DNA of 60,172 nucleotides, from NCBI GenBank assembly GCA_016899975.1, contig JACJJN010000021.1, forward strand, positions 1 to 60,172, read 5' to 3'. The DNA is from Lacrimispora saccharolytica (GTDB lineage Bacteria; Bacillota; Clostridia; Lachnospirales; Lachnospiraceae). The notes under the pieces were generated by a model. The model had not been told where the DNA came from and made no database searches. It worked only from the letters and a program-made list of their open reading frames with translations. A program made the translations under genes and the position numbers. Positions 1-60,172 of this stretch are shown here, in pieces (positions within the stretch are counted from its first letter, which is position 1; each line of letters opens with the position of its first letter).

Positions 1-116
1 GGTTCCTCCCATGGTAAAACGTAGGCAGTATTATGAGACTTTGGAGCTGGTGGCATAGTCAGTGATATCCTTGAGAAAAATGTGTCAACTAATCTTGACA
101 ATATCAGTGTATATCC

Positions 117-1187
117 ATGTCATTCTCAATGGAAAATCAGGAAAATACAAAAACAAACCGCAGCGAACATGCGGCACACTGCGGCGAATCAGATTTGAAC
201 GTTTCTTTCAGTGGAAATTTCTGGGGACATAACAGCAGAGAGCATGCTGGAGCAAAAATACCGGTAAATAAGCAGTTCCAATGGGCTGGACGCCGCTGCC
301 TGATCCCCGCTGCCTATTCCTGCGGCAAAGGGCTGGTTCTGGATTTCTGTATGGAGATTCCCCCGGAAGAAATCCGCTCTTTTATGGAACACTGGAATCT
401 TACTCCTGAAACCGAAAGAAACCGGCAATTTTCCAGGGAAGAGGAAATGCGTCTTGTTATCGAAAACCCTCTGCACTTCGATTTCAGACCACTGCTCCAG
501 CTCAATGGAAAAGAAATCGCTTCTTCCCATAGCTGCAGTGCGGGCTGGAATCCCTGCCTGCCGGAGATTGCCGCAAAGGAAACGGAAACAAAAAAACTCA
601 TCGACCGCTATCGCCTGGATCCGGATTCCGGATGGATCATCTATCGTTTCGCTTTCCCATGGCACACGAAACGCCGGTCAAAACTGAATACACTTTCTGT
701 TACACTGGAACAGGAACCGGTTTCTGTACCTGGTCCTCATTTTCAGATCAAAGCTGCCGGCGATACGTTTGATTTTGTGTTCCCGGAAAACGGACAGCCA
801 TATACCTTGACGGTACAGAGCTTTGAACAGGAGACCCTGGAATTTCCCAGGTCAACGGAACAGGATCTGGAATTTCCCGCCTGCTGTACTGTGATCGGTT
901 ACACCATTACACCGGAACTGCCAAAAGAAACCCTGACTATTTCAGACTGCGCAGAAAGTGATCCGCCAAGACAAAAATCCAACAGCCCTTCCGCATCCTC
1001 TGCATCAGGCATTTCTTCTTTTGGTTTTATGGTCGGCAACTTTGGCTCTGCCTCCATCACCCCACTGGACGGACTCCGGAGCGCCTGCTCTTCACTGCAT
1101 TTTGAACCAGTGGAAAATGTGGATTGGTTTCTCATCTTTCATGAAAAGCAGTTTGAGGATCTGACTCTTACCCTGATATCCTGCTGA
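117..1187 (+). CDS. hypothetical protein, 356 aa
   Basis: I do not recognise this protein. It is mostly polar and apparently soluble, with no signal peptide or clear membrane segment. The N-terminal 25 residues are rich in Asn, Glu and His, and a Ser/Ala-rich low-complexity stretch lies near residues 285-300, followed by a glycine/phenylalanine patch. The frame is closed upstream by a stop at 96-98. Neither the ATG at 117 nor the one at 129 has a visible ribosome-binding site, so the 5' end is uncertain and the gene may have lost its original start. It converges with the MATE gene, leaving only 3 bases between the stops. Confidence 0.5.
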   Translation: MSFSMENQENTKTNRSEHAAHCGESDLNVSFSGNFWGHNSREHAGAKIPVNKQFQWAGRRCLIPAAYSCGKGLVLDFCMEIPPEEIRSFMEHWNLTPETERNRQFSREEEMRLVIENPLHFDFRPLLQLNGKEIASSHSCSAGWNPCLPEIAAKETETKKLIDRYRLDPDSGWIIYRFAFPWHTKRRSKLNTLSVTLEQEPVSVPGPHFQIKAAGDTFDFVFPENGQPYTLTVQSFEQETLEFPRSTEQDLEFPACCTVIGYTITPELPKETLTISDCAESDPPRQKSNSPSASSASGISSFGFMVGNFGSASITPLDGLRSACSSLHFEPVENVDWFLIFHEKQFEDLTLTLISC

Positions 1188-1190
1188 ATC

Positions 1191-2579
1191 TTATGCGATC
1201 ACCCGGAACTGTTTCCACCTGCCGCGTCGGAAGCGCACCCAGAAAAAGACAGCCCGGATCACCCAGTCCAGACCCATGGCAAGGGCGATTCCGATCACGC
1301 CAAGATTCATCCATATGCCGAAAAGGATTGAGAACACTACCCGGCAGCCGATGGTCGAAAAAAGACTCACATACATGGTAAATTTCACATCCCCGGCAGC
1401 GCGAAGACCATTGGAAAGCGCTCCTGACAACGGATAGAACAACGCGTTGAACAGGTTATGTATGATGACAAGAATCACCACCAGATCCGCCGCTTCTGCA
1501 GAGAGGGCGTAGCCTTTCAGGATCACCGGCGTTGCCAGCAGGATCAGACCGTTCCATAAGACAGACGCAAGAAAGGTAATCCGCAGCAGCTTTTTCATAT
1601 AATACTCTGCCGCATCCGTATCGTCCGCTCCCATACATTGACCGATCACCGTCACAAAGGCAAGGCCAAGCGCGGTTCCCATCAGCGCCGCCACGGACCA
1701 GAAACTCTGTGCCACCCCGTTTGCCGCAATCTGTACCGTTCCGAAAAGCGCCGTGATGCTGCTCAGCGCTACCTTTACCAGCTGGAACAGTCCATTTTCA
1801 ATCCCGTTGGGAACAGCAATCCCGAGAATCCTCTTCACCATACTTCTCTTCCAGCAAAAAATATTTCTCCACTCCAGCCACACTTCATTTTTTCTCCGGA
1901 AGCACAGCGCTGTAATTACTACTGCGGAAAATGCCCTCGCGATCAGAGACGGATATGCCACACCCGCTACTCCCGCATGGAGCACAAAGACACCGATGGC
2001 ATTTCCCACAATATTGATTCCATTGGAGGCAAGAGACAGATACATGGTCACACGGGTTTTTCCCATGCTTCGGTAAATCGCCGCTCCCGCGTTATAGATG
2101 GCGATCGCCGGATAGGAATATGCGGAGATCCTCAGATAGGTAACACAGGCATCCATGACCTCCTGCTCCACCTCGCCAAACAGAAGGCGCAGAATCTGCC
2201 GGTTCAGCACAAGAGAAAAGATCATCACGATCATGGAAAAGACCACGGAGATCATCATAAGCTGTCCGGCTGACACACTCCCGCTCTCCCTGTCGCGGCT
2301 CCCGATATACTGGCTCACCACTACAGCTCCGCCTGCCGCCAGCGCGGAAAACAGAAAGAGAAAAACGGTGTTGAACATATTAACCAGAGACACGCCGGAC
2401 ACGGCAGCCTCGCCTGCATAGCTGACCATAAAAGTATCGGCTACTCCCACCAAAACCGACAAAAGCTGTTCCAGGAACAGCGGAACAATCAGATTTTTCA
2501 GATCCTGATTGGAAAATATCTTTCTGCTGTCCTCCAGTGTCTGTTTTGGTCCTGTCAATTTGAGTAAAAATTCTTTCAT
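1191..2579 (-). CDS. MATE family efflux transporter
   Basis: This 462-residue polytopic membrane protein has the length and about 12 hydrophobic segments of the multidrug and toxic compound extrusion family. Members export cationic drugs or metabolites by Na+ or H+ antiport. The N-terminal stretch around LIVPLFLEQLLSVLVG, followed by DTFMVSYAG, is characteristic of the family, and a related pattern recurs in the second half, as expected for two six-helix bundles. The ATG follows a purine-rich AAAGGA. A TAGACA/TATAAT promoter lies just upstream, so it is probably transcribed alone. The substrate cannot be read from the sequence. Confidence 0.9.
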   Translation of the reverse strand: MKEFLLKLTGPKQTLEDSRKIFSNQDLKNLIVPLFLEQLLSVLVGVADTFMVSYAGEAAVSGVSLVNMFNTVFLFLFSALAAGGAVVVSQYIGSRDRESGSVSAGQLMMISVVFSMIVMIFSLVLNRQILRLLFGEVEQEVMDACVTYLRISAYSYPAIAIYNAGAAIYRSMGKTRVTMYLSLASNGINIVGNAIGVFVLHAGVAGVAYPSLIARAFSAVVITALCFRRKNEVWLEWRNIFCWKRSMVKRILGIAVPNGIENGLFQLVKVALSSITALFGTVQIAANGVAQSFWSVAALMGTALGLAFVTVIGQCMGADDTDAAEYYMKKLLRITFLASVLWNGLILLATPVILKGYALSAEAADLVVILVIIHNLFNALFYPLSGALSNGLRAAGDVKFTMYVSLFSTIGCRVVFSILFGIWMNLGVIGIALAMGLDWVIRAVFFWVRFRRGRWKQFRVIA

Positions 2580-2619
2580 CTCTATTTATCCATCCTTTAA
2601 GCAATCTAACTATATTTTT

Positions 2620-2648
2620 ATTATAGATTTGGTGTTTCGTTATGTCTA
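2620..2648 (-). promoter_or_regulatory. sigma-A type promoter of the MATE gene
   Basis: On the minus strand a TAGACA -35 element and a TATAAT -10 element are separated by exactly 17 bp, about 40 bp upstream of the MATE start codon. Confidence 0.7.
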
Positions 2649-2703
2649 ATACTTTTGTTTTATGTTTTTAAATGCTTATCAGGCATGGGTTTTGTACAGC
2701 TTC

Positions 2704-2745
2704 ATAAGAAAACAGCCAGTGGGACCGCCACTGACTGTTTTCTTA
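2704..2745. terminator. bidirectional hairpin terminator
   Basis: A long inverted repeat pairs ATAAGAAAACAG with CTGTTTTCTTAT around a CAGTGG/CCACTG inner stem. It lies between the aldo/keto reductase remnant and the MATE promoter and would end the minus-strand remnant transcript. Confidence 0.65.
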
Positions 2746-2803
2746 TCCGTATATTTCTTTTTCGACACCGGAATTTTCCTTTCTGCCAAATTCCTTCCTC
2801 TTA

Positions 2804-3283
2804 TCAGTCATGAATTTTCATGGTATGCAGCATTTTGACAAATCCCGGATCGCTGTGATCCACGATCTCGCTGTGTCCGAGATCCATTTTTGCGATCTCC
2901 GCCATATCCTCATCACTGAGCTGGAAATCCCAGATGTTCAGGTTCTGTTCCATACGCTCCTTGTGAACGGATTTCGGGATAACGGTTACACCTCTCTGTA
3001 CGTTCCAGCGCAGAGCTACCTGAGCCGCAGTCTTTCCGTACTTCTCGCCGATAGCGGTCAGTACCGGATGAGTGAAGATACCATGGTTGCCTTCTGCAAA
3101 AGGACCCCATGCCTCCGGATGAACGCCATACTCTTTCATAAGCGCCAGAGCGTTTTCCTGCTGGAAGAACGGATGCAGCTCTACCTGATTGACTGCAGGC
3201 ATAACATCTACGGTCTCACACAGGTCCGCCAGACGGTTCGGGTAGAAATTGCAGACACCGATGGCTTTCAGTTTTCCTCCTGT
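2804..3283 (-). pseudogene. aldo/keto reductase, N-terminal half missing
   Basis: The readable part matches the C-terminal half of an NADPH-dependent aldo/keto reductase (about 155 of the usual 270-290 residues). It starts inside the strand typically written GKLKAIGVCNF, continues with NQVELHPF and contains the cofactor-binding IPKSVHKERMEQN. The frame runs upstream into a stop at 3308-3310 without a start codon, so the catalytic Asp/Tyr/Lys part of the barrel is gone. The breakpoint is immediately beside the regulatory region of the divergent LysR gene, which suggests a deletion that removed the promoter-proximal half. The remnant is unlikely to encode an active enzyme. Confidence 0.8.
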
Positions 3284-3354
3284 TTTCCTTTTCTGAATTT
3301 TTCACCAATAATTTTCTGATCAGAATTACATTCACACAATAATTATGCTATACT

Positions 3355-3368
3355 TAAGAATATTCTTA
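3355..3368. promoter_or_regulatory. perfect palindrome, candidate LysR site
   Basis: TAAGAATATTCTTA is a perfect 14-bp palindrome in the AT-rich region between the aldo/keto reductase remnant and the LysR gene. Its T-N-A symmetry fits a LysR-type recognition site. Confidence 0.45.
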
Positions 3369-3437
3369 TGTATCATCCTAGCACTTTTGATTATAAGGCG
3401 GTTCTGCCGGGATGTACACTACATGATTGTTATACTG

Positions 3438-3455
3438 CATAAGCATTTGCTTATG
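3438..3455. promoter_or_regulatory. 8-2-8 inverted repeat before the LysR gene
   Basis: CATAAGCA and TGCTTATG are perfect inverted copies separated by two bases. They lie just downstream of a possible -10 (TATACT at 3431-3436) and directly before the ribosome-binding site of the LysR gene, a position suited to autorepression. Confidence 0.5.
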
Positions 3456-3477
3456 ATAAAGAGAAAGGAACTTGGAT

Positions 3478-4335
3478 ATGGACATCACACAGCTTCAATA
3501 TTTCAAACTGATCGCAGAGACAGGTTCACTGACCAAAGCTGCCGGGATCCTTCATATTTCCCAGCCGGCTATGAGTGCGATGCTGAAAAAATTTGAGGAA
3601 GAGCTTGGTGCTGAGCTTTTTGACAGAAGCGCGAACCGGATCCACCTGAACAAGACCGGGGAGATTGCCCTGATCCATGTCAACACGATCCTGAGAAATA
3701 TTGAACAGATGCGGGCTGACGTAAAAAGCGCGTCTCAGGAGAATCTGACGTTATCCGTTGCTTTTTGTGATCCCGGCGTGCGATGGTTCTGCGTTCCCCG
3801 TTTTTCTCTTGCCCATCCTGAGGTCATTCTGAAAGATGAATTATACGAAGGAACAGAAGCATCAAAACTTTTAAAGGAGCGGATCTACGACCTGATCGTT
3901 ACGCCTGAAAAAGTACCGGACAGTTCCGTCAAAAGCACACCTTTTCTGAAGGATCAGGTGTTTCTCTCCGTACCGGAGGACAGTTCCCTGCTGAAATATG
4001 AAACAATTTCTGTAAAAGACATTCCTGCACAGCCCATGCTGTATCCCCAGATCGGAGGCTATTTCCTGTCTCAGATGGAGCGGCTGATCGCAGAAAATCA
4101 TCTCCCCATTACGCTACTGAAGAATAATTTTAATATTTACCAGCACCTGATCCGCAGCACCAACTTTCTCGCAACCATTTCCAGACTATCCGTAGATCTG
4201 AGAAATGACGGAACACATCGAAAACTGATCCCGATGAGTGATCCGGAACTGAATGTAACCTTTTATCTCTCGTATCTGACTTCAAACAGAGACAAAGTCA
4301 TAAAGTTTTTAACATGGGGGAAAGAGCTTTGCTGA
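3478..4335 (+). CDS. LysR family transcriptional regulator
   Basis: The first 60 residues form the LysR winged helix-turn-helix (MDITQLQYFKLIAETGSLTK, then AAGILHISQPAMS). The rest has the effector-binding periplasmic-protein-like fold, giving 285 residues in total. I chose the ATG at 3478 rather than the in-frame TTG at 3472 because AGAAAGGA sits 8 bases before it. It is divergent from the truncated aldo/keto reductase, its probable original target, and two palindromes lie in the shared gap. Inducer unknown. Confidence 0.85.
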   Translation: MDITQLQYFKLIAETGSLTKAAGILHISQPAMSAMLKKFEEELGAELFDRSANRIHLNKTGEIALIHVNTILRNIEQMRADVKSASQENLTLSVAFCDPGVRWFCVPRFSLAHPEVILKDELYEGTEASKLLKERIYDLIVTPEKVPDSSVKSTPFLKDQVFLSVPEDSSLLKYETISVKDIPAQPMLYPQIGGYFLSQMERLIAENHLPITLLKNNFNIYQHLIRSTNFLATISRLSVDLRNDGTHRKLIPMSDPELNVTFYLSYLTSNRDKVIKFLTWGKELC

Positions 4336-4384
4336 GCCTCCTTCTTCCCTTTCATTCACATATGTCAAACCTGGAGGTATCTAT

Positions 4385-5290
4385 ATGGAATTCCGTGTAC
4401 TGAAATATTTTCTGATGGTTGCCAGAGAGGAAAACATCACCCACGCCGCAGAGCTTCTTCACATCACACAGCCGACGCTGTCAAGGCAGATGATCCAGCT
4501 GGAAGAAGAGCTGGGCGTAAAGCTGTTCCAGCGGAGCAAACACCGTATCATACTGACCGAAGACGGCATGCTGCTGCGCCGCCGCGCCGAGGAAATCGTA
4601 GCGCTGGCGGAAAAAACCATGGAAGATATGCAGCACAAAACCACTCAGCTGACAGGAAAAATATCCATCGGAAGCGGTGAGCTGAAGAGTTCCCGGTTTC
4701 TCGCAGAGCTGATCGCGTCCTTTCACAACGAACACCCTCAGGTGCAGTTTGAAATCTACAGCGGCAATTCCGACAACATCAAGGAACGGATCGACCGGGG
4801 GATCCTTGATCTGGGACTTCTGTCAGAGCCGGTGGACATCTCAAAATATAATTTTGTCCGCACTCCGTTCAAAGAGCGCTGGGGCGTTCTGGTAAATGAT
4901 GATTCTGAGCTTGCAGAAAAAAAGGAAGTGACTCCCAAAGACGTCAGCCGCTACCCTATAATCATGACTCAACGCGAACTGGTGCGGAATGAACTGATGA
5001 GCTGGTTCGGAGATTACGCGGACCAGCTTCAGAATGTCGCAGCTGGTAATCTCCTTTACAACATGGCGGCACTTGCCAGATGCCGGCTGGGTATTGCGGT
5101 CACAATCGAGCTGAATTGTTCCTATGACGGTCTTCGCTTTATCCCTTTTCAGCCGGCGCTTGAGACAGGCACCGTCCTCGTCTGGAAAAAGGCACAGGTT
5201 TTCTCCCCTGCCGGAAACGCATTTATCAATTATGCCAGACATTATCTGGAGGATCTTGCTCCGACCCTCCGAAGCAGTTTTCCCGCATAA
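4385..5290 (+). CDS. LysR family transcriptional regulator
   Basis: A 301-residue LysR-type regulator with an N-terminal helix-turn-helix (MEFRVLKYFLMVAREENITH, then AAELLHITQPTLSRQ) and a C-terminal effector domain containing a typical SGELKSSRFLAELI strand-helix start. A GGAGGT site lies 6 bases before the ATG. It follows the previous LysR gene by about 50 bases in the same direction, so the two may be co-transcribed. Its 3' end overlaps the 3' end of the convergent DUF4405 gene by 49 bases. Its target is not evident from context. Confidence 0.87.
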   Translation: MEFRVLKYFLMVAREENITHAAELLHITQPTLSRQMIQLEEELGVKLFQRSKHRIILTEDGMLLRRRAEEIVALAEKTMEDMQHKTTQLTGKISIGSGELKSSRFLAELIASFHNEHPQVQFEIYSGNSDNIKERIDRGILDLGLLSEPVDISKYNFVRTPFKERWGVLVNDDSELAEKKEVTPKDVSRYPIIMTQRELVRNELMSWFGDYADQLQNVAAGNLLYNMAALARCRLGIAVTIELNCSYDGLRFIPFQPALETGTVLVWKKAQVFSPAGNAFINYARHYLEDLAPTLRSSFPA

Positions 5291-5781
5291 TAAGAGAGAA
5301 TCGCCCACAGCCCCATCATGCCAAGGTATTCCGCGAAAAAAGAAAGCAAAGGCTGTTCCATATCAAAGAAAACAAAATGGGTCCGCAAAAACAGATAAGA
5401 TGCAATATCATGTTTGACAAAGGCAAACACTCCATACACACAGAGCCCTGCCGCCAGGATCCGCAGGATCCATGTCCGGATCCTGGAAGGGTTCTGAATG
5501 CAGAATGCTTTTCGGATCATTCCCATGATCATGCCCCAGTGAAGCCCCAGATGCAGCACATTCAACAAGGTCTGCAGAACACGCAGCTGCGTATAGTTCC
5601 CTCTGAACAGACCCCCATACCACTTCCGATTCAGCACATGATGAAAAAGGAAGAGGATAAAGACTGCAAGTCCCATCCATTCATGAGCTGTCTCTCCCAC
5701 CAGCAGATACGCCATCAAAAGAAACAGCAAAACGGTCATTGCCAGATCCACAAGAATTTTCAGTATCATTTTAGGCTTCAA
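5242..5781 (-). CDS. DUF4405-like membrane protein
   Basis: A 179-residue protein with about four hydrophobic helices. HEW and FHHVLNRKWY after helix two, and LHWG in a later helix, carry histidines spaced like those of the DUF4405 (cytochrome b561-like) family, where such residues can coordinate haem. Function is unknown; a small membrane electron-transfer protein is plausible. It has its own promoter upstream and overlaps the end of the convergent LysR gene by 49 bases. Confidence 0.65.
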   Translation of the reverse strand: MKPKMILKILVDLAMTVLLFLLMAYLLVGETAHEWMGLAVFILFLFHHVLNRKWYGGLFRGNYTQLRVLQTLLNVLHLGLHWGMIMGMIRKAFCIQNPSRIRTWILRILAAGLCVYGVFAFVKHDIASYLFLRTHFVFFDMEQPLLSFFAEYLGMMGLWAILSYYAGKLLRRVGARSSR

Positions 5782-5820
5782 AAAAAATCCCTCCTATCCC
5801 TGTTACTTTTCTTTAAACTT

Positions 5821-5849
5821 AGCATACCGATTTTTCCTTTTCATGTCTA
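5821..5849 (-). promoter_or_regulatory. promoter of the DUF4405 gene
   Basis: Minus-strand TAGACA and TATGCT are separated by 17 bp, about 40 bp before the DUF4405 start. The -35 context (ATTAGACAT) resembles that of the MATE promoter. Confidence 0.5.
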
Positions 5850-5910
5850 ATACTCATGTTGAATTATGAAGCATTCCTTTCAGGCATTTATCAGAATCCA
5901 ATATAAGCAT

Positions 5911-5939
5911 TAGACACCATTTTATTTAAGGACTACAAT
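5911..5939 (+). promoter_or_regulatory. promoter of the merR-cupin-CMD operon
   Basis: TAGACA and TACAAT with a 17-bp spacer lie about 90 bp before the MerR start codon. The DUF4405 and MerR units are therefore divergent, with about 60 bp between their promoters. Confidence 0.5.
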
Positions 5940-6026
5940 GAAATTGTTCCAAAAAGGACGCCTGTATTTTATATGGACACTCTTCCATGCGAACAAAGAA
6001 AACGCTGTTCTGAGAGGAGGGAACAA

Positions 6027-6386
6027 ATGACGATCAACGAAGCAAGCGAGCGTTATCACATACCTCTTGAGATTCTTCAGGAGTATGAGCGCTGGGGACT
6101 GTGCGGAGCGGTCAAAAAAGTAATGGGAGCCTGGCAGTACGATGACACAGACCTGGAACGTCTGAGCATGATCATGACCCTTCACGATATCGGGTTTGAA
6201 AACGCAGAGACAGAGGCTTACATGAAACTTCTGCTGGAGCCGAAGAACAACAGTGACCAGTGTCTGAAAATGCTCGAAGAAAAACGGCGGGCTCTGCTGG
6301 ATGATATCCATTTTCGAGAGAAACAGATCAGCACGCTGGATTATCTCCGCTATCAGATCCGCAGCGGCGAAGAAAATACAATTTAA
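6027..6386 (+). CDS. MerR family transcriptional regulator
   Basis: This 119-residue protein has the MerR helix-turn-helix (MTINEASERYHIPLEILQEY, then ERWGL) followed by the DDTDLERL and MTLHDIGF helices and a C-terminal coiled dimerisation helix. The usual Cys ligands of metal sensors are absent. I placed the start at 6027 because GAGGAGGG is 6-7 bases upstream; the frame is open further up. It is the first gene of an operon with a cupin and a carboxymuconolactone decarboxylase-like protein and probably regulates them. Confidence 0.8.
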   Translation: MTINEASERYHIPLEILQEYERWGLCGAVKKVMGAWQYDDTDLERLSMIMTLHDIGFENAETEAYMKLLLEPKNNSDQCLKMLEEKRRALLDDIHFREKQISTLDYLRYQIRSGEENTI

Positions 6387-6399
6387 GGAGGTTCTTGCT

Positions 6400-6837
6400 A
6401 TGAAGATTCAGGACAAAGAAACATTCGACAAAGTAAACGTATTTGGGCTCGGACAGGAAAATTCCGCTTTTGCCCAGTATTTTATCGGAAATTCCTACTT
6501 AAACCCGCTGACAAAACCGGGCGAGAGTCCGATTTTCCTTTCCAACGTCACCTTTGAACCAGGCTGCCGCAACAACTGGCACATCCATCACGCAAAGACC
6601 GGCGGCGGACAGATCCTCATCTGCACTGCAGGAAGCGGCTGGTATCAGGAAGAAGGCAAAGCTCCCGTGAGCCTGGAACCGGGAACTGTCATCGTGATCC
6701 CGCCGGAAGTAAAACACTGGCACGGCGCCAAAGCTGACAGCTGGTTCTCCCACATCGCATTCGAGGTTCCGGGAACCGAGACCAGCAACGAGTGGCTGGA
6801 AGAAGTGGACGACGACGCTTATTCAAAATTGCAGTAA
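6400..6837 (+). CDS. cupin domain protein
   Basis: A 145-residue single-domain cupin. The first cupin motif is visible as NWHIHHAKTGGGQ and the second as GTVIVIPPEVKHWHG, supplying the histidines for a metal site. An AAGGAGG site lies 7 bases before the ATG, and the gene follows merR by 13 bases. Small cupins paired with carboxymuconolactone decarboxylase-like proteins are common in Firmicutes. The pair is thought to act on small redox-active or aromatic compounds, but the substrate is unknown. Confidence 0.85.
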   Translation: MKIQDKETFDKVNVFGLGQENSAFAQYFIGNSYLNPLTKPGESPIFLSNVTFEPGCRNNWHIHHAKTGGGQILICTAGSGWYQEEGKAPVSLEPGTVIVIPPEVKHWHGAKADSWFSHIAFEVPGTETSNEWLEEVDDDAYSKLQ

Positions 6838-6895
6838 AAGAGCTTCGGACGTCATGCGGTCTTTATTCTAAAAACAGTTCATGGAGGAAATCATA

Positions 6896-7585
6896 ATGAG
6901 AAATTATAAACAGACAGATCCGGAATTTACGGAGCGTTTTGAACATTTTGCTTTTGATGAAGTTGTCAATGAAGAGGGACAGCAGCTCGACGATATCACC
7001 CGTCACATGGCGATCACAGCCACTCTGATCGGCTGCCAGGGGATTGATGAATTCCGCCTTGAAGTACCCCGCGCCCTGGACGCTGGACTGACTCCTGTCA
7101 TGCTGAAGGAAGTCGTCTACCAGGCTGTAGACTATCTCGGAATCGGACGTGTCCGTCCGTTCCTGGACGCTGTAAATGATATCCTCTCTTCCCGCGGCGT
7201 GGAACTGCCCCTTGAAAATCAGGCGACGACTACGATGGAAAACCGTCTGGAAAAAGGCGCTCAGGCACAGGCAGATATCTTTGGTCCCCAGATGCTGGAA
7301 GCATGGAAAACAGGACATATCAACCGCTGGCTTGCCTCAAACTGCTTCGGCGACTACTACACCCGCACAGGGCTCGACTTAAAGCAGCGTGAGATGATCA
7401 CCTTCTGTTTCCTTGCCGCTCAGGGCGGATGCGAACCGCAGCTTATCGCCCACTCCAAGGGCAATATGAATCTGGGCAATGACAAGGCATTCCTGATCAA
7501 GGTGGTTTCCCAGTGTCTGCCTTATATCGGATATCCAAGAAGCTTAAACGCAGTCACCTGTATCAATAAAGCCGCGGAGGATTAA
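6896..7585 (+). CDS. carboxymuconolactone decarboxylase family protein, two-domain
   Basis: At 229 residues this is about twice the size of a single AhpD/CMD domain. Two repeats are visible: RHMAITATLIGCQGIDEF near residues 40-58 and KQREMITFCFLAAQGGC near 160-178. The CxxC redox pair of AhpD is not present, so peroxidase-type activity is doubtful. GGAGG lies 8 bases before the chosen ATG at 6896. It is the third gene of the merR-cupin operon and ends in an inverted repeat that lacks a plus-strand T-run. Confidence 0.82.
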   Translation: MRNYKQTDPEFTERFEHFAFDEVVNEEGQQLDDITRHMAITATLIGCQGIDEFRLEVPRALDAGLTPVMLKEVVYQAVDYLGIGRVRPFLDAVNDILSSRGVELPLENQATTTMENRLEKGAQAQADIFGPQMLEAWKTGHINRWLASNCFGDYYTRTGLDLKQREMITFCFLAAQGGCEPQLIAHSKGNMNLGNDKAFLIKVVSQCLPYIGYPRSLNAVTCINKAAED

Positions 7586-7595
7586 CCCCGGAAAA

Positions 7596-7643
7596 ATGAA
7601 TGAGAGCGCAGCCGGTTTTCTTACCTGCTGCGCTCTTATTCAT
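7596..7643 (-). terminator. hairpin terminator, T-run on the minus strand
   Basis: GAATGAGAGCGCAGC pairs with GCTGCGCTCTTATTC (one wobble). On the minus strand the stem is followed by ATTTTTCC; on the plus strand it is followed by A residues. It therefore looks like a second terminator for a minus-strand transcript, although it may also halt the plus-strand operon. Confidence 0.6.
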
Positions 7644-7750
7644 AAAAAAACAGAAAGATATTTGGCAGGTGTGCCCCTTCCCGCATTTCTTTTGACCCAA
7701 AGGGTGCGTAGCAGCACAATCTCTACTTCAAATATCTCTCTGCTTAACGT
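7644..7750 (-). ncRNA. candidate small structured RNA, about 107 nt
   Basis: A complete transcription unit without an ORF is visible on the minus strand. There is a promoter at 7757-7785, then a sequence closed by a 14-bp stem pairing 7729-7742 with 7651-7664 (one G-U). Seven T residues follow directly. Inside the stem, TGTGC/GCACA, CGCA/TGCG and CCC-TTT-GGG can form further nested helices. It lacks the GGAAGGAAGCAGCC loop of SRP RNA and is too short for 6S RNA. I could not assign it to a family I know. Ends are inferred from the promoter and T-run. Confidence 0.55.
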
Positions 7751-7756
7751 ACTCCT

Positions 7757-7785
7757 ATTATAGCGCTTTTATTCCTTTTTGTAAA
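7757..7785 (-). promoter_or_regulatory. strong promoter of the candidate small RNA
   Basis: Minus-strand TTTACA and a perfect TATAAT are separated by 17 bp. It points into the structured RNA and away from any coding gene. Confidence 0.65.
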
Positions 7786-8055
7786 GTACACTATTTTTTC
7801 CCATTAAACTGCTATTTTTTTCTATCGTTTTTCTTAGATTACGCTCACGAATTCTATAAAATGTCATTACAGAATTTTTCAAACCTTTTTCATCTATTTC
7901 AAGTGCAATCCTCACAACAACATTCAGATTAGTACCTTGTAATTTTTTCTCAAAAAATCAGGTACATTCCTTTGTTCAAAATGCTCATACCAGTGACATA
8001 CTATCTTGTATGCCGAAAGGAAACGAGGAAAGAGTACCAAGCACTGTTTTCGGCA
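7769..8055 (-). pseudogene. AT-rich gene relic, frameshifted
   Basis: On the minus strand an open frame without a start codon contains HWYEHFEQRNVPDFL. It then loses frame at a run of six T, and continues in another frame through NVVVRIALEIDEKGLKNSV and FYRIRERNLRKTIEKN to a stop at 7769. Joining the frames with one inserted base gives about 95 plausible residues. I do not recognise the family. Base composition is far more AT-rich than the surrounding genes, which suggests imported DNA. Its 3' end overlaps the small-RNA promoter. Confidence is low because it may not be coding. Confidence 0.3.
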
Positions 8056-8089
8056 CTATGAAAATGTATGAGGAATGTTTCATATAAAA

Positions 8090-8127
8090 GGAGAGAAAGA
8101 CGGCCAACAATAACCGTCTTTCTCTCC
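8090..8127 (-). terminator. terminator of the 8.1-8.7 kb gene pair
   Basis: A perfect 14-bp stem (GGAGAGAAAGACGG with CCGTCTTTCTCTCC) and a 10-base loop are followed on the minus strand by TTTTATAT. Confidence 0.8.
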
Positions 8128-8143
8128 CCGTTTTGACATTTGA

Positions 8144-8566
8144 TCAAAATTTCTCTGCTACAAAGACCATATCGCCCTCATGATAAATCTCCAAGAAACA
8201 TTCATGGAATTTGCCATTAATTGTAATATAGCCGCTATATTTTGTGCAATTGTAGCCGTAGGTTTCGTCCATTACTGTAAAGCCAAGTGTGGGATTTGCG
8301 GAGAGAAAGTCTTTGAGGAATAGCTTTTCTCCCGAAAATGTTCCACTATTTCCACTAAAAGCAAGAAGATATGCATAACTGTAATCCCACCGAACATTAT
8401 GAAATTCCACATATCCGTCCGGCTGTCCATATGGAAATTCCGTCTCCACAAGACCGGACTGTGTACGCAAAATAATATCATTCCCCACAACATCAACAGA
8501 GAGAATATTCATATCATGCAGGCTATATGCAGCATGGGTATTTTCACGAATTGTTTTTTTCATCAT
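8144..8566 (-). CDS. hypothetical protein, 140 aa
   Basis: A small acidic, apparently cytoplasmic protein of beta-rich composition (VDVVGNDIILRTQSGLVE, FHNVRWDYSYAYLLAF, GKFHECFLEIYHEGD). No catalytic motif is recognisable. Size and composition are reminiscent of small immunity or SMI-type proteins, but this is only an impression. The start is set at the double ATG at 8566; the upstream RBS is weak. It lies 7 bases after the stop of the small membrane protein gene, so the two form an operon that ends at the hairpin at 8090-8127. AT-rich relative to neighbours. Confidence 0.6.
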   Translation of the reverse strand: MMKKTIRENTHAAYSLHDMNILSVDVVGNDIILRTQSGLVETEFPYGQPDGYVEFHNVRWDYSYAYLLAFSGNSGTFSGEKLFLKDFLSANPTLGFTVMDETYGYNCTKYSGYITINGKFHECFLEIYHEGDMVFVAEKF

Positions 8567-8573
8567 AGTATCT

Positions 8574-8747
8574 CTAGAGCCAGTTAGAAGGATTAAAGAA
8601 TTCTGAAAAGAATGTCCAAAATATATCTTTGAAGTTTTCCTTTCGGTTCTGCTTTTTTGAAAACAAAGCACGAATAAAAGCAATCAGTAAACACGCAGGA
8701 AAACACAAAATAAATACCAATAAGACGACTAAAATAACGTCCCGCAT
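8574..8747 (-). CDS. small membrane protein, 57 aa
   Basis: One hydrophobic N-terminal segment (MRDVILVVLLVFILCFPACL, then LIAFIRALF) is followed by a basic stretch SKKQNRKENFK and an aromatic C-terminus. The ATG at 8747 is preceded by GAGGGTGGT. It is the first gene of a two-gene unit with the 140-residue protein. No family is recognised; a small membrane protein acting with its downstream partner is inferred from the tight spacing. Confidence 0.55.
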   Translation of the reverse strand: MRDVILVVLLVFILCFPACLLIAFIRALFSKKQNRKENFKDIFWTFFSEFFNPSNWL

Positions 8748-8922
8748 GATACCACCCTCTTTCAATGGATAATGCTTTGCAACAAAAACAGTATAACACA
8801 AATCATATCATTATTGCAAAAGTCAATTTGACGATTATACTATTGAAATATCCAAACGCCCCTGCAAGATTCGTAAATAAGATTGAAGATTGCTTCCGGA
8901 CTATGAAGACGGACTTAGCTTC

Positions 8923-9585
8923 CTACACCCCTTTGCTTGTGATTGCCCCCACCGGGCAGTTTACATAGCAGTTTCCGCATTCATCGCATCGATTTCCCAA
9001 AATACGATAAGGCGTTCCCGGCACTATGGCATCAAAAGAACAGATGGTCTGACATTTTCCGCATCCGATACATTGCTCTGTGATGGTAAGACCGGCCGGT
9101 TCCACTTCCATTCCTCCATAGGAAAAACGTTCTCTCTCCAGTTTATGATCCCGGTGTTCTTTTGCGTAGTCAAAATCGTAACACTCGCCTTTTGCACGAT
9201 AAATAAGAAAGATCCTCGTAGCCGGATATTTTTTGATATCATATACTGCCACATTGAAATCACGGTTATGTGCCGCTTTCTCTTCTACTTCCTCCATGGA
9301 CAGCTCACGGACGTCGCCGGTAAGGCGCATGGAATAACCCGGAACGAACGAGGGAAGATTGTTCTCATCATGCGTTACCTGGCTGCTGGGATACATTCCG
9401 CAGACCGTAATATTTCCAGCCTCTTTCACCTGTTTGTAAAATGGCTTCACTGTCATTGTGCGGAAATAAATCCCGTCCTCATCCCACGCGAAAAAGTGTG
9501 CGATCCTGGATTCTGCTCTTCCATTGCAAACGGTTGAAAATGTTGTGCATCCGATTTGGTCAAATTTTTCATAAATTTCCTTAAG
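8923..9585 (-). pseudogene. PPOX-like flavin/4Fe-4S ferredoxin protein, start codon lost
   Basis: The N-terminal part resembles the pyridoxamine-phosphate-oxidase-like split barrel (RIAHFFAWDEDGIYFRTM, then PFYKQVKEAGNITVCG). The C-terminal 50 residues carry two 4Fe-4S motifs, CIGCGKCQTIC and CDECGNCYVNC. The frame is open upstream to KEIYEKFDQIGC, where members of this family normally begin. The codon before this Lys is CTT, and the sequence beyond is IS-derived, so the native ATG seems to have been replaced at 9583-9585. An internal ATG at 9456 would give a product lacking the first flavin-binding strands. Redox function is inferred from the family only. Confidence 0.7.
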
Positions 9586-10149
9586 GAAACACTGATTAAT
9601 AGTATGTTCAATGCTCCAATTGTCCTATTTTAATAATCTTTATCGATATTGGCGTTGCTTTTACCGTTTAATGTGTGAATATCTTGCTTATATTGCCTGC
9701 GCTTTGTGGATTTCTCCCATAAATGGGCGCACTTATGCCATGCAGAACTCCTTACTTCGACCTGCTCTAGCGCACATAACCAGATTGGCGCTTGCAAACA
9801 GTATGTGGAAACGATTCATGTTTTTGGCGATGCCTCGGTACGCAACTTTTGCATAACCAAACTGACGCTTTACGATCAAAAATGGATGCTCCACTTTACA
9901 TCGTGTGGAGGATTTTCGGTTTTCTATCTCTTTGTCCCAGTTGGTCCCTTTGTATGTATCTGGAACCTTGATACTGGAGGGACGAAGATTGATTCTGAAT
10001 TCTACTTTTGATAAATGATCATTATTTTTGATTTCATCACGTTTGCCAATTCCGCTGTATCCAGAGTCACCATATACGACATGATCGTCTTCACGCACCA
10101 ACTTAACGGTCTCGTCAATATCGTGAACATTGGCTGGAGTCCCTGTCAT
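9583..10149 (-). mobile_element. IS5-family transposase remnant
   Basis: The minus-strand frame ending at 9733 encodes the C-terminal part of a DDE transposase: TPANVHD, VVYGDSGYSG, and VEHPFLIVKRQFGYAKVAYR followed by GIAKNMN. Its N-terminal half is absent. The coding sequence runs without interruption from an ABC-ATPase fragment, making a chimeric frame from 10323 to 9733. Downstream non-coding IS sequence extends to about 9583, ending near AAACACTGATTAAT, a plausible terminal repeat. An IS-mediated deletion joining two unrelated genes explains the arrangement. Confidence 0.75.
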
Positions 10150-10767
10150 AAAAAGGATATAATCTGCAAAATTCTTTAGAAACTTCAGTTCATGGGTGAC
10201 AAAGATAAAATCTTTTCCGCTGCCTTTCAGTTCCTGAATGACCCTCAGCACTTCCCCCGTCAGGATCGGATCCAGCGCTGCCGTCGGCTCATCCAGAAAG
10301 ATCATCTGGGGATCTGTCGCCAATGCCCGCGCGATCGACGCTCTCTACGCCTGCCCTCCGGAAACCGCGTCCGGCTTCTTGTCCATCGCCGCCTCCAGCC
10401 GTACTTTTTTCAGCATGGTTTCCGCCTGTCTCACCGCCTCATGCCGGGGCACTTTTTTGATTTTATTTAGTATCAGCACGATATTTTCTTTCACAGACAG
10501 GTGGGGAAACAGATTGTGTTTCTGGAAGACGTAGCCGATTTCTTTCTGATATTCCTTTACCGCTTTTCCCTGAAGCAATGTTCCGTTCACCCATACAGAT
10601 CCTTTTTCCGGCTTTTCCATTCCGGCAAGAAGCCGGAGAAGCGTGGATTTTCCACATCCGGATTCTCCTATGATCCCAAGGGCGTGTATGTCTTTCAATT
10701 CCAGAGAAAGATCGTCCAGAATCTTTCTGTCGTAATACTTGGATACATGCTCTAATTTAATTTCCAT
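10150..10767 (-). pseudogene. polar amino-acid ABC transporter ATPase, amber stop and IS-truncated
   Basis: The first 140 residues contain Walker A (GESGCGKST), the Q-loop (GYVFQKHNLFP) and the beginning of the signature SGGQ. An in-frame TAG (10342-10344) then interrupts the signature where Gln is expected. The same frame continues with RASIARALATDP, Walker B (MIFLDEPTAALDP) and the switch histidine (FVTHEL). After YILF the sequence changes to transposase. Two independent lesions leave no functional ATPase. It overlaps the permease remnant by 11 bases, as in intact operons. Confidence 0.85.
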
Positions 10768-11107
10768 TTTCCAGTCTCCTTCCGATCAATTGTGCCAGTA
10801 CAGACAGCGGGATCGTAATGATCAGGTACATCATCCACATCACCAGATACCCCTCCACAGATGCCCAGTTTTTGGAGGAGATCACCGTAAGCACATAAGA
10901 AATCTCCGGCACGGAAACAATTTTCAGAAGAGCGGTCCCCTTGATGATTCCCGACAGATGATTGATCAGCGCCGGCAGCATCGTTTTCTCATCCAGGATC
11001 AGATGGTATCTTGGATGATCCGTAGTATACAGAAGTACGTATAAGATCAGCGCCGCAAAGATTGCAAAAGCTGCAAGATTCTGGAGCCATTTCGTTTTTG
11101 CCCGCAT
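10757..11107 (-). pseudogene. amino-acid ABC permease with internal deletion
   Basis: An N-terminal membrane anchor (residues 1-38) is fused in frame to the last 70 residues of a His/Glu/Gln-type permease (GIIKGTALLKIVSVPEISY, then the final helix). The family is usually 210-270 residues long; this one has 116. The missing middle includes the EAA loop that contacts the ATPase, so the protein cannot couple to ATP hydrolysis. It lies between the solute-binding-protein and ATPase remnants. Confidence 0.75.
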
Positions 11108-11113
11108 GTTTCC

Positions 11114-11769
11114 TTACACCTCCGGCACTCCGCCTTCCGGCGGATAGATCATATATTCCAGCCCTTTACTCTCGTCCTGAAGATACTCTCCGATAGCCTG
11201 ATCATACTTGTCTCCCGCTTCCATGTAGAATCCTCCGTCCTCATACATGAATTCCACAAAGGAATTCAGCTGCTCCAGCAGTTCCGTATTTCCCTTCTTT
11301 ACTGCCATGGCGGACTGACTGTATTCTTTGATTCCCTCATACACGATGGTGGTATCCGCGTTGGCTGCGTGATCTCCAAGGATCGTGTTCGCGCCCACCA
11401 GCACATCCGCCGTATTCTGGTTGATCTCCATCAGCGCGCTTGCAATCTCCGTCACCTCTTCTACTTCCACACCGTATGACTGCGGAACGGATACGGAAAT
11501 GGTTCCCGCAAGTCCTACCACGCGTTCTCCCTCAATGCCGAAAAATTCTTCCAGAGCCATCTCATTGGTCACATGGCTTTTTTCTGCAAAATCCTTGTTC
11601 ACAAGAGCCCGCGTCCTTCCATACAGGTAAGGTTCTGAAAAATCCACCTTCTCTTTTCTCTCTTCCTTGATCGTCATATCGGAAATCCTCCCAGCGTTGC
11701 CGCCATCAAAACTGCAGCCATAAGTATTCCTGTTTCTTTCTTCATACGTTTTAGTATCTTTCTCATCAT
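11114..11769 (-). pseudogene. amino-acid ABC solute-binding protein with deletion
   Basis: A CAGGAG-led start at 11769 opens a lipoprotein/signal-like segment (MMRKILKRMKKETGILMAAV, then LMAATLGG) that ends at a TGA at 11674-11676. The next frame begins at MTIKEERKEKVDFSEPY, the standard internal block of family 3 binding proteins, and runs to the normal C-terminus. About 80-90 residues of the first lobe, including the ligand-contacting N-terminal strand, are missing between them. The gene heads the broken operon. Confidence 0.8.
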
Positions 11770-11824
11770 ATTTTTCTCCTGTTTCCTTTCCTTGACGACT
11801 ATTTTCTCTCTGTTTGCAGCAAAT

Positions 11825-12727
11825 TCAGACGATCTGCTTCAGCTCTCTCCTGCGATCCGCTTTCCTCTGATTTACAATTCTTTCCAATGTTTGTCCGATA
11901 TCTCCATTGATGCAGACCACTCTTTCTTCTATCTCCCGCGTACAGAACGCCTCTCCAAAATTGACACATGCATACACCGCCCTGGAATTTTCTGCAGTCA
12001 TCTGCCAGAACGGATATTTGATGATCGCTGGGGTATTTCCTCCCACGCCCAGTTCAAGAAACAGAACATGCTGTCCCCGATGCTCCTCCAGAAATTTCTT
12101 AAATCGTTCCGAAGCCGCATACCAGCCCTCATCCTGCACAAACGTCATATCACAGCGAAGGTTCATGGTCATAGGCGCTCCGCAGACTGGACATTTTGGT
12201 ATCAATTCCGTCGGAATTTTCATATCCTTCTGTTCCTTTACCATCCGCCGGACCACCGCTTCGTTGTCATAAGTTTTATCATGGCAGGGTTTGGAGCATT
12301 GCCATAACCCGTAATCGCCCTGTGTATAAAACAACCTTTCTTTGGCAAATCCTGCCACCTGAAACTGATGATCCACATTTGTGGTCAGAACAAAGTAATC
12401 CTTATCCTTCAAAATTTCCAATAAATCCTTGAACGGTTTCCCAATGCCGGCTTCGTATCGGTTGATCAGGATCTGCCGGCTCCACCACGCCCAGTATTCT
12501 TCCAGGGTATCGTAAGGATAAAAGCCTCCGGAATACATATCGGTAATTCCGTATTTCTCATGAAAATCCGCAAAGTATTTTTCGAAGCGTTCTCCGTCGT
12601 AATGCATTCCCGCTGCGGCTGAGATTCCCGCTCCTGCTCCTACCACAACCGCATCTGCGGTATCTATTTCATACTGCAATTTTTCTATTCGCGTCATTTT
12701 GATCCGCCTCCCAAATTTAGCTTTCAT
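11825..12727 (-). CDS. SIR2-family protein of the SirTM type
   Basis: A Rossmann start (VVVGAGAGISAAAG), the block ERFEKYFADFHEKYGITDMY, the catalytic region TTNVDHQF (canonical sirtuins have TQNVD), and four zinc cysteines (CSKPC, CPVCG) are present. This pattern fits SirTM sirtuins, which in Staphylococcus and Streptococcus act as protein ADP-ribosyltransferases on a lipoylated GcvH-like carrier next to a macrodomain hydrolase. No macrodomain, GcvH-L or lipoate ligase is in this window. Two starts have good RBS: 12727 (AGGAGG, spacing 9) and 12697 (GGGAGG, spacing 9). A deacylase role cannot be excluded. Confidence 0.8.
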   Translation of the reverse strand: MKAKFGRRIKMTRIEKLQYEIDTADAVVVGAGAGISAAAGMHYDGERFEKYFADFHEKYGITDMYSGGFYPYDTLEEYWAWWSRQILINRYEAGIGKPFKDLLEILKDKDYFVLTTNVDHQFQVAGFAKERLFYTQGDYGLWQCSKPCHDKTYDNEAVVRRMVKEQKDMKIPTELIPKCPVCGAPMTMNLRCDMTFVQDEGWYAASERFKKFLEEHRGQHVLFLELGVGGNTPAIIKYPFWQMTAENSRAVYACVNFGEAFCTREIEERVVCINGDIGQTLERIVNQRKADRRRELKQIV

Positions 12728-12984
12728 CTTGTTGCACCTCCTGTCATTGATTGTATCTCTGCAGCCCCAAACCGTAAAGTACGCACAATCATGTGGCATA
12801 GTTACCGGCTGGTAACCGTCTGCTTGTTTTTCCTGTTGTGCTGTCATATAATAAGTGAAAGCAGGGCATCAAAAAATAAGCATCCAGCCACCTGACTTGC
12901 CCTTTTATTTTTCGATGTACCAGAGGATATTTGACACCAGAATTTGTATTTGAATTTTAAAAATGAGAAGGACTGCAGAATACT

Positions 12985-13956
12985 GTGACAGAGAGAGAAG
13001 CATATAAAATCCTTGGGATTTCTCCGGAAACCGGACAGGATGAGATCAAAAAGAGATACCGTCAGCTTATGCTCCGGGTGCATCCGGATATGTCTCCGGC
13101 TGACGGCGGGAAGAATTCCAATTATGCGCAGGAGATCAACACTGCATATGCTGTTCTGAAAAAGAAATGTACAAAAAAAGAAAAAACTTTCTGGAAATCG
13201 AAAAATGATTTCCGGAAAGAGAAACAGAACGTATCCTGGGACGCCCCTGTAAACATACACGCGTACCGGGAACGGGAAATCCTCCATTACGCAGAAGATG
13301 ATACCGGAACTGTTTTGGGGCATTTTTATATTGCCAAAGGGAAATATCTTTGGAAAACAGACGAAGACTTTTCTCTGTTCCAGCTCAGTCTCTATCGCTG
13401 CGGGAAACGGCTGTTGGATGAGATCGATCAGAGTTTTCACCGGGAGGGAACTCCGGCAAGCCGAAGCAGGATACAGGCGGAGCTTACCTACCTGCTTGCT
13501 CAGCAGTTTATCGATGGAACCGCTTTGCTGCGGGAGATTTCCAAAGAACAGACTGCCGATTCCGAAGGGCAGGAAATTTTTTACCTTCCCGCTATGCTGG
13601 AAGCGTCAGACGGTACTGCCATAAGCGCAGGAGAAGCCTTATATCCCGCCGCACTCCGGCACCATAGACTGTATATCAAAAACCACGCAGGAAAGGAGCT
13701 GGGTTACCTCTCCTTTCCTGATGACCGTTTTTATTATATTGTAATCCCTCTTTTTGAACAGAAAAAAGTCCGGGTGAAAATCCAGGCGGCAGAAACACCG
13801 CAAGGGAAAAAGCAGATCGCCGGAAAGCGAAACTCTTCTGCCGGATACCGGAGCCTGCATCTGTGGATCAAATTGTGCTCCGGAGACAGCTGCACCATGC
13901 CAGAGAACGTGAATTTACAGATTGAGAAACTGCTGGAGACTTATAAACAGGGATGA
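12985..13956 (+). CDS. J-domain (DnaJ-like) protein
   Basis: Residues 1-60 form a J-domain: MTEREAYKILGI, KKRYRQLMLRVHPDMSP with the essential HPD, and the following helix. The remaining about 260 residues lack the Gly/Phe region and zinc fingers of DnaJ and show no family I recognise, so it is probably a client-specific Hsp70 co-chaperone. The start is GTG. A TTGACA element lies at 12931-12936, with only a weak -10. A strong hairpin terminator follows the stop. Confidence 0.75.
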   Translation: MTEREAYKILGISPETGQDEIKKRYRQLMLRVHPDMSPADGGKNSNYAQEINTAYAVLKKKCTKKEKTFWKSKNDFRKEKQNVSWDAPVNIHAYREREILHYAEDDTGTVLGHFYIAKGKYLWKTDEDFSLFQLSLYRCGKRLLDEIDQSFHREGTPASRSRIQAELTYLLAQQFIDGTALLREISKEQTADSEGQEIFYLPAMLEASDGTAISAGEALYPAALRHHRLYIKNHAGKELGYLSFPDDRFYYIVIPLFEQKKVRVKIQAAETPQGKKQIAGKRNSSAGYRSLHLWIKLCSGDSCTMPENVNLQIEKLLETYKQG

Positions 13957-13994
13957 CAGGCAGCAGCAAAAAACTGCCGCCAAAAAGACTTGCC

Positions 13995-14040
13995 AAAAAA
14001 GGAGGAGCACCCCCACAACGGGGGATACTCCTCCTTTTTT
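13995..14040. terminator. bidirectional terminator
   Basis: AAAAAAGGAGGAG pairs with CTCCTCCTTTTTT around an inner CCCCC/GGGGG stem. T-runs occur on both strands, so it serves the J-domain gene and the convergent symporter gene. Confidence 0.9.
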
Positions 14041-14092
14041 ACACACTCCTGCCAGAAATCCCACAGGAAAGTTTTTCAATTATTTTCTTCGC

Positions 14093-15448
14093 TTACACCA
14101 GTCCCTGAATGATCAGGATCACAATCAGGATCGGCAGCACGAAAGTCAGATAACCTTTCATCCAGTTGGGCATCTTCATACCCGCGCCCCGGTTTGCCTC
14201 TTTCTGATAATTCTTAAATCCCCATCCATAACGGGTGGTACAGAACAGCAGATAGATCAGAGAACCGATCGGAAGCAGCAGGTTGCTTACGATGAAATCC
14301 TCCAGATCCTGGATCGTAGTTCCCGCTCCCCGCGGCTGGAAATCAGACCATACGTTGAAGCCCAGAACACAGGGCATCGACAGGATGATGATCAGGATCA
14401 TATTGATCACTGCCGCTTTCTTTCTGGAGATGTGGAACAGTTCCATATTACATGCCAGAATATTCTCAAACACCGCGATGATCGTCGAGAAAGACGCGAA
14501 GAACAGGAACAGGAAGAAGAATGATCCAAAAATCCTTCCGCCCGTCATGGATGCAAAAATATTCGGCAGCGTCTTAAAGATCAACGAAGGTCCCGCATCC
14601 GGACTTACTCCAAAGGAGAAGCACGCCGGGAAAATGATCAGACCGGATACGATCGCTACAAACGTATCCAGGATCGCGATATTCTTTGCCTCGCCAAGGA
14701 TCGTTCTGCCCTCGCCAAGATAACTTCCGAAAATCAGCATGGCACCGATGCCAAGGCTCAGGGTAAAAAACGACTGATTCATTGCCGCAGTGATAATGTT
14801 AAGCAATCCGATTTCTTTCACCTGTTTCATATCCGGAACCAGATAGAATTTCAGACCCTCTGCCGCTCCCGGCATCGTAAAACTGTAAAACGCCAGAAAT
14901 ACCATGATCACCAGCAGTGCTACCATCATCCATTTGGTTACCCGTTCCACTCCGCTCTGCAGTCCGAAAGAGCAGATAAAAAATCCCGAAATGACTACGA
15001 TGAGCATAGTCACTGTCAGGATCCCCGGAGATCCCAGCATCTGTTCATAACTTGCAACGACCTGCTCCGTGCTTGCACCGTCAAACTTTCCCGTCAGAAA
15101 CAGATAGAAGTAATAAATCATCCATCCGGTGACAACCGTATAAAACATCATCAGAATATAATTTCCTGCCATTGCCACATATCCATGGAGATGCCATTTG
15201 GTTCCCGGCTTTTCCAGTTCCTGATATGCCCGCACAGTACTCTTCCGGCTTGCCCGTCCTATGGAAAGCTCCATGGACATGATCGGTACACCCATGATTG
15301 CCAGGAAGATCAGGTAAAACAATACGAAGATGCCTCCTCCGTTCGTTCCTACCATATACGGAAACTTCCACACATTTCCGATACCGATTGCGCATCCCGC
15401 CGAGATCAGGATAAAACCAAGGCGAGACTTGAATTTTTCTCGTTCCAT
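14093..15448 (-). CDS. sodium-dependent neurotransmitter-type (NSS) transporter
   Basis: A 451-residue member of the neurotransmitter:sodium symporter (LeuT/TnaT) family. The first helix is diagnostic: GFILISAGCAIGIGNVWKFP, then Y, with the unwound glycine region that binds Na+ and substrate, followed by MVGTNGGGIF. Eleven to twelve hydrophobic segments are visible. Bacterial members of this length usually take up amino acids such as tryptophan, tyrosine or leucine; the specificity here is unknown. A GGGAGG site and a strong promoter precede it, and it appears monocistronic. Confidence 0.9.
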   Translation of the reverse strand: MEREKFKSRLGFILISAGCAIGIGNVWKFPYMVGTNGGGIFVLFYLIFLAIMGVPIMSMELSIGRASRKSTVRAYQELEKPGTKWHLHGYVAMAGNYILMMFYTVVTGWMIYYFYLFLTGKFDGASTEQVVASYEQMLGSPGILTVTMLIVVISGFFICSFGLQSGVERVTKWMMVALLVIMVFLAFYSFTMPGAAEGLKFYLVPDMKQVKEIGLLNIITAAMNQSFFTLSLGIGAMLIFGSYLGEGRTILGEAKNIAILDTFVAIVSGLIIFPACFSFGVSPDAGPSLIFKTLPNIFASMTGGRIFGSFFFLFLFFASFSTIIAVFENILACNMELFHISRKKAAVINMILIIILSMPCVLGFNVWSDFQPRGAGTTIQDLEDFIVSNLLLPIGSLIYLLFCTTRYGWGFKNYQKEANRGAGMKMPNWMKGYLTFVLPILIVILIIQGLV

Positions 15449-15542
15449 CTCTTCTTTTCCTCCCTTTGCTCACACCCTGCCTTTTCCGCAAAATTTTCTG
15501 TATCCTGCATTTTCTTCCGCGGACAGGGCACTGATAACCTAT

Positions 15543-15570
15543 ATTATACTTAATATCTTCTGATTTGCAA
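15543..15570 (-). promoter_or_regulatory. promoter of the NSS transporter gene
   Basis: Minus-strand TTGCAA and TATAAT are separated by 16 bp, about 95 bp upstream of the start codon. Confidence 0.65.
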
Positions 15571-15600
15571 AGAGATTTTTCATGGTTTACGAAACATGAT

Positions 15601-16746
15601 TTACGAATTGGCCGGAAACGCCGCAATCAGCCGCAGGAGATTTTCCATTTCCGTCTCCAGATTTTCCATACTTTTTCCGCGGCTGACAGAAAAGTCTTCC
15701 GGAAGCTGATTGATCGAAAAGGCAGCGGTCAGCCCGTCCCGGTACAGTTCCGGCAAGGCTTCCCGGTCGATTCCTCCGGCAATGGCAACGACAGGGATCC
15801 CCAGTGCCTTTCCTCTCCGGGCAATTCCTGAGAGGACTTTTCCGTGGATGCTCTGGCTGTCAATCTTCCCCTCACCGGTGAGGATCAGGTCCGCATGTTC
15901 AGCCAGCGTATCAATCTGCACCGTATCCAGCACTGCCTGAATCCCCGGGATCAGCTTCGCGCCCAGCAGCGCCGCCATGCCGATGCCCATTCCTCCTGCC
16001 GCTCCGCCTCCCGGAAGTTCACGGATCTTTGGAATCTGCACCGTCTGTTCCAGGATCGAGGCATAGTGTACCATTCCCGCCTCCAGTTCCTGTATCATGC
16101 CTTCATCCGCCCCTTTCTGCGGGCTGAACACATGGGCGGCGCCTTCCGGCCCCGTCAGGGGATTGGTAATGTCACACATTGCCAGAAGCTCGATCTGATC
16201 CAGCAGTTTTTCTCTCCGGCTCATGTCAATCCTCCGGATCTCCTTCAAAGTTCCTCCGGTCGGTACAAATTCCCTGTCCTGTGCATCATAGAAACGGATG
16301 CCCAGCGCGGCAGCCATCCCGCACCCTCCGTCATTGGTACAGGAACCGCCAAGCCCTGTAATGATTCTCTTCGAACCCGCCTTTGCCGCCGCCAGGATCA
16401 ATTCGCCCACCCCGTAGGTGGTTGTCTTTTTGGGATTTTTCCTGTCTTCCACCAGGGGAAGCCCGGCACAGGAAGCCATTTCCACAACCGCTGTACCGTC
16501 ACTGAGAATCCCGTACTCTGCTTCCATAAGTTCCATATACGGTCCATGCACCTGCACCGTCTCTTTCCTGCCTCCCAGCGCCTCCAGAAAACAGTCTACA
16601 CTTCCCTCTCCGCCGTCCGCCACCGGTACGGTTACAACCTCACACGCCGGAAACTGCTGATGTACCTTTTCCTTCAGGATTCTGCAGATCTGCTTGGCAC
16701 TCAGCGTGCCTTTGAACGAATCCGGAATAATGATCACTTTTTTCAT
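15601..16746 (-). CDS. glycerate kinase
   Basis: 381 residues, the length of the GlxK/GarK family (glycerate 2-kinase), which phosphorylates D-glycerate for entry into glycolysis. Visible family blocks are the N-terminal IIPDSFKGTLSA, the VADGGEGSVDCFLEALGG motif, and TGLGGSCTNDGGCGMAAALG. A GAGGTG site lies 7 bases before the ATG. One 28-bp palindromic repeat lies about 20 bases upstream. No glycerate or glyoxylate genes are adjacent, so the pathway context is unknown. Confidence 0.92.
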   Translation of the reverse strand: MKKVIIIPDSFKGTLSAKQICRILKEKVHQQFPACEVVTVPVADGGEGSVDCFLEALGGRKETVQVHGPYMELMEAEYGILSDGTAVVEMASCAGLPLVEDRKNPKKTTTYGVGELILAAAKAGSKRIITGLGGSCTNDGGCGMAAALGIRFYDAQDREFVPTGGTLKEIRRIDMSRREKLLDQIELLAMCDITNPLTGPEGAAHVFSPQKGADEGMIQELEAGMVHYASILEQTVQIPKIRELPGGGAAGGMGIGMAALLGAKLIPGIQAVLDTVQIDTLAEHADLILTGEGKIDSQSIHGKVLSGIARRGKALGIPVVAIAGGIDREALPELYRDGLTAAFSINQLPEDFSVSRGKSMENLETEMENLLRLIAAFPANS

Positions 16747-16765
16747 CGCTCTTCACCTCATCCCC

Positions 16766-16793
16766 GTAACCGTTCCGCCATATGAACGTTTAC
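16766..16793. repeat. 28-bp dispersed palindromic repeat, copy 1
   Basis: GTAACCGTTCCGC followed by an inverted ATATGAACGTTTAC half. It is a diverged copy of the family described under findings, upstream of the glycerate kinase gene. Confidence 0.55.
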
Positions 16794-16981
16794 TCATCAT
16801 CACAGCGAAACGAAGTTTCAAATATACTCAGTCTCATTATACCGGATTTTTCTTTCCGCCTCAATAAAGCATCTGCAGGATGTCCACGCATTTTTCAAGT
16901 CCCAGCGCACCGCTGAATTTACGCCGCAGGCTACACGCTTTCCCATTCTTTAGTCCAGATATCTTGTTGGATTTGACGCAA

Positions 16982-17034
16982 AAAACTCTATGAAAACGGA
17001 AGTTCTGATAATCATTCCATTCCCATAGAGTTTT
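16982..17034 (-). terminator. terminator downstream of sigE
   Basis: AAAACTCTATG and CATAGAGTTTT form an 11-bp stem. On the minus strand it is followed by six T, about 110 bases after the sigE stop. Small frames in this stretch are not convincing genes. Confidence 0.7.
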
Positions 17035-17146
17035 CTTTTTTCTGTCCGCCACCGCAGGACGATACCTGTTCATACTTCTTTACAGCATGCTGAAGCCCGT
17101 TGAAAAACTGCCTTCCGCAAGAGGTTCGCCACGGTCTGAGGGCAAT

Positions 17147-17884
17147 TTATTCATACCTCACAATTTCCTTCCGCAGCCGTTTCATGATCCGTTTTTCCAG
17201 CCTGGAGATATAAGACTGAGAAATGCCGAGGATATCTGCCACCTCTTTCTGGGTTTTTTCCTTTCCGTCCGGCATATTGATACCGAAACGAAGCTTTACG
17301 ATCGTCTGCTCCCGCTCCGACAGTTTGCTGATCGCCTTTCCCAGAAGGTTCTTCTCCACTTCCTGCTCGATCCCATGATATATCACGTCTTCGTCCGTAC
17401 CCAGGATATCCGACAGCAGCAGCTCATTTCCATCCCAGTCCACATTCAGTGGTTCATCGATGGAAACCTCCATCTTTGTCTTATTGTTTCTGCGCAGGTA
17501 CATCAGAATTTCATTTTCAATGCACCGGGAAGCATAGGTGGCAAGTTTGATCTTCTTCTCCGGATTAAATGTATTGATCGCCTTGATCAGTCCGATAGTT
17601 CCGATGGAGATCAGATCCTCCACACCAACGCCCGTATTGTCAAATTTCTGGGCAATATAGACAACGAGACGCAGATTATGTTCGATCAGAGTGCTTCTCG
17701 CTTCCCGATTATCGCTGTCTGAAAGCCCTGCAATCGCTTTCGCCTCCTCTTTTTCCTCCAGCGGCGCCGGAAGCACATCCGCACCGCCAATATAAAATAC
17801 CTCTCCCGCCGGTCGAAATACTGCCGAAGAGGATTTCCGTAACACACCAAAGCGGATTCCCGCCGGCAATGCAGCCTGCATCAT
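17147..17884 (-). CDS. sigE: sporulation sigma factor SigE, pro-form
   Basis: The mother-cell sigma factor of early sporulation, 245 residues. Region 2 ([36 protein letters not shown], then [17 protein letters not shown]) and region 4 ([20 protein letters not shown]) are nearly as in Bacillus SigE. The N-terminus has a pro-peptide. The conserved [13 protein letters not shown] block marks where SpoIIGA normally cleaves, near residue 28. AGGAGG lies 8 bases before the ATG. It follows spoIIGA by 12 bases and is presumably co-transcribed from the Spo0A-type promoter. Confidence 0.95.
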
Positions 17885-17896
17885 ACTTTCTTCCTC

Positions 17897-18754
17897 CTAA
17901 CTGTCCATCAAATCTGGATGTAATATCATCTGGCAGCCTGTGGGAGCAGCGCTGTCTTTTCCGGTAAGCGCCAAAGCGGGAGTTCTTATACGCTTTTCTG
18001 TATTCCCCTGAACAAGAACCATTTCCGGTATCTGGATCACCGGCAATACGCCGGATTCGCATCCAACACTGCGGAAGACTATGTAATGGGGATGTAAAGT
18101 CTGAAGCTCTTCCGGTTCCGTGACCGGCTTTCCCTCCATGAACTCCACGATCCCCTTCCGCAGATGTTCCGAAAACAGTTCCTTGATAACTTCATATGGT
18201 ATGACTGACACCGGCTTTCTGGAAGTGGCGTCCCACAAAGCGTTGCCTGTGTCATACAGTCCTTTGACTTTTTTCCATTTTCCTCCGGCACCAAGATAGA
18301 CCGTCACCATCCGCTTTTGTACCTTCCTTTGCTGCTCCTGTATCTTCAAAAAAACAGTGACCGCAGCGTAGACGCCGAATCCCGACGCTACCGTCGCTGC
18401 CATCCCCCTTCTTCCCGCAAGACGTTCCAGCAGCCGGATCCCTCCGCTCATCAGAAAAGACATCAGCAGGCAGCAGAAAAATCCAAGGACAAGCTGTTTC
18501 CCACCTCTGGTATTACAACCAAACTTTACCATTCCTGTAAATCCCGCGATTCCGATACAGGCCATAATCTGCGGCGGCAGGAAGCGATAAACTGCAAGCC
18601 ACCCCAGGATCCCCACGGCGCCTAGCGCCGCAGCCGCCGCGCTCCTGCGATGCGTGGCAGAACATCCCAGGAGCCTTCGGGTGAGTCTCAGGAGAATATA
18701 ATTCATCAGAAAATTCTCCGCAAGCAGCAGATCCACATAGATTTCGTAATACAA
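17897..18754 (-). CDS. spoIIGA: sigma-E processing peptidase SpoIIGA
   Basis: The membrane-embedded aspartic protease that activates pro-SigE upon signalling from SpoIIR across the septum. The N-terminal half has about five hydrophobic helices (start YYEIYVDLLLAENFLMNYIL). The soluble C-terminal half carries the retroviral-protease-like VKGLYDTGNALWD with its catalytic Asp. At 285 residues it has the usual length. The start is a TTG with GGGGGTG before it, and both lie at the edge of a 13-bp hairpin stem. It is cotranscribed with sigE. Confidence 0.92.
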   Translation of the reverse strand: MYYEIYVDLLLAENFLMNYILLRLTRRLLGCSATHRRSAAAAALGAVGILGWLAVYRFLPPQIMACIGIAGFTGMVKFGCNTRGGKQLVLGFFCCLLMSFLMSGGIRLLERLAGRRGMAATVASGFGVYAAVTVFLKIQEQQRKVQKRMVTVYLGAGGKWKKVKGLYDTGNALWDATSRKPVSVIPYEVIKELFSEHLRKGIVEFMEGKPVTEPEELQTLHPHYIVFRSVGCESGVLPVIQIPEMVLVQGNTEKRIRTPALALTGKDSAAPTGCQMILHPDLMDS

Positions 18755-18831
18755 AAAGACACCCCCGTCAGCCTGTAAGGTCTTTACCGGAACCGGTAAG
18801 TACCATTATAGGCGAGGTGGGGTGTCTTTTT
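18753..18831 (-). promoter_or_regulatory. hairpin over the spoIIGA RBS
   Basis: A perfect 13-bp stem pairs 18819-18831 with 18753-18765 (AAAAAGACACCCC arms), with a 53-nt loop that contains the promoter -10 and a TTACCGG-AA-CCGGTAA palindrome (18784-18799). In a read-through RNA the 3' arm would bury the ribosome-binding site and act as a terminator before TTTTTG. RNA starting at the spoIIGA promoter lacks the first arm. Confidence 0.65.
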
Positions 18832-18837
18832 TGTCAA
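18805..18837 (-). promoter_or_regulatory. spoIIGA promoter, Spo0A-dependent type
   Basis: Consensus TTGACA (18832-18837) and TATAAT (18805-18810) are separated by 21 bp. This abnormally long spacing is known for the Bacillus spoIIG promoter (22 bp), which needs Spo0A~P to work with sigma A. A perfect 0A box lies 27 bp further upstream. Confidence 0.75.
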
Positions 18838-18863
18838 ACCAACGACCCAATATCAAAAATCTT

Positions 18864-18870
18864 TTCGACA
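18864..18870 (-). promoter_or_regulatory. 0A box
   Basis: TGTCGAA on the minus strand matches the Spo0A recognition heptamer, about 70 bases before the inferred spoIIGA transcription start. Confidence 0.65.
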
Positions 18871-18884
18871 TTGAGGGGGCGGAC

Positions 18885-19126
18885 GCCATCCGGGAGGACG
18901 CCGCGGGAGCAGCAGGGTACCGACGAGGACGGTCCGCAGGCGGTCTGCATTCCGTTCTCACTCCACAGCCGGACATCCACGGGCAAAATGTTCGCTGTCT
19001 CAGTGCCTGAGCATCGGACATTTTGCCCGTGGATGTTCGTCTGTAGTCGCAAGAACTGGAACTGCAGACCGCCTGTGGACCGTCCCGTCGGTACCCTGCT
19101 GCTCTCGCGGCGTCCTCTCGGATGGC
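18885..19126. repeat. 242-bp long inverted repeat
   Basis: Two arms of about 115 bases are imperfect inverted copies, with only about 15 bases at the centre near 19005. Blocks shared in inverted form include GAGGACGCCGCG, AGCAGCAGGGTACCGACG, CAGGCGGTCTGCA and ACATCCACGGGCAAAATG. GC content is higher than in the flanks. Overlapping frames exist on both strands only because of the symmetry, and I do not call them genes. It occupies most of the 500-base gap between spoIIGA and aroD. Confidence 0.85.
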
Positions 19127-19162
19127 TGTCTTTGGTGGGGTGTGGTTTCTTGGTGAGTTTTT

Positions 19163-19255
19163 AGAGCGTGTTTAAAAAGTGCTTTCTGTAGGAGGTATTT
19201 TGCGCAAATAAATTTGGAAGCGAAGTTTGCAGGAATGAATTTTTAAACATGCTCT
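19163..19255. mobile_element. 93-bp MITE-like element
   Basis: Terminal inverted repeats AGAGCGTGTTTAAAAA and TTTTTAAACATGCTCT match at 15 of 16 positions around a 61-bp AT-rich interior with no coding capacity. Size and structure fit a miniature inverted-repeat transposable element. Similar end sequences flank the nitroreductase gene at 58.3-59.0 kb. Confidence 0.6.
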
Positions 19256-19272
19256 GGTACTTTGAAGAATAT

Positions 19273-20055
19273 TCAGTGTTTCGAAGAAGGTGTTGTGCTT
19301 CGGTGGAGGATTTCCTGGATTGTGCGGACTTCTTCGGCGGGGAGTTGGCCGGGGGCGGAGGTGGCGCCGGCGCTGGCGTAGGTGATGCAGGAGCCGAAGG
19401 TTTCGCCGCTGATCCGGGTGATGGCTCCGAGGGGGCCCATGGACATGGTGATCACGAGGCGGGAGGCAGCGGTCTGCATTTCCTGTGTGATGTCCAGGAG
19501 GTTTATCACGTCCTGGAGGGTCTGCGGCATTACGGCAAGTTTGAGGATGTCGGCGCCGGAGTGTTCCAGGGTTTTGAAGATTTCCCGCATCTCGTCTTCT
19601 TCCGGGGTTTTGTGGAAGTAGTGGCGGGAGGCGATGACCAGGCGGTTTTCCTGGTGGATACTTTTTATCAGACCAGCGGCATCCAGGCCTTCCATTTTGG
19701 CTTCTATATCGATCAGGTCTGCATAGCCGGATATGGCGGCTTCTATACAGAGGGCTGTGTAGGTTTCGGGTGTGATGGCTTTTTCGCCTCCTTCGGCAGC
19801 GCTTCGGAAGGTGAAGAGAATTGGAAGCTGCCCGGCAGTTTCCCGGATTTGCCGCAGCGCTTCGCGGGCTTTGCCTGGTTCCAGGATTTTCTCATAGCTG
19901 TCTGCTCTCCATTCCAGCAGATCCGGCTGTGCGCTGACTGCCCTTTTGGTATGTTCTGTTATTTCTTCCAGGTTTTTTCCCATGACCGGAATGCAGATCT
20001 TCGGCATTCCCTCTCCTATCGTCAGATTTCCTGTTTTTATCGTTTTATCCTTCAT
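19273..20055 (-). CDS. aroD: type I 3-dehydroquinate dehydratase
   Basis: Converts 3-dehydroquinate to 3-dehydroshikimate in the shikimate pathway through a Schiff-base lysine. At 260 residues it is a class I enzyme. LLEWRADSYE supplies the acidic residue, ASRHYFHKTP the catalytic His, and ADILKLAVMPQ the Schiff-base Lys; the C-terminal SMGPLGAITRISGETFGSC block closes the active site. The RBS is GAGAGGAAA. It is divergent from aroE, the next pathway enzyme, with two palindromic repeats in the shared gap. Confidence 0.95.
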   Translation of the reverse strand: MKDKTIKTGNLTIGEGMPKICIPVMGKNLEEITEHTKRAVSAQPDLLEWRADSYEKILEPGKAREALRQIRETAGQLPILFTFRSAAEGGEKAITPETYTALCIEAAISGYADLIDIEAKMEGLDAAGLIKSIHQENRLVIASRHYFHKTPEEDEMREIFKTLEHSGADILKLAVMPQTLQDVINLLDITQEMQTAASRLVITMSMGPLGAITRISGETFGSCITYASAGATSAPGQLPAEEVRTIQEILHRSTTPSSKH

Positions 20056-20082
20056 TTTTTTATTTCCTCTCGGTCTTATTTT

Positions 20083-20110
20083 GTAACCGGTCGTCCGGCG
20101 GAACGGTTAC
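20083..20110. repeat. 28-bp dispersed palindromic repeat, copy 2
   Basis: GTAACCGGTCGTC and CGGAACGGTTAC halves, 27 bases upstream of the aroD start. Confidence 0.65.
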
Positions 20111-20179
20111 CTTATTTTTTCATTTTATTTGGATCTTTCTGTACTGTCAATCGCTTTTGTGTTATATTAAGATAAATCA

Positions 20180-20207
20180 GTAACAGTTCAACTGGCTGAA
20201 CTGTTGC
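20180..20207. repeat. 28-bp dispersed palindromic repeat, copy 3
   Basis: GTAACAGTTCAAC and GGCTGAACTGTTGC halves form a hairpin-capable repeat 35 bases upstream of the aroE start. Confidence 0.75.
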
Positions 20208-20242
20208 GTAAATCATGTTTTTACATAAAGGAGTATCGTTTT

Positions 20243-21121
20243 ATGAATATACCGGCAATTCCAATCTCTGGTACAACAAAACTGACCGCTCTTCTGGGGA
20301 GTCCGGTCTCTCACAGTATCTCTCCGCTGATGCATAACCGCGCCTTTCAGTATCTTGGGCTGGATTATGCTTACCTCTGTTTCGATGTGACAGAAAAGAC
20401 GCTGCCGGAGGCGGTGGAGGGGCTGAAAGCTGTGGGGATCCGCGGATTTAACCTGACCATGCCGAACAAAAATAAGATCATGGAACTGGTCGATCATATC
20501 TCTCCTGTTTCCCAAATCTGTAAATCGATCAATACGGTAGTCAATGACAACGGCGTCCTCACCGGCACTTCCACCGACGGAATCGGCTATATGGAGGCGG
20601 TGCGTGACGCAGGCTATGATGTCACCGGACAGGAGATCACCATGATGGGAGGCGGCGGCGCTTCCACTGCAATCTGCGCCCAGGCGGCTCTGGACGGGAT
20701 CCGGCATATCCACATTTTTGTCCGCCCTTCCAGCCGTTTTTACCGGAGAACTCTGGAACTTGCCGATACCATCAACCGCACAACGAGCTGCCGCGCCACC
20801 GTCTATGACCACGACGATAAGACTGCGCTTCGCCAGGCGCTGTCCCGCAGCCGTCTTCTGATCAATGGAACGCCCGTCGGCATGGCTCCGGATGCGGAAC
20901 ACTCGATCATTGAGGACACCTCTCTGTTTCATGAGGATCTGATCGTGTCCGATCTGATCTACAACCCAAGAAAAACCCGTCTGATGCAGCTCGCCGAATC
21001 TGTCGGGTGCAAAACTTTCAACGGGATGTACATGCTGCTTTACCAGGGCGCTGAGTCTTTCCGGATCTGGACCGGACAGGATATGCCGGTGGACCTGATC
21101 AAGCAGGAATATTTCTCTTGA
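20243..21121 (+). CDS. aroE: shikimate dehydrogenase
   Basis: Reduces 3-dehydroshikimate to shikimate with NADPH. The substrate domain begins with LLGSPVSHSISPLMHNRAF and contains the catalytic Lys in NLTMPNKNKI; STDGIGY and a Gly-rich nucleotide site (MMGGGGASTAICAQ) follow. It has 292 residues. I set the start at 20243, preceded by AAAGGAG; upstream codons lack an RBS. Together with divergent aroD it covers two consecutive shikimate steps. A strong bidirectional terminator follows. Confidence 0.95.
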   Translation: MNIPAIPISGTTKLTALLGSPVSHSISPLMHNRAFQYLGLDYAYLCFDVTEKTLPEAVEGLKAVGIRGFNLTMPNKNKIMELVDHISPVSQICKSINTVVNDNGVLTGTSTDGIGYMEAVRDAGYDVTGQEITMMGGGGASTAICAQAALDGIRHIHIFVRPSSRFYRRTLELADTINRTTSCRATVYDHDDKTALRQALSRSRLLINGTPVGMAPDAEHSIIEDTSLFHEDLIVSDLIYNPRKTRLMQLAESVGCKTFNGMYMLLYQGAESFRIWTGQDMPVDLIKQEYFS

Positions 21122-21140
21122 ATGATCTTTTATAACATGC

Positions 21141-21186
21141 AAAAAGAAACTGTACACCACTTTTACCTGATGTACAGTTTCTTTTT
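21141..21186. terminator. bidirectional terminator between aroE and ftsZ
   Basis: A perfect 16-bp stem, AAAAAGAAACTGTACA with TGTACAGTTTCTTTTT, and a 14-base loop. T-runs on both strands end the convergent aroE and dcw transcripts. Confidence 0.95.
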
Positions 21187-21201
21187 TCTATTACTGCAAA
21201 A

Positions 21202-22386
21202 TTATTTACGATTTCTCAGGAAATCCGGAATCTGGATGTCCTTCTTCGGCACGTTGCTGGTCAGCGGTGCCTGCGGCTGCGGAGCCGCTGCGCCTGTTCC
21301 GGCGTTCGGGATATTGAATTTCGGCATCTGGAATCCATTGTTTGCAGCTGCTGTTCTCTTCTGCTCAGGAGCTGCGGACTGTGCTGCCGTTTTCTTTCCT
21401 TTTGTCTCGCCGTTTACGCTTGCCTGTCTTGTGGTTGCGTCGTCCAGACCGGTAGCGATAACTGTGATCTTCGCTGCGTCAGATACGCTGTCGTCGTACA
21501 TTGCACCAAAAATAATATTTGCGTTCTCGCCTGCAAGGTTCTGTACGTAGCTTGCAGCGTCATTTGCATCCATAAGGGAGATATCACCGGAAATATTGAT
21601 GATAACGTGGCTTGCGCCTTCGATCGTAGTCTCAAGCAGCGGGCTTGCAACTGCCTGCTGAACTGCTTCCAGTGCCTTGTCGTCGCCTCTTGCCTCTCCG
21701 ATACCGATATGTGCAACGCCTTTGTCTGTCATAACGGTCTGTACGTCCGCGAAATCCAGGTTGATCAGCGCCGGCAGGTTGATCAGATCGGTAATGCCCT
21801 GTACGGCCTGCTGCAGAACTTCGTCTGCTTTTCTGAGCGCCTCCGGCATGGTTGTCCGGCGGTCTACGATCTCGAGCAGCTTATCGTTCGGAATTACAAT
21901 CAGAGTGTCAACGTTTTCTTTCAGTTTTTCGATTCCCATCAGAGCGTTGCTCATACGAGTCTTTGCTTCAAATTTAAACGGTTTGGTCACAACGCCTACG
22001 GTCAGGATACCCATTTCCTTTGCAACGCCTGCAACAACAGGTGCAGCTCCGGTTCCGGTTCCTCCGCCCATACCACAGGTAACAAATACCATGTCAGCGC
22101 CTTCCATCACCTGTTTCAGTTCCTCAACGCTTTCCTCAGCGGCTTTCTCGCCTACCTCAGGTTTTGCTCCTGCGCCCAGTCCCTTGGTCAGCTTTTCGCC
22201 GATCTGTAAAATAGTCGGAGCCTTGCACATGGTCAGCGCCTGCTTATCGGTGTTTACGCCTACAAATTCAACGCCTGCAATGGACTCCTCCACCATTCTG
22301 TTGACAGCGTTATTTCCTGCACCACCTACTCCGATGACGATAATCTTAGCAGATGACTCTGCCTCATTTGTCATGATTTCTAACAC
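21202..22386 (-). CDS. ftsZ: cell division protein FtsZ
   Basis: The tubulin-like GTPase that forms the Z ring. The N-terminal [19 protein letters not shown], the tubulin signature [10 protein letters not shown] and the T7 loop NLDFADV are intact. A variable Gln/Ala-rich linker leads to the C-terminal peptide [12 protein letters not shown], which binds FtsA/SepF-type partners. I chose the GTG at 22386, 8 bases after AAGGAGG, giving 394 residues; the frame is open further upstream without an RBS. It is the last gene of the dcw operon. A palindromic repeat lies about 105 bases before the start. Confidence 0.96.
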
Positions 22387-22492
22387 TTGTGTTTCCTCCT
22401 TACTTAGGCCACTCGCCTCTCTATATTTCCCTCCGGGTCTGTCATCCCTTTTCTGGTAGATATGTCTGTCTGTCATATGCATGAAAAAACCT

Positions 22493-22520
22493 GCAACCGT
22501 CCAGCTGGCTGAACTGTTGC
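22493..22520. repeat. 28-bp dispersed palindromic repeat, copy 4
   Basis: GCAACCGTCCAGC and GGCTGAACTGTTGC halves lie in the 257-base gap between divIB and ftsZ. Confidence 0.75.
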
Positions 22521-22643
22521 AACAGCCTTCGCTCAATCATACATATAGATATAATATAATCTATTTCAAAATTTATCAACTGTTTTTTTGGGTTTTTTGC
22601 AGATTTTTGAAATTTTCAGGGATATTTGCTGTTTTTCTGGGAG

Positions 22644-23675
22644 TCACTGCCCTTCCGTCTGCCCGGTGGTTTCGCCTGTACCCTCTGTTTCCTGTCCATT
22701 TTCTGCCTCCGGATCAGTTACTGTTTCCTGACCATCTTCTGTTTCCGGATTGTTTTCTGCTGCCTGTCCGTCTTCTGTTGCCTGACTCTCTTCTGCCGCC
22801 GGAACATCCTTGGCAAACACTACATCCCCATTGCGCTCGTCCACATCTTCCAGATGCAGTTCTCCGGAAAGTCCCTCCAGCTGCGGCAGAATACCTGAGA
22901 GCTTCGTAATCTTTTCTTCCAGGTATTCCTCTCCTCCGAGAAGGATCCTGATATTTCCTTCATAAATAAGCGTCAGTTCCATCTCCTCCAAAACGTTCAC
23001 CTGCTCCGGCCACAGTTCAAAGCGGTCCAGCAGCCTGGTCAGCGCATCCAGCGTTTCAAAGATTGCCGTGTCACTCACAGGAAGCTGTGCGCCAACCGAC
23101 GCAGATACAGCATTCAGTCCCTCGATCCGGGGGATATCCTCCAGATTCGGATTGTACTCCTGGGTCTGTGTTTCCGTCTGATCTTCTTCCGTCAGCGGCT
23201 GTGTATCCAGACTCTCGACTTCCTCCTGTGTCCCCTCTGCCTGTGTTCCCTGTCCCTGTGTTTCTTCCTCCTGCGGAATACATTCCAGCACAATGCCGTC
23301 CCCGTCAAAATACGCCTTCTGCCCATCGACTTCCACATATCCCACCGCCGTTTTTTCATCCACGACCGCACGGACCGTCGTCGGGGAAATCAGTTCATAG
23401 GAAATATCCTCCAGGAACGGAACACCGGAAAAGTCCGCACGGACAGGAAAAAACGTCAGCAGGACGGTATTGAAAGAAAGCGGCTCCTGCTGTTCCACCA
23501 GCTGCCGGATCTCATCCTCCGTATACCGGTTGCTGCCGGTGACCTCGATGTTTTTTGTCTGAAAGATCACAAAGAAAAGCAGGACAAGCAGAACAAGGAT
23601 GCCCGCACACAGCAGGAGCAGCCTGGCAAGCCTTCTGCGTCTCTTTTTCCCTTTCCGTTTTTTCTTTTCGCCCAT
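22644..23675 (-). CDS. divIB: cell division protein FtsQ/DivIB
   Basis: A bitopic divisome protein. A very basic cytoplasmic N-terminus (MGEKKKRKGKKRRRR) precedes one transmembrane helix (about 16-40) and a POTRA domain starting at NIEVTGSNRYTEDEI. An acidic Gln/Thr/Glu-rich insertion interrupts the extracellular part (about 150-185), and the last 60 residues are an acidic repeat tail rich in Glu, Asp, Gln and Thr. It scaffolds FtsL and the division PBP in the septum. The gene lies in the usual position before ftsZ. Confidence 0.88.
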   Translation of the reverse strand: MGEKKKRKGKKRRRRLARLLLLCAGILVLLVLLFFVIFQTKNIEVTGSNRYTEDEIRQLVEQQEPLSFNTVLLTFFPVRADFSGVPFLEDISYELISPTTVRAVVDEKTAVGYVEVDGQKAYFDGDGIVLECIPQEEETQGQGTQAEGTQEEVESLDTQPLTEEDQTETQTQEYNPNLEDIPRIEGLNAVSASVGAQLPVSDTAIFETLDALTRLLDRFELWPEQVNVLEEMELTLIYEGNIRILLGGEEYLEEKITKLSGILPQLEGLSGELHLEDVDERNGDVVFAKDVPAAEESQATEDGQAAENNPETEDGQETVTDPEAENGQETEGTGETTGQTEGQ

Positions 23676-23804
23676 ATTTCTTATTTACTCCTCAATATCT
23701 CTCGGACCATGGTCCGCTATCAGTTTATCACCAGCGAACCGCTGTTGTCCACTCATATTTCGTCTGTTTTTCCTTCTTATATCACCGTTCAGCCAACGAA
23801 ACCG

Positions 23805-24902
23805 CTATCTTCTCATACGTGTAACCGAAAGGGCAAGCCCCATTTCCGCCAGCAGAAAGGCGACGGAAGTCCCTCCGTAACTGATAAACGGAAGGGTAAT
23901 TCCCGTATTGGGGATCGTATTGGTGACAACGGCAATGTTCAGTATGACCTGGATGGCTATATGTCCCATAATTCCTGACGCAATTAAGGTTCCCGCCAGG
24001 TCCGGGGCATGAACAGCGGTGACCATCAGCCGCCAGATCAGCAGACCGAAAGCCAGGATCACAAGACATGCACCCACAAGCCCTGTCTCCTCACAGATAA
24101 TGGAAAAGATCATATCGTTCTGCGCTTCCGGCACAAAGCCCAGCTTCTGCAGGCTGCTGCCGATCCCTTTTCCGAAAACGCCTCCGCTTCCGATGGCATA
24201 AAGCCCCTGGATCGTCTGAAATCCCTTCTCATAAGCCTCCGGATTCCGCCAGATTGCCAGCCGCTCCAGACGGTAGCTTTCCAGGCTCAGAAACACAGCG
24301 ACGAGGACGGTTCCCGCTCCCGCCACTCCCACAAAAGGCAGATACCTTGGATTCGTGACAAAGATCAGGATCACCGCGATCCCAAGGATGATCACCGCGG
24401 TACTCAGGTTGTTGGAACCCACCAGCGCCACGATTGGCAGCACGCCGACAAATACCATCACCATAAATTTCCAGCCGGACAGTTTCTGCTTCGTTTTCTC
24501 CACCATCCAGGTCAGAAACAGGATGACCGCCACTTTGGCAAATTCGGAGGGCTGGAAAGACAGGGGGCCAATCGTCAGCCACCGCCTGGAGCCGTTGATG
24601 GAACTTCCCACAAACAGAACCGCTGTGGACAGGCCCAGAGAAAGCAGATACAGCCACGGCGCATATTTCAGCAGCCGGTGGTAATCCATACTGGAAATCA
24701 GATACATGCCCACAAATCCCAGAATCCCGGCAAACAGCTGCTTTTTAAAATAATAGGCCGGGTCATTGAATTTCACCCGGCCATTATATGCACTTGTGCT
24801 GTAAAGCAAAACCAGACCTGCGATCATCAACAGCACGACCAGCGCCACAAGGGTGGTGTCTGCCTTCCGTGTATGCCGCAGAATTTTTTCAGAAATTTTC
24901 AT
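23805..24902 (-). CDS. ftsW: FtsW/RodA/SpoVE family glycosyltransferase
   Basis: A SEDS peptidoglycan polymerase of 365 residues with about ten hydrophobic helices. SEDS landmarks are LYSTSAYNGRVKFNDPAYYFKK split around the first loop, the GPLSFQPSEFAKVAVI block and the C-terminal PFISYGGTSV. Its position between murD and divIB fits the division polymerase FtsW working with one of the upstream class B PBPs; a sporulation-specific SpoVE role is also possible. murG, normally next to it, is not here. Confidence 0.92.
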   Translation of the reverse strand: MKISEKILRHTRKADTTLVALVVLLMIAGLVLLYSTSAYNGRVKFNDPAYYFKKQLFAGILGFVGMYLISSMDYHRLLKYAPWLYLLSLGLSTAVLFVGSSINGSRRWLTIGPLSFQPSEFAKVAVILFLTWMVEKTKQKLSGWKFMVMVFVGVLPIVALVGSNNLSTAVIILGIAVILIFVTNPRYLPFVGVAGAGTVLVAVFLSLESYRLERLAIWRNPEAYEKGFQTIQGLYAIGSGGVFGKGIGSSLQKLGFVPEAQNDMIFSIICEETGLVGACLVILAFGLLIWRLMVTAVHAPDLAGTLIASGIMGHIAIQVILNIAVVTNTIPNTGITLPFISYGGTSVAFLLAEMGLALSVTRMRR

Positions 24903-24961
24903 AGATACCGCCAGTCCCCGGCATTCTCTTGCTATATTTTATGCAGAACAACGTTGCTGAA

Positions 24962-26329
24962 TTACAGCGCTCTGACATATTCCTTAAACAGATCCCCGCG
25001 CTGTTCATAGCTGTCAAACTGATCCCAGCTCGCACACGCCGGAGACAGAAGGACCGCATCCCCCGGTTCTGCCTTGTCTGCGCAGATCTTCACCGCTTCT
25101 TCCAGGTTCTCCGCCATCAGGATCTCGTGGAATCCCTCCCGACGCGCCGTCTCTGCAATCTTCTCCCTGGTCTCTCCGATCAGGACAAGATATTTCACTT
25201 TTCCGTCAAACGCACGGATCCAGCTCTCATAGGTAGACTGCTTGTCAAATCCTCCGCCGATCAGCAGGGTCGGACGGTTCATCGCCTGGATGCCCTTGAT
25301 TGCCGCATCCGGATTGGTGCCCTTGGAATCATTATAATAAACCACTCCGTTCTTTTCACAGACGTACTCGATCCGGTGTTCTACACCCTGGAACGCGCAG
25401 ACCGCTTTCCGGATCACATCCATCGGAACGCCTGCACAGTACGCCATTCCAACGGCAGTCATCACATTTTCATAATTATGCTGTCCCAGGATCTTCAGCT
25501 CATCCGTATGGACAATCGGTTCCCGCTCCCCGTTTTCAGCAAGCCAGATCGTACCGTCCTGACAGTAGATACCATCCTGCAGTGCGCGAAGGCTGGAGAA
25601 GAACAAAACCTGCACTTTCTGCTCCGCGATCAGCTTTTCCCCGAAGGCTCTCAGCACTTCGTCCTCATAATTCAGAACACAGACATCCTCCATGGTCTGA
25701 TTCTCCGTGATCCGCTCCTTGACCCTTATGTATTCCTCCATCGTATGATGGCGGTTCAGATGGTCTTCTGTGATATTGGTGATCGCGCTGGCCTTCGGAT
25801 GGAACTTCTCAATGGTTTCCAGCTGAAAACTGCTGATCTCCGCCACGGTCACCGTATCCTCGGTCGTATCCAGCGCCACAGATGTATAAGCCGTTCCGAT
25901 ATTTCCGACCACCTGGACATCTTCCCGGTACGCCTTCATGATCTCTCCCAGAAGGGATGTGGTCGTCGTCTTTCCGTTGGTACCGGTGATGGCAAGCACC
26001 TCTCCTTTTCCAACCCGGTAAGCCAGCTCCACTTCTCCCCATACCGGAATCTCTTTTTCTTTCATTTTCAGTACCACCGGAAGATCCGCCGGCACTCCCG
26101 GGCTCAATACGACAAGCTCCAGACGATCCAGTACCTCGTCCGAAAGTTCCCCGAGAATAATCTCCACGTCCGCTCCGGCATTCAGCTTTCTGCGGATTTC
26201 CTCCGGATCCTGCTTGGCATTTCCGTCATAGAGGATTACCTTTGCCTGTTCATGAAGCAGAAGCCCTGCAGCTCCGATCCCACTCTTTCCGGCGCCAAAT
26301 ACCAGTACATATTTCCCTTTTACATCCAT
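24962..26329 (-). CDS. murD: UDP-N-acetylmuramoyl-L-alanine--D-glutamate ligase
   Basis: Adds D-glutamate to UDP-MurNAc-L-Ala in cytoplasmic wall precursor synthesis. The N-terminal Rossmann-like domain (VLVFGAGKSGIGAAG) is followed by the ATP-binding ITGTNGKTTTTSLLG and the C-terminal ligase domain (NDSKGTNPDAAIKG, then LIGGGFDKQSTY). 455 residues is normal. GGAGG lies close to the ATG. Confidence 0.95.
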   Translation of the reverse strand: MDVKGKYVLVFGAGKSGIGAAGLLLHEQAKVILYDGNAKQDPEEIRRKLNAGADVEIILGELSDEVLDRLELVVLSPGVPADLPVVLKMKEKEIPVWGEVELAYRVGKGEVLAITGTNGKTTTTSLLGEIMKAYREDVQVVGNIGTAYTSVALDTTEDTVTVAEISSFQLETIEKFHPKASAITNITEDHLNRHHTMEEYIRVKERITENQTMEDVCVLNYEDEVLRAFGEKLIAEQKVQVLFFSSLRALQDGIYCQDGTIWLAENGEREPIVHTDELKILGQHNYENVMTAVGMAYCAGVPMDVIRKAVCAFQGVEHRIEYVCEKNGVVYYNDSKGTNPDAAIKGIQAMNRPTLLIGGGFDKQSTYESWIRAFDGKVKYLVLIGETREKIAETARREGFHEILMAENLEEAVKICADKAEPGDAVLLSPACASWDQFDSYEQRGDLFKEYVRAL

Positions 26330-26377
26330 TTTCTTTTCCTCCAGAAGTTCTTTCTCGTTTCTATTCTCCGTACGCTG

Positions 26378-27334
26378 TTACATTGCCAGCAGCGCGATCA
26401 GACACATCATCGCGGTGATGATGGAAAATACAGCCACGATCCTGGTCTCCGACCAGCCGCACAGTTCAAAGTGATGGTGGATCGGCGTCATCTTAAAAAT
26501 ACGCCTGCCATGGGTTGCCTTGAAATAAGTCACCTGCATGACCACAGAAACGATCTCCGCCACATAAATAAAACCTACGATGGGCAAAAACAACGGCATC
26601 TGCAGCATATAGGCAGTTCCCGCAACAAAACCCCCAAGCGCCAGGGAACCCGTGTCCCCCATAAATACCTTTGCCGGGAAAACGTTGAACACCAGAAATC
26701 CCAGCAGGCTTCCAACGACGGCGCAGGTGATCGGCGTGATCCCAATCCCGCTTCCGGCAGCCGCCGCCGTGAAAAAGACAGCCACCATCACCGTCACACT
26801 GGAAGCGAGCCCATCCAGTCCATCGGTAAAATTTACGCCGTTGACGGTCCCCAGCACCACAAAAAACAGCAGCGGAACGGACAGCCATCCGATGGAAAGC
26901 TCCTTTCCCGGAAGAAAAGGAATCTTCATCGCCAGCGGGATTCCGGAAAAACGGATCATATAGACGGCAAAAACCGCCGTGATCACGATCTGCAGAAACA
27001 TCTTCTGCCTGGGATACAGGCCGTCGGAACGTTTCAGCACCACCTTCAGATAATCGTCCAGAAAGCCGATCAGCCCAAAGCCCAGGGTCAGGAACAGCAC
27101 CGGAACGATCCTTGGATAGTCCTTTACATAAAACACCGCTGTCACTGTGGTGGACAGCAGAAAAATCAATCCTCCCATCGTGGGGGTTCCCGCCTTTTTC
27201 AGATGAGAGGATACTCCCTGTGTCCGTTCCGTCTGTCCGATCTTCAGCCGGCGCAGGAACGGGATAATGATTGGCCCCAGCCCTACGCTGACCGCAAAAG
27301 ACAGCAGGACCGCCATCACTAACTGAATCTCCAT
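26378..27334 (-). CDS. mraY: phospho-MurNAc-pentapeptide transferase
   Basis: Transfers phospho-MurNAc-pentapeptide to undecaprenyl phosphate, forming lipid I. The protein has 318 residues and about ten membrane helices. The catalytic aspartates are in LGFLDDYLK, and the GVNFTDGLDGLA, FMGDTGSLALGG and THGRRIFKMTPIHHHFE motifs are all visible. I chose the ATG at 27334, which follows AAAGGTG. A long frame on the opposite strand is only its shadow. Confidence 0.95.
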   Translation of the reverse strand: MEIQLVMAVLLSFAVSVGLGPIIIPFLRRLKIGQTERTQGVSSHLKKAGTPTMGGLIFLLSTTVTAVFYVKDYPRIVPVLFLTLGFGLIGFLDDYLKVVLKRSDGLYPRQKMFLQIVITAVFAVYMIRFSGIPLAMKIPFLPGKELSIGWLSVPLLFFVVLGTVNGVNFTDGLDGLASSVTVMVAVFFTAAAAGSGIGITPITCAVVGSLLGFLVFNVFPAKVFMGDTGSLALGGFVAGTAYMLQMPLFLPIVGFIYVAEIVSVVMQVTYFKATHGRRIFKMTPIHHHFELCGWSETRIVAVFSIITAMMCLIALLAM

Positions 27335-27393
27335 AATACACACCTTTCAGTATATAGCTTTTTTATCTGTGATGCAACGTTTGTTTTCTTTTT

Positions 27394-27421
27394 GCAGCAG
27401 TTCAGCCGGCGGAGCGGTTAC
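27394..27421. repeat. 28-bp dispersed palindromic repeat, copy 5
   Basis: GCAGCAGTTCAGC and GGCGGAGCGGTTAC halves. The copy contains the stop codon of the downstream-ending PBP gene (27418-27420), so it bounds the PBP and mraY genes. Confidence 0.7.
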
Positions 27422-29166
27422 GCATCTTCTTCCGGCATCTCCTGTTTTTCAATTCCAAGATAAGGCAGTACATTGGAAAAGATATCTCTCATCACCGGAG
27501 CGCAGATGGTTCCGCCGTAATAAACACCCTGAGGATTGTTGATAATACAGATGCCAAGCACCACCGGATCGCCTGCCGGAGCAAAACCGAGAAAAGAAGA
27601 AATATAACGGTTTGCACTTCTTGGCAGCGTCTGGGAGGTTGCTGTCTTGCCTCCGATCTCATACCCTTCGATATAGGCATTTTTTCCGGATCCCTCCGAG
27701 ACCACACTCTCCAGGATCTCCCGCACCGTCTGTGACGTTTCCTGTGAAACAACGCCTTCCCTGGATTCGTACTGCAGTTTCTCCACCACATTTCCGTCTT
27801 CGTCCAGCACCTCCACGCCGAAATGGGGCGTCACTCTTGTACCGCCGTTCACCAGAGAGGAAACCGTCGTGGCGAGCTGGATCGGCGTGATCTGGAACGA
27901 CTGTCCAAAGGACATGGTTGCCAGCTCCACCTGCCCGATATTCTCTTCCTTATGCATGATCGTGGACGCTTCCCCGGGCAGATCGATCCCCGTTTTATCC
28001 ATCAGCCCGAACTGGCGGAAATAGTCACAGAAAGCCTCCACTCCCAGCCGCAGACCCACTTCGATAAATACCGGATTGCAGGAATTCTGCGCGCCCTGCA
28101 CGAAAGTCTCTGCCCCGTGGCCGGTTCTCTTGTGGCAGTGGATCCTCCGGTCTTCCACGATCTTGTATCCAGGACAGGAAAAGGTATCTTCCGGCGTCAC
28201 CACACCTGCCTCCAGCCCCGCTGACATGGTAATAATTTTAAAGGTGGAACCAGGCTCATAGGTATCATTGATACAGGCATTTCTCCACATCTGATTCCGT
28301 TTGTCCTGCAGCTCTTCCTCCGAGAGCACCGACGTATCCGTTCCGTCATTGAGGGTAAACGGATCATTCAGATCGAATTCCGGTACGTTAACACAGGCAT
28401 AGATTTCACCGTTCTGTGGATTCATCAGCAGAATAGAGACTCCGTCTGCCTGCTTCTCTTCCATCGCTTTTTCGGCAGCCTGCTGGCAGTACTCCTGAAT
28501 GTTGGCGTCCAGACTGATCTTCAGGTCATATCCTGGAACCGGCTCCACTCTGCTCTCGCCGATCCCATCCAGCTCAATCCCCCTGGCATCCGTAGTCGTC
28601 AGGATCTTTCCGTCGATCCCCTTCAGAACTTCCTCATATTTCACTTCCAGGCCAATGATCCCCTGATTGTCACTCCCGGTAAACCCCAGTACCTTGGAAG
28701 CCAGCTCGTCATAGGGATAATAACGCTTGAAATCTTCGTCTACCTTGACGCCGGCATACCCGTAAGAACGGATCCTGTCACCCGTTTCTTTGTCCACATT
28801 CGTCCGGATCCTCTCAATGGAGGAACGCTTTTCCACTCTTTCCCGCACCGTCTCTTCATCCATCTCCAGTTCTTTTGCCAGCATGGAGATCACCACTTCC
28901 GGCTCCTCGATCTGGCTGTGGATCACGGAGATTGTGCAGACGGTCCGGTTTGCCGCCAGCACTGTCCCATTGGCATCCAGAATCTTTCCGCGCGCTGCTT
29001 TGATGTCCCGTTCCCGCTCATGAAGTTCATCTGCCTTTTCCGAATAATAATCCGAACGGAAAACCATCAGATACACCAGACGTCCCATCAGTCCCAGAAG
29101 CATCAGAACACAGAGAAAGAAAACGATCACGATTTTCTTCTTGTTATAAGTTTTGTTCTTACGCAT
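27418..29166 (-). CDS. class B penicillin-binding protein, KTA variant
   Basis: A monofunctional transpeptidase of about 580 residues: one N-terminal transmembrane helix, a dimerisation domain and a transpeptidase domain. Counting from 29190, the active-site SxxK is GSTFK at 314-318 and SCN is at 370-372. The third box reads GGKTATS at 513-519, with Ala replacing Gly of the KTG motif. There is no PASTA domain, unlike typical SpoVD. Start codons at 29190, 29178 and 29166 are possible; 29166 has TGGGGT before it. A 14-bp inverted repeat overlaps this start region. It may be the sporulation or the division PBP. Confidence 0.88.
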   Translation of the reverse strand: MRKNKTYNKKKIVIVFFLCVLMLLGLMGRLVYLMVFRSDYYSEKADELHERERDIKAARGKILDANGTVLAANRTVCTISVIHSQIEEPEVVISMLAKELEMDEETVRERVEKRSSIERIRTNVDKETGDRIRSYGYAGVKVDEDFKRYYPYDELASKVLGFTGSDNQGIIGLEVKYEEVLKGIDGKILTTTDARGIELDGIGESRVEPVPGYDLKISLDANIQEYCQQAAEKAMEEKQADGVSILLMNPQNGEIYACVNVPEFDLNDPFTLNDGTDTSVLSEEELQDKRNQMWRNACINDTYEPGSTFKIITMSAGLEAGVVTPEDTFSCPGYKIVEDRRIHCHKRTGHGAETFVQGAQNSCNPVFIEVGLRLGVEAFCDYFRQFGLMDKTGIDLPGEASTIMHKEENIGQVELATMSFGQSFQITPIQLATTVSSLVNGGTRVTPHFGVEVLDEDGNVVEKLQYESREGVVSQETSQTVREILESVVSEGSGKNAYIEGYEIGGKTATSQTLPRSANRYISSFLGFAPAGDPVVLGICIINNPQGVYYGGTICAPVMRDIFSNVLPYLGIEKQEMPEEDA

Positions 29167-29171
29167 AGAAT

Positions 29172-29223
29172 ACCCCATAAAAGCTCCCATTATAATAACA
29201 CTATATGGAAGCTTTTATGGGGT
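29172..29223. promoter_or_regulatory. inverted repeat over the start region of the KTA PBP gene
   Basis: ACCCCATAAAAGCT (29172-29185) and AGCTTTTATGGGGT (29210-29223) are perfect inverted copies with a 24-base AT-rich loop that includes TATAAT on the minus strand (29189-29194). The structure covers the candidate start codons and could be an operator or an RNA hairpin that limits translation. Confidence 0.5.
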
Positions 29224-29293
29224 TATTCACCGGCGCATCTGAAAATTCATTCCTGCAGATTCAGATGCACACCGCATTTTCTTTTGTTATTCT

Positions 29294-29321
29294 GTAACCG
29301 TTCAGCCAGCTGAACAGCTAC
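29294..29321. repeat. 28-bp dispersed palindromic repeat, copy 6
   Basis: GTAACCGTTCAGC and AGCTGAACAGCTAC halves lie directly after the stop codon of the upstream PBP gene. Confidence 0.75.
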
Positions 29322-29322
29322 A

Positions 29323-31497
29323 TTATTCTCCTGTCGTCACGTTGTCCGCATTAGTCATACCGTCACTGTACCGGTCGTTTCCTCCGTTTTCAACCGTCTC
29401 ATCCTCATCCTCTTCCGCCGGAACCGGAAGATCGTCGTTTTGTGCCGCTGTTTCAGAGCCAGAGCCGGTATCTTCCGTTCCGTCATCCGGATAAATTCCA
29501 AGATACGGAAGCACTTCTGTCAGGATGTTTTTTGCCAGTTCCTGGGCATAGACACTGTTCGCCTGATTGTCCGTATGGGGTTCATCTACCACCACATAGA
29601 TTGCCACCTGAGGATCGTCCAGCGGAGCAAATCCGATAAAGGACACCAGATAATTTCCCTGTTTTCTCGGTACTTTCTCTGCGGTTCCCGTCTTTCCGCC
29701 CATGGTATATCCTTCCACCTTGGCACTCTTTCCAGTACCTTCCTCAACGGCTGTTCCCAGATATTCCCGGATCTTATCGCTGACACTGGTGGAAATCACC
29801 TGTTTGAGCATCTTCGCTTCGATGGTTTCCACGACGGAACCATTGCTGTCCGTGATCTCACTGACCACTCTTGGCTGATAGTAATATCCTCCGTTGATGA
29901 CGGAACAGAACGCTGCAAGCTGCTGGATCATCGTTACATTATACCCCTGCCCAAAAGAGGAGGTCGCCAGCGCCGTTTCATTCCAGTTCTCTTCCGAGTA
30001 GATCAGTCCCGCCGCTTCTCCCGGCAGGTCAATTCCGGTCTTGGAACCGAATCCGAACAGCTGCTGATATTTCAGGAAATTCTCGGAGCCCATCTTTTCC
30101 GCAATCTGCATCAGCGCGTCATTGCAGGAATTTTTCAAAGCATCTCCTGCAGTCTCTGTCCCATGAGCATTGGGATAGACCGCACATTTGATCTGAAAAC
30201 CACCCACCTGCTGGGAGCCGTCACAGACAAAGGTGTCCTCGTCGGTGATAGAATTGGTCTCATAGGCGGCGGCAACATTCATCGGCTTTGCTGTGGAACC
30301 CGGCTCATACGTATCGGAAATACAGAAATTTCTCCAAAGCCCGTTGAGCGCATTCAGCCTTGTCTGCCTGCCTGTCGCTTCATCATAATCAGAGGTCTCT
30401 TCTCCGTTTGCTTCCTTCTCGGCATTTTCCTCCTCAAAGGCTATCATATCGTGGATTTCTTCCTCGGAATAATACAGCGACAGATCTCTGGGATTGTTCA
30501 GGTCATACCAGTCGGTGGAATCCATGCCAAGGACCTCTCCGTTATTGGGATCCATCAGGATCACGCCCACATTCTCGGCGCCTTTCCGTTGATCCGCCCC
30601 TTCCGAAGCATTCTCACCCGCCATCATTGTGTTGAATTCCTCAATCTTTGAACGGATGATCTTCTGGATATTCGCATCGATCGTGGACACTACATTATTG
30701 CCATCCTCCGGTTCGATGATCTCCTGCTGCAGCGTGTCGCTGGCTCCGTAATAGCTGTACTGCCTGCCTTCCGTGCCGTCCAGCACATCCGAATAATAGC
30801 CTTCCAGCCCCCAGTCCGCCGTACCGTTGCTGTAAGTAAATCCAATCAGGTCACATGCCTGAGAATTCAGCGGATACACCCGCTTATAGGTATCCTCAAA
30901 CCAGACGCCCTGGATATTGGAACGTCTCTCTTTCTCCTGCTGCTCCGCTTCACTGAGATCATCGGAAGAAACATCATCGTATTCATCCCGGTACTCTTCA
31001 AATTTATTTTTTTCGTCGATGGAAATCCCAACAGCAATTCTCTGATACTGGCTTTCCATCGTTTCTTCGCTGGTCAGCCTGCTGCGGATGTCCTCCTCGT
31101 CCAGGTCAAGCTGCTCGACCAGCGCCTGCACCGTAGGCTCCACATAAGGCTGCGTATCCTCTCCATTGACAGTTTTTTCCGTATTGACCACTTTACAGTC
31201 CAGAATAACATTATAAATCTTCTCACTGGTCGCCAGGACTGTGCCATTCCTGTCGGTAATATCCCCTCTTCTGGCGGGAATCACCGTACTTTCCTGTGAC
31301 TGCTGGTTCTGACTGCGCACGCGGCGCTCATATTCCTCCCCCTTCGCAGCGCTGATATAGATGACACGAACAACTAATATCAGGAAAGCCAGCAGCACCA
31401 AAATAAAAAGTGCTGCCAGCTTTGTCCGTACTTTGTGATCAATTTTTCTTTTGTTCGGTACTGCGCCGCGTTTTCTGCTTTTTTTCTTATTTCCCAA
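29323..31497 (-). CDS. class B penicillin-binding protein (FtsI/PBP2B-like)
   Basis: A 724-residue transpeptidase with a basic N-terminus, one membrane helix (about 27-50), a dimerisation domain beginning near RRGDITDRNG, and a complete catalytic triad of motifs: GSTAKP at 400-405, SCN at 457-459 and KTGT at 602-605. An acidic tail of about 50 residues follows. There is no PASTA domain. The start is TTG after AGGTGAAAATAC. It comes directly after ftsL, so it is the better candidate for the septal transpeptidase FtsI. Confidence 0.92.
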   Translation of the reverse strand: MGNKKKSRKRGAVPNKRKIDHKVRTKLAALFILVLLAFLILVVRVIYISAAKGEEYERRVRSQNQQSQESTVIPARRGDITDRNGTVLATSEKIYNVILDCKVVNTEKTVNGEDTQPYVEPTVQALVEQLDLDEEDIRSRLTSEETMESQYQRIAVGISIDEKNKFEEYRDEYDDVSSDDLSEAEQQEKERRSNIQGVWFEDTYKRVYPLNSQACDLIGFTYSNGTADWGLEGYYSDVLDGTEGRQYSYYGASDTLQQEIIEPEDGNNVVSTIDANIQKIIRSKIEEFNTMMAGENASEGADQRKGAENVGVILMDPNNGEVLGMDSTDWYDLNNPRDLSLYYSEEEIHDMIAFEEENAEKEANGEETSDYDEATGRQTRLNALNGLWRNFCISDTYEPGSTAKPMNVAAAYETNSITDEDTFVCDGSQQVGGFQIKCAVYPNAHGTETAGDALKNSCNDALMQIAEKMGSENFLKYQQLFGFGSKTGIDLPGEAAGLIYSEENWNETALATSSFGQGYNVTMIQQLAAFCSVINGGYYYQPRVVSEITDSNGSVVETIEAKMLKQVISTSVSDKIREYLGTAVEEGTGKSAKVEGYTMGGKTGTAEKVPRKQGNYLVSFIGFAPLDDPQVAIYVVVDEPHTDNQANSVYAQELAKNILTEVLPYLGIYPDDGTEDTGSGSETAAQNDDLPVPAEEDEDETVENGGNDRYSDGMTNADNVTTGE

Positions 31498-31513
31498 GTA
31501 TTTTCACCTGCTT

Positions 31514-32020
31514 TTAGTTCTGCGGTACTTCCTGATACTGGCGCACATAACTGCTTCCGTCCGTATCATAGTACTGAATCTGCGACTCTTCGGCATACTT
31601 CATGCCCAGACGATCCATTGCCGCCTCCCGGATCGCCTCCAGATCAACGGAAGCCATCACTTTATTGTAATACGCATCATTGTCGGATTTCAGGTCATTG
31701 ATCTGGTTTTCCAGCGATGCGATGTGTCTGTTCTGTTCTATAATTTTTTCCTTTAAACAAAGAAAGCCCACAACGAAGGCTACCATGGCAGCACATAACA
31801 CAACCGTTCCAATCAAAAACCGCGGCGTGATCTGTGCATTCCGTGCACGCCGTCCCGCTGTTCTTTGTCTTCTGACCGGTTGCTCCTCCGGATACTCCCC
31901 AGGCAATTCCTGTGGAACTGCTGAAAGTTTCCGGAGTGCGCTTCCCTCTTCATAGTCATCCTGTGGGTATCTTTCCGCTCTCTCTGATGAATCTACCCTT
32001 CTATCGCTTCTTTTTGCCAT
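31514..32020 (-). CDS. ftsL: FtsL-like septum protein
   Basis: A bitopic protein of 168 residues: a polar N-terminus of about 65 residues, one transmembrane helix (FLIGTVVLCAAMVAFVVGFL), then a coiled-coil segment (ENQINDLKSDNDAYYNKV) and the RLGMKYAEES motif of FtsL/DivIC proteins. Sequence conservation in this family is poor; position between rsmH and the PBP gene and topology make the assignment. It would tether DivIB and the PBP. Confidence 0.8.
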   Translation of the reverse strand: MAKRSDRRVDSSERAERYPQDDYEEGSALRKLSAVPQELPGEYPEEQPVRRQRTAGRRARNAQITPRFLIGTVVLCAAMVAFVVGFLCLKEKIIEQNRHIASLENQINDLKSDNDAYYNKVMASVDLEAIREAAMDRLGMKYAEESQIQYYDTDGSSYVRQYQEVPQN

Positions 32021-32047
32021 AATTCTCCAGTCTCCCTACAGTGAGCA

Positions 32048-32986
32048 TCATCTCTTCCGTTCAAATACACGCAGCTTTGCGCTCTTGGAACGGGGATTCA
32101 CCGTCATTTCCTCTTCTCCCGGCAAAATCGGTTTCCGGGTGATGACAGTCCCTTTGGATTTCTTTCCGCACACACAGACCGGAAAATCCGGCGGGCATGT
32201 ACATGGATGCTCATTTTTTCTGAAAATATTCTTTACAATCCGGTCTTCCAGTGAATGGAAAGTGATCACACATAATCTTCCGCCATCATTCAGAAGATCG
32301 ATCATTCCATCCAGCGACTCTTCCAGAACCGTCAATTCCTGATTGACTTCAATACGGATCGCCTGAAAGGTCCTTTTCGCCGGATGACCGCCCGTAGCCC
32401 TTATCTTTGCCGGTATCGAGCGCTTGATGATCTCGGTTAACTCCCCAGTTGTCCGGATCGGCTCTTCTTGCCGGGCTGTACATATATTTCTTGCAATATT
32501 CCTTGCAAACCTTTCCTCCCCATAATCCCGGAGGATTCGAACGAGCTGTTCTTCGCTGTAACCGTTGACTACATCATAAGCAGAAAGCTCTGCCCGCTGA
32601 TCCATTCTCATGTCCAGCGGAGCATCTTCCCGATATGTGAATCCACGCTCAGCGGTGTCCAATTGATAGGAAGAGACCCCAAGATCCAGCAAAATCCCAT
32701 CCACTCCCAGGATCCCTCGCTCCTGCAGTCTCGGAACCATATTGCAATAGTTACTGCGGATGATGGTTACCCGTTCACCAAATTCACGAAGGCGTTCACC
32801 CGCAGCAGCAATTGCGGCATCGTCCTGGTCTATTCCTATAAATCTCCCCGTGGCAGACAAACGTTTGCATACTTCACTCGCATGACCCGCGCCGCCCAAC
32901 GTCCCGTCTACATACGTTCCATCCGGTTTTATCTTAAGGTTCGCAATGGTTTCCTCCAATAGTACTGATGTATGCTGAAAATTCAT
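32048..32986 (-). CDS. rsmH: 16S rRNA (cytosine(1402)-N(4))-methyltransferase
   Basis: Methylates N4 of C1402 in the decoding centre. The protein has 312 residues with the N-terminal [12 protein letters not shown], the SAM-binding [26 protein letters not shown] and the C-terminal [11 protein letters not shown]. It is the second gene of the mraZ operon, as in nearly all Firmicutes. Confidence 0.96.
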
Positions 32987-33066
32987 GATTTTCTCCTGTA
33001 TTTAAAAACGAGTCTTTACCAGCAGCCGCCGACCGTTGTCTTTTCTGCGCCGGACCGCAAAAGCTG

Positions 33067-33498
33067 TTACAGCACGATTCCCATCTCTGCCATATTTTCA
33101 GCAATCGCGTCCATATCATCATAGTTATTGTTCTCGTTCCATTTCTCCTTACTCCAGATTTCAATCCGGTTGATATTTCCGGTGAGGACCACATCCTTTT
33201 CCAGACCAGCAAACTCCCGCAGCGTCGCCGGTACGAGAATTCTCCCCTGCTTATCCAGTTCACAGGACGCAGCGCCTGCTACAAAGAAACGTGAAAAGGT
33301 TCTGGCGCTCTTGTTTGTAAGTGGTAAGGCTTTCAGCTTTTCTTCGAAGATCACCCATTCATCATTGGGAAAGATAAACAGACAGCCGTCCAATCCCTTC
33401 GTCAGCACGAACTCTTCTCCCAATTGTTCTCTGAACTTGGACGGTATGATCAATCTTCCCTTCGCGTCAATTGAATGACTGTACTCTCCCATGAACAT
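33067..33498 (-). CDS. mraZ: transcriptional regulator MraZ
   Basis: 143 residues with two AbrB-like beta-barrel half domains: [20 protein letters not shown] and [20 protein letters not shown] each carry the DxKGR-type motif. MraZ forms a ring and represses its own dcw promoter. Three direct operator repeats lie just upstream. The start is the ATG at 33498 after GAGGG; a second ATG is two codons in. Confidence 0.95.
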
Positions 33499-33595
33499 AA
33501 TGAAAACCCTCTTATCCTAACCGAAGATGGAGGTCTCCCCACACACCACCTTCGTCTCAGTGCCGGACAGGAACTGCCACATTCCCTCCCCATGG

Positions 33596-33624
33596 CACCA
33601 CCTTTCACCACTTTCTACCACTTA
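33596..33624 (-). promoter_or_regulatory. MraZ operator, three direct repeats
   Basis: On the minus strand GTGGTA, GTGGTG and GTGGTG recur with an exact 10-bp period directly downstream of the -10 element, matching the tandem-repeat operators known for MraZ. Confidence 0.75.
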
Positions 33625-33631
33625 TGTGTCT

Positions 33632-33660
33632 ATAATATAACATCTTCAGGGAAATAGCAA
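33632..33660 (-). promoter_or_regulatory. promoter of the dcw operon
   Basis: Minus-strand TTGCTA and TATTAT with a 17-bp spacer, about 130 bp before mraZ and immediately before the MraZ repeats. Confidence 0.7.
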
Positions 33661-33916
33661 GGGGATTTTCAGAATTTACAAAATTTCCTTCCTGAAAAAA
33701 TGCAGGATTTATGCGGTTTTCCGGGAATTTACTTTATCACAGTGCAGTGGCGGACGGCGTGTGGGGGATTCTCCCTGATAAGGCTCTTTTTTTTCCCTGT
33801 CCGGTGGGGAACAAGGACATATTCCCACCAGATCAGAACGTATTTGAATCTTTCTTTCCGCAAAAAATGGATGTTCAGGCACACTCCGGAGCGTTTACCG
33901 GCAAAAAAGAAAAAAG

Positions 33917-33986
33917 CAGACAGAATTCCACCGTCTTCTTTGCTGTACAAGATATATACATCAAAGGACAGTGTCGATTCTGTCTG
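33917..33986 (-). terminator. terminator downstream of lgt
   Basis: CAGACAGAAT and ATTCTGTCTG form a 10-bp stem with a 50-base loop. On the minus strand it is followed by CTTTTTTCTTTTTT. The 550-base gap between lgt and mraZ contains this terminator, the dcw promoter and no convincing gene. Confidence 0.6.
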
Positions 33987-34054
33987 TTCTTTCCACTCAA
34001 ATATATTCTGAAATTGTTCTCTGCCCGCTGCCTTCCATCGGCAGAACGGCTGTG

Positions 34055-34948
34055 CTATTTCTCTGTTTTGGTTTCCATGTCCTGCCTGTTTCCTGCTCCG
34101 CGAAGCTTTCTTCTCTTCCAGAGGATCACTCCGGCACATACCAGCACCAGTGCAATAGAGAGCATCTGTGAAACCGGAAGCCCGATTACCGGCAGCAGCA
34201 GCTGGTCGGTACGAAGCCCTTCGATCCAGGCTCTTCCCAGTCCGTATCCGGCAAGGTACATAAAAAACAGTTCTCCGTGGAACTTTGTGTGTTTTCTGTA
34301 CCAGATCAGGATCAGCAGCACTCCTACATTCCAGAGGCTCTCATACAGAAACGTCGGATGCACCTGGATAAAATCAATGCCGTCAATGGTCACAAGATGA
34401 TCCCACATTTCCTGGGTGATCTCGTTCTGACGCACCGCGGAAACCGGAAGCTGCATCGCGAAAAGATTGTCCGTATATCCTCCGAATGCCTCCCGGTTAA
34501 AGAAGTTGCCCCATCGGCCCATGATCTGTCCGAAAACGATACTCATACTTGCCGTGTCCATCACCTGGAAAAAATGGAGTTTCTTCACGCGGCAGTAGAT
34601 CGCCACCGCGATACACGCGCCGATGATCCCGCCGTAAATCGCCAGGCCTCCCTGACGGATATTGAAAATACTCAGCAGATCGTCTTTGTAGGAATCCCAC
34701 GCGAAAAACACATAATAAATCCTCGCTCCGACAATTCCTGCCGCGATGCCGATCATTGCCAGGTCAATATACTGGTCCGGATTCTGCCCGGTCTGTTTTG
34801 CCTCGTGCATCGCGATCGCCACGCCGATCAGCATTCCGGTCACGATCACAATTCCATAATAAGCAATATCAAATCCAAAGACCGTCAAGGTCTTTCCCAC
34901 ATGCTCCAGATAGATCCCAAGATGCGGAAAATAAATCTGCATATCCAT
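34055..34948 (-). CDS. lgt: prolipoprotein diacylglyceryl transferase
   Basis: Transfers diacylglycerol from phosphatidylglycerol to the lipobox cysteine of exported prolipoproteins. The membrane protein has 297 residues and about seven helices. The signature is visible as GQIMGRWGNFFNREAFGG with the essential Arg/Asn, and GGLAIYGGIIG and HPTFLYES follow the family pattern. GGAGAAGGA lies upstream of the ATG. It may be co-transcribed with ychF, although a palindromic repeat lies between them. Confidence 0.95.
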   Translation of the reverse strand: MDMQIYFPHLGIYLEHVGKTLTVFGFDIAYYGIVIVTGMLIGVAIAMHEAKQTGQNPDQYIDLAMIGIAAGIVGARIYYVFFAWDSYKDDLLSIFNIRQGGLAIYGGIIGACIAVAIYCRVKKLHFFQVMDTASMSIVFGQIMGRWGNFFNREAFGGYTDNLFAMQLPVSAVRQNEITQEMWDHLVTIDGIDFIQVHPTFLYESLWNVGVLLILIWYRKHTKFHGELFFMYLAGYGLGRAWIEGLRTDQLLLPVIGLPVSQMLSIALVLVCAGVILWKRRKLRGAGNRQDMETKTEK

Positions 34949-34983
34949 AAAGCATCCTTCTCCTGTTCACCGTTATTCTGTAT

Positions 34984-35010
34984 GCACCCGCTCATCCAGC
35001 TGAACGGTAC
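34984..35010. repeat. 28-bp dispersed palindromic repeat, copy 7
   Basis: A 27-base diverged copy (GCACCCGCTCATC, then AGCTGAACGGTAC) in the gap between ychF and lgt. Confidence 0.5.
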
Positions 35011-35021
35011 TTCTATTTTCT

Positions 35022-36119
35022 TTACACATTGAAGCGGAACAGGATCACATCTCCGTCACGCACCACATAATCTTTTCCTTCCATGCGCACCAGACCCTTC
35101 TCACGGGCTCCCGCATAGGAACCACAGTCCAGAAGATCCTGATAATTCACCACTTCCGCCTTGATAAATCCACGCTCAAAATCCGTATGGATCTTTCCTG
35201 CAGCCTGCGGCGCCTTGGTGCCAAGACGGATGGTCCATGCACGGGTTTCATCTTCTCCTGCAGTCAGGAAGCTCATCAGACCCAGAAGGCGGTAGCTTGC
35301 GCGCACCAGTTTTTCCAGTCCGGATTCCTTCAGTCCCAGATCCTCCAGGAACATCTTCTTTTCATCGTCTTCCAGCTCGGAGATTTCCTCCTCGATCTGC
35401 GCACAGATGACAAACACCTCGCTGTCATGTTCTTTTGCGAATTCACGCACTTTTGCCACATGTTCGTTGGATGCTCCGTCGTCCGCCAGATCATCTTCGG
35501 AAACATTCGCCGCATAGATGACCGGTTTTCCTGTCAGCAGATTGTACTCTGCAAACCATTTTTCCTCATCTTCATTTTCCAGCTCGATCAGGGAGGCGTC
35601 CTTGCCGTCTTCCAGCAGCTTTTTCAGTCTCTGCTGAAACTCCAGTTCTTTCGCCGCTTCCTTGTCCATCCGGGCAGTCTTCGTTGTCTTTGCGATCCTG
35701 CGCTCCAGAACCTCCAGATCCGCGAAGATCAGCTCCAGGTCGATGGTCTCAATATCCCTCAGCGGATTAATGTTTCCGTCTACATGGATGACATTCTCAT
35801 CCTCAAAGCAGCGCACCACATGGACGATCGCATCCACCTCGCGGATATTTGCCAGGAACTGGTTTCCAAGTCCCTCACCTTTGGAGGCACCCTTTACCAG
35901 ACCCGCGATGTCCACGAACTCGATGACCGCCGGCGTCACTTTTTTGGAATGATAGAAATCTCCAAGCAGCTGCAGACGCTCATCCGGCACCGGCACCACG
36001 CCCACATTAGGATCGATGGTACAGAACGGGTAGTTCGCGCTCTCCGCCCCTGCCTTTGTCAAAGAATTGAATAATGTACTCTTTCCTACGTTTGGAAGTC
36101 CGACAATTCCAAGTTTCAT
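35022..36119 (-). CDS. ychF: redox-regulated ATPase YchF
   Basis: A ribosome-associated P-loop protein of 365 residues that prefers ATP over GTP. The P-loop GLPNVGKSTLFN, the DIAGLVKGASKGEGLGNQFL block and the NVSEDDL segment of the altered G4 region are visible. A coiled arm lies at about 130-190, and a TGS-like C-terminus ends in YVVRDGDVILFRFNV. AGGAGG precedes the ATG closely. Confidence 0.95.
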   Translation of the reverse strand: MKLGIVGLPNVGKSTLFNSLTKAGAESANYPFCTIDPNVGVVPVPDERLQLLGDFYHSKKVTPAVIEFVDIAGLVKGASKGEGLGNQFLANIREVDAIVHVVRCFEDENVIHVDGNINPLRDIETIDLELIFADLEVLERRIAKTTKTARMDKEAAKELEFQQRLKKLLEDGKDASLIELENEDEEKWFAEYNLLTGKPVIYAANVSEDDLADDGASNEHVAKVREFAKEHDSEVFVICAQIEEEISELEDDEKKMFLEDLGLKESGLEKLVRASYRLLGLMSFLTAGEDETRAWTIRLGTKAPQAAGKIHTDFERGFIKAEVVNYQDLLDCGSYAGAREKGLVRMEGKDYVVRDGDVILFRFNV

Positions 36120-36170
36120 ATTGTTTTCCTCCTAAAAGTTCTGTTTTATAACCATTCTTCCCGCTGCATT

Positions 36171-36824
36171 TCAGTCTTTGGACTGAATCATCAACAGAAC
36201 ACCGTCCTCATATTTCACACGCCCCTGCGCTTCCACGATCTCATTGCTGACGCCAAGGCCTCCGGAAGCATTGATCAGGGTATAGTTTTCCAGCGGATAC
36301 CTGAACCCTTCCAGCGTAAGTCCCGTCACCCGCTCCTCCAGGGGCATAAACGAAACATAGGTTCCGTGCTGTGTTTCCCTGTCGATGGTAAATTCTTTTT
36401 CACACGGCAGAGTGATCAGATTTCTGGAATCAATCAGATATGCCGGAATCTGTTTCAGCCATGCTTTTTTCAGATTCTGAACGGTGCTGAAAAAATGATC
36501 CAGCCTTCCTCCGGTGCCGCCAAGAATATAAATCTCACTGCTTCCCAGAATGATGGCCTGCTGCAGCGCAAGATCCATATCGGTGTTGTCCTTGACCGGA
36601 TTAAATTCCCGGATCGGCACCTGGTTTTCCTGCCGGTATTTCTCCAGCACGCCGTCTTTCAAACTGTCAAAGTCCCCAAGAATATAAGTGGGACGGATGT
36701 TTTCTTCATTGCAGAACTCAAGGCCGCGGTCCGCGGCAAGTATGATATCAAATTTCTGCTCCCGCATAAAACGGAGGACAAACTCTCGTTCAAGCATGCC
36801 CCCGGCAATGATACATGTCTTCAC
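36171..36824 (-). CDS. thiN: thiamine diphosphokinase
   Basis: Pyrophosphorylates thiamine to thiamine diphosphate. It has 217 residues. The N-terminal domain contains ADRGLEFC, YILGDFDSLK and the NPVKDNTDMDLAL active-site block, then GGTGGRLDHFFST; the C-terminal part is beta-rich. The start is a GTG overlapping the rpe stop by 4 bases (GTGA), so translation is coupled. It ends the long murE-thiN gene run. Confidence 0.93.
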   Translation of the reverse strand: MKTCIIAGGMLEREFVLRFMREQKFDIILAADRGLEFCNEENIRPTYILGDFDSLKDGVLEKYRQENQVPIREFNPVKDNTDMDLALQQAIILGSSEIYILGGTGGRLDHFFSTVQNLKKAWLKQIPAYLIDSRNLITLPCEKEFTIDRETQHGTYVSFMPLEERVTGLTLEGFRYPLENYTLINASGGLGVSNEIVEAQGRVKYEDGVLLMIQSKD

Positions 36825-37534
36825 TTTTTCAGCTCCTTACCGTCTATTCTATTTTTCCGATCAGCATGGTTATACGGCTCGATATGTTCCTGAAACATAT
36901 GAATATTTTTTTCAATCTCTCCGCCAAAAACCGCGGAACCTGCGACGATGATGTTTGCGCCTGCTTCCAGCACCTCATCCACAGTTTTCTCGTTGATGCC
37001 GCCGTCCACCTGGATCAGAACATCGGAATTTCCGGTGGCATCCAGCATTCTGCGCAGTTCCTTCAGCTTTCCGGCAGTTTCCGGAATGTATTTCTGTCCG
37101 CCGAAGCCCGGATTGACGCTCATGATCAGAACCATGTCCACTTTATCCAGCACCGGTTCCAGTACGCTCACAGGCGTCAGTGGATTCAAAGCCACGCCTG
37201 TCTGCATTCCCTTCGCATGAATCACATCCAGAGTAAACGGAAGATCGGAACACGCCTCCGCGTGAATCGTCAGCATATCCGCTCCGCATTCCTGAAAGCG
37301 CTGGATATAGCGCTCCGGATCCTGGATCATCAGATGGACGTCAAAATACAGAGTGCTTTCCTCCCGGATGGACTTGATCAACGGCATTCCAAAGGAAATA
37401 CTTGGCACAAAGGTGCCGTCCATGACATCAATATGCAGCCAGTGGCAGCCTGCCTGTTCGATTTTTCTGATCTGCTCACCCAGCCGGTTGAAATCCGCGG
37501 CGAGAATTGACGGTGACAACTGATACCTCTGCAT
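36821..37534 (-). CDS. rpe: ribulose-phosphate 3-epimerase
   Basis: Interconverts ribulose-5-phosphate and xylulose-5-phosphate. This TIM barrel of 237 residues shows SPSILAADF, the metal-binding LHIDVMDGTFVP and FDVHLMI, MSVNPGFGGQKYIP, and QVDGGINEKT followed by the phosphate-binding VAGSAVFGG. The last about 20 residues form a basic tail beyond the usual end. AAAGGAGA lies before the ATG. It is overlapped by thiN and lies 4 bases after rsgA, as in Bacillus. Confidence 0.95.
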   Translation of the reverse strand: MQRYQLSPSILAADFNRLGEQIRKIEQAGCHWLHIDVMDGTFVPSISFGMPLIKSIREESTLYFDVHLMIQDPERYIQRFQECGADMLTIHAEACSDLPFTLDVIHAKGMQTGVALNPLTPVSVLEPVLDKVDMVLIMSVNPGFGGQKYIPETAGKLKELRRMLDATGNSDVLIQVDGGINEKTVDEVLEAGANIIVAGSAVFGGEIEKNIHMFQEHIEPYNHADRKNRIDGKELKK

Positions 37535-37538
37535 AAAT

Positions 37539-38423
37539 TTAGTATCTCCTTTTTTCCTGCTCTTTTAATTCTTCGTAAAACATGACGTAATTTTCATATC
37601 GTGAACGGTGGATCCTGCCCTCTTCCAGAGCTTCCTTCACCGCACATCCCGGTTCCTTCACATGGACGCAGCCCTGGAACCGGCAGTTTCCTTCCATCGG
37701 ATGAAATTCTGGAAAATATTGGCGAAGTTCTTCCTTCTCCATATTTTCTGTATACAGCGACGTGAATCCCGGCGTATCGCACAGCCAGGTTCCCGACTCC
37801 AGCGCGATCAGCTGAGAATGGCGGGTGGTGTGTTTTCCCCGCTTCAGTTTCCGGCTGATCTCGCCGGTCTCCATGCAGACCCCATCCTGAAAGAGGTTCG
37901 TCAGAGAAGACTTTCCGACACCGGAAGGGCCGGCAACCACCGTCGTCCTGCCCTTCAGATATTCTTTCAGTTCTTCGATTCCCTCTTCCCTTGCCGCGCT
38001 GCACAGAAACACCGGATATCCGCAGTCCTGGTAAACCTTTTCATAAGCCTGCGCTTCCTCCGGCGTTACCAGATCCCCTTTGTTGAAACAGACCGCAGCA
38101 GGAATTTCCTGCTGCTCCATCATCACCAGAAATCGGTCCAGCAGCGCGATGTTCGGCCTTGGATCTTCCAGGGCAAAAATAACCAGCGCCTGATCGATGT
38201 TGGCAACCGCCGGACGGATCAGTTCGTTTTTCCTGGGAAGAAGCGCTGTGAGGTTTCCCTCTTTTTCTTCTTCCTCCAGGATTTCGATCTCCACATCGTC
38301 TCCCACCAGAGGCTTTCTCTTATCCTTCCGGAAGATTCCCTTTGCTTTGCATTCATAGACGCCGGATTCTCCCGTATCCACATAGTAGAATCCGGCAATT
38401 CCCTTGATAATTTTACCTTTCAT
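37539..38423 (-). CDS. rsgA: ribosome small-subunit-dependent GTPase A
   Basis: A circularly permuted GTPase acting in late 30S maturation. It has an N-terminal OB fold (KGIIKGIAGFYYVDTG, with an R/K-rich middle), then G4 (CFNKGDLV) before G1 (GPSGVGKSSLTN) and G3 (DTPGFTSL). The zinc-binding C-terminus carries CRFQGCVHVKEPGC. It has 294 residues. It follows pknB by 7 bases and was probably kept with it because RsgA can be a PASTA-kinase substrate. Confidence 0.95.
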   Translation of the reverse strand: MKGKIIKGIAGFYYVDTGESGVYECKAKGIFRKDKRKPLVGDDVEIEILEEEEKEGNLTALLPRKNELIRPAVANIDQALVIFALEDPRPNIALLDRFLVMMEQQEIPAAVCFNKGDLVTPEEAQAYEKVYQDCGYPVFLCSAAREEGIEELKEYLKGRTTVVAGPSGVGKSSLTNLFQDGVCMETGEISRKLKRGKHTTRHSQLIALESGTWLCDTPGFTSLYTENMEKEELRQYFPEFHPMEGNCRFQGCVHVKEPGCAVKEALEEGRIHRSRYENYVMFYEELKEQEKRRY

Positions 38424-38430
38424 TGAACCC

Positions 38431-40680
38431 TCAGTTCTGATCGGCAGTGAACGTGCTGCTCTTTGAGATCGCCTGATAGTTTCCGGTGGAATCCATCTCG
38501 GAGATCAGGATATACACTTCTGCCGACGCGTCAGACGGCGCAGTCCATTCAATATTGATCGGATACGGCCACTGGCTGTCATCCAGAGTCATTCCTTCGT
38601 CCTGCCATACGGACTGTTCGGATCCGTTGACATTCTGGATCACCTCCAGTCGGATCACTCCGCCCTGATAATTCTCCGGTTTATTCAGGGATTTGTTGCA
38701 GCTCCAGGTGGCATTTGTCGCACCTTCCTCTGGCGCTGTGGTTGGATCCGCAGAAGCCTGCTCTGTATTGATGACCAGAGTCACTGTGGTTCCCGGCGCA
38801 ACGTTGGTTCCGGCTTCCGGACTCTGATCGATGACTTCTCCGATCGCCACGCGGTTGGAGGTTGCGGTCGTCGTTGTTACTACCAGGCCGCGATTCTCAA
38901 GAATCGAAGTGGCTTCCTCCTGGGAGTAACCCTGTACATTCGGAATGGACACTTCCTCGTCCTCTTCCGCACCTTTGCTGACTACAACGGTCACTGTGGA
39001 TCCCTGATCCACGGTGGAACCTTCACCTGGGTCCAGCGTGATTACGCTGCCCGCAGCCACATCACTGCTGAAATCCTCTGTGAAGCTTACTTCCAGACCG
39101 ATGCTGTTCAGGGAAGCCTGTACGGCGTCTCTTGGCTGCCCGATCAGTCCGGTCGGAATCTCCACTTTGCCGGAACCGGCGCTCACATAATAAGTGATCG
39201 TCGAGTTCTTTGCAACCTGTGAACCCGGCTGCAGATCCTGACGGCAGATCTTTCCTGCCTCCACGGAATCTGACGGCTCTGTTCCTCCGGATGTCACACC
39301 AAGTCCCATCTCATTGGCGGTCTGCTGTGCTTCCTCCTCTGTCTTTCCCCGCAGATCCGGCACTGTTACCTGCTCTTCCCCCGCGTTGGATGTTGCGCTG
39401 CTGTCCACCGGCGTCGGTGTCGCTGTCGCCGTCACAGTCGCGGATGCAGAAGAAGCAGAATTGCCGTCTGCCGTGTCTCTTCCGCCTCCGACAAAGCCAA
39501 GAGCCTGTGCAATAACATAGATCAAAATACAGATGATCACTCCGCCGACAACAAAGCCGCCGATGGTGATCACCTTCTCCACCCGGCTTCCGGAATCATC
39601 ATCATCGTCATCCTCGTCGTCATCATAATCATCATCTTCATAATCGTCGTCATACTCATCCTCATCTTCGTAGGAATCGTAATCATCCTCGTCGTCATCG
39701 TCCTCCAGTTTGCTGTATCTTGGAGAAGAAGTCTGTTCATCCGCCGCTTTTTTCGCAGCCATTGCTGCGGAACCGGAACGGATCTTATCCAGCTCATCCT
39801 CGGAAACCATGACCGTCTGGGCATGGGAACTGAGCGGCATCAGAGTAACGAAATTTCCGTTGGGATCTACCAGAGAGTGTTTCAGGTCGTCGATCAGTTC
39901 TCCCATACTCTTATACCGGCGGTCCGGACTCTTCTGGGTACATTTCAGGATGATCTGCTCCAGGGAGAACGGCAGACTCGGCGTATACTTGGACGGAGCC
40001 TCGATCTCTTCCTGCAGATGCTTGATCGCAATGGCAACGGTCGTATCCCCGTCAAACGGAACACGCCCGGTCACCATCTCATAGATGGTGATACCCAGAG
40101 AATAGATATCACTCTTATAATCCGAATAGCCTCCGCGCACCTGCTCCGGTGAGCTGTAGTGGACGCTTCCCATGACATTGGAACTGATAGTATTGGAAGA
40201 GGTTGCCTTCGCGATACCGAAATCGGAAAGCTTTACCTTTCCGTCTGTGGAAATAATGATATTCTGCGGTTTTACATCACGGTGAACAATGCCCCGGTTG
40301 TGCGCCGCCTCAAGTCCGAGGGAAACCTGGATCGCAATGCTGGTCGCTTCCTTGACGCTCAGTTTTCCCTTCCGGTTGATATAATCTTTCAGCGTGATGC
40401 CTTCCACAAGCTCCATAACGATATAGTAAACACCGCGGTCATCTCCCACGTCGAACACGTTGACTACGTTCGGATGGGACAGTCCGGCAGCAGCCTGGGC
40501 TTCCGAACGGAATTTTGTGATAAAGGTCTTGTCCTCACGGAATTCCGGCTTCATCACTTTGACCGCAACCATACGGTTCAGCTTATGGTCCATGGCTTTA
40601 TAAACATCTGCCATTCCGCCGGAACCGATTCTGCTTATAATCTCATATCTCTCGCCTAAAATAACTCCCTCTTTTAACAT
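38431..40680 (-). CDS. pknB: PASTA-domain Ser/Thr protein kinase
   Basis: A wall-sensing kinase of 749 residues. The cytoplasmic kinase domain (1-275) has the G-loop IGSGGMADVY, Lys41, HRDVKPQN at 133-140 and DFG at 153-155. A strongly acidic juxtamembrane stretch (about 326-362, almost only Asp/Glu/Tyr/Ser) precedes the membrane helix (371-395). Outside are a Ser/Thr/Ala linker, three PASTA repeats (about 436-640) that bind muropeptides or beta-lactams, and a terminal beta domain of about 90 residues. Its start overlaps the prpC stop by 7 bases. It is expected to control division, wall metabolism and translation factors. Confidence 0.95.
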   Translation of the reverse strand: MLKEGVILGERYEIISRIGSGGMADVYKAMDHKLNRMVAVKVMKPEFREDKTFITKFRSEAQAAAGLSHPNVVNVFDVGDDRGVYYIVMELVEGITLKDYINRKGKLSVKEATSIAIQVSLGLEAAHNRGIVHRDVKPQNIIISTDGKVKLSDFGIAKATSSNTISSNVMGSVHYSSPEQVRGGYSDYKSDIYSLGITIYEMVTGRVPFDGDTTVAIAIKHLQEEIEAPSKYTPSLPFSLEQIILKCTQKSPDRRYKSMGELIDDLKHSLVDPNGNFVTLMPLSSHAQTVMVSEDELDKIRSGSAAMAAKKAADEQTSSPRYSKLEDDDDEDDYDSYEDEDEYDDDYEDDDYDDDEDDDDDDSGSRVEKVITIGGFVVGGVIICILIYVIAQALGFVGGGRDTADGNSASSASATVTATATPTPVDSSATSNAGEEQVTVPDLRGKTEEEAQQTANEMGLGVTSGGTEPSDSVEAGKICRQDLQPGSQVAKNSTITYYVSAGSGKVEIPTGLIGQPRDAVQASLNSIGLEVSFTEDFSSDVAAGSVITLDPGEGSTVDQGSTVTVVVSKGAEEDEEVSIPNVQGYSQEEATSILENRGLVVTTTTATSNRVAIGEVIDQSPEAGTNVAPGTTVTLVINTEQASADPTTAPEEGATNATWSCNKSLNKPENYQGGVIRLEVIQNVNGSEQSVWQDEGMTLDDSQWPYPINIEWTAPSDASAEVYILISEMDSTGNYQAISKSSTFTADQN

Positions 40681-41417
40681 TCTTTCACCTCGTTTGTAAA
40701 TGGTTCAACGACAATGACTGCGATATTGTCTTTGCCGCCATTTGCATTCGCTTTGTCGATCAGCTCCTGCGCCTTATCTTTTCCATCGTCCTCTTCGATG
40801 ATCTCGAAGATTTCTTCGTCCGAAACCATATTTGACAGCCCGTCCGAACACATCAGAAGCTGATTGCCCGGTTCCAGCCGGATATCAAAGAAATCCACCT
40901 TAACGGTCTCGGCAGTGCCCACAGCCCTGGTGATGATATTTTTGTCCGGATGGTTTCTCGCCTGCTCCATGGTCAGTTCCCCGAGACGCACCATTTCCAT
41001 GATCAGGGAATGATCCTGTGTCACCTGGGAAAAGGTACCGTCCGCGGCAAGATAAAGCCGGCTGTCTCCGACATTCGCCACATAAGCATAACTGCCCACA
41101 ACCGTAGCGACTACCATCGTTGTGCCCATTCCTTCCATCGACTCGTCTCTTCGCGCCTGCTCCAGAATCTGGCTGTTGGCCGCCTCGATCCCATGACGAA
41201 TGATCTTGACGGGATTAAAATTTCCGTCTCTCCGGACGGATTCCACCAGTACAGACACGCCGTAGCGGGAAGCAAAATCCCCGGCGTTATGACCTCCCAT
41301 ACCGTCTGCCACAACAAAAAGATTGGGAAGGTTTCCCACCGGTTCTTTGGAAACGAACACAAAGTCCTGATTCATTTTGCGTTTCTGACCGATATCGGTT
41401 GCAGAAAATACCCTCAT
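40674..41417 (-). CDS. prpC: PP2C-type Ser/Thr phosphatase PrpC/Stp
   Basis: Dephosphorylates targets of the adjacent PASTA kinase. The Mn2+-dependent PP2C motifs are complete: TDIGQKRKMNQD, VADGMGGHNAGD, VANVGDSRLYL, TQDHSLI and CSDGLSNMV, with GGKDNIAVIVV at the end. The start at 41417 (MRVFSATDIG) follows GGAGAGGAAGAC and gives 247 residues. Its frame overlaps that of pknB by 7 bases, implying translational coupling. Confidence 0.95.
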   Translation of the reverse strand: MRVFSATDIGQKRKMNQDFVFVSKEPVGNLPNLFVVADGMGGHNAGDFASRYGVSVLVESVRRDGNFNPVKIIRHGIEAANSQILEQARRDESMEGMGTTMVVATVVGSYAYVANVGDSRLYLAADGTFSQVTQDHSLIMEMVRLGELTMEQARNHPDKNIITRAVGTAETVKVDFFDIRLEPGNQLLMCSDGLSNMVSDEEIFEIIEEDDGKDKAQELIDKANANGGKDNIAVIVVEPFTNEVKEC

Positions 41418-41453
41418 GTCTTCCTCTCCTGTAAAGGGAATGTCCCGGACATT

Positions 41454-41482
41454 GCAACGGTTCAGTCCTGCTGAACCGTTGC
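41454..41482. repeat. 28-bp dispersed palindromic repeat, copy 8
   Basis: GCAACGGTTCAG and CTGAACCGTTGC form a perfect 12-bp stem with a 5-base centre, between rlmN and prpC. It is the most symmetric copy. Confidence 0.8.
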
Positions 41483-41483
41483 A

Positions 41484-41525
41484 TGCAAAATCCATTTAAA
41501 TCGCCTTTGGCGATGGGATTTTGCA
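41484..41525. repeat. nested hairpin in the rlmN-prpC gap
   Basis: TGCAAAATCC pairs with GGATTTTGCA around an inner ATCGCC-TTT-GGCGAT stem-loop. Together with the adjacent palindrome, almost the whole gap can fold in RNA. There is no T-run, so it is not a standard terminator. Confidence 0.6.
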
Positions 41526-41533
41526 CTCCTGAA

Positions 41534-42631
41534 TCACGTTCTTACGGTCTGCGCAGCATGTGCGCAGACCTGATCTGAACGGCAATCAGACATTTCCCTG
41601 TCTGTCTTATCGATATAGCTTTTTCGTAACTGTCCACAGGCGCCGTCAATATCCGCGCCCATTTCCCTTCTAATAGTAACATTAATTCCGTATTTTTCAA
41701 GTTTATTTTTGAAATTCTCTATGACTTTTTTGCCGGAACGGACGTAATTCCGCTCCTTGATGGGGTTCACCGGAATCAGATTGATATGGCAGTTCAGGCC
41801 CCGGATCCTGCCTGCCAGCTGGTCCGCATCCTCCTGGGAATCATTCTCTCCGCCCACCAGAGAATACTCAAACGTCAGCCTCCGGCCTGTCTCCTGAAAA
41901 TAATAACGACAGGCCTCCAGCACCTCGTCCATCGTATATTTATAAGCGATCGGCATCAGCGCCTTTCGCTTCTCATCGTTGGGGGCGTGGAGGGAAAGCG
42001 CCAGTGTGATCTGCAGATGCTCCTTGGCCAGGCGGCGCATATTCGGCACAATGCCGCAGGTGGAAACGGTGATGTTTCTCTGGCTGATGTTCAGTCCCTC
42101 CGGGCTGGAAAGGAGACGGATAAACCGCACCAGATTCTCATAATTATCCAGCGGCTCTCCGGTTCCCATCACCACCACATTGGACACCCGCTCCCCGGTA
42201 TGTCTTGAGATCTGATAAATCTGATCCAGCATCTCGCCCGCCGTCAGAGACCGCACCAGGCCGCCGATGGTCGACGCACAGAACCGGCAGCCCATCCGGC
42301 AGCCAACCTGGGAAGAAATGCATACAGAATTTCCATGATGATACCGCATCAGGACACTCTCGATCACATTCCCGTCCGCAAGCTCAAACAGATATTTCTG
42401 TGTTCCGTCCAATTTGGAGGTCTGCACCTCCACGATTTCCAGCGGCCGGTAATGATACGTTTCCTCCAGCTTCTGCCGGAATCCCTTGGACAGGGTCGTC
42501 ATCTCCTGATAGGAGGGAGCCAGCTTTTGATGGATCCAGCCGTAAAGCTGTTTTGCATGAAACGGCTTTTCTCCCATCTGAGTGCAGACTTCCTTCAGTT
42601 CATCGAGATTCATGGATTTGATATCCTTCAT
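41534..42631 (-). CDS. rlmN: 23S rRNA/tRNA adenine C2-methyltransferase
   Basis: A radical-SAM enzyme that methylates A2503 of 23S rRNA and A37 of some tRNAs. The SAM cluster motif CRMGCRFCAST, GTGEPLDNYEN, the SLHAPND block and the C-terminal cysteine region GADIDGACGQLR are visible, giving 365 residues. The last about 25 residues extend past the usual end and are encoded partly by a perfect 10-bp inverted repeat (41546-41570). It overlaps rsmB by 4 bases. Confidence 0.94.
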   Translation of the reverse strand: MKDIKSMNLDELKEVCTQMGEKPFHAKQLYGWIHQKLAPSYQEMTTLSKGFRQKLEETYHYRPLEIVEVQTSKLDGTQKYLFELADGNVIESVLMRYHHGNSVCISSQVGCRMGCRFCASTIGGLVRSLTAGEMLDQIYQISRHTGERVSNVVVMGTGEPLDNYENLVRFIRLLSSPEGLNISQRNITVSTCGIVPNMRRLAKEHLQITLALSLHAPNDEKRKALMPIAYKYTMDEVLEACRYYFQETGRRLTFEYSLVGGENDSQEDADQLAGRIRGLNCHINLIPVNPIKERNYVRSGKKVIENFKNKLEKYGINVTIRREMGADIDGACGQLRKSYIDKTDREMSDCRSDQVCAHAAQTVRT

Positions 42632-43998
42632 CCTTCCTTGTCCTCCTTTTTCCGGAACTTTGAAAGGAAGAAACCGTCACAGTTATGTACGCCCGGTATC
42701 AGCTGAAGATATCCCTGTTCCGTCTCCTCACTGTGGAGTTCTTCCGGCAGGCAGTCATTCAGGCTTACCGGCTCAAACGGGAATTCTTCCAGAAACCAGC
42801 GGAAATTTTCTTCGTTCTCTCTCTTATTCACCGTGCAGGTACTGAACACCAAAGTACCTCCCTCTTTCACATAGGACGCGGCATTTTCCAGGATCGTTCT
42901 CTGGAGACGGATCAGTTCGTTCTCCTTTGCTTTTGACGCATGGTACTTGATATCTGCTTTGCGTCCGATCACGCCATACCCGGAACAAGGCACATCCGCC
43001 AGTACCACATCCGCCTTCTCTTCCCAGCTCTCATCCAGAACTGTGGCGTCCTGCTGCACTGCCATCACATTGTTCAGTCCGGAACGCTCAATGTTTTCCT
43101 GGATCAGCTCCACCTTGTAAGGTGTCAGATCCTGTGCCTGGACGTAACCGCATCCCAGCATCCGGTCCGCCATATGGAGGCTTTTTCCTCCCGGCGCGGC
43201 ACACAGATCCAGCACAGTGTCTCCCGGATGGGGATCCGCCACACACGCCACCAGCATGGAGCTGACATCCTGCACCTGGAACCTTCCCTGCTGAAACGCC
43301 GCCAGCATGCTCAAGTGGTCATATCCCCGGATGTACCATGCCTCTTCCACATAAGGCGCCTTTTCCACGGAAACTCCCTGTTTTTCCAGACTGTTCAGGG
43401 TTTCCTCCACGGTATTCCGGAAGCGGTTGATACGGATCGTCGTGGGATGCTCCTGCAAAAAAGCATCCAGCATCTTCTCCGTCACATTCTCCGGATACTG
43501 CTCCAGAAATTCCTCCACGAGAAATTCCGGCATCGAATACCGCACCGACAGATATTCCGTCAGATCCTCCTCCCGGTCAGGGAAGACCAGATGTTCTTTT
43601 TCCCGGACGATGCTGCGCAGCACGCCGTTGACAAAACCTTTCAGAGCAAAAAAGCCCTTCTTTGCCGCCAGTTTCACCGCCTCATTGACCACCGCCGAAT
43701 CCGGCACACTGTCCATAAACCGGATCTGATAGACCGACATCCGAAGCAGCGTCCGGATCACCGGTTTGCATTTATGAATTTTTACTTTGGAATACTGATT
43801 GATCACATAATCATTCTGGATCTGATATTCCACCGATCCCTCGCAGAGCCGGGTAATGAACGCCCGGTCCTGCTTCGGGAGGAACTGGTACTTTTCCAGC
43901 ATCTGGCGGATCGCCATATGGCTTGGAACCTTCTCCTTTTCGATCTGAAGCAGGATGTTCAATGCCAGTTCTCTTGTATTTACCATATCAGTCATCAT
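42628..43998 (-). CDS. rsmB: 16S rRNA (cytosine(967)-C(5))-methyltransferase
   Basis: 456 residues: an N-terminal NusB-like RNA-binding domain (about 1-145; RELALNILLQIEKEKV) and a C-terminal SAM methyltransferase domain with DLCAAPGGKSLHMAD, ADVPCSGYGVIGRK (catalytic PC motif) and STCTVNKRENE (second catalytic Cys). GGAGG is 7 bases before the ATG at 43998. Its 5' end overlaps the metallopeptidase gene by 11 bases. Confidence 0.95.
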   Translation of the reverse strand: MMTDMVNTRELALNILLQIEKEKVPSHMAIRQMLEKYQFLPKQDRAFITRLCEGSVEYQIQNDYVINQYSKVKIHKCKPVIRTLLRMSVYQIRFMDSVPDSAVVNEAVKLAAKKGFFALKGFVNGVLRSIVREKEHLVFPDREEDLTEYLSVRYSMPEFLVEEFLEQYPENVTEKMLDAFLQEHPTTIRINRFRNTVEETLNSLEKQGVSVEKAPYVEEAWYIRGYDHLSMLAAFQQGRFQVQDVSSMLVACVADPHPGDTVLDLCAAPGGKSLHMADRMLGCGYVQAQDLTPYKVELIQENIERSGLNNVMAVQQDATVLDESWEEKADVVLADVPCSGYGVIGRKADIKYHASKAKENELIRLQRTILENAASYVKEGGTLVFSTCTVNKRENEENFRWFLEEFPFEPVSLNDCLPEELHSEETEQGYLQLIPGVHNCDGFFLSKFRKKEDKEG

Positions 43999-44683
43999 TT
44001 CTTATCCTCCCGGACAAAATCAAAAGCCGCAGCAGCTGAAGCAGAGAACCGACCACCGCCGCCACGTAAGTCATAGCTGCCGCTCCCAGTACCTTTTTCG
44101 CACCCGGAACCTCGGATGTTCCAAGGATTCCTGTGGATTCCAGCATCCGGATCGCCCGCGCCGAAGCATTGAACTCCACCGGAAGCGTCACAACCTGAAA
44201 GATCAGCGCAAACAGAAACAGCAGGATTCCAATGTTCACCAGCGACTCCATGCTGAAGATCAGACCCATGATAAACAATGGCCAGAACATCTGTGAACCG
44301 AAATTCGCCACCGGAACGATCGCGCCTCTGACCTTCAAAGGAACATACCCCCGGGCATCCTGGATCGCATGGCCGCACTCATGAGCCGCAACGCCCACGG
44401 CTGCCAGCGAGGACCGTCCATACACCGCATCCGACAGATTCACCGTTTTGGACCGGGGATCATAATGGTCCGTCAGATTTCCGGACACACGGCGGATACT
44501 CACGTCATAAATTCCCGCCGCCTGCAGAATCCGAAGCGCCGCCTGCTCCCCGGTCAGCCCGCTGAGCGACCGCACGCTCTGATACTTCCGAAACGTCGCG
44601 TTCATGGAGGCTGAAACGGCAAGGGAAATCAACGCCGCCAGAACCACCAGCACATAAGTCGGGTCCCAATAGATAAATGGCAT
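43988..44683 (-). CDS. YugP-like neutral zinc metallopeptidase
   Basis: A membrane protein of 231 residues with an N-terminal helix, the zinc site AAHECGHAIQDA at about 100-111, and two to three further hydrophobic segments in the second half. The nearby EFNASARAIRMLE helix is typical of the YugP family and supplies the third ligand. Its physiological substrate is unknown. It lies between rsmB and fmt, an insertion relative to the Bacillus gene order. The upstream RBS is weak. Confidence 0.88.
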   Translation of the reverse strand: MPFIYWDPTYVLVVLAALISLAVSASMNATFRKYQSVRSLSGLTGEQAALRILQAAGIYDVSIRRVSGNLTDHYDPRSKTVNLSDAVYGRSSLAAVGVAAHECGHAIQDARGYVPLKVRGAIVPVANFGSQMFWPLFIMGLIFSMESLVNIGILLFLFALIFQVVTLPVEFNASARAIRMLESTGILGTSEVPGAKKVLGAAAMTYVAAVVGSLLQLLRLLILSGRIRNDD

Positions 44684-44744
44684 AAACTATCAACTACTCC
44701 TTTCCAAACTCAAAAGCAATTTCCCTATCTCCCCGCATTCCGTA

Positions 44745-45713
44745 TTATTCAAACCGGGAACCTGCCTCAATCTTGTGGCCCCGCAGGAAATCCTGCACTG
44801 CCATCCGTTTCTTTCCTTCCATCTGCAGTTCCTCGATCACCAGGATACCGTCGCCGGTCCGCACATGGATCCCGGACTCATCCGCTGCCCAGATCTCTCC
44901 GGCATGCTTTTTCGGATCCTGTCCCGGCAGCGCCGCAAACAGATCGCCGCCGATCAGCGCCATCACGCGGGCTTTCCAGATCTTCACAGTTTTTCCATTC
45001 AGTTTCGTATAAGCGCTGGGCCAGGGATTCATTCCGCGGATCAGACGCTCGATCTCAGCCGCATTCCGGCTCCAGTCAATCTTTCCATCTTCCTTTTTGA
45101 TCATCCGGGCGTATTCTGTGGTGCTTTCCTCCGTCTGTTTTTCCGGAACCACAGTTCCCGCTTCCAGCTTTTCCAGTGTCTCCACCAGAAGCTTCGCCCC
45201 CGCCTGGCTCAGTTTCTCGAACAGGCTTCCGCCCGTTTCCTCCCGCTCCAGCGGAACAACGACCTTTGTCAGCATATCTCCGGTATCCAGGCCGGCGTCC
45301 ATCTGCATGATCGTCACACCGGACTCCTCCTCACCGTTGATCACCGCCCACTGGATCGGGGCAGCGCCGCGGTAAGCGGGAAGCAGTGAAGCGTGAACGT
45401 TCACACATCCGTATTTCGGCAGATCCAGGATCGCCTGCGGGATGATCTGTCCAAAGGCGGCCACAACGATCACTTCCGGCTGAAGTTCTTCCAATACCTT
45501 GATAAACTCCGGATCTCTGACTTTCGCCGGCTGGTACACCGGAAGGCCGAGGCGCAGGGCCGCTTCCTTGACCGGCGTGGGCTGTATCTGCTTTCCGCGT
45601 CCTCTCTGCTTGTCAGGCTGTGTCACAACACCTGGGATCTCGTGTCCCGCCGCAGCGATCGCTTCCAGCGTTCCCACCGCAAAATCCGGCGTTCCCATAA
45701 AAACTACTCTCAT
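44745..45713 (-). CDS. fmt: methionyl-tRNA formyltransferase
   Basis: Formylates initiator Met-tRNA using 10-formyl-THF. I start it at 45713 (MRVVFMGTPDFAVGTLEAI), one base after the def stop, giving 322 residues. The catalytic loop VNVHASLLPAYRGAAPIQWA, TIMQMDAGLDTGDML and the C-terminal tRNA-binding barrel are visible. It is paired with def, the enzyme that removes the formyl group. Confidence 0.95.
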   Translation of the reverse strand: MRVVFMGTPDFAVGTLEAIAAAGHEIPGVVTQPDKQRGRGKQIQPTPVKEAALRLGLPVYQPAKVRDPEFIKVLEELQPEVIVVAAFGQIIPQAILDLPKYGCVNVHASLLPAYRGAAPIQWAVINGEEESGVTIMQMDAGLDTGDMLTKVVVPLEREETGGSLFEKLSQAGAKLLVETLEKLEAGTVVPEKQTEESTTEYARMIKKEDGKIDWSRNAAEIERLIRGMNPWPSAYTKLNGKTVKIWKARVMALIGGDLFAALPGQDPKKHAGEIWAADESGIHVRTGDGILVIEELQMEGKKRMAVQDFLRGHKIEAGSRFE

Positions 45714-45714
45714 C

Positions 45715-46197
45715 TTATTCTTCCTCTTCCTCGTCGTCATATTCATTGTCCCAGAGTTCGCCCTCCACCTTTTCGGTGTACATATGGCCGTCCAGGTGAT
45801 CGCATTCGTGGCAGATCGCCCGCGCCAGCAACTCGGTTCCCTCCAGCTCAAACGGTTTCATTTCCCGGTCCAGTGCACGGACTTTCACATAATTGGGACG
45901 TGTCACCATGCCGGATTTTCCCGGCAGGCTCAGGCATCCCTCGCCTCCTGTCTGTTCTCCGGAAGTCTCGATGATCTCCGGATTGATCAGGATATGCAGC
46001 GTCCCGTCGGTGTCGATCACGACGATCCTTTTCAGCACGCCCACCTGCGGAGCGGCAAGTCCTACGCCGCATGCGTCATACATGGTATCCACCATATCGT
46101 CGATCAGCTGCTGAATCCTCGGCGTCATCTCTTCCACCGGTCTGCAGACTTTTGTAAGGACCTTGTCGCCCACAATTCGAATTGTTCTGATTGCCAT
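45715..46197 (-). CDS. def: peptide deformylase
   Basis: Removes the N-formyl group from nascent proteins. At 160 residues it carries the three canonical motifs: GVGLAAPQVG, EGCLSLPG and HECDHLDG, which bind the catalytic metal through one Cys and two His. The C-terminus ends in a run of Asp/Glu. It sits in the priA-def-fmt order. Confidence 0.96.
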   Translation of the reverse strand: MAIRTIRIVGDKVLTKVCRPVEEMTPRIQQLIDDMVDTMYDACGVGLAAPQVGVLKRIVVIDTDGTLHILINPEIIETSGEQTGGEGCLSLPGKSGMVTRPNYVKVRALDREMKPFELEGTELLARAICHECDHLDGHMYTEKVEGELWDNEYDDEEEEE

Positions 46198-46234
46198 TGT
46201 TCTTCTCTCCTTTTTCTGCTATGTATTAAAAAAT

Positions 46235-48454
46235 CTATGCGTTAAAATCAAACTGTATATAGATATTGGAAAAACCGCTGTTGATCTCGATGTACCGTTC
46301 CAGCCGTTCCCGAAGGGAAAACAGTACCTCCGGGCTGGATGCCTTCACATACAGGACAAACCGGTACAGATCACTGATCTTTGCGACGCTCTCCCTTGCC
46401 GGGCCGATGAGCTGGACACGGGGCTCCACATGGAACCGTAGCAGAAATCTGCGGATATATTCCATCGCCTGTTCCAGCCGCTCTTCCTCCGGACAGGAAG
46501 CGTGGATCGCCATCATGTGATACGCCGGAGGGTAATCCATCAGTTCCCGGTAGCCGATCTCCTCATCGAAGAATGCCGGATAATCCTGCGCCGCCGCCGC
46601 CCGGATACTGTAATGCTCCGGCTGATACGTCTGGATCACCGCAATTCCTTTTTTTTCTTTTCTTCCCGCTCTGCCGACCGCCTGCGTGAGGATCTGAAAC
46701 GTCCGCTCCCCCGCACGGTAATCCGCCGCGTTGAGGGAAAGATCCGCCGCCAGCACTCCTACCAGCGTAACGTCGGGAAAATCATGCCCCTTGACGATCA
46801 TCTGCGTACCAATCAGCACATCCGCCTCCCGGTCAGCAAAAGCGGAGAGGATCTTTCCATAGCTTTCCCGGTTCCTGGTCGTATCCGCGTCCATCCGCAA
46901 AGTCCGCACCCCGGGAAATGTCTTTTGCACAATCTGTTCGATCTGCTGAGTCCCTGCCCGAAATCCTCCGATATAGGGAGAACCGCAGGAAGGACACCGG
47001 TTCTGCTGCCGAACCCGGTAGCCGCAGTAGTGGCAGACCAGCGTCCCGTCATTGTGTTCCGTCAGCGAGACATCACAGTGGGGACATTTTACCACATAAC
47101 CGCAGGAGCGGCAGGAAATAAATCCCGCATAGCCTCTCCGGTTCAAAAACAGCATCGCCTGTTCTTTCCTCTCCAGACAAGTGCTCATCCGTTCCGCCAG
47201 CGCAGTGCTCAGGATCGAGCGATTTCCTTTTTTCAATTCTTCCCGCATATCCACGATACATACATCCGGAAGCCGGGAACTTCCATATCTGCCTTCCAGG
47301 ACAAACAGGGCAAACTCCCCGGTTCTGCATCGATAGTAGGCATCCACCGAAGGGGTCGCGGAGCCGAGCACCACATGCGCCTGCTCCAGCCGCGCCCGCT
47401 CGATTGCCGTCTCCCTTGCATGATAGCGGGGCGTCACCTCACTTTTATAGGAACTTTCGTGTTCTTCATCGATAATGATCAGTCCCAGATTGGGAAACGG
47501 GGTAAACAATGCGGAACGGGGCCCCAGCATAATGCTCACCTGACCCTCGGAAGCCAGCTCCATCTGTTCATAACGCTGCGCCGGCGTCATTTTTGAATTC
47601 AGGACTGCGATCCGATCCCCGAAGTATCCGCGGAACCGTTCCACATTCTGATAGGTCAGCGCGATCTCCGGAATCAGGACGATCGCCTGGCGTCCTTCCT
47701 GCAGTACCTTTTCGATCAGCTTCATATAGACCATGGTCTTTCCGCTGCCCGTCACCCCCTGCAGCAGGCATGGGCGGTCTTTTTCCTTCCATTCCCGGAA
47801 AATGCCTTCCGCCGCCTGTTCCTGAGAATCGCTGAGTTGAAATCGGACGCCCGGTTCTTTTGTTCCGGAACCAGGCGACTGGCTTCTGGTACTTTGCGTC
47901 ACCTTTATGACGCCCTGTTCCTCCAGGCTTTTCACTGTGGCGGCGGTCACTTTCAGTTTCTTTGCCGCCTCGGTATAATCCAGGGACTGTTCCTCCAGCA
48001 GCCGTTCCACAAGGCGTGCCTTGGCTTTATATTTCTTCCTCCCGAGCTCTTCCAGTGTTTCTCTGGCCGCATCCGGCGTCTGCATCAGCACGATCCGGCG
48101 TTTTTCCCTCGCCTTTGACTTACTCTTTACGGGAAGGACGGTCTTCAGCGCCTGGATCATCGTAGAGCCGTAGGTATGTTTCATCCACGCCGCCAGCGTG
48201 ATCAGCCGCGCCTCCACCGTCACTGCATCCTCGGAAAGTTCCCGGATTTCTTTCATCCTGCTTTCCTCGAATTTTGCCTCACCGCTCACGGAAAGAACGT
48301 ATCCGGTCACCAGGCGGTTCCCGTTTCCAAAGGGGATCTTCACCTGGCTGCCCGGAAAGATCTTGTCTTCCAGTGCTTCCGGGATCCGGTACTGAAAGGT
48401 ACGGTCCAGTTTCTCATGGGTAATATCTACAATGATATCCGCATAACTGCTCAT
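46235..48454 (-). CDS. priA: primosomal replication protein N' (PriA helicase)
   Basis: A 3'-5' helicase that reloads the replisome at stalled forks. It has 739 residues: an N-terminal DNA-binding domain (YADIIVDITHEKLDRTFQYR), Walker A in LLQGVTGSGKTMVYM, DEEH in LIIDEEHESSYK, eight zinc cysteines (CRSCGYVVKCPHC, CHYCG, CPSCG) and helicase motifs IV-VI. Its ATG overlaps the murE stop by 4 bases (ATGA). Confidence 0.95.
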   Translation of the reverse strand: MSSYADIIVDITHEKLDRTFQYRIPEALEDKIFPGSQVKIPFGNGNRLVTGYVLSVSGEAKFEESRMKEIRELSEDAVTVEARLITLAAWMKHTYGSTMIQALKTVLPVKSKSKAREKRRIVLMQTPDAARETLEELGRKKYKAKARLVERLLEEQSLDYTEAAKKLKVTAATVKSLEEQGVIKVTQSTRSQSPGSGTKEPGVRFQLSDSQEQAAEGIFREWKEKDRPCLLQGVTGSGKTMVYMKLIEKVLQEGRQAIVLIPEIALTYQNVERFRGYFGDRIAVLNSKMTPAQRYEQMELASEGQVSIMLGPRSALFTPFPNLGLIIIDEEHESSYKSEVTPRYHARETAIERARLEQAHVVLGSATPSVDAYYRCRTGEFALFVLEGRYGSSRLPDVCIVDMREELKKGNRSILSTALAERMSTCLERKEQAMLFLNRRGYAGFISCRSCGYVVKCPHCDVSLTEHNDGTLVCHYCGYRVRQQNRCPSCGSPYIGGFRAGTQQIEQIVQKTFPGVRTLRMDADTTRNRESYGKILSAFADREADVLIGTQMIVKGHDFPDVTLVGVLAADLSLNAADYRAGERTFQILTQAVGRAGRKEKKGIAVIQTYQPEHYSIRAAAAQDYPAFFDEEIGYRELMDYPPAYHMMAIHASCPEEERLEQAMEYIRRFLLRFHVEPRVQLIGPARESVAKISDLYRFVLYVKASSPEVLFSLRERLERYIEINSGFSNIYIQFDFNA

Positions 48455-49923
48455 GCTTTCTCCCTGTCTTCTTCCAGGATCTCACGGATCAGCACACGTT
48501 CATCCATCGGATATTTCTTTCCCTGGATGATCTGATAATCCTCATGCCCCTTGCCTGCCAGCACAATGATATCGCCCGGCTCTCCATGGTGGATCGCATA
48601 AGCGATCGCCTCCTTGCGGTCAATGATCTCCACATATTTTCCGCTGGTTTTGGAAATTCCCGTCTTGATATCATCGATGATCGCCTGCGGGTCCTCATTT
48701 CTCGGATTATCCGATGTGATGATCGTAAGCTCTGCCAGGCGGCCGGACACTTCTCCCATCTCAAATCTTCTGGAACGGGAACGGTTTCCGCCGCATCCGA
48801 ACAGGCAGACCAGACGATGGGGCTGATATTCCCGCAGAGTGGTCAGCAGACTTTCCAGGCTCATGGCATTGTGGGCATAATCGATCATCAGTGTAAAATT
48901 GTCAGAGACCTTCACCATCTCCGCTCTTCCTCGCACCTTCGCCACTTTGAGCGCCGCCTGGATATTCTCCACGGACACCTTGAAGTGACGGCAGATGGAA
49001 ATCGCAGTCAGTGAATTATAAATATTGAATTTTCCTGGAATATCAATCTCCACTGGAAAATGCATCAGCCCGTCTACGGTATAGGAAATTCCCAGATATC
49101 CCGGATAAGTCACCAGTTTTTCGTCTGCTGCACGAAGATCCGCTTCCTGCGAAAATCCATAGGTTTCCAGTTCACAGGTATGACCGTCAATGATCTCCTC
49201 AAAATGCTCATCGTCCCGGTTGACGATTCCAATCCGGCACTGGGAAAGCAGACGCTTCTTGCACTCCAGATACTGTTCGAAACTGCTGTGCTCATTGGGG
49301 CCGATATGATCCTCCCCGATATTGGTAAAGATTCCGAAATCAAAGGTAATGCCGCCGCACCGATGGAGCATCAGCGCCTGGGAGGAAACTTCCATGACCA
49401 CGCAGTCACAGCCTTCCTCAACCATCTCAGAAAAATATTGCTGCACCAGGTAAGATTCCGGCGTTGTGTTTTCCGATGGAATGTGCCGGTCTCCGATGAT
49501 GGTCTCGATCGTTCCGATCAGACCCACTTTGTAACCGGCGTTTTCCAGAATCGACTGTACCATATATACGGTAGTGGTTTTGCCTTTGGTTCCGGTCACA
49601 CCGATGGTTTTCAGCTTCTTCGCCGGATGATCGAACCACGCACAGGAAATCAAAGCCAGGGCATATCTGGTATCGGAAACCTGCAGCACGGTCACTTCCT
49701 TCGGAACATTCACCGGCTCTTCCACTACCAGTACCCTGGCACCTTTCTCAACCACCTCATTGACAAACGTATGACCATCCACGACAGCACCCCGGATGCA
49801 GACGAACAAAGAGCCCTTCTCCACCTTGCGGGAATCATAGACGACAGACCGGACTTCCGTGTCCAGGGAACCCTGCAGACATTCGCAGGAAAAATTTTCT
49901 ATGAGTGAACGTAGATTTTTCAT
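48451..49923 (-). CDS. murE: UDP-MurNAc-tripeptide synthetase (meso-DAP type)
   Basis: Adds the third amino acid to the wall precursor. The ATP site TGVTGTKGKTTTVY, the carbamylated-Lys region and the substrate motif TSDNPRNEDP are visible. The DNPR signature predicts meso-diaminopimelate rather than lysine. It has 490 residues. GAGGAGG precedes the ATG and a consensus promoter lies about 40 bp upstream, so murE heads a 12-gene co-directional run that ends with thiN. Confidence 0.95.
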   Translation of the reverse strand: MKNLRSLIENFSCECLQGSLDTEVRSVVYDSRKVEKGSLFVCIRGAVVDGHTFVNEVVEKGARVLVVEEPVNVPKEVTVLQVSDTRYALALISCAWFDHPAKKLKTIGVTGTKGKTTTVYMVQSILENAGYKVGLIGTIETIIGDRHIPSENTTPESYLVQQYFSEMVEEGCDCVVMEVSSQALMLHRCGGITFDFGIFTNIGEDHIGPNEHSSFEQYLECKKRLLSQCRIGIVNRDDEHFEEIIDGHTCELETYGFSQEADLRAADEKLVTYPGYLGISYTVDGLMHFPVEIDIPGKFNIYNSLTAISICRHFKVSVENIQAALKVAKVRGRAEMVKVSDNFTLMIDYAHNAMSLESLLTTLREYQPHRLVCLFGCGGNRSRSRRFEMGEVSGRLAELTIITSDNPRNEDPQAIIDDIKTGISKTSGKYVEIIDRKEAIAYAIHHGEPGDIIVLAGKGHEDYQIIQGKKYPMDERVLIREILEEDREKA

Positions 49924-49959
49924 CTATTCTGTGCCTCCTCAAATACGATATCATCTTAA

Positions 49960-49988
49960 AATATATCATAGACGGAAAAACATTGCAA
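49960..49988 (-). promoter_or_regulatory. promoter of the murE-thiN run
   Basis: Minus-strand TTGCAA and TATATT with a 17-bp spacer, 37 bp before the murE start. The rest of the 400-base gap to the oxidase gene holds AT-rich sequence, the terminator at 50211-50244 and nothing else I can identify. Confidence 0.65.
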
Positions 49989-50210
49989 TAATGTTCAAGA
50001 ATAGGGACAATGCCTTTTGTATAGGCGTCAATGCCTTTCCACGTTCAGATGGACGAAAAAACCCGGATTTCCATTTTCTTTTGAGTTTCTTTTGATTTTC
50101 TTAAAACCTTTTCTTCTTTTTTTATTCTTTGGACATACTTTCAACACACTTTTTTCTTATACTAGTACTCGGATAGTTGATTAACCACTCACTATCTCCC
50201 CCCTCATTAG

Positions 50211-50244
50211 AAAATGGCGATATACTTCGGTATATCGCCATTTT
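50211..50244. terminator. UUCG-capped terminator after the NADH oxidase gene
   Basis: A perfect 15-bp stem (AAAATGGCGATATAC with GTATATCGCCATTTT) is closed by a C(TTCG)G tetraloop, about 80 bases beyond the oxidase stop. The richer T-run is on the plus strand. Confidence 0.85.
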
Positions 50245-50325
50245 TGTTTTTGGACTATTTTAAATTGTGACTAATACGTGACTAATTGGTCTCGATTCAT
50301 CTCTTCCGTTATACGGGTTCTGCGC

Positions 50326-51654
50326 TTATTTCGCGTTCAGCGCCGCCATCGTGATATAGTTGTACGGCTGATTGAAATGCGGAAGGAAGAAAATATCCAG
50401 CAGTTTCAGTTTATCGATGGTCACGCCTTCCTCGATCGCCAGTGAGAACATATGTATGCCCATGGAAATATCCTCTGTGGACGCCATCTGAGCGCCTACC
50501 ACCCGGCGGGATTCGGTCTCATAGACAATACGGATCTTTACTTTCGCATTTTCTTTCATAAAGCCCGGTTTCTGCAGGTCTTCATAGTCGGTATAGCTGA
50601 CTTTCATTCCGTTTTTCTCCGCCGCGCTGACAGAAAGGCCGGTGGATACCATGTTGTAGCCGAAAATGGAAATTCCGTTGGATCCCTGTACTCCGATGGA
50701 TTCCAGCGGGGTTCCTCCGATGTTGTGGCCTGCCACAATTCCGGAACGAACCGCATTGGTCGCCAGGGCAATATAGGTTTCCGCCTGCAGTGCGTTGGAA
50801 TAGATTGTCGCACAATCACCTACCGCATAGACATCCGGATCACTGGTCTGCTGATGTCTGTCCACACGGTACGCGCCATTGGCAAAGCACTCCAGATGGT
50901 CTTTTCCAAGTTCATTGTTCGGGCGGAAGCCGATTGCATTGATCACCAGCTCTGCCGGATATTCGCCTTTATCGGTTACGATCGCTTCCACACGGCCGGT
51001 CCCCTTGTAGGCAACCGCGCGCTCTTCGTAATGGGTTTCGATTCCATGCTCCTGCAGATTCCGGTCCATCTCTTTGGCAAACTCCGAATCATAATAGCTT
51101 GCCAGTGAAGTCGGAGCCACATCAAACAGACGCACCTCTTTGCCGCGGCGTTTTGCCGCTTCCGCAATCTCCACACCGATATAACCTGCACCGATGACAG
51201 CCACATTTTTCACAGAGTCATCGCTGATCTGACGATCCACTTCCTGTCCGTCCTGGAACAGTTTCAGGAAACTGATGCCTTCCAGATCATTTCCCGGAAG
51301 AGCCGGGGCAATCGGAAGAGAACCGGTGGCAAGCACCAGCTTGTCGTAGGTTTCCTCGGAGGTCGTTCCGTCTGCGCTCTCGCAGTAAACAATCTTTTTA
51401 TCAAAATCAATCTTCCGGACGCTGGTCTCCATCCGGATGTCCGCACCTTTCGCCTCAAAAGCTTCTTTGTTGGTATAAAACAGCTTCTCGTAGGAATCGA
51501 TCTGTCTGCCCACCCAGAGAGCAGTTCCGCATCCCAGATAACTGAGATTGGTATTGCGGTCGATCATGACCACTTTCTGTTCCGGATAATTGTCCAGCAG
51601 TGTGTTAGCTGCAGCAATTCCCGCATGATTTGCACCAATAATCACTGTTTTCAT
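50326..51654 (-). CDS. NADH oxidase / CoA-disulfide reductase family flavoprotein
   Basis: A 442-residue FAD-dependent oxidoreductase. The FAD site is VIIGANHAGIAAANTLL, the redox cysteine lies in LSYLGCGTALWVG, the NADH site is VAVIGAGYIGVEIAEAAKRR, and VYAVGDCATIYS is the second FAD motif. A single active-site Cys near residue 42 is the pattern of water-forming NADH oxidases (Nox) and CoA-disulfide reductases; the first is more likely in an anaerobe removing O2, but I cannot separate them. It is monocistronic, with a strong promoter and a Fur/PerR-like box. Confidence 0.88.
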   Translation of the reverse strand: MKTVIIGANHAGIAAANTLLDNYPEQKVVMIDRNTNLSYLGCGTALWVGRQIDSYEKLFYTNKEAFEAKGADIRMETSVRKIDFDKKIVYCESADGTTSEETYDKLVLATGSLPIAPALPGNDLEGISFLKLFQDGQEVDRQISDDSVKNVAVIGAGYIGVEIAEAAKRRGKEVRLFDVAPTSLASYYDSEFAKEMDRNLQEHGIETHYEERAVAYKGTGRVEAIVTDKGEYPAELVINAIGFRPNNELGKDHLECFANGAYRVDRHQQTSDPDVYAVGDCATIYSNALQAETYIALATNAVRSGIVAGHNIGGTPLESIGVQGSNGISIFGYNMVSTGLSVSAAEKNGMKVSYTDYEDLQKPGFMKENAKVKIRIVYETESRRVVGAQMASTEDISMGIHMFSLAIEEGVTIDKLKLLDIFFLPHFNQPYNYITMAALNAK

Positions 51655-51687
51655 GTAAAGTACCTCCCAATTCTTTTTTGTAAAAAA

Positions 51688-51702
51688 TGGTAATCATTTT
51701 CC
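51688..51702. promoter_or_regulatory. Fur/PerR-like box before the NADH oxidase gene
   Basis: TGGTAATCATTTTCC matches the 7-1-7 Fur-family consensus TGATAATNATTATCA at 11 of 14 defined positions. It lies between the -10 element and the start codon. Confidence 0.45.
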
Positions 51703-51707
51703 TTTTC

Positions 51708-51736
51708 ATTATAAAAGGTTGTCCGGATAATAGCAA
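51708..51736 (-). promoter_or_regulatory. promoter of the NADH oxidase gene
   Basis: Minus-strand TTGCTA and TATAAT with a 17-bp spacer, about 55 bp before the start codon. Confidence 0.7.
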
Positions 51737-51773
51737 TCTGTAATTTTATATTTCTTTCCATCCTTTGCAGCAG

Positions 51774-51801
51774 GCCCCCGTTCAGCCGGCGGAACTGTTA
51801 C
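51774..51801. repeat. 28-bp dispersed palindromic repeat, copy 9
   Basis: CCCCCGTTCAGC and GGCGGAACTGTTAC halves lie between the divergent oxidase and metallo-beta-lactamase-fold genes. Confidence 0.65.
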
Positions 51802-51858
51802 TATCATTTTCCAGCAGTTTGTTATATAATAGCGGAATGAACGCAAAAGGAGGAACAT

Positions 51859-53454
51859 ATGAAAAAATTAGGAACTGTAGGAAACGTGCTTCGCTGGCTG
51901 TTCGGAATTATCTTTCTGATCGGCGGGCTGAGCATTGCCGGAACCGAAAGTATGCTGGAAGGATTCTTTCTGGCTCTCTTCGGTTTCTCTTTATTACCAT
52001 TCTTCTGGAAACTGATCTCACACAGAAAAAAATATCCAAAATGGATCGCAGCGGTTGTCCCCATCGTACTGTTTGTGATGGCGTCGGCAGCCGCACCGAC
52101 CACCGACGCCCAGGCTTCTTCCGCGCAGTCTGCTTCTGTCCGCACAGATTCCGCCGATGATTCTGCTGTACCGACGGCTGCTGCTCCCACTGCAGAAAAG
52201 CCCGCCGCTCCCGCTGCCGATACCCCTGCGCCGGCAGCCGCATCAGCCACTGCATCCGAAACGGAAGAAACTGCCGGTGAAATGACGGTTCACTTTCTGG
52301 ACGTGGGTCAGGGTCTTGCCATCCTGGTACAATCGGACGGACAAACTCTGGTTTACGACGGCGGTGACAGGGACACCTCCAGTTTTGTCGTATCCTATTT
52401 AAAGGATCAGGGTGTGTCAGCCATCGACTATCTGATCAGCAGCCATTATGATTCCGACCATGTTTCCGGACTGATCGGATGTCTCAATGCCTTTGATGTA
52501 AAAAATGTCATCAGCAGTGATTATGTCCACGACAGTAAGACCTACGAATCTTTTATCAGCGCTGTGGAACAGGAAGGCCTCACACCGCAGCATCCGTCCG
52601 TGGGAACGGAGTTCTCTTTCGGAACCGGAAGCTTCACCATCCTGTCACCTGCCTCCATTGACACGGACGACAGCAACAGCAATTCCGTGGCGATCAAACT
52701 GAACAACGGCGCCAACAGTTTCATTTTTACAGGCGACGCGGAAAACAGCAGCGAATCCGCCATGTGCCGTTCCGGCATCGACCTTTCCTGTGATGTTCTG
52801 GTTCCCGGCCATCACGGCTCCGCAACCGCCACAAGCTGGGATTTCCTGCAGGCAACGGTTCCGGAATATGCCGTCATCAGCTGCGGAACCGACAACCAGT
52901 ACGGACACCCGGACAAAGACACCATGGATAAACTTGAGTCCATGGATATCCAGGTATACCGTACAGACAAACAGGGCACCATCGTCGCAGTTTCCGACGG
53001 TACCACGATCACCTGGAGCCAGGAGCCCTGCAATGACTACACCCCCGGGGACAGTTCTGATACCGGTACGCAGCCCGCTTCTGATCCTGCAGCCGCATCG
53101 GCTCAGGCTGTGACGGAAGCACCAACACAGACTGCTACGGAAACCCCTGTCCCGACCACAGCGGAGACACCGGCTCCGACGACAACAGAAACACCTGCTT
53201 CGGCTACTACTGAAACACCGACTCAGGCTGCTGCTGAGACACCGGCTCCGACGGTAACGGAAGCGCCGACTCAGGCCGCTGCGCCCGCGGTGGAATCCAC
53301 GCCTGCAGCCGAAGAACAGGTTTGGGTATCCGCAACCGGAGAAAAGTATCACAACAAACCAAACTGCGGCCGGATGAACCCGGACAAAGCACGCCAGATG
53401 TCAAGATCCGACGCTGAGGCACAGGGGCTTGAACCTTGCAGTAAGTGCTTTTAA
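51859..53454 (+). CDS. ComEC/Rec2-like metallo-beta-lactamase-fold protein, membrane-anchored
   Basis: A 531-residue modular protein. Two hydrophobic N-terminal segments (about 10-45 and 63-78) and an Ala/Pro/Thr linker lead to a metallo-beta-lactamase-fold domain (about 140-390; VHFLDVGQGLAILVQ, SSHYDSDHVSG, FTGDAE, VPGHHGS). Next come Thr/Pro/Ala-rich degenerate repeats built on ETPAPTT (about 400-480). The C-terminal small domain is WVSATGEKYHNKPNCG with CSKC at the end, a Cys/His cluster also seen in secreted nucleases. It lacks the ComEC channel. An extracellular nuclease or hydrolase is inferred. AAAGGAGG precedes the ATG; a TATAAT lies at 51825-51830. Confidence 0.85.
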   Translation: MKKLGTVGNVLRWLFGIIFLIGGLSIAGTESMLEGFFLALFGFSLLPFFWKLISHRKKYPKWIAAVVPIVLFVMASAAAPTTDAQASSAQSASVRTDSADDSAVPTAAAPTAEKPAAPAADTPAPAAASATASETEETAGEMTVHFLDVGQGLAILVQSDGQTLVYDGGDRDTSSFVVSYLKDQGVSAIDYLISSHYDSDHVSGLIGCLNAFDVKNVISSDYVHDSKTYESFISAVEQEGLTPQHPSVGTEFSFGTGSFTILSPASIDTDDSNSNSVAIKLNNGANSFIFTGDAENSSESAMCRSGIDLSCDVLVPGHHGSATATSWDFLQATVPEYAVISCGTDNQYGHPDKDTMDKLESMDIQVYRTDKQGTIVAVSDGTTITWSQEPCNDYTPGDSSDTGTQPASDPAAASAQAVTEAPTQTATETPVPTTAETPAPTTTETPASATTETPTQAAAETPAPTVTEAPTQAAAPAVESTPAAEEQVWVSATGEKYHNKPNCGRMNPDKARQMSRSDAEAQGLEPCSKCF

Positions 53455-53468
53455 GAGGCGTATTTCTC

Positions 53469-53497
53469 TTGATTTTTCAGTAAAATCACTCTATAAT
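53469..53497 (+). promoter_or_regulatory. promoter of the carbamate-kinase-like gene
   Basis: TTGATT and TATAAT are separated by 17 bp, about 78 bp before the start codon. Confidence 0.65.
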
Positions 53498-53574
53498 ATT
53501 GTGTATCACCGTTTCTGTTCTGCGGTTCTTGCCGCGGACGCAGCGAAAACTTCGGATAAAGAGAGGATTTTTAT

Positions 53575-54507
53575 ATGATGAAGAAAAAAGTTGTAGTGGC
53601 GCTTGGCCACCGTGCACTTGGAACCACCCTTCCGGAACAGCAGATTGCCGTAAAACGTTCTGCTAAAGTGATCGCAGACCTGGTACAGGAAGGCGCATCC
53701 GTTGCCATCACTCACAGCAACGCTCCGCAGGTCGGCATGATCCACACTGCGATGAACGAATTTGGAAAATCCCATGAAAACTACAGTGCGGCTCCGATGT
53801 CTGTCTGCTCCGCAATGAGCCAGGGATACATCGGCTATGACCTTCAGAACAGCATCCGCGCGGAACTGCTCCGCCGTGGAATCTACAAACCGGTAGCAAC
53901 TGTGATCACTCAGGTACAGGTAGATCCATATGATGATGCGTTCCACCATCCAACCAAAGTTGTCGGACGTTATATGACAAAAGAAGAAGCCGACGCGGAA
54001 GAAGAGAAAGGAAATTACGTGGTTGAGACAGAGCAGGGATACCGCCGTATCGTTGCCTCTCCGAAACCTCAGGATATTATCGAGATCGACACAATCCGTC
54101 TGCTGATGGATGCCGGACAGGTTGTCATCGCCTGCGGCGGCGGCGGAATCCCGGTACTGGAGCAGGAGGAAGAGCTGAAAGGTGCTTCCGCAGTCATCGA
54201 AAAAGACCTGGTAAGCGGAAAAATGGCTGAGATGGTTGACGCCGATGAGCTTCTGATCCTGACCAGCGTAGAGCACGTTGCTGTCGGATATCACACCAGC
54301 GAAGAGCGTCAGCTGGAGCATATTTCTGTGGCTGAGGCAAAGAAATATATGGAAGAAAAGCAGTTTGATGAGAAATCCGTCCTTCCAAAGATCGAAGCAG
54401 CCGTTTCTTTCGTAGAGCAGAAAGCCGGAAGACGTGCAGTGATCACTTCCATCGACAAGGCAATCGAAGGATATAACGGAAAAACCGGAACGATTATTGA
54501 ATCATAA
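53575..54507 (+). CDS. carbamate kinase-like protein (YqeA-type)
   Basis: A 310-residue amino-acid-kinase-fold protein. Overall it follows carbamate kinases, especially YqeA (PMSVC, SQGYIGYDLQN, KPVATVITQVQVDPYD, ACGGGGIPV, LPKIEAAV). The conserved lysines in PTKVVG, IEKD and LPK are present. However, the phosphate-binding GGN near the N-terminus reads GHR (11-13), and HGNGPQVG reads HSNAPQVG. ATP synthesis from carbamoyl phosphate is therefore uncertain. No arginine deiminase or ureidoglycolate genes are adjacent. It has its own promoter and terminator. The start is the first of two ATGs after GAGAGGA. Confidence 0.8.
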   Translation: MMKKKVVVALGHRALGTTLPEQQIAVKRSAKVIADLVQEGASVAITHSNAPQVGMIHTAMNEFGKSHENYSAAPMSVCSAMSQGYIGYDLQNSIRAELLRRGIYKPVATVITQVQVDPYDDAFHHPTKVVGRYMTKEEADAEEEKGNYVVETEQGYRRIVASPKPQDIIEIDTIRLLMDAGQVVIACGGGGIPVLEQEEELKGASAVIEKDLVSGKMAEMVDADELLILTSVEHVAVGYHTSEERQLEHISVAEAKKYMEEKQFDEKSVLPKIEAAVSFVEQKAGRRAVITSIDKAIEGYNGKTGTIIES

Positions 54508-54532
54508 TTGAACATTGTTTCCGTAACAATTT

Positions 54533-54575
54533 AATCCGAGGACAGCCCGGAGGATATTCCGGACGCCCTCGGATT
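54533..54575 (+). terminator. terminator after the carbamate-kinase-like gene
   Basis: AATCCGAGG with CCTCGGATT, plus an inner CCGGA/TCCGG stem, followed by TTTTT; it also faces the convergent permease gene. Confidence 0.85.
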
Positions 54576-54585
54576 TTTCACATTT

Positions 54586-57240
54586 TTACTTATTTTTACG
54601 TATCCTTTTGAATCCCTCCGGCAAGATCCAGGAAACTCCCAGAAGCAGGGCAGCCAGGAGGATAAACGCGCCCCAGGGATAGACCGCAGAAAAATATTTG
54701 CTCTGCTCCTGTACGATCCTGTCCAGAAGAGCAATCACTCCATTGCCAACAATCCCCAGAAGGGTCACTATGACAACACTGTGAAAAACTCCTTCCAGTC
54801 TCACCATATCCCTCTGCTGCTTTCCGGTCACTCCCAGGATTTCCAACGTTTTCATTTCCTTTTCCCGCATGACAAGATCCATATAGCGCGCACTGGCGTA
54901 AGTCAGAATTCCAAGCAGGAAAAGCATCGCGCAGACGGCTGCCATACAGATTCTGCTGTTTTTCAGATACCGCGTCTCACGGACAATCACATCCGACTTG
55001 CAGGTCAGAGTAACCAGATCCGCATTTACCCCGTATTGTGTTTGAAATTCCCGGTTTACCCTGTCTACCTCTTTTCGAATTGCCTCTTCTGCGTTTCGTT
55101 CCTGTTCCCCGGTGACATAAACATCCACTTCCAGAACTCTCTGGTAAAGCTTCTCAGAAAGCGCCTGAAAGGTCTCTTCCGACACCATCATCCAGCAGGT
55201 GTTTTCCTCTTCCCAGAACAAATCAAAATCCGACAAATCTGTTTTCAGCTGATCAACACATTCCACAACCGTCAGTTCTGAAACAGGATACTCCGACACT
55301 AAAGCGCCGGCCGCCATTGTATCCACCATCTGAAAGACCGTCTCTTCCCAATGCTCCTTCACCTTTTCCTGGAACGGCATTCCTTGATGCAGAAGAACCG
55401 CTTCTCCCTTTTTCAACGCTTCCCTCTGGGACGAGATCCGCTTCAAAAGCCTGTCCTCTTCTTCCTCTGAGAGAACATAAATAACCCCCTGTGGTATATC
55501 CGTAGCAAATTGATATAAATCTGCAATCAAATGATCTTTCTTTTCACCTTCCACCTCTGAGTCCGAGACGCTTCCCACCCCCTTTTCCTCCGTAAAGGGA
55601 AAAGCATTCGTATCAAACTCAGTCAGGAGATATCCTTTCTTTACTTCTGCCCGTCCCTCCACCTGTTCTGCAAGTTTTTCCAGCTGCTTCCGCAAATCTT
55701 CTGGAAAAAAATCCATTTCCCATATGCCTGTCTCTCTCCTGCACAAAAAATCATAACAGTCATATGTAATACCAATCCGAAACTCCGGATTTTTCTCCAG
55801 TTTTCTGATCAGATCGGTTCCGCTCGTCAGGCTCACGGTACAAAGCGCGGCAATTCCACCCAGGGAAACAATCAGAATACTGAAAGCAAAACTTCGCCGG
55901 GAATTCCCAATAGACTTCCACGCCATTTCCGCCAGAAAGCTTTTTCTCTTTTTCCACAGATCCTCCGGTCTTTTCCTGCGCGGAAGCGAAAACCTTTTCT
56001 TTTTCTTGCTCATTCTTTTTGTTTCCATGAGCCCCATCGTCTCCGCCACATTGGCACGAAACAACACACGGAAACTCCTGGATGCCGTGACAAACCCAAT
56101 CATACAGACAACCAGGTCATATCCTGCACAGAAAGGAACCGACAAAAACGAGGCGTTCTCCATTTCTCCCGCTTCCCCCATATACATTTTTGTCATCATT
56201 GCCGGGAATACACACCCGATGATCAGGCAGGACAGAACTCCTCCCAAAATCGTCCCCTTGAAAATATCCCACAGCACCTGGCGGTAAACCACCCTGCGGA
56301 TCTGCTTCACCGTAACCCCGATGGTCCGCATGATTCCATACTGACGCACATCTCTGACAAAAGAAATTCTGATCAGCTGGTAAATGAGCAGAACTGCGCA
56401 CAGAACAAGCAGGATCAGAAGAAATGCGCCGATTCCAAAACTCCCGGCAATCCCCCGGACGCTTTTATAAAACGCCGAATCCCCCGACACAAAATACTCG
56501 TCTTCTCCAAGAGCAATGGATTCTCTTAACAGCATTTCTGTCTGCTCGCCGCTTCGCAGACTGTCCTTCATATCCAGAAGAATCCTGCAGGGAAACTCTG
56601 TAAGATCCGCCTGCTCCAATTTCTTTTTTGAAAGATACGCTGCCGAAAAATTTGAAGCATCTTTCCTGTAATCGGTATAGTAACCGGACAGGATAAAGTT
56701 CTGCCGCCCGGTCCCCTTCACAATAAAAACACTGTTCCAATGAAACTCCAGGGAAAGTTCCATGCCAATCTCCGGCTGGCGGATTCCAAGGAACTCCAAT
56801 GTCTTTTGTGACAGCATGATTTCATTGGCTTCTTCCGGGTAGGCACCGTAAATATCCGTATAGGCCACTGCTTTCATCTTTTCCCAGTCTTGTTCCTCCA
56901 TGACAGAACATTCGCAGTATACGATTTCGTTGTCCATAAGCTTTCCGCATACTTTTTCCAGACCGATCTGCCGGATCATCTGAAAATTTTTCAGAATCTC
57001 CGCTGTTTTCTCTGTCCCGTTCTCAACATACGTGTCCACCACAGAGCCATTTTCCCTCAGATACCGCAGCTGATCCGCCCGGACCTTCCCTTGAATAAAT
57101 CCCAGCAGCAACATGCCCAAAAGCATCAGCATACCGCTTGTCAGCGCAAGTACCAGACCCCGTTTGCGATTGCTGTTTTTATAGGCTTTTCTCAACAGTT
57201 TCTCCGCCGACTGCTGATATTCCTTCCTGCCTCCATTCAT
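54586..57240 (-). CDS. ABC transporter permease, FtsX/MacB type
   Basis: An 884-residue permease with one N-terminal helix (about 29-49), a large extracellular domain, three helices near 265-390, a second extracellular domain and three C-terminal helices. This duplicated FtsX architecture resembles bacteriocin/antibiotic exporters and lipoprotein-release-type mechanotransmission permeases. The cytoplasmic VRDVRQYGIMRTIGVTVKQI and EKEMKTLEILGVTGKQQRD loops contact the ATPase. It overlaps the ATPase gene by 62 bases. No two-component or peptide gene is adjacent, so the substrate is unknown. Confidence 0.88.
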   Translation of the reverse strand: MNGGRKEYQQSAEKLLRKAYKNSNRKRGLVLALTSGMLMLLGMLLLGFIQGKVRADQLRYLRENGSVVDTYVENGTEKTAEILKNFQMIRQIGLEKVCGKLMDNEIVYCECSVMEEQDWEKMKAVAYTDIYGAYPEEANEIMLSQKTLEFLGIRQPEIGMELSLEFHWNSVFIVKGTGRQNFILSGYYTDYRKDASNFSAAYLSKKKLEQADLTEFPCRILLDMKDSLRSGEQTEMLLRESIALGEDEYFVSGDSAFYKSVRGIAGSFGIGAFLLILLVLCAVLLIYQLIRISFVRDVRQYGIMRTIGVTVKQIRRVVYRQVLWDIFKGTILGGVLSCLIIGCVFPAMMTKMYMGEAGEMENASFLSVPFCAGYDLVVCMIGFVTASRSFRVLFRANVAETMGLMETKRMSKKKKRFSLPRRKRPEDLWKKRKSFLAEMAWKSIGNSRRSFAFSILIVSLGGIAALCTVSLTSGTDLIRKLEKNPEFRIGITYDCYDFLCRRETGIWEMDFFPEDLRKQLEKLAEQVEGRAEVKKGYLLTEFDTNAFPFTEEKGVGSVSDSEVEGEKKDHLIADLYQFATDIPQGVIYVLSEEEEDRLLKRISSQREALKKGEAVLLHQGMPFQEKVKEHWEETVFQMVDTMAAGALVSEYPVSELTVVECVDQLKTDLSDFDLFWEEENTCWMMVSEETFQALSEKLYQRVLEVDVYVTGEQERNAEEAIRKEVDRVNREFQTQYGVNADLVTLTCKSDVIVRETRYLKNSRICMAAVCAMLFLLGILTYASARYMDLVMREKEMKTLEILGVTGKQQRDMVRLEGVFHSVVIVTLLGIVGNGVIALLDRIVQEQSKYFSAVYPWGAFILLAALLLGVSWILPEGFKRIRKNK

Positions 57241-57910
57241 CTTTTACCACTTCCCCGTCTTCCAGACAGATCATTCTGTCCGCCATTTTGGCAATTTTCT
57301 CATCATGAGTAACCACAATCAGCGTCTGACCGTATTGCCTGCTCATATCCCTCATCTGCTCCAAGACCGCCGTTCCGGTCCTGCGATCGAGGCTGCCGGT
57401 GGGCTCATCCGCCAGGATCACCGGCGGCCGGTACAGCAGAGCCCTGGCGATCGCCACTCTTTGCTGCTGTCCTCCCGACAATGTGTCCGGCATCTGATAC
57501 AGCTTTTCCCGGATTCTCAGCTTCTCCGCCAGCATCTCCACTTCTTCCCTTTGAATTTCCATATCCAGCAGTTTCAATGGAAGCAGAAGATTTTCCAGAA
57601 CCGTGATGGACGGCAGAAGATTATATTTCTGGAAAACAAATCCAATCTCCTTTCTTCGAAAAACCGTCCGCTCCTCTTCTGACAAATCGGTAAGACAGGT
57701 GCCGTCCACCGCCACATATCCTTCTGTCGGCGTATCCAGACCGCCGAGAATGTTCAGCAGCGTCGTTTTTCCACTGCCGGAAGTTCCCATAATCGAAAGA
57801 AACTCTCCCCGGCAAACCTCAAGGGACACGCGGTTCAGCGCTTTCAGGTAAGACTCTCCGCTCTCAAAAATTTTTGTAACCTCTCTTAGAATTATGATAT
57901 TTCCGTTCAT
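57179..57910 (-). CDS. ABC transporter ATP-binding protein
   Basis: A 243-residue ATPase of the LolD/MacB/BceA branch. Walker A is [13 protein letters not shown], the Q-loop [10 protein letters not shown], the signature [15 protein letters not shown], Walker [13 protein letters not shown] and the switch VVTHDEKIA. It is paired with the overlapping downstream permease. The ATG follows GAGGAAACATGT. A consensus promoter lies about 150 bp upstream, leaving an unusually long AT-rich leader. Confidence 0.93.
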
Positions 57911-58063
57911 ACATGTTTCCTCTGTCTGCCGCTTTCATCGGTGTAAAGTTGTCATTTATCTGTATCTCTTCTTCCAACGCATTCCTCAATATTTTTTATG
58001 CATTTTCGATTATTTGTTTGAATATTCCGATAATTTTTGCTTATTCCCGTTTTTGATGCTTTA

Positions 58064-58092
58064 ATTATACAATAGACGACAGAATCCATCAA
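58064..58092 (-). promoter_or_regulatory. promoter of the ABC exporter operon
   Basis: Minus-strand TTGATG and TATAAT with a 17-bp spacer. The gap 57911-58298 otherwise contains AT-rich sequence, the opposite-direction -10 at 58172-58180 and one repeat. Confidence 0.65.
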
Positions 58093-58171
58093 TTATTTTC
58101 GTCGTTATTACGATTACCGGAATATTTTTTTGTCGTTTCTTCTTTTTATGTATAAAATGAGCGAAAAAGCA

Positions 58172-58180
58172 TGTTATAAT
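58172..58180 (+). promoter_or_regulatory. extended -10 promoter before the nitroreductase gene
   Basis: TGTTATAAT has the TGn extension and a perfect TATAAT. No good -35 is visible. Confidence 0.5.
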
Positions 58181-58259
58181 CTTAAAGTGTACGATAGAAT
58201 ATCTGAACGTTTATAAAAGAGGTTCCTTGCTGGAGCGTCACCGTTCATTAAGATATATA

Positions 58260-58280
58260 TTTTTCAAACACACTCTAAAG
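58260..58280 (+). repeat. MITE-end-like repeat, left of the nitroreductase gene
   Basis: TTTTTCAAACACACTCTAAA resembles the inverted end of the 93-bp element at 19163-19255 and is repeated to the right of the nitroreductase gene. Confidence 0.5.
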
Positions 58281-58298
58281 TCACAGGAGGGATTTTCC

Positions 58299-58964
58299 AT
58301 GGATTTATTACAGGCGATGTACGACCGGCACTCTGTCCGCTCCTACACCGAACGGCCGATAGAAGGAAAAACGAAAGAAGATCTGATGTCTTTTATTGAA
58401 CAGTGCCGCAGGGAAAGCGGACTACATCTGCAGCTTGTAACAGACGAGCCCAATGCGTTCAATAGTTTGATGGCACATTATGGCAATTTTTCAGGCGTCA
58501 GAAACTATATTGTACTCGCAGGCAAAAAAGGAAAAGAGTTAGAAGAGACATGCGGCTATTACGGAGAAAAAATCGTTCTCTATGCGCAGACCTTAGACTT
58601 GAATACCTGTTGGGTTGCCCTGACCTACAGCAAGGGAAAGACCGTATTTCAGCTGGATCCGGGAGAAAAACTTTGCCTTGTCATAGCGGTTGGCTATGGA
58701 ACATCGGAAGGCGTTCCCCACAAAACGAAACCGCGGGAAAGCGTGATGCATACAGAACAAACGCCCCCGGACTGGTTTCTCAGAGGCATTGACGCGGCTT
58801 TGCTCGCTCCCACAGCAATGAACCAGCAAAAATTTGTATTTTCCCTGAAAGGCAATACCGTGACGGCAAAAGCGGGAATCGGCTTTTACAGCAAAATTGA
58901 TCTCGGCATTGCAAAGTATCACTTTGAACTTGGCGCGGGAACTGAGAACTTCCGATGGGGATAA
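58299..58964 (+). CDS. nitroreductase family protein
   Basis: A 221-residue FMN-dependent oxidoreductase-like protein. The N-terminal YDRHSVRSYTERPIE is the FMN-binding RxSxRxY block, and CGYYGEKIVLYAQTLDLNTC followed by WVAL and ALLAPTAMNQQ follow the nitroreductase/TM1586-like pattern with two half domains. It may reduce nitro compounds, quinones or flavins; the partner is unknown. I chose the ATG at 58299 after CAGGAGG. The gene is bracketed by two copies of a 20-bp repeat in direct orientation. Confidence 0.85.
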   Translation: MDLLQAMYDRHSVRSYTERPIEGKTKEDLMSFIEQCRRESGLHLQLVTDEPNAFNSLMAHYGNFSGVRNYIVLAGKKGKELEETCGYYGEKIVLYAQTLDLNTCWVALTYSKGKTVFQLDPGEKLCLVIAVGYGTSEGVPHKTKPRESVMHTEQTPPDWFLRGIDAALLAPTAMNQQKFVFSLKGNTVTAKAGIGFYSKIDLGIAKYHFELGAGTENFRWG

Positions 58965-58973
58965 AAAGATGAC

Positions 58974-58994
58974 CCTTCAAACACGCTCTAACAC
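58974..58994 (+). repeat. MITE-end-like repeat, right of the nitroreductase gene
   Basis: CCTTCAAACACGCTCTAACA is a direct copy of the left repeat, differing mainly at the edges, 714 bp away. Confidence 0.5.
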
Positions 58995-59021
58995 ACTCCA
59001 GAAAGGATGGTGCAGGCTGAA

Positions 59022-59546
59022 ATGAAAAAAAGATATGTCCGCAGATGGTTTCTCGCTGTATTTGCTGTTTTGCTCATCATACTGCTGTACATCGTCATCT
59101 CTTTCTTACAAAGTGATAAAAGATTTTTAGCCAATGATCTGCAAAACTCCTGGAATTCATCGATACAATATTCTGATAACCAGATAGATTTTGCTTATCA
59201 TGATTCTTACAGCACCGATGCCTACTACGTTTTGCAAGGCGAAAATGTCCGTCTGAATCTTTCAGATTCCACATCAAATCCAGAGGAAACATACCAATAT
59301 GTCAGAACCGAAGGAAACGGGACATTCTCCGAAATTCAAAAGCAAAATGGAATCAGCGCAGATCATCTCATCGATCTGGAACGTGTTCCGCAGGAATATG
59401 CCCCGTCGGGATATTGGGAAAACAGCAATACGGTATATCCGTACATACTTCTGAAAAGATACGCAGATGATAAATACGACGGATTTCTTCTGGTATTGGA
59501 CGACGCAGACGCAAACGGATTATATCTGATGCAATGTCTTGATTAA
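59022..59546 (+). CDS. hypothetical membrane-anchored protein
   Basis: 174 residues from the ATG at 59022 (AGG just upstream); an ATG five codons earlier is possible. A basic N-terminus is followed by one hydrophobic helix (WFLAVFAVLLIILLYIVISF), and the rest is a polar, Tyr/Asp/Ser-rich extracellular domain without cysteines. I recognise no family. It lies 57 bases after the nitroreductase gene in the same direction and is followed by a strong hairpin. Confidence 0.6.
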   Translation: MKKRYVRRWFLAVFAVLLIILLYIVISFLQSDKRFLANDLQNSWNSSIQYSDNQIDFAYHDSYSTDAYYVLQGENVRLNLSDSTSNPEETYQYVRTEGNGTFSEIQKQNGISADHLIDLERVPQEYAPSGYWENSNTVYPYILLKRYADDKYDGFLLVLDDADANGLYLMQCLD

Positions 59547-59568
59547 AGCAGCAAAACCAGAGCCAAAA

Positions 59569-59609
59569 GAGGCTGCCGGGGAAGAACGCTGGTCTTCCAC
59601 GGCAGCCTC
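59569..59609. terminator. terminator at the right end
   Basis: GAGGCTGCCG with CGGCAGCCTC and an inner GGAAGA/TCTTCC stem, between convergent genes. T-runs are short, but the stem is strong. Confidence 0.65.
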
Positions 59610-59678
59610 AGAAAAACTTAATAAGTAATTCTCATTTTTCAACATATCTTCGTCCATTGAAACCTTATCTTCCTGCTT

Positions 59679-60068
59679 TTATTCCGAACTCTGCTTCATC
59701 ATTTCAAGGACGCCTTCATTGTTAAAATATACGCCTTCCTTTGCTTCTTCCGGTGTATCCGAAACATCATCCAGAGAAAAGGTCCTGTTTCTCTGAATAT
59801 CCAATGCAGCGGTTGTCTTCCCATCTTCTTCATATTTCATCGGGCTGAAAATATAAAATGCCGTATCCTCCTCCAACCCTGAATCTTCCGAAGACATCTG
59901 CCAACAGCCTGCAGTTTCCCAATCGCTCTCTTCCGAAAAGTCTATGTCTTCTTGCTCTCCGTTGACTTCCTCTGAATTCTGGGAATAACTCTCAAACTTC
60001 TCATTCATAAATGCATAAATCTGCGAAAAGAATTCTTCTGTGTCTGCCTTTTCCTCTTCGGTATCCAT
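59679..60068 (-). CDS. hypothetical acidic protein, 5' end unresolved
   Basis: 129 residues from the ATG at 60068, very rich in Glu, Asp and Ser (EEEKADTEEFF, QEDIDFSEESDWETAG). No family recognised. No ribosome-binding site precedes this ATG. The same frame continues upstream with plausible residues (KWLFARADFKIISP) until a TGA near 60147, with no start codon. The N-terminus is therefore either replaced by a rearrangement or the real gene is truncated here, near the window edge. Confidence 0.4.
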   Translation of the reverse strand: MDTEEEKADTEEFFSQIYAFMNEKFESYSQNSEEVNGEQEDIDFSEESDWETAGCWQMSSEDSGLEEDTAFYIFSPMKYEEDGKTTAALDIQRNRTFSLDDVSDTPEEAKEGVYFNNEGVLEMMKQSSE

Positions 60069-60172
60069 CGGAGAGATAATTTTGAAATCTGCCCGTGCAA
60101 ACAGCCACTTTCCGCGGCCAGCAGGGCCGCATTTCCCGGCCAGTCAAGGCCATATTAAGCGGTCGGCTTTAG

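Follow-up and report, generated by a model that had tools for sequence, protein, structure and literature searches.

The window, a stretch of 60,172 nucleotides from Lacrimispora saccharolytica, carries on its minus strand a small RNA gene of the skipping-rope family (Rfam RF02924), for which no published function was found in the searchable literature. Skipping-rope RNAs are here linked to PBECR2 and PBECR3 domains, a link that is new, and the association between toxin and RNA is strong. As judged from the sequences compared below, the family probably serves as an RNA antitoxin (immunity RNA) for PBECR RNases, with toxicity and its neutralization as predicted properties, and the window RNA is probably an orphan member of the family, next to the remnant of a toxin gene. 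Among the matches listed in the literature on skipping-rope, PBECR, MuF toxins and type III systems, in the portions of these sources that were available, no connection between the skipping-rope RNA and PBECR was mentioned.

The small RNA gene and its fold

The features of the locus, in coordinates of the window, are as follows.

7772 to 7969, minus strand: remnant of a broken PBECR-type toxin gene, C-terminal part only (tblastn and our own PBECR model)
7757 to 7785, minus strand: sigma-70-type promoter TTTACA-17-TATAAT, 11 of 12 matches, predicted start near 7750
7592 to 7750, minus strand: predicted transcript, from the promoter and the terminator hairpin (fold z -7.3), both ends inferred
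7657 to 7736, minus strand: skipping-rope RNA core, Rfam RF02924, 60.3 bits with a gathering score of 36.7, E 5.4e-12
7651 to 7742, minus strand: P1 closing helix, arms 7742-7729 and 7664-7651, 14 bp (family core 8 bp)
7708 to 7726, minus strand: P2 hairpin, arms 7726-7723 and 7711-7708, loop 7718-7714 UGUGC (Rfam alignment, covariation)
7689 to 7706, minus strand: P3 hairpin, 7706-7702 with 7698-7695 and 7689 (Rfam alignment)
7665 to 7684, minus strand: P4 hairpin, arms 7684-7680 and 7669-7665, loop 7674-7670 GCACA, which pairs with the P2 loop
7592 to 7643, minus strand: likely terminator hairpin 7643-7596 with U-tract to 7592, read from the sequence and its fold

No match other than that to RF02924, which Rfam types as an sRNA gene, exceeds a gathering score anywhere in the 60 kb of the window, and no second skipping-rope copy was found in the host genome. 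An earlier note on this DNA had proposed an unassigned small RNA gene, transcribed from the minus strand by its own promoter and distinct from SRP RNA and 6S RNA. The promoter, the strand and the exclusion of those two RNAs are borne out, the single Rfam match being to another family, and the same match replaces the label "unassigned". In agreement with the note, which saw no ORF inside the gene, none of at least 60 aa overlaps 7592-7785 on either strand. When the 171-nt strand of the RNA gene was folded, its energy was -69.6 kcal/mol compared to -42.0 ± 3.8 kcal/mol for 200 shuffles (z -7.3); the 80-nt core by itself is less striking (z -2.6), with five of the 200 shuffles folding equally well.

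The 14-bp closing stem that the note described is present, followed by seven T at 7650-7644 and then by a second hairpin that ends in ATTTTT. The note took these two elements for tandem terminators. Only the second is retained as the likely terminator, because a hairpin and T-run often trail these RNAs, while the first T-run simply trails the closing helix P1. Among the 104 RNAs with enough flanking sequence, the window RNA included, a GC hairpin with a T-run was found within 90 nt after the RNA for 64 (2.6% of shuffles), and a promoter score of at least 9 within the 60 nt ahead of the RNA for 61 (5.7% of shuffles). A simple terminator scanner did not list the hairpin at 7643-7596 and named a weaker site at 7590-7575, which the flank scan of the 104 RNAs also chose for the window. 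Skipping-rope RNAs often have a recognizable promoter and terminator of their own.

For the structure of the family, 107 RNAs (106 distinct sequences) were aligned to a covariance model of our own. All eight pairs of the P1 core show changes on both sides somewhere among these sequences, bearing out a closing stem that covaries; P4 is 99.4% paired, and the closing C-G pair of P3 is invariant (106/106), with the inner P3 pairs weakly kept (49-63% paired). Changes on both sides occur somewhere in 20 of the 23 pairs. The covariation score of 0.588, compared to 0.169 for shuffled alignments and at most 0.106 for slid ones, is favored by the fitting of this alignment to the structure under test. 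Pairing of at least 3 bp between the P2 loop and the P4 loop, forming a pseudoknot, is possible in 104 of the 106 distinct sequences, with a mean score of 10.8 compared to 8.0 ± 0.17 when loops are swapped, and the paired sequences differ among RNAs (GGC/GCC, UGGU/ACCG, UGUGC/GCACA, CGUACG/CGUACG). The window RNA thus has the features of RF02924: a score above the cut-off, the closing helix and three covarying hairpins (weakly in the inner part of P3), and the pseudoknot. The Rfam 14 paper, in the part available, uses skipping-rope to illustrate pseudoknot display (PMC7779021).

The note had nested the inner helices into a rod. Its helix TGTGC/GCACA (7718-7714 with 7674-7670) is instead the loop-loop pairing of P2 and P4, and its helix CGCA/TGCG takes up a strand that P4 uses in the family fold. 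For the window RNA the rod has the lowest predicted energy, but as a conserved fold it was rejected: over the 107 RNAs its inner pairs are formed in 49% of cells and the inner helices of the family fold in 84% (gaps counted as unpaired). For the 16 RNAs of the window's own subtype the two folds are close, at 89% and 93%.

Distribution of the RNA and its linkage to PBECR domains

The occurrence of skipping-rope RNA is patchy: it was found above the cut-off in 24 of 150 genomes of the host's bacterial family, in 27 of 398 genomes of the phylum, and in two of the seven genomes of the host genus. Fourteen well-known control genomes contained neither the RNA nor PBECR2/3. Pattern scans of viral sequences covered some RNA subtypes only and turned up 62 loci; the model confirmed 59, and three (L033, L043, L047) were dropped for want of a match. 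One viral scan gave zero loci. By BLAST the window RNA had no match among plasmids and one real match among phages (MT835941). One paper, as far as its accessible text goes, counts skipping-rope as 1% of all non-coding RNAs on phage fragments (PMC8501573). Tandem RNAs are present at eight loci (L038, L040, L044, L057, L078, L091, L108, L120).

The gene directly upstream of the RNA often ends 20-60 nt before it and encodes a PBECR2 or PBECR3 domain, a predicted metal-independent RNase that stands alone (approximately 120-140 aa) or occupies the C-terminal end of a larger head protein of a phage. Solo PBECR genes occur in bacterial genomes, viral contigs and plasmids. In a set of 84 upstream proteins, Pfam identified PBECR2 in 42 and PBECR3 in 38 (overlapping sets), Phage_Mu_F in three and Phage_min_cap2 in five, and further MuF proteins were found behind orphan RNAs. 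A hidden Markov model of our own was built from such upstream proteins, the Pfam naming being independent of it, and was applied from 1 kb upstream to 0.7 kb downstream of each RNA. An intact domain was detected at 57 of the 107 aligned RNAs (four of them counted twice through tandem RNAs) and a partial or stop-bearing domain at 12, some partial domains being cut by contig ends. Two of these 69 domains are downstream on the opposite strand and the remainder upstream on the same strand. The alignment, kept to 100 sources, omitted 21 viral loci with 22 RNAs, only one of which has a PBECR domain, so its rate taken alone flatters the toxin reading; for all 129 RNAs there are 58 intact and 12 partial domains (70/129). 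Named genomes were scanned for a pattern of the window's subtype, and 113 loci matched, 80 of which were taken and 70 of which have at least 420 nt of upstream DNA. At these 70 loci, some of which overlap loci counted already, 37 intact and four partial domains were found, all of them upstream on the same strand. The PBECR partners have an invariant histidine (29 sequences) and, by eye, a C-terminal T/S, and a predicted RNase with such a histidine and C-terminal T/S is described in the available part of PMC5512222. A profile search of solved structures with a PBECR toxin gave weak matches to ribosomal protein uL23 and nothing better.

When the search was reversed to start from the toxin, the RNA adjoined 20 of 22 PBECR2/3 places in the 150 genomes of the family (the misses being G084 and a weak partial match in G135); for the 398 phylum genomes the count was 17 of 25. 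The phylum misses consist of genes with open frames of 693-2356 aa (G357, G399, G260, G294 and one of two in G469), the second gene of G469, G525 with its RNA 1.9 kb away, and the marginal G478. Over both sets, 10 of 47 places are without an adjacent RNA, small genes among them (G084, G469, G525); where the open frame is shorter than 600 aa, the RNA is beside 37 of 42 and not beside five. Twelve PBECR loci were rescanned for the RNA with filters off, by which G491 gained one (counted among the 17 of 25); the best match apart from this one (E 0.088), close to the 1413-aa ORF of G357 but on the strand opposite, was left uncounted.

A prospective test by tblastn with the toxin protein alone yielded 14 plasmids and one more, and the RNA was beside the toxin in 15 of 15, scoring above the Rfam cut-off in 14 and found in one by our own model at 60 bits. 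The hosts are Fusobacterium (seven), Bacillus (four, including pTA1060), Priestia (two), Planococcus (one) and Treponema (one), spanning Bacillota, Fusobacteriota and Spirochaetota; the 15 amount to about five independent cases because many are near relatives. Searches of plasmids with the L120 toxin protein and of phages with that of L117 gave no match, and Streptococcus phage Javan254 was left out, its record ending at the stop codon of the toxin. Toxin and RNA converge in G429 and in five plasmids of Bacillus and Planococcus, and in pTA1060 of Bacillus subtilis the convergent RNA has a promoter and a terminator of its own; such loci argue for a separate transcription unit. Also carried by pTA1060 is the Bacillus-plasmid RNA RF01691, which is encoded on the strand opposite the skipping-rope RNA and approximately 95 nt away from it (L341:1919-2138).

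After removal of four second tandem RNAs, distances between toxins and distances between RNAs were correlated over 53 pairs (rho 0.64; none of 2000 permutations as high), and also inside toxin clusters (rho 0.62, compared to a maximum of 0.33 in 1000 permutations). With near-identical toxins excluded, an RNA and its nearest neighbor shared a toxin cluster in 51 of 53 cases, compared to approximately 34% by chance. The comparison of fused with solo toxins, in which L032 was labeled solo without a clear gene call, gave no support (rho 0.18, permutations up to 0.30). The co-variation supports a pair and does not prove contact, because linked genes co-vary somewhat anyway.

The toxin remnant of the window and other orphan RNAs

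The functional clue at the locus is the upstream toxin remnant, which the earlier note missed. It lies 33 nt upstream of the RNA, matches residues 515-573 of a 573-aa protein of locus L108 by tblastn (E 8.75e-18), and covers positions 67-117 of our PBECR model with one in-frame stop and a 7-residue insertion; its 48-aa piece by itself has no Pfam match. Within 1 kb upstream, no N-terminal part of the toxin was detected, where the predicted catalytic histidine would be located, and the window showed no sign of a MuF part. The ORF of 179 aa that lies upstream of the remnant (8144-8683, minus strand) has no Pfam match at E 0.001. Inside P1, the core of the window RNA has three differences from the RNA of L031, which sits behind a Phage_Mu_F protein whose PBECR domain was detected by our own model only; all three are in P4, and pairing is preserved.

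The best explanation of these sequences is that the window RNA is an orphan copy whose toxin partner has decayed and whose helices and promoter are intact. That this particular copy is a functionless relic, decaying like its toxin, is possible and would fit the dead remnant, the single copy in the genome and the presence of the RNA in only two of seven genomes of the host genus; we consider it doubtful, given a promoter with 11 of 12 matches, intact helices and three core differences that are confined to P4 and all preserve pairing.

Orphans are numerous, with no recognizable PBECR domain near 59 of the 129 RNAs or at 29 of the 70 named-genome loci (about 40-46%), and some of these RNAs may therefore have another role. 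Some of them sit behind MuF proteins without a PBECR match. The genes flanking 80 orphan RNAs were clustered, and no specific partner recurs in the 25 largest clusters, the foremost being HTH-like (seven loci) and integrase-like (five loci), both named by eye, followed by clusters of two or three loci. In our interpretation, RNAs without a toxin resemble orphan immunity genes.

Several unusual neighbors were noted. At locus L040 (5678-7910, minus strand), two small ORFs and two skipping-rope RNAs accompany a MuF protein whose toxin domain is Ntox50, and the locus looks like a case in which the toxin was swapped and the RNAs were retained. In L095 (7999-8588, minus strand), a skipping-rope RNA is located 19 nt behind a gene for the type III toxin CptN (NCBIfam NF047359, E 1e-45), and a leader ahead of cptN may, by eye, be the antitoxin of cptN itself; CptN was rejected as an alternative partner, having been found once only and perhaps having its own leader. 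An orphan RNA lies 93 nt behind a Csm6 gene in a type III CRISPR locus (L103:8033-9527, minus strand), and others are beside PIN genes. In the viral loci L075, L078 and L091, single or tandem RNAs are located behind related 214-aa proteins in which no PBECR domain was seen and which probably account for the three sigma-70 region 4 matches among the 84 upstream proteins.

Proposed function and comparison with known systems

An antitoxin function is suggested by the logic of the distribution, because RNAs persist without the toxin, few small toxin genes lack the RNA and tandem RNAs occur. The contact between the P2 and P4 loops would fold the RNA into a surface that binds the cognate RNase and blocks its active site; because no antisense match to the starts of solo toxins was found, the folded RNA most likely acts by binding the protein directly. 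A carrier of the RNA would survive toxin that it makes or receives, and cells that lose or lack the RNA would be damaged. On plasmids this could amount to addiction, and in phages to self-protection of the lysogen combined with attack on non-immune cells, while orphan RNAs may continue to protect against phages and plasmids that bring the cognate toxin. At some loci a protein could be the immunity factor, since a survey of MuF toxins, in its available part, found small ORFs downstream of 89.4% of 191 toxin genes and regards them as immunity genes (PMC5576092).

The tight linkage and the co-variation would also be expected if the RNA served the PBECR nuclease as cofactor or guide in an active ribonucleoprotein, but a cofactor would not need to be kept where the toxin is broken or absent, as the RNA is in the window with its promoter and fold, nor would two copies be expected at L040, where the MuF protein ahead of them bears an unrelated toxin domain; this arrangement is unlikely. 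Being separately encoded, the RNA could also act in trans to repress synthesis of the toxin by base pairing with its mRNA, as in type I systems. There is no excess complementarity in the 70 nt around the starts of solo toxins, the only part of the genes compared (z 0.08 ± 0.80, n = 33), conservation resides in a fold with loop-loop pairing, and closely similar RNAs serve both large fusions and solo genes, all of which makes repression by antisense pairing very improbable. The many RNAs with no toxin nearby (29 of 70 and 59 of 129) could instead be regulatory RNAs or phage genes that are independent of the toxin and merely travel with it on mobile elements. Against such co-travel, the toxin is usually beside the RNA in the reverse direction (20/22, 17/25, 15/15), and no specific partner recurs in the largest clusters of orphan flanks, so we give it little credence.

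For the RNA antitoxin that is preferred here, a broader interpretation is that skipping-rope constitutes a new class of RNA immunity against PBECR RNases of phages and plasmids, including virion toxins that are predicted to be injected, and that orphans are kept as immunity; the balance tilts slightly in its favor. If the proposal is true, an orphan RNA family (RF02924) acquires a function, the PBECR RNases, whether part of phage head proteins or carried by small plasmids, acquire an immunity partner, and an RNA-antitoxin system exists with a toxin family other than those of type III. The presence of the pair on pTA1060 makes the question simply testable in Bacillus subtilis.

By score, helices and pseudoknot, the window RNA is a member of RF02924, whose RNAs are approximately 70-110 nt in size. 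Like the type III systems ToxIN, CptIN and TenpIN, the relatives of the window RNA combine a predicted RNase gene with an adjacent pseudoknotted small RNA, in plasmid and phage contexts and sometimes with tandem RNA copies; in the window only the broken remnant is adjacent. Type III systems have one promoter; according to the available part of PMC5086642, an array of short RNA repeats precedes their toxin, with a terminator between them. Here, the toxin is PBECR2/3 by Pfam and not of the ToxN, CptN or TenpN kind, and the RNA, which often has a promoter to itself, follows the toxin or converges on it and is present in one or two copies of approximately 80 nt. Because the toxin family and the gene order and promoter differ, the PBECR/skipping-rope pair is not filed under type III, although its mode of action would be similar. 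The partners resemble the PBECR domains of phage polyvalent and MuF proteins in their matches to Pfam PBECR2 and PBECR3 and in the histidine and C-terminal T/S noted above, and differ in that an RNA partner is proposed, whereas no immunity partner is named in the available part of PMC5512222. As in the MuF polymorphic toxins, a C-terminal toxin on a phage MuF protein would be followed by a small immunity determinant, which the accessible text of the MuF survey seeks as a small ORF and which is here proposed to be an RNA.
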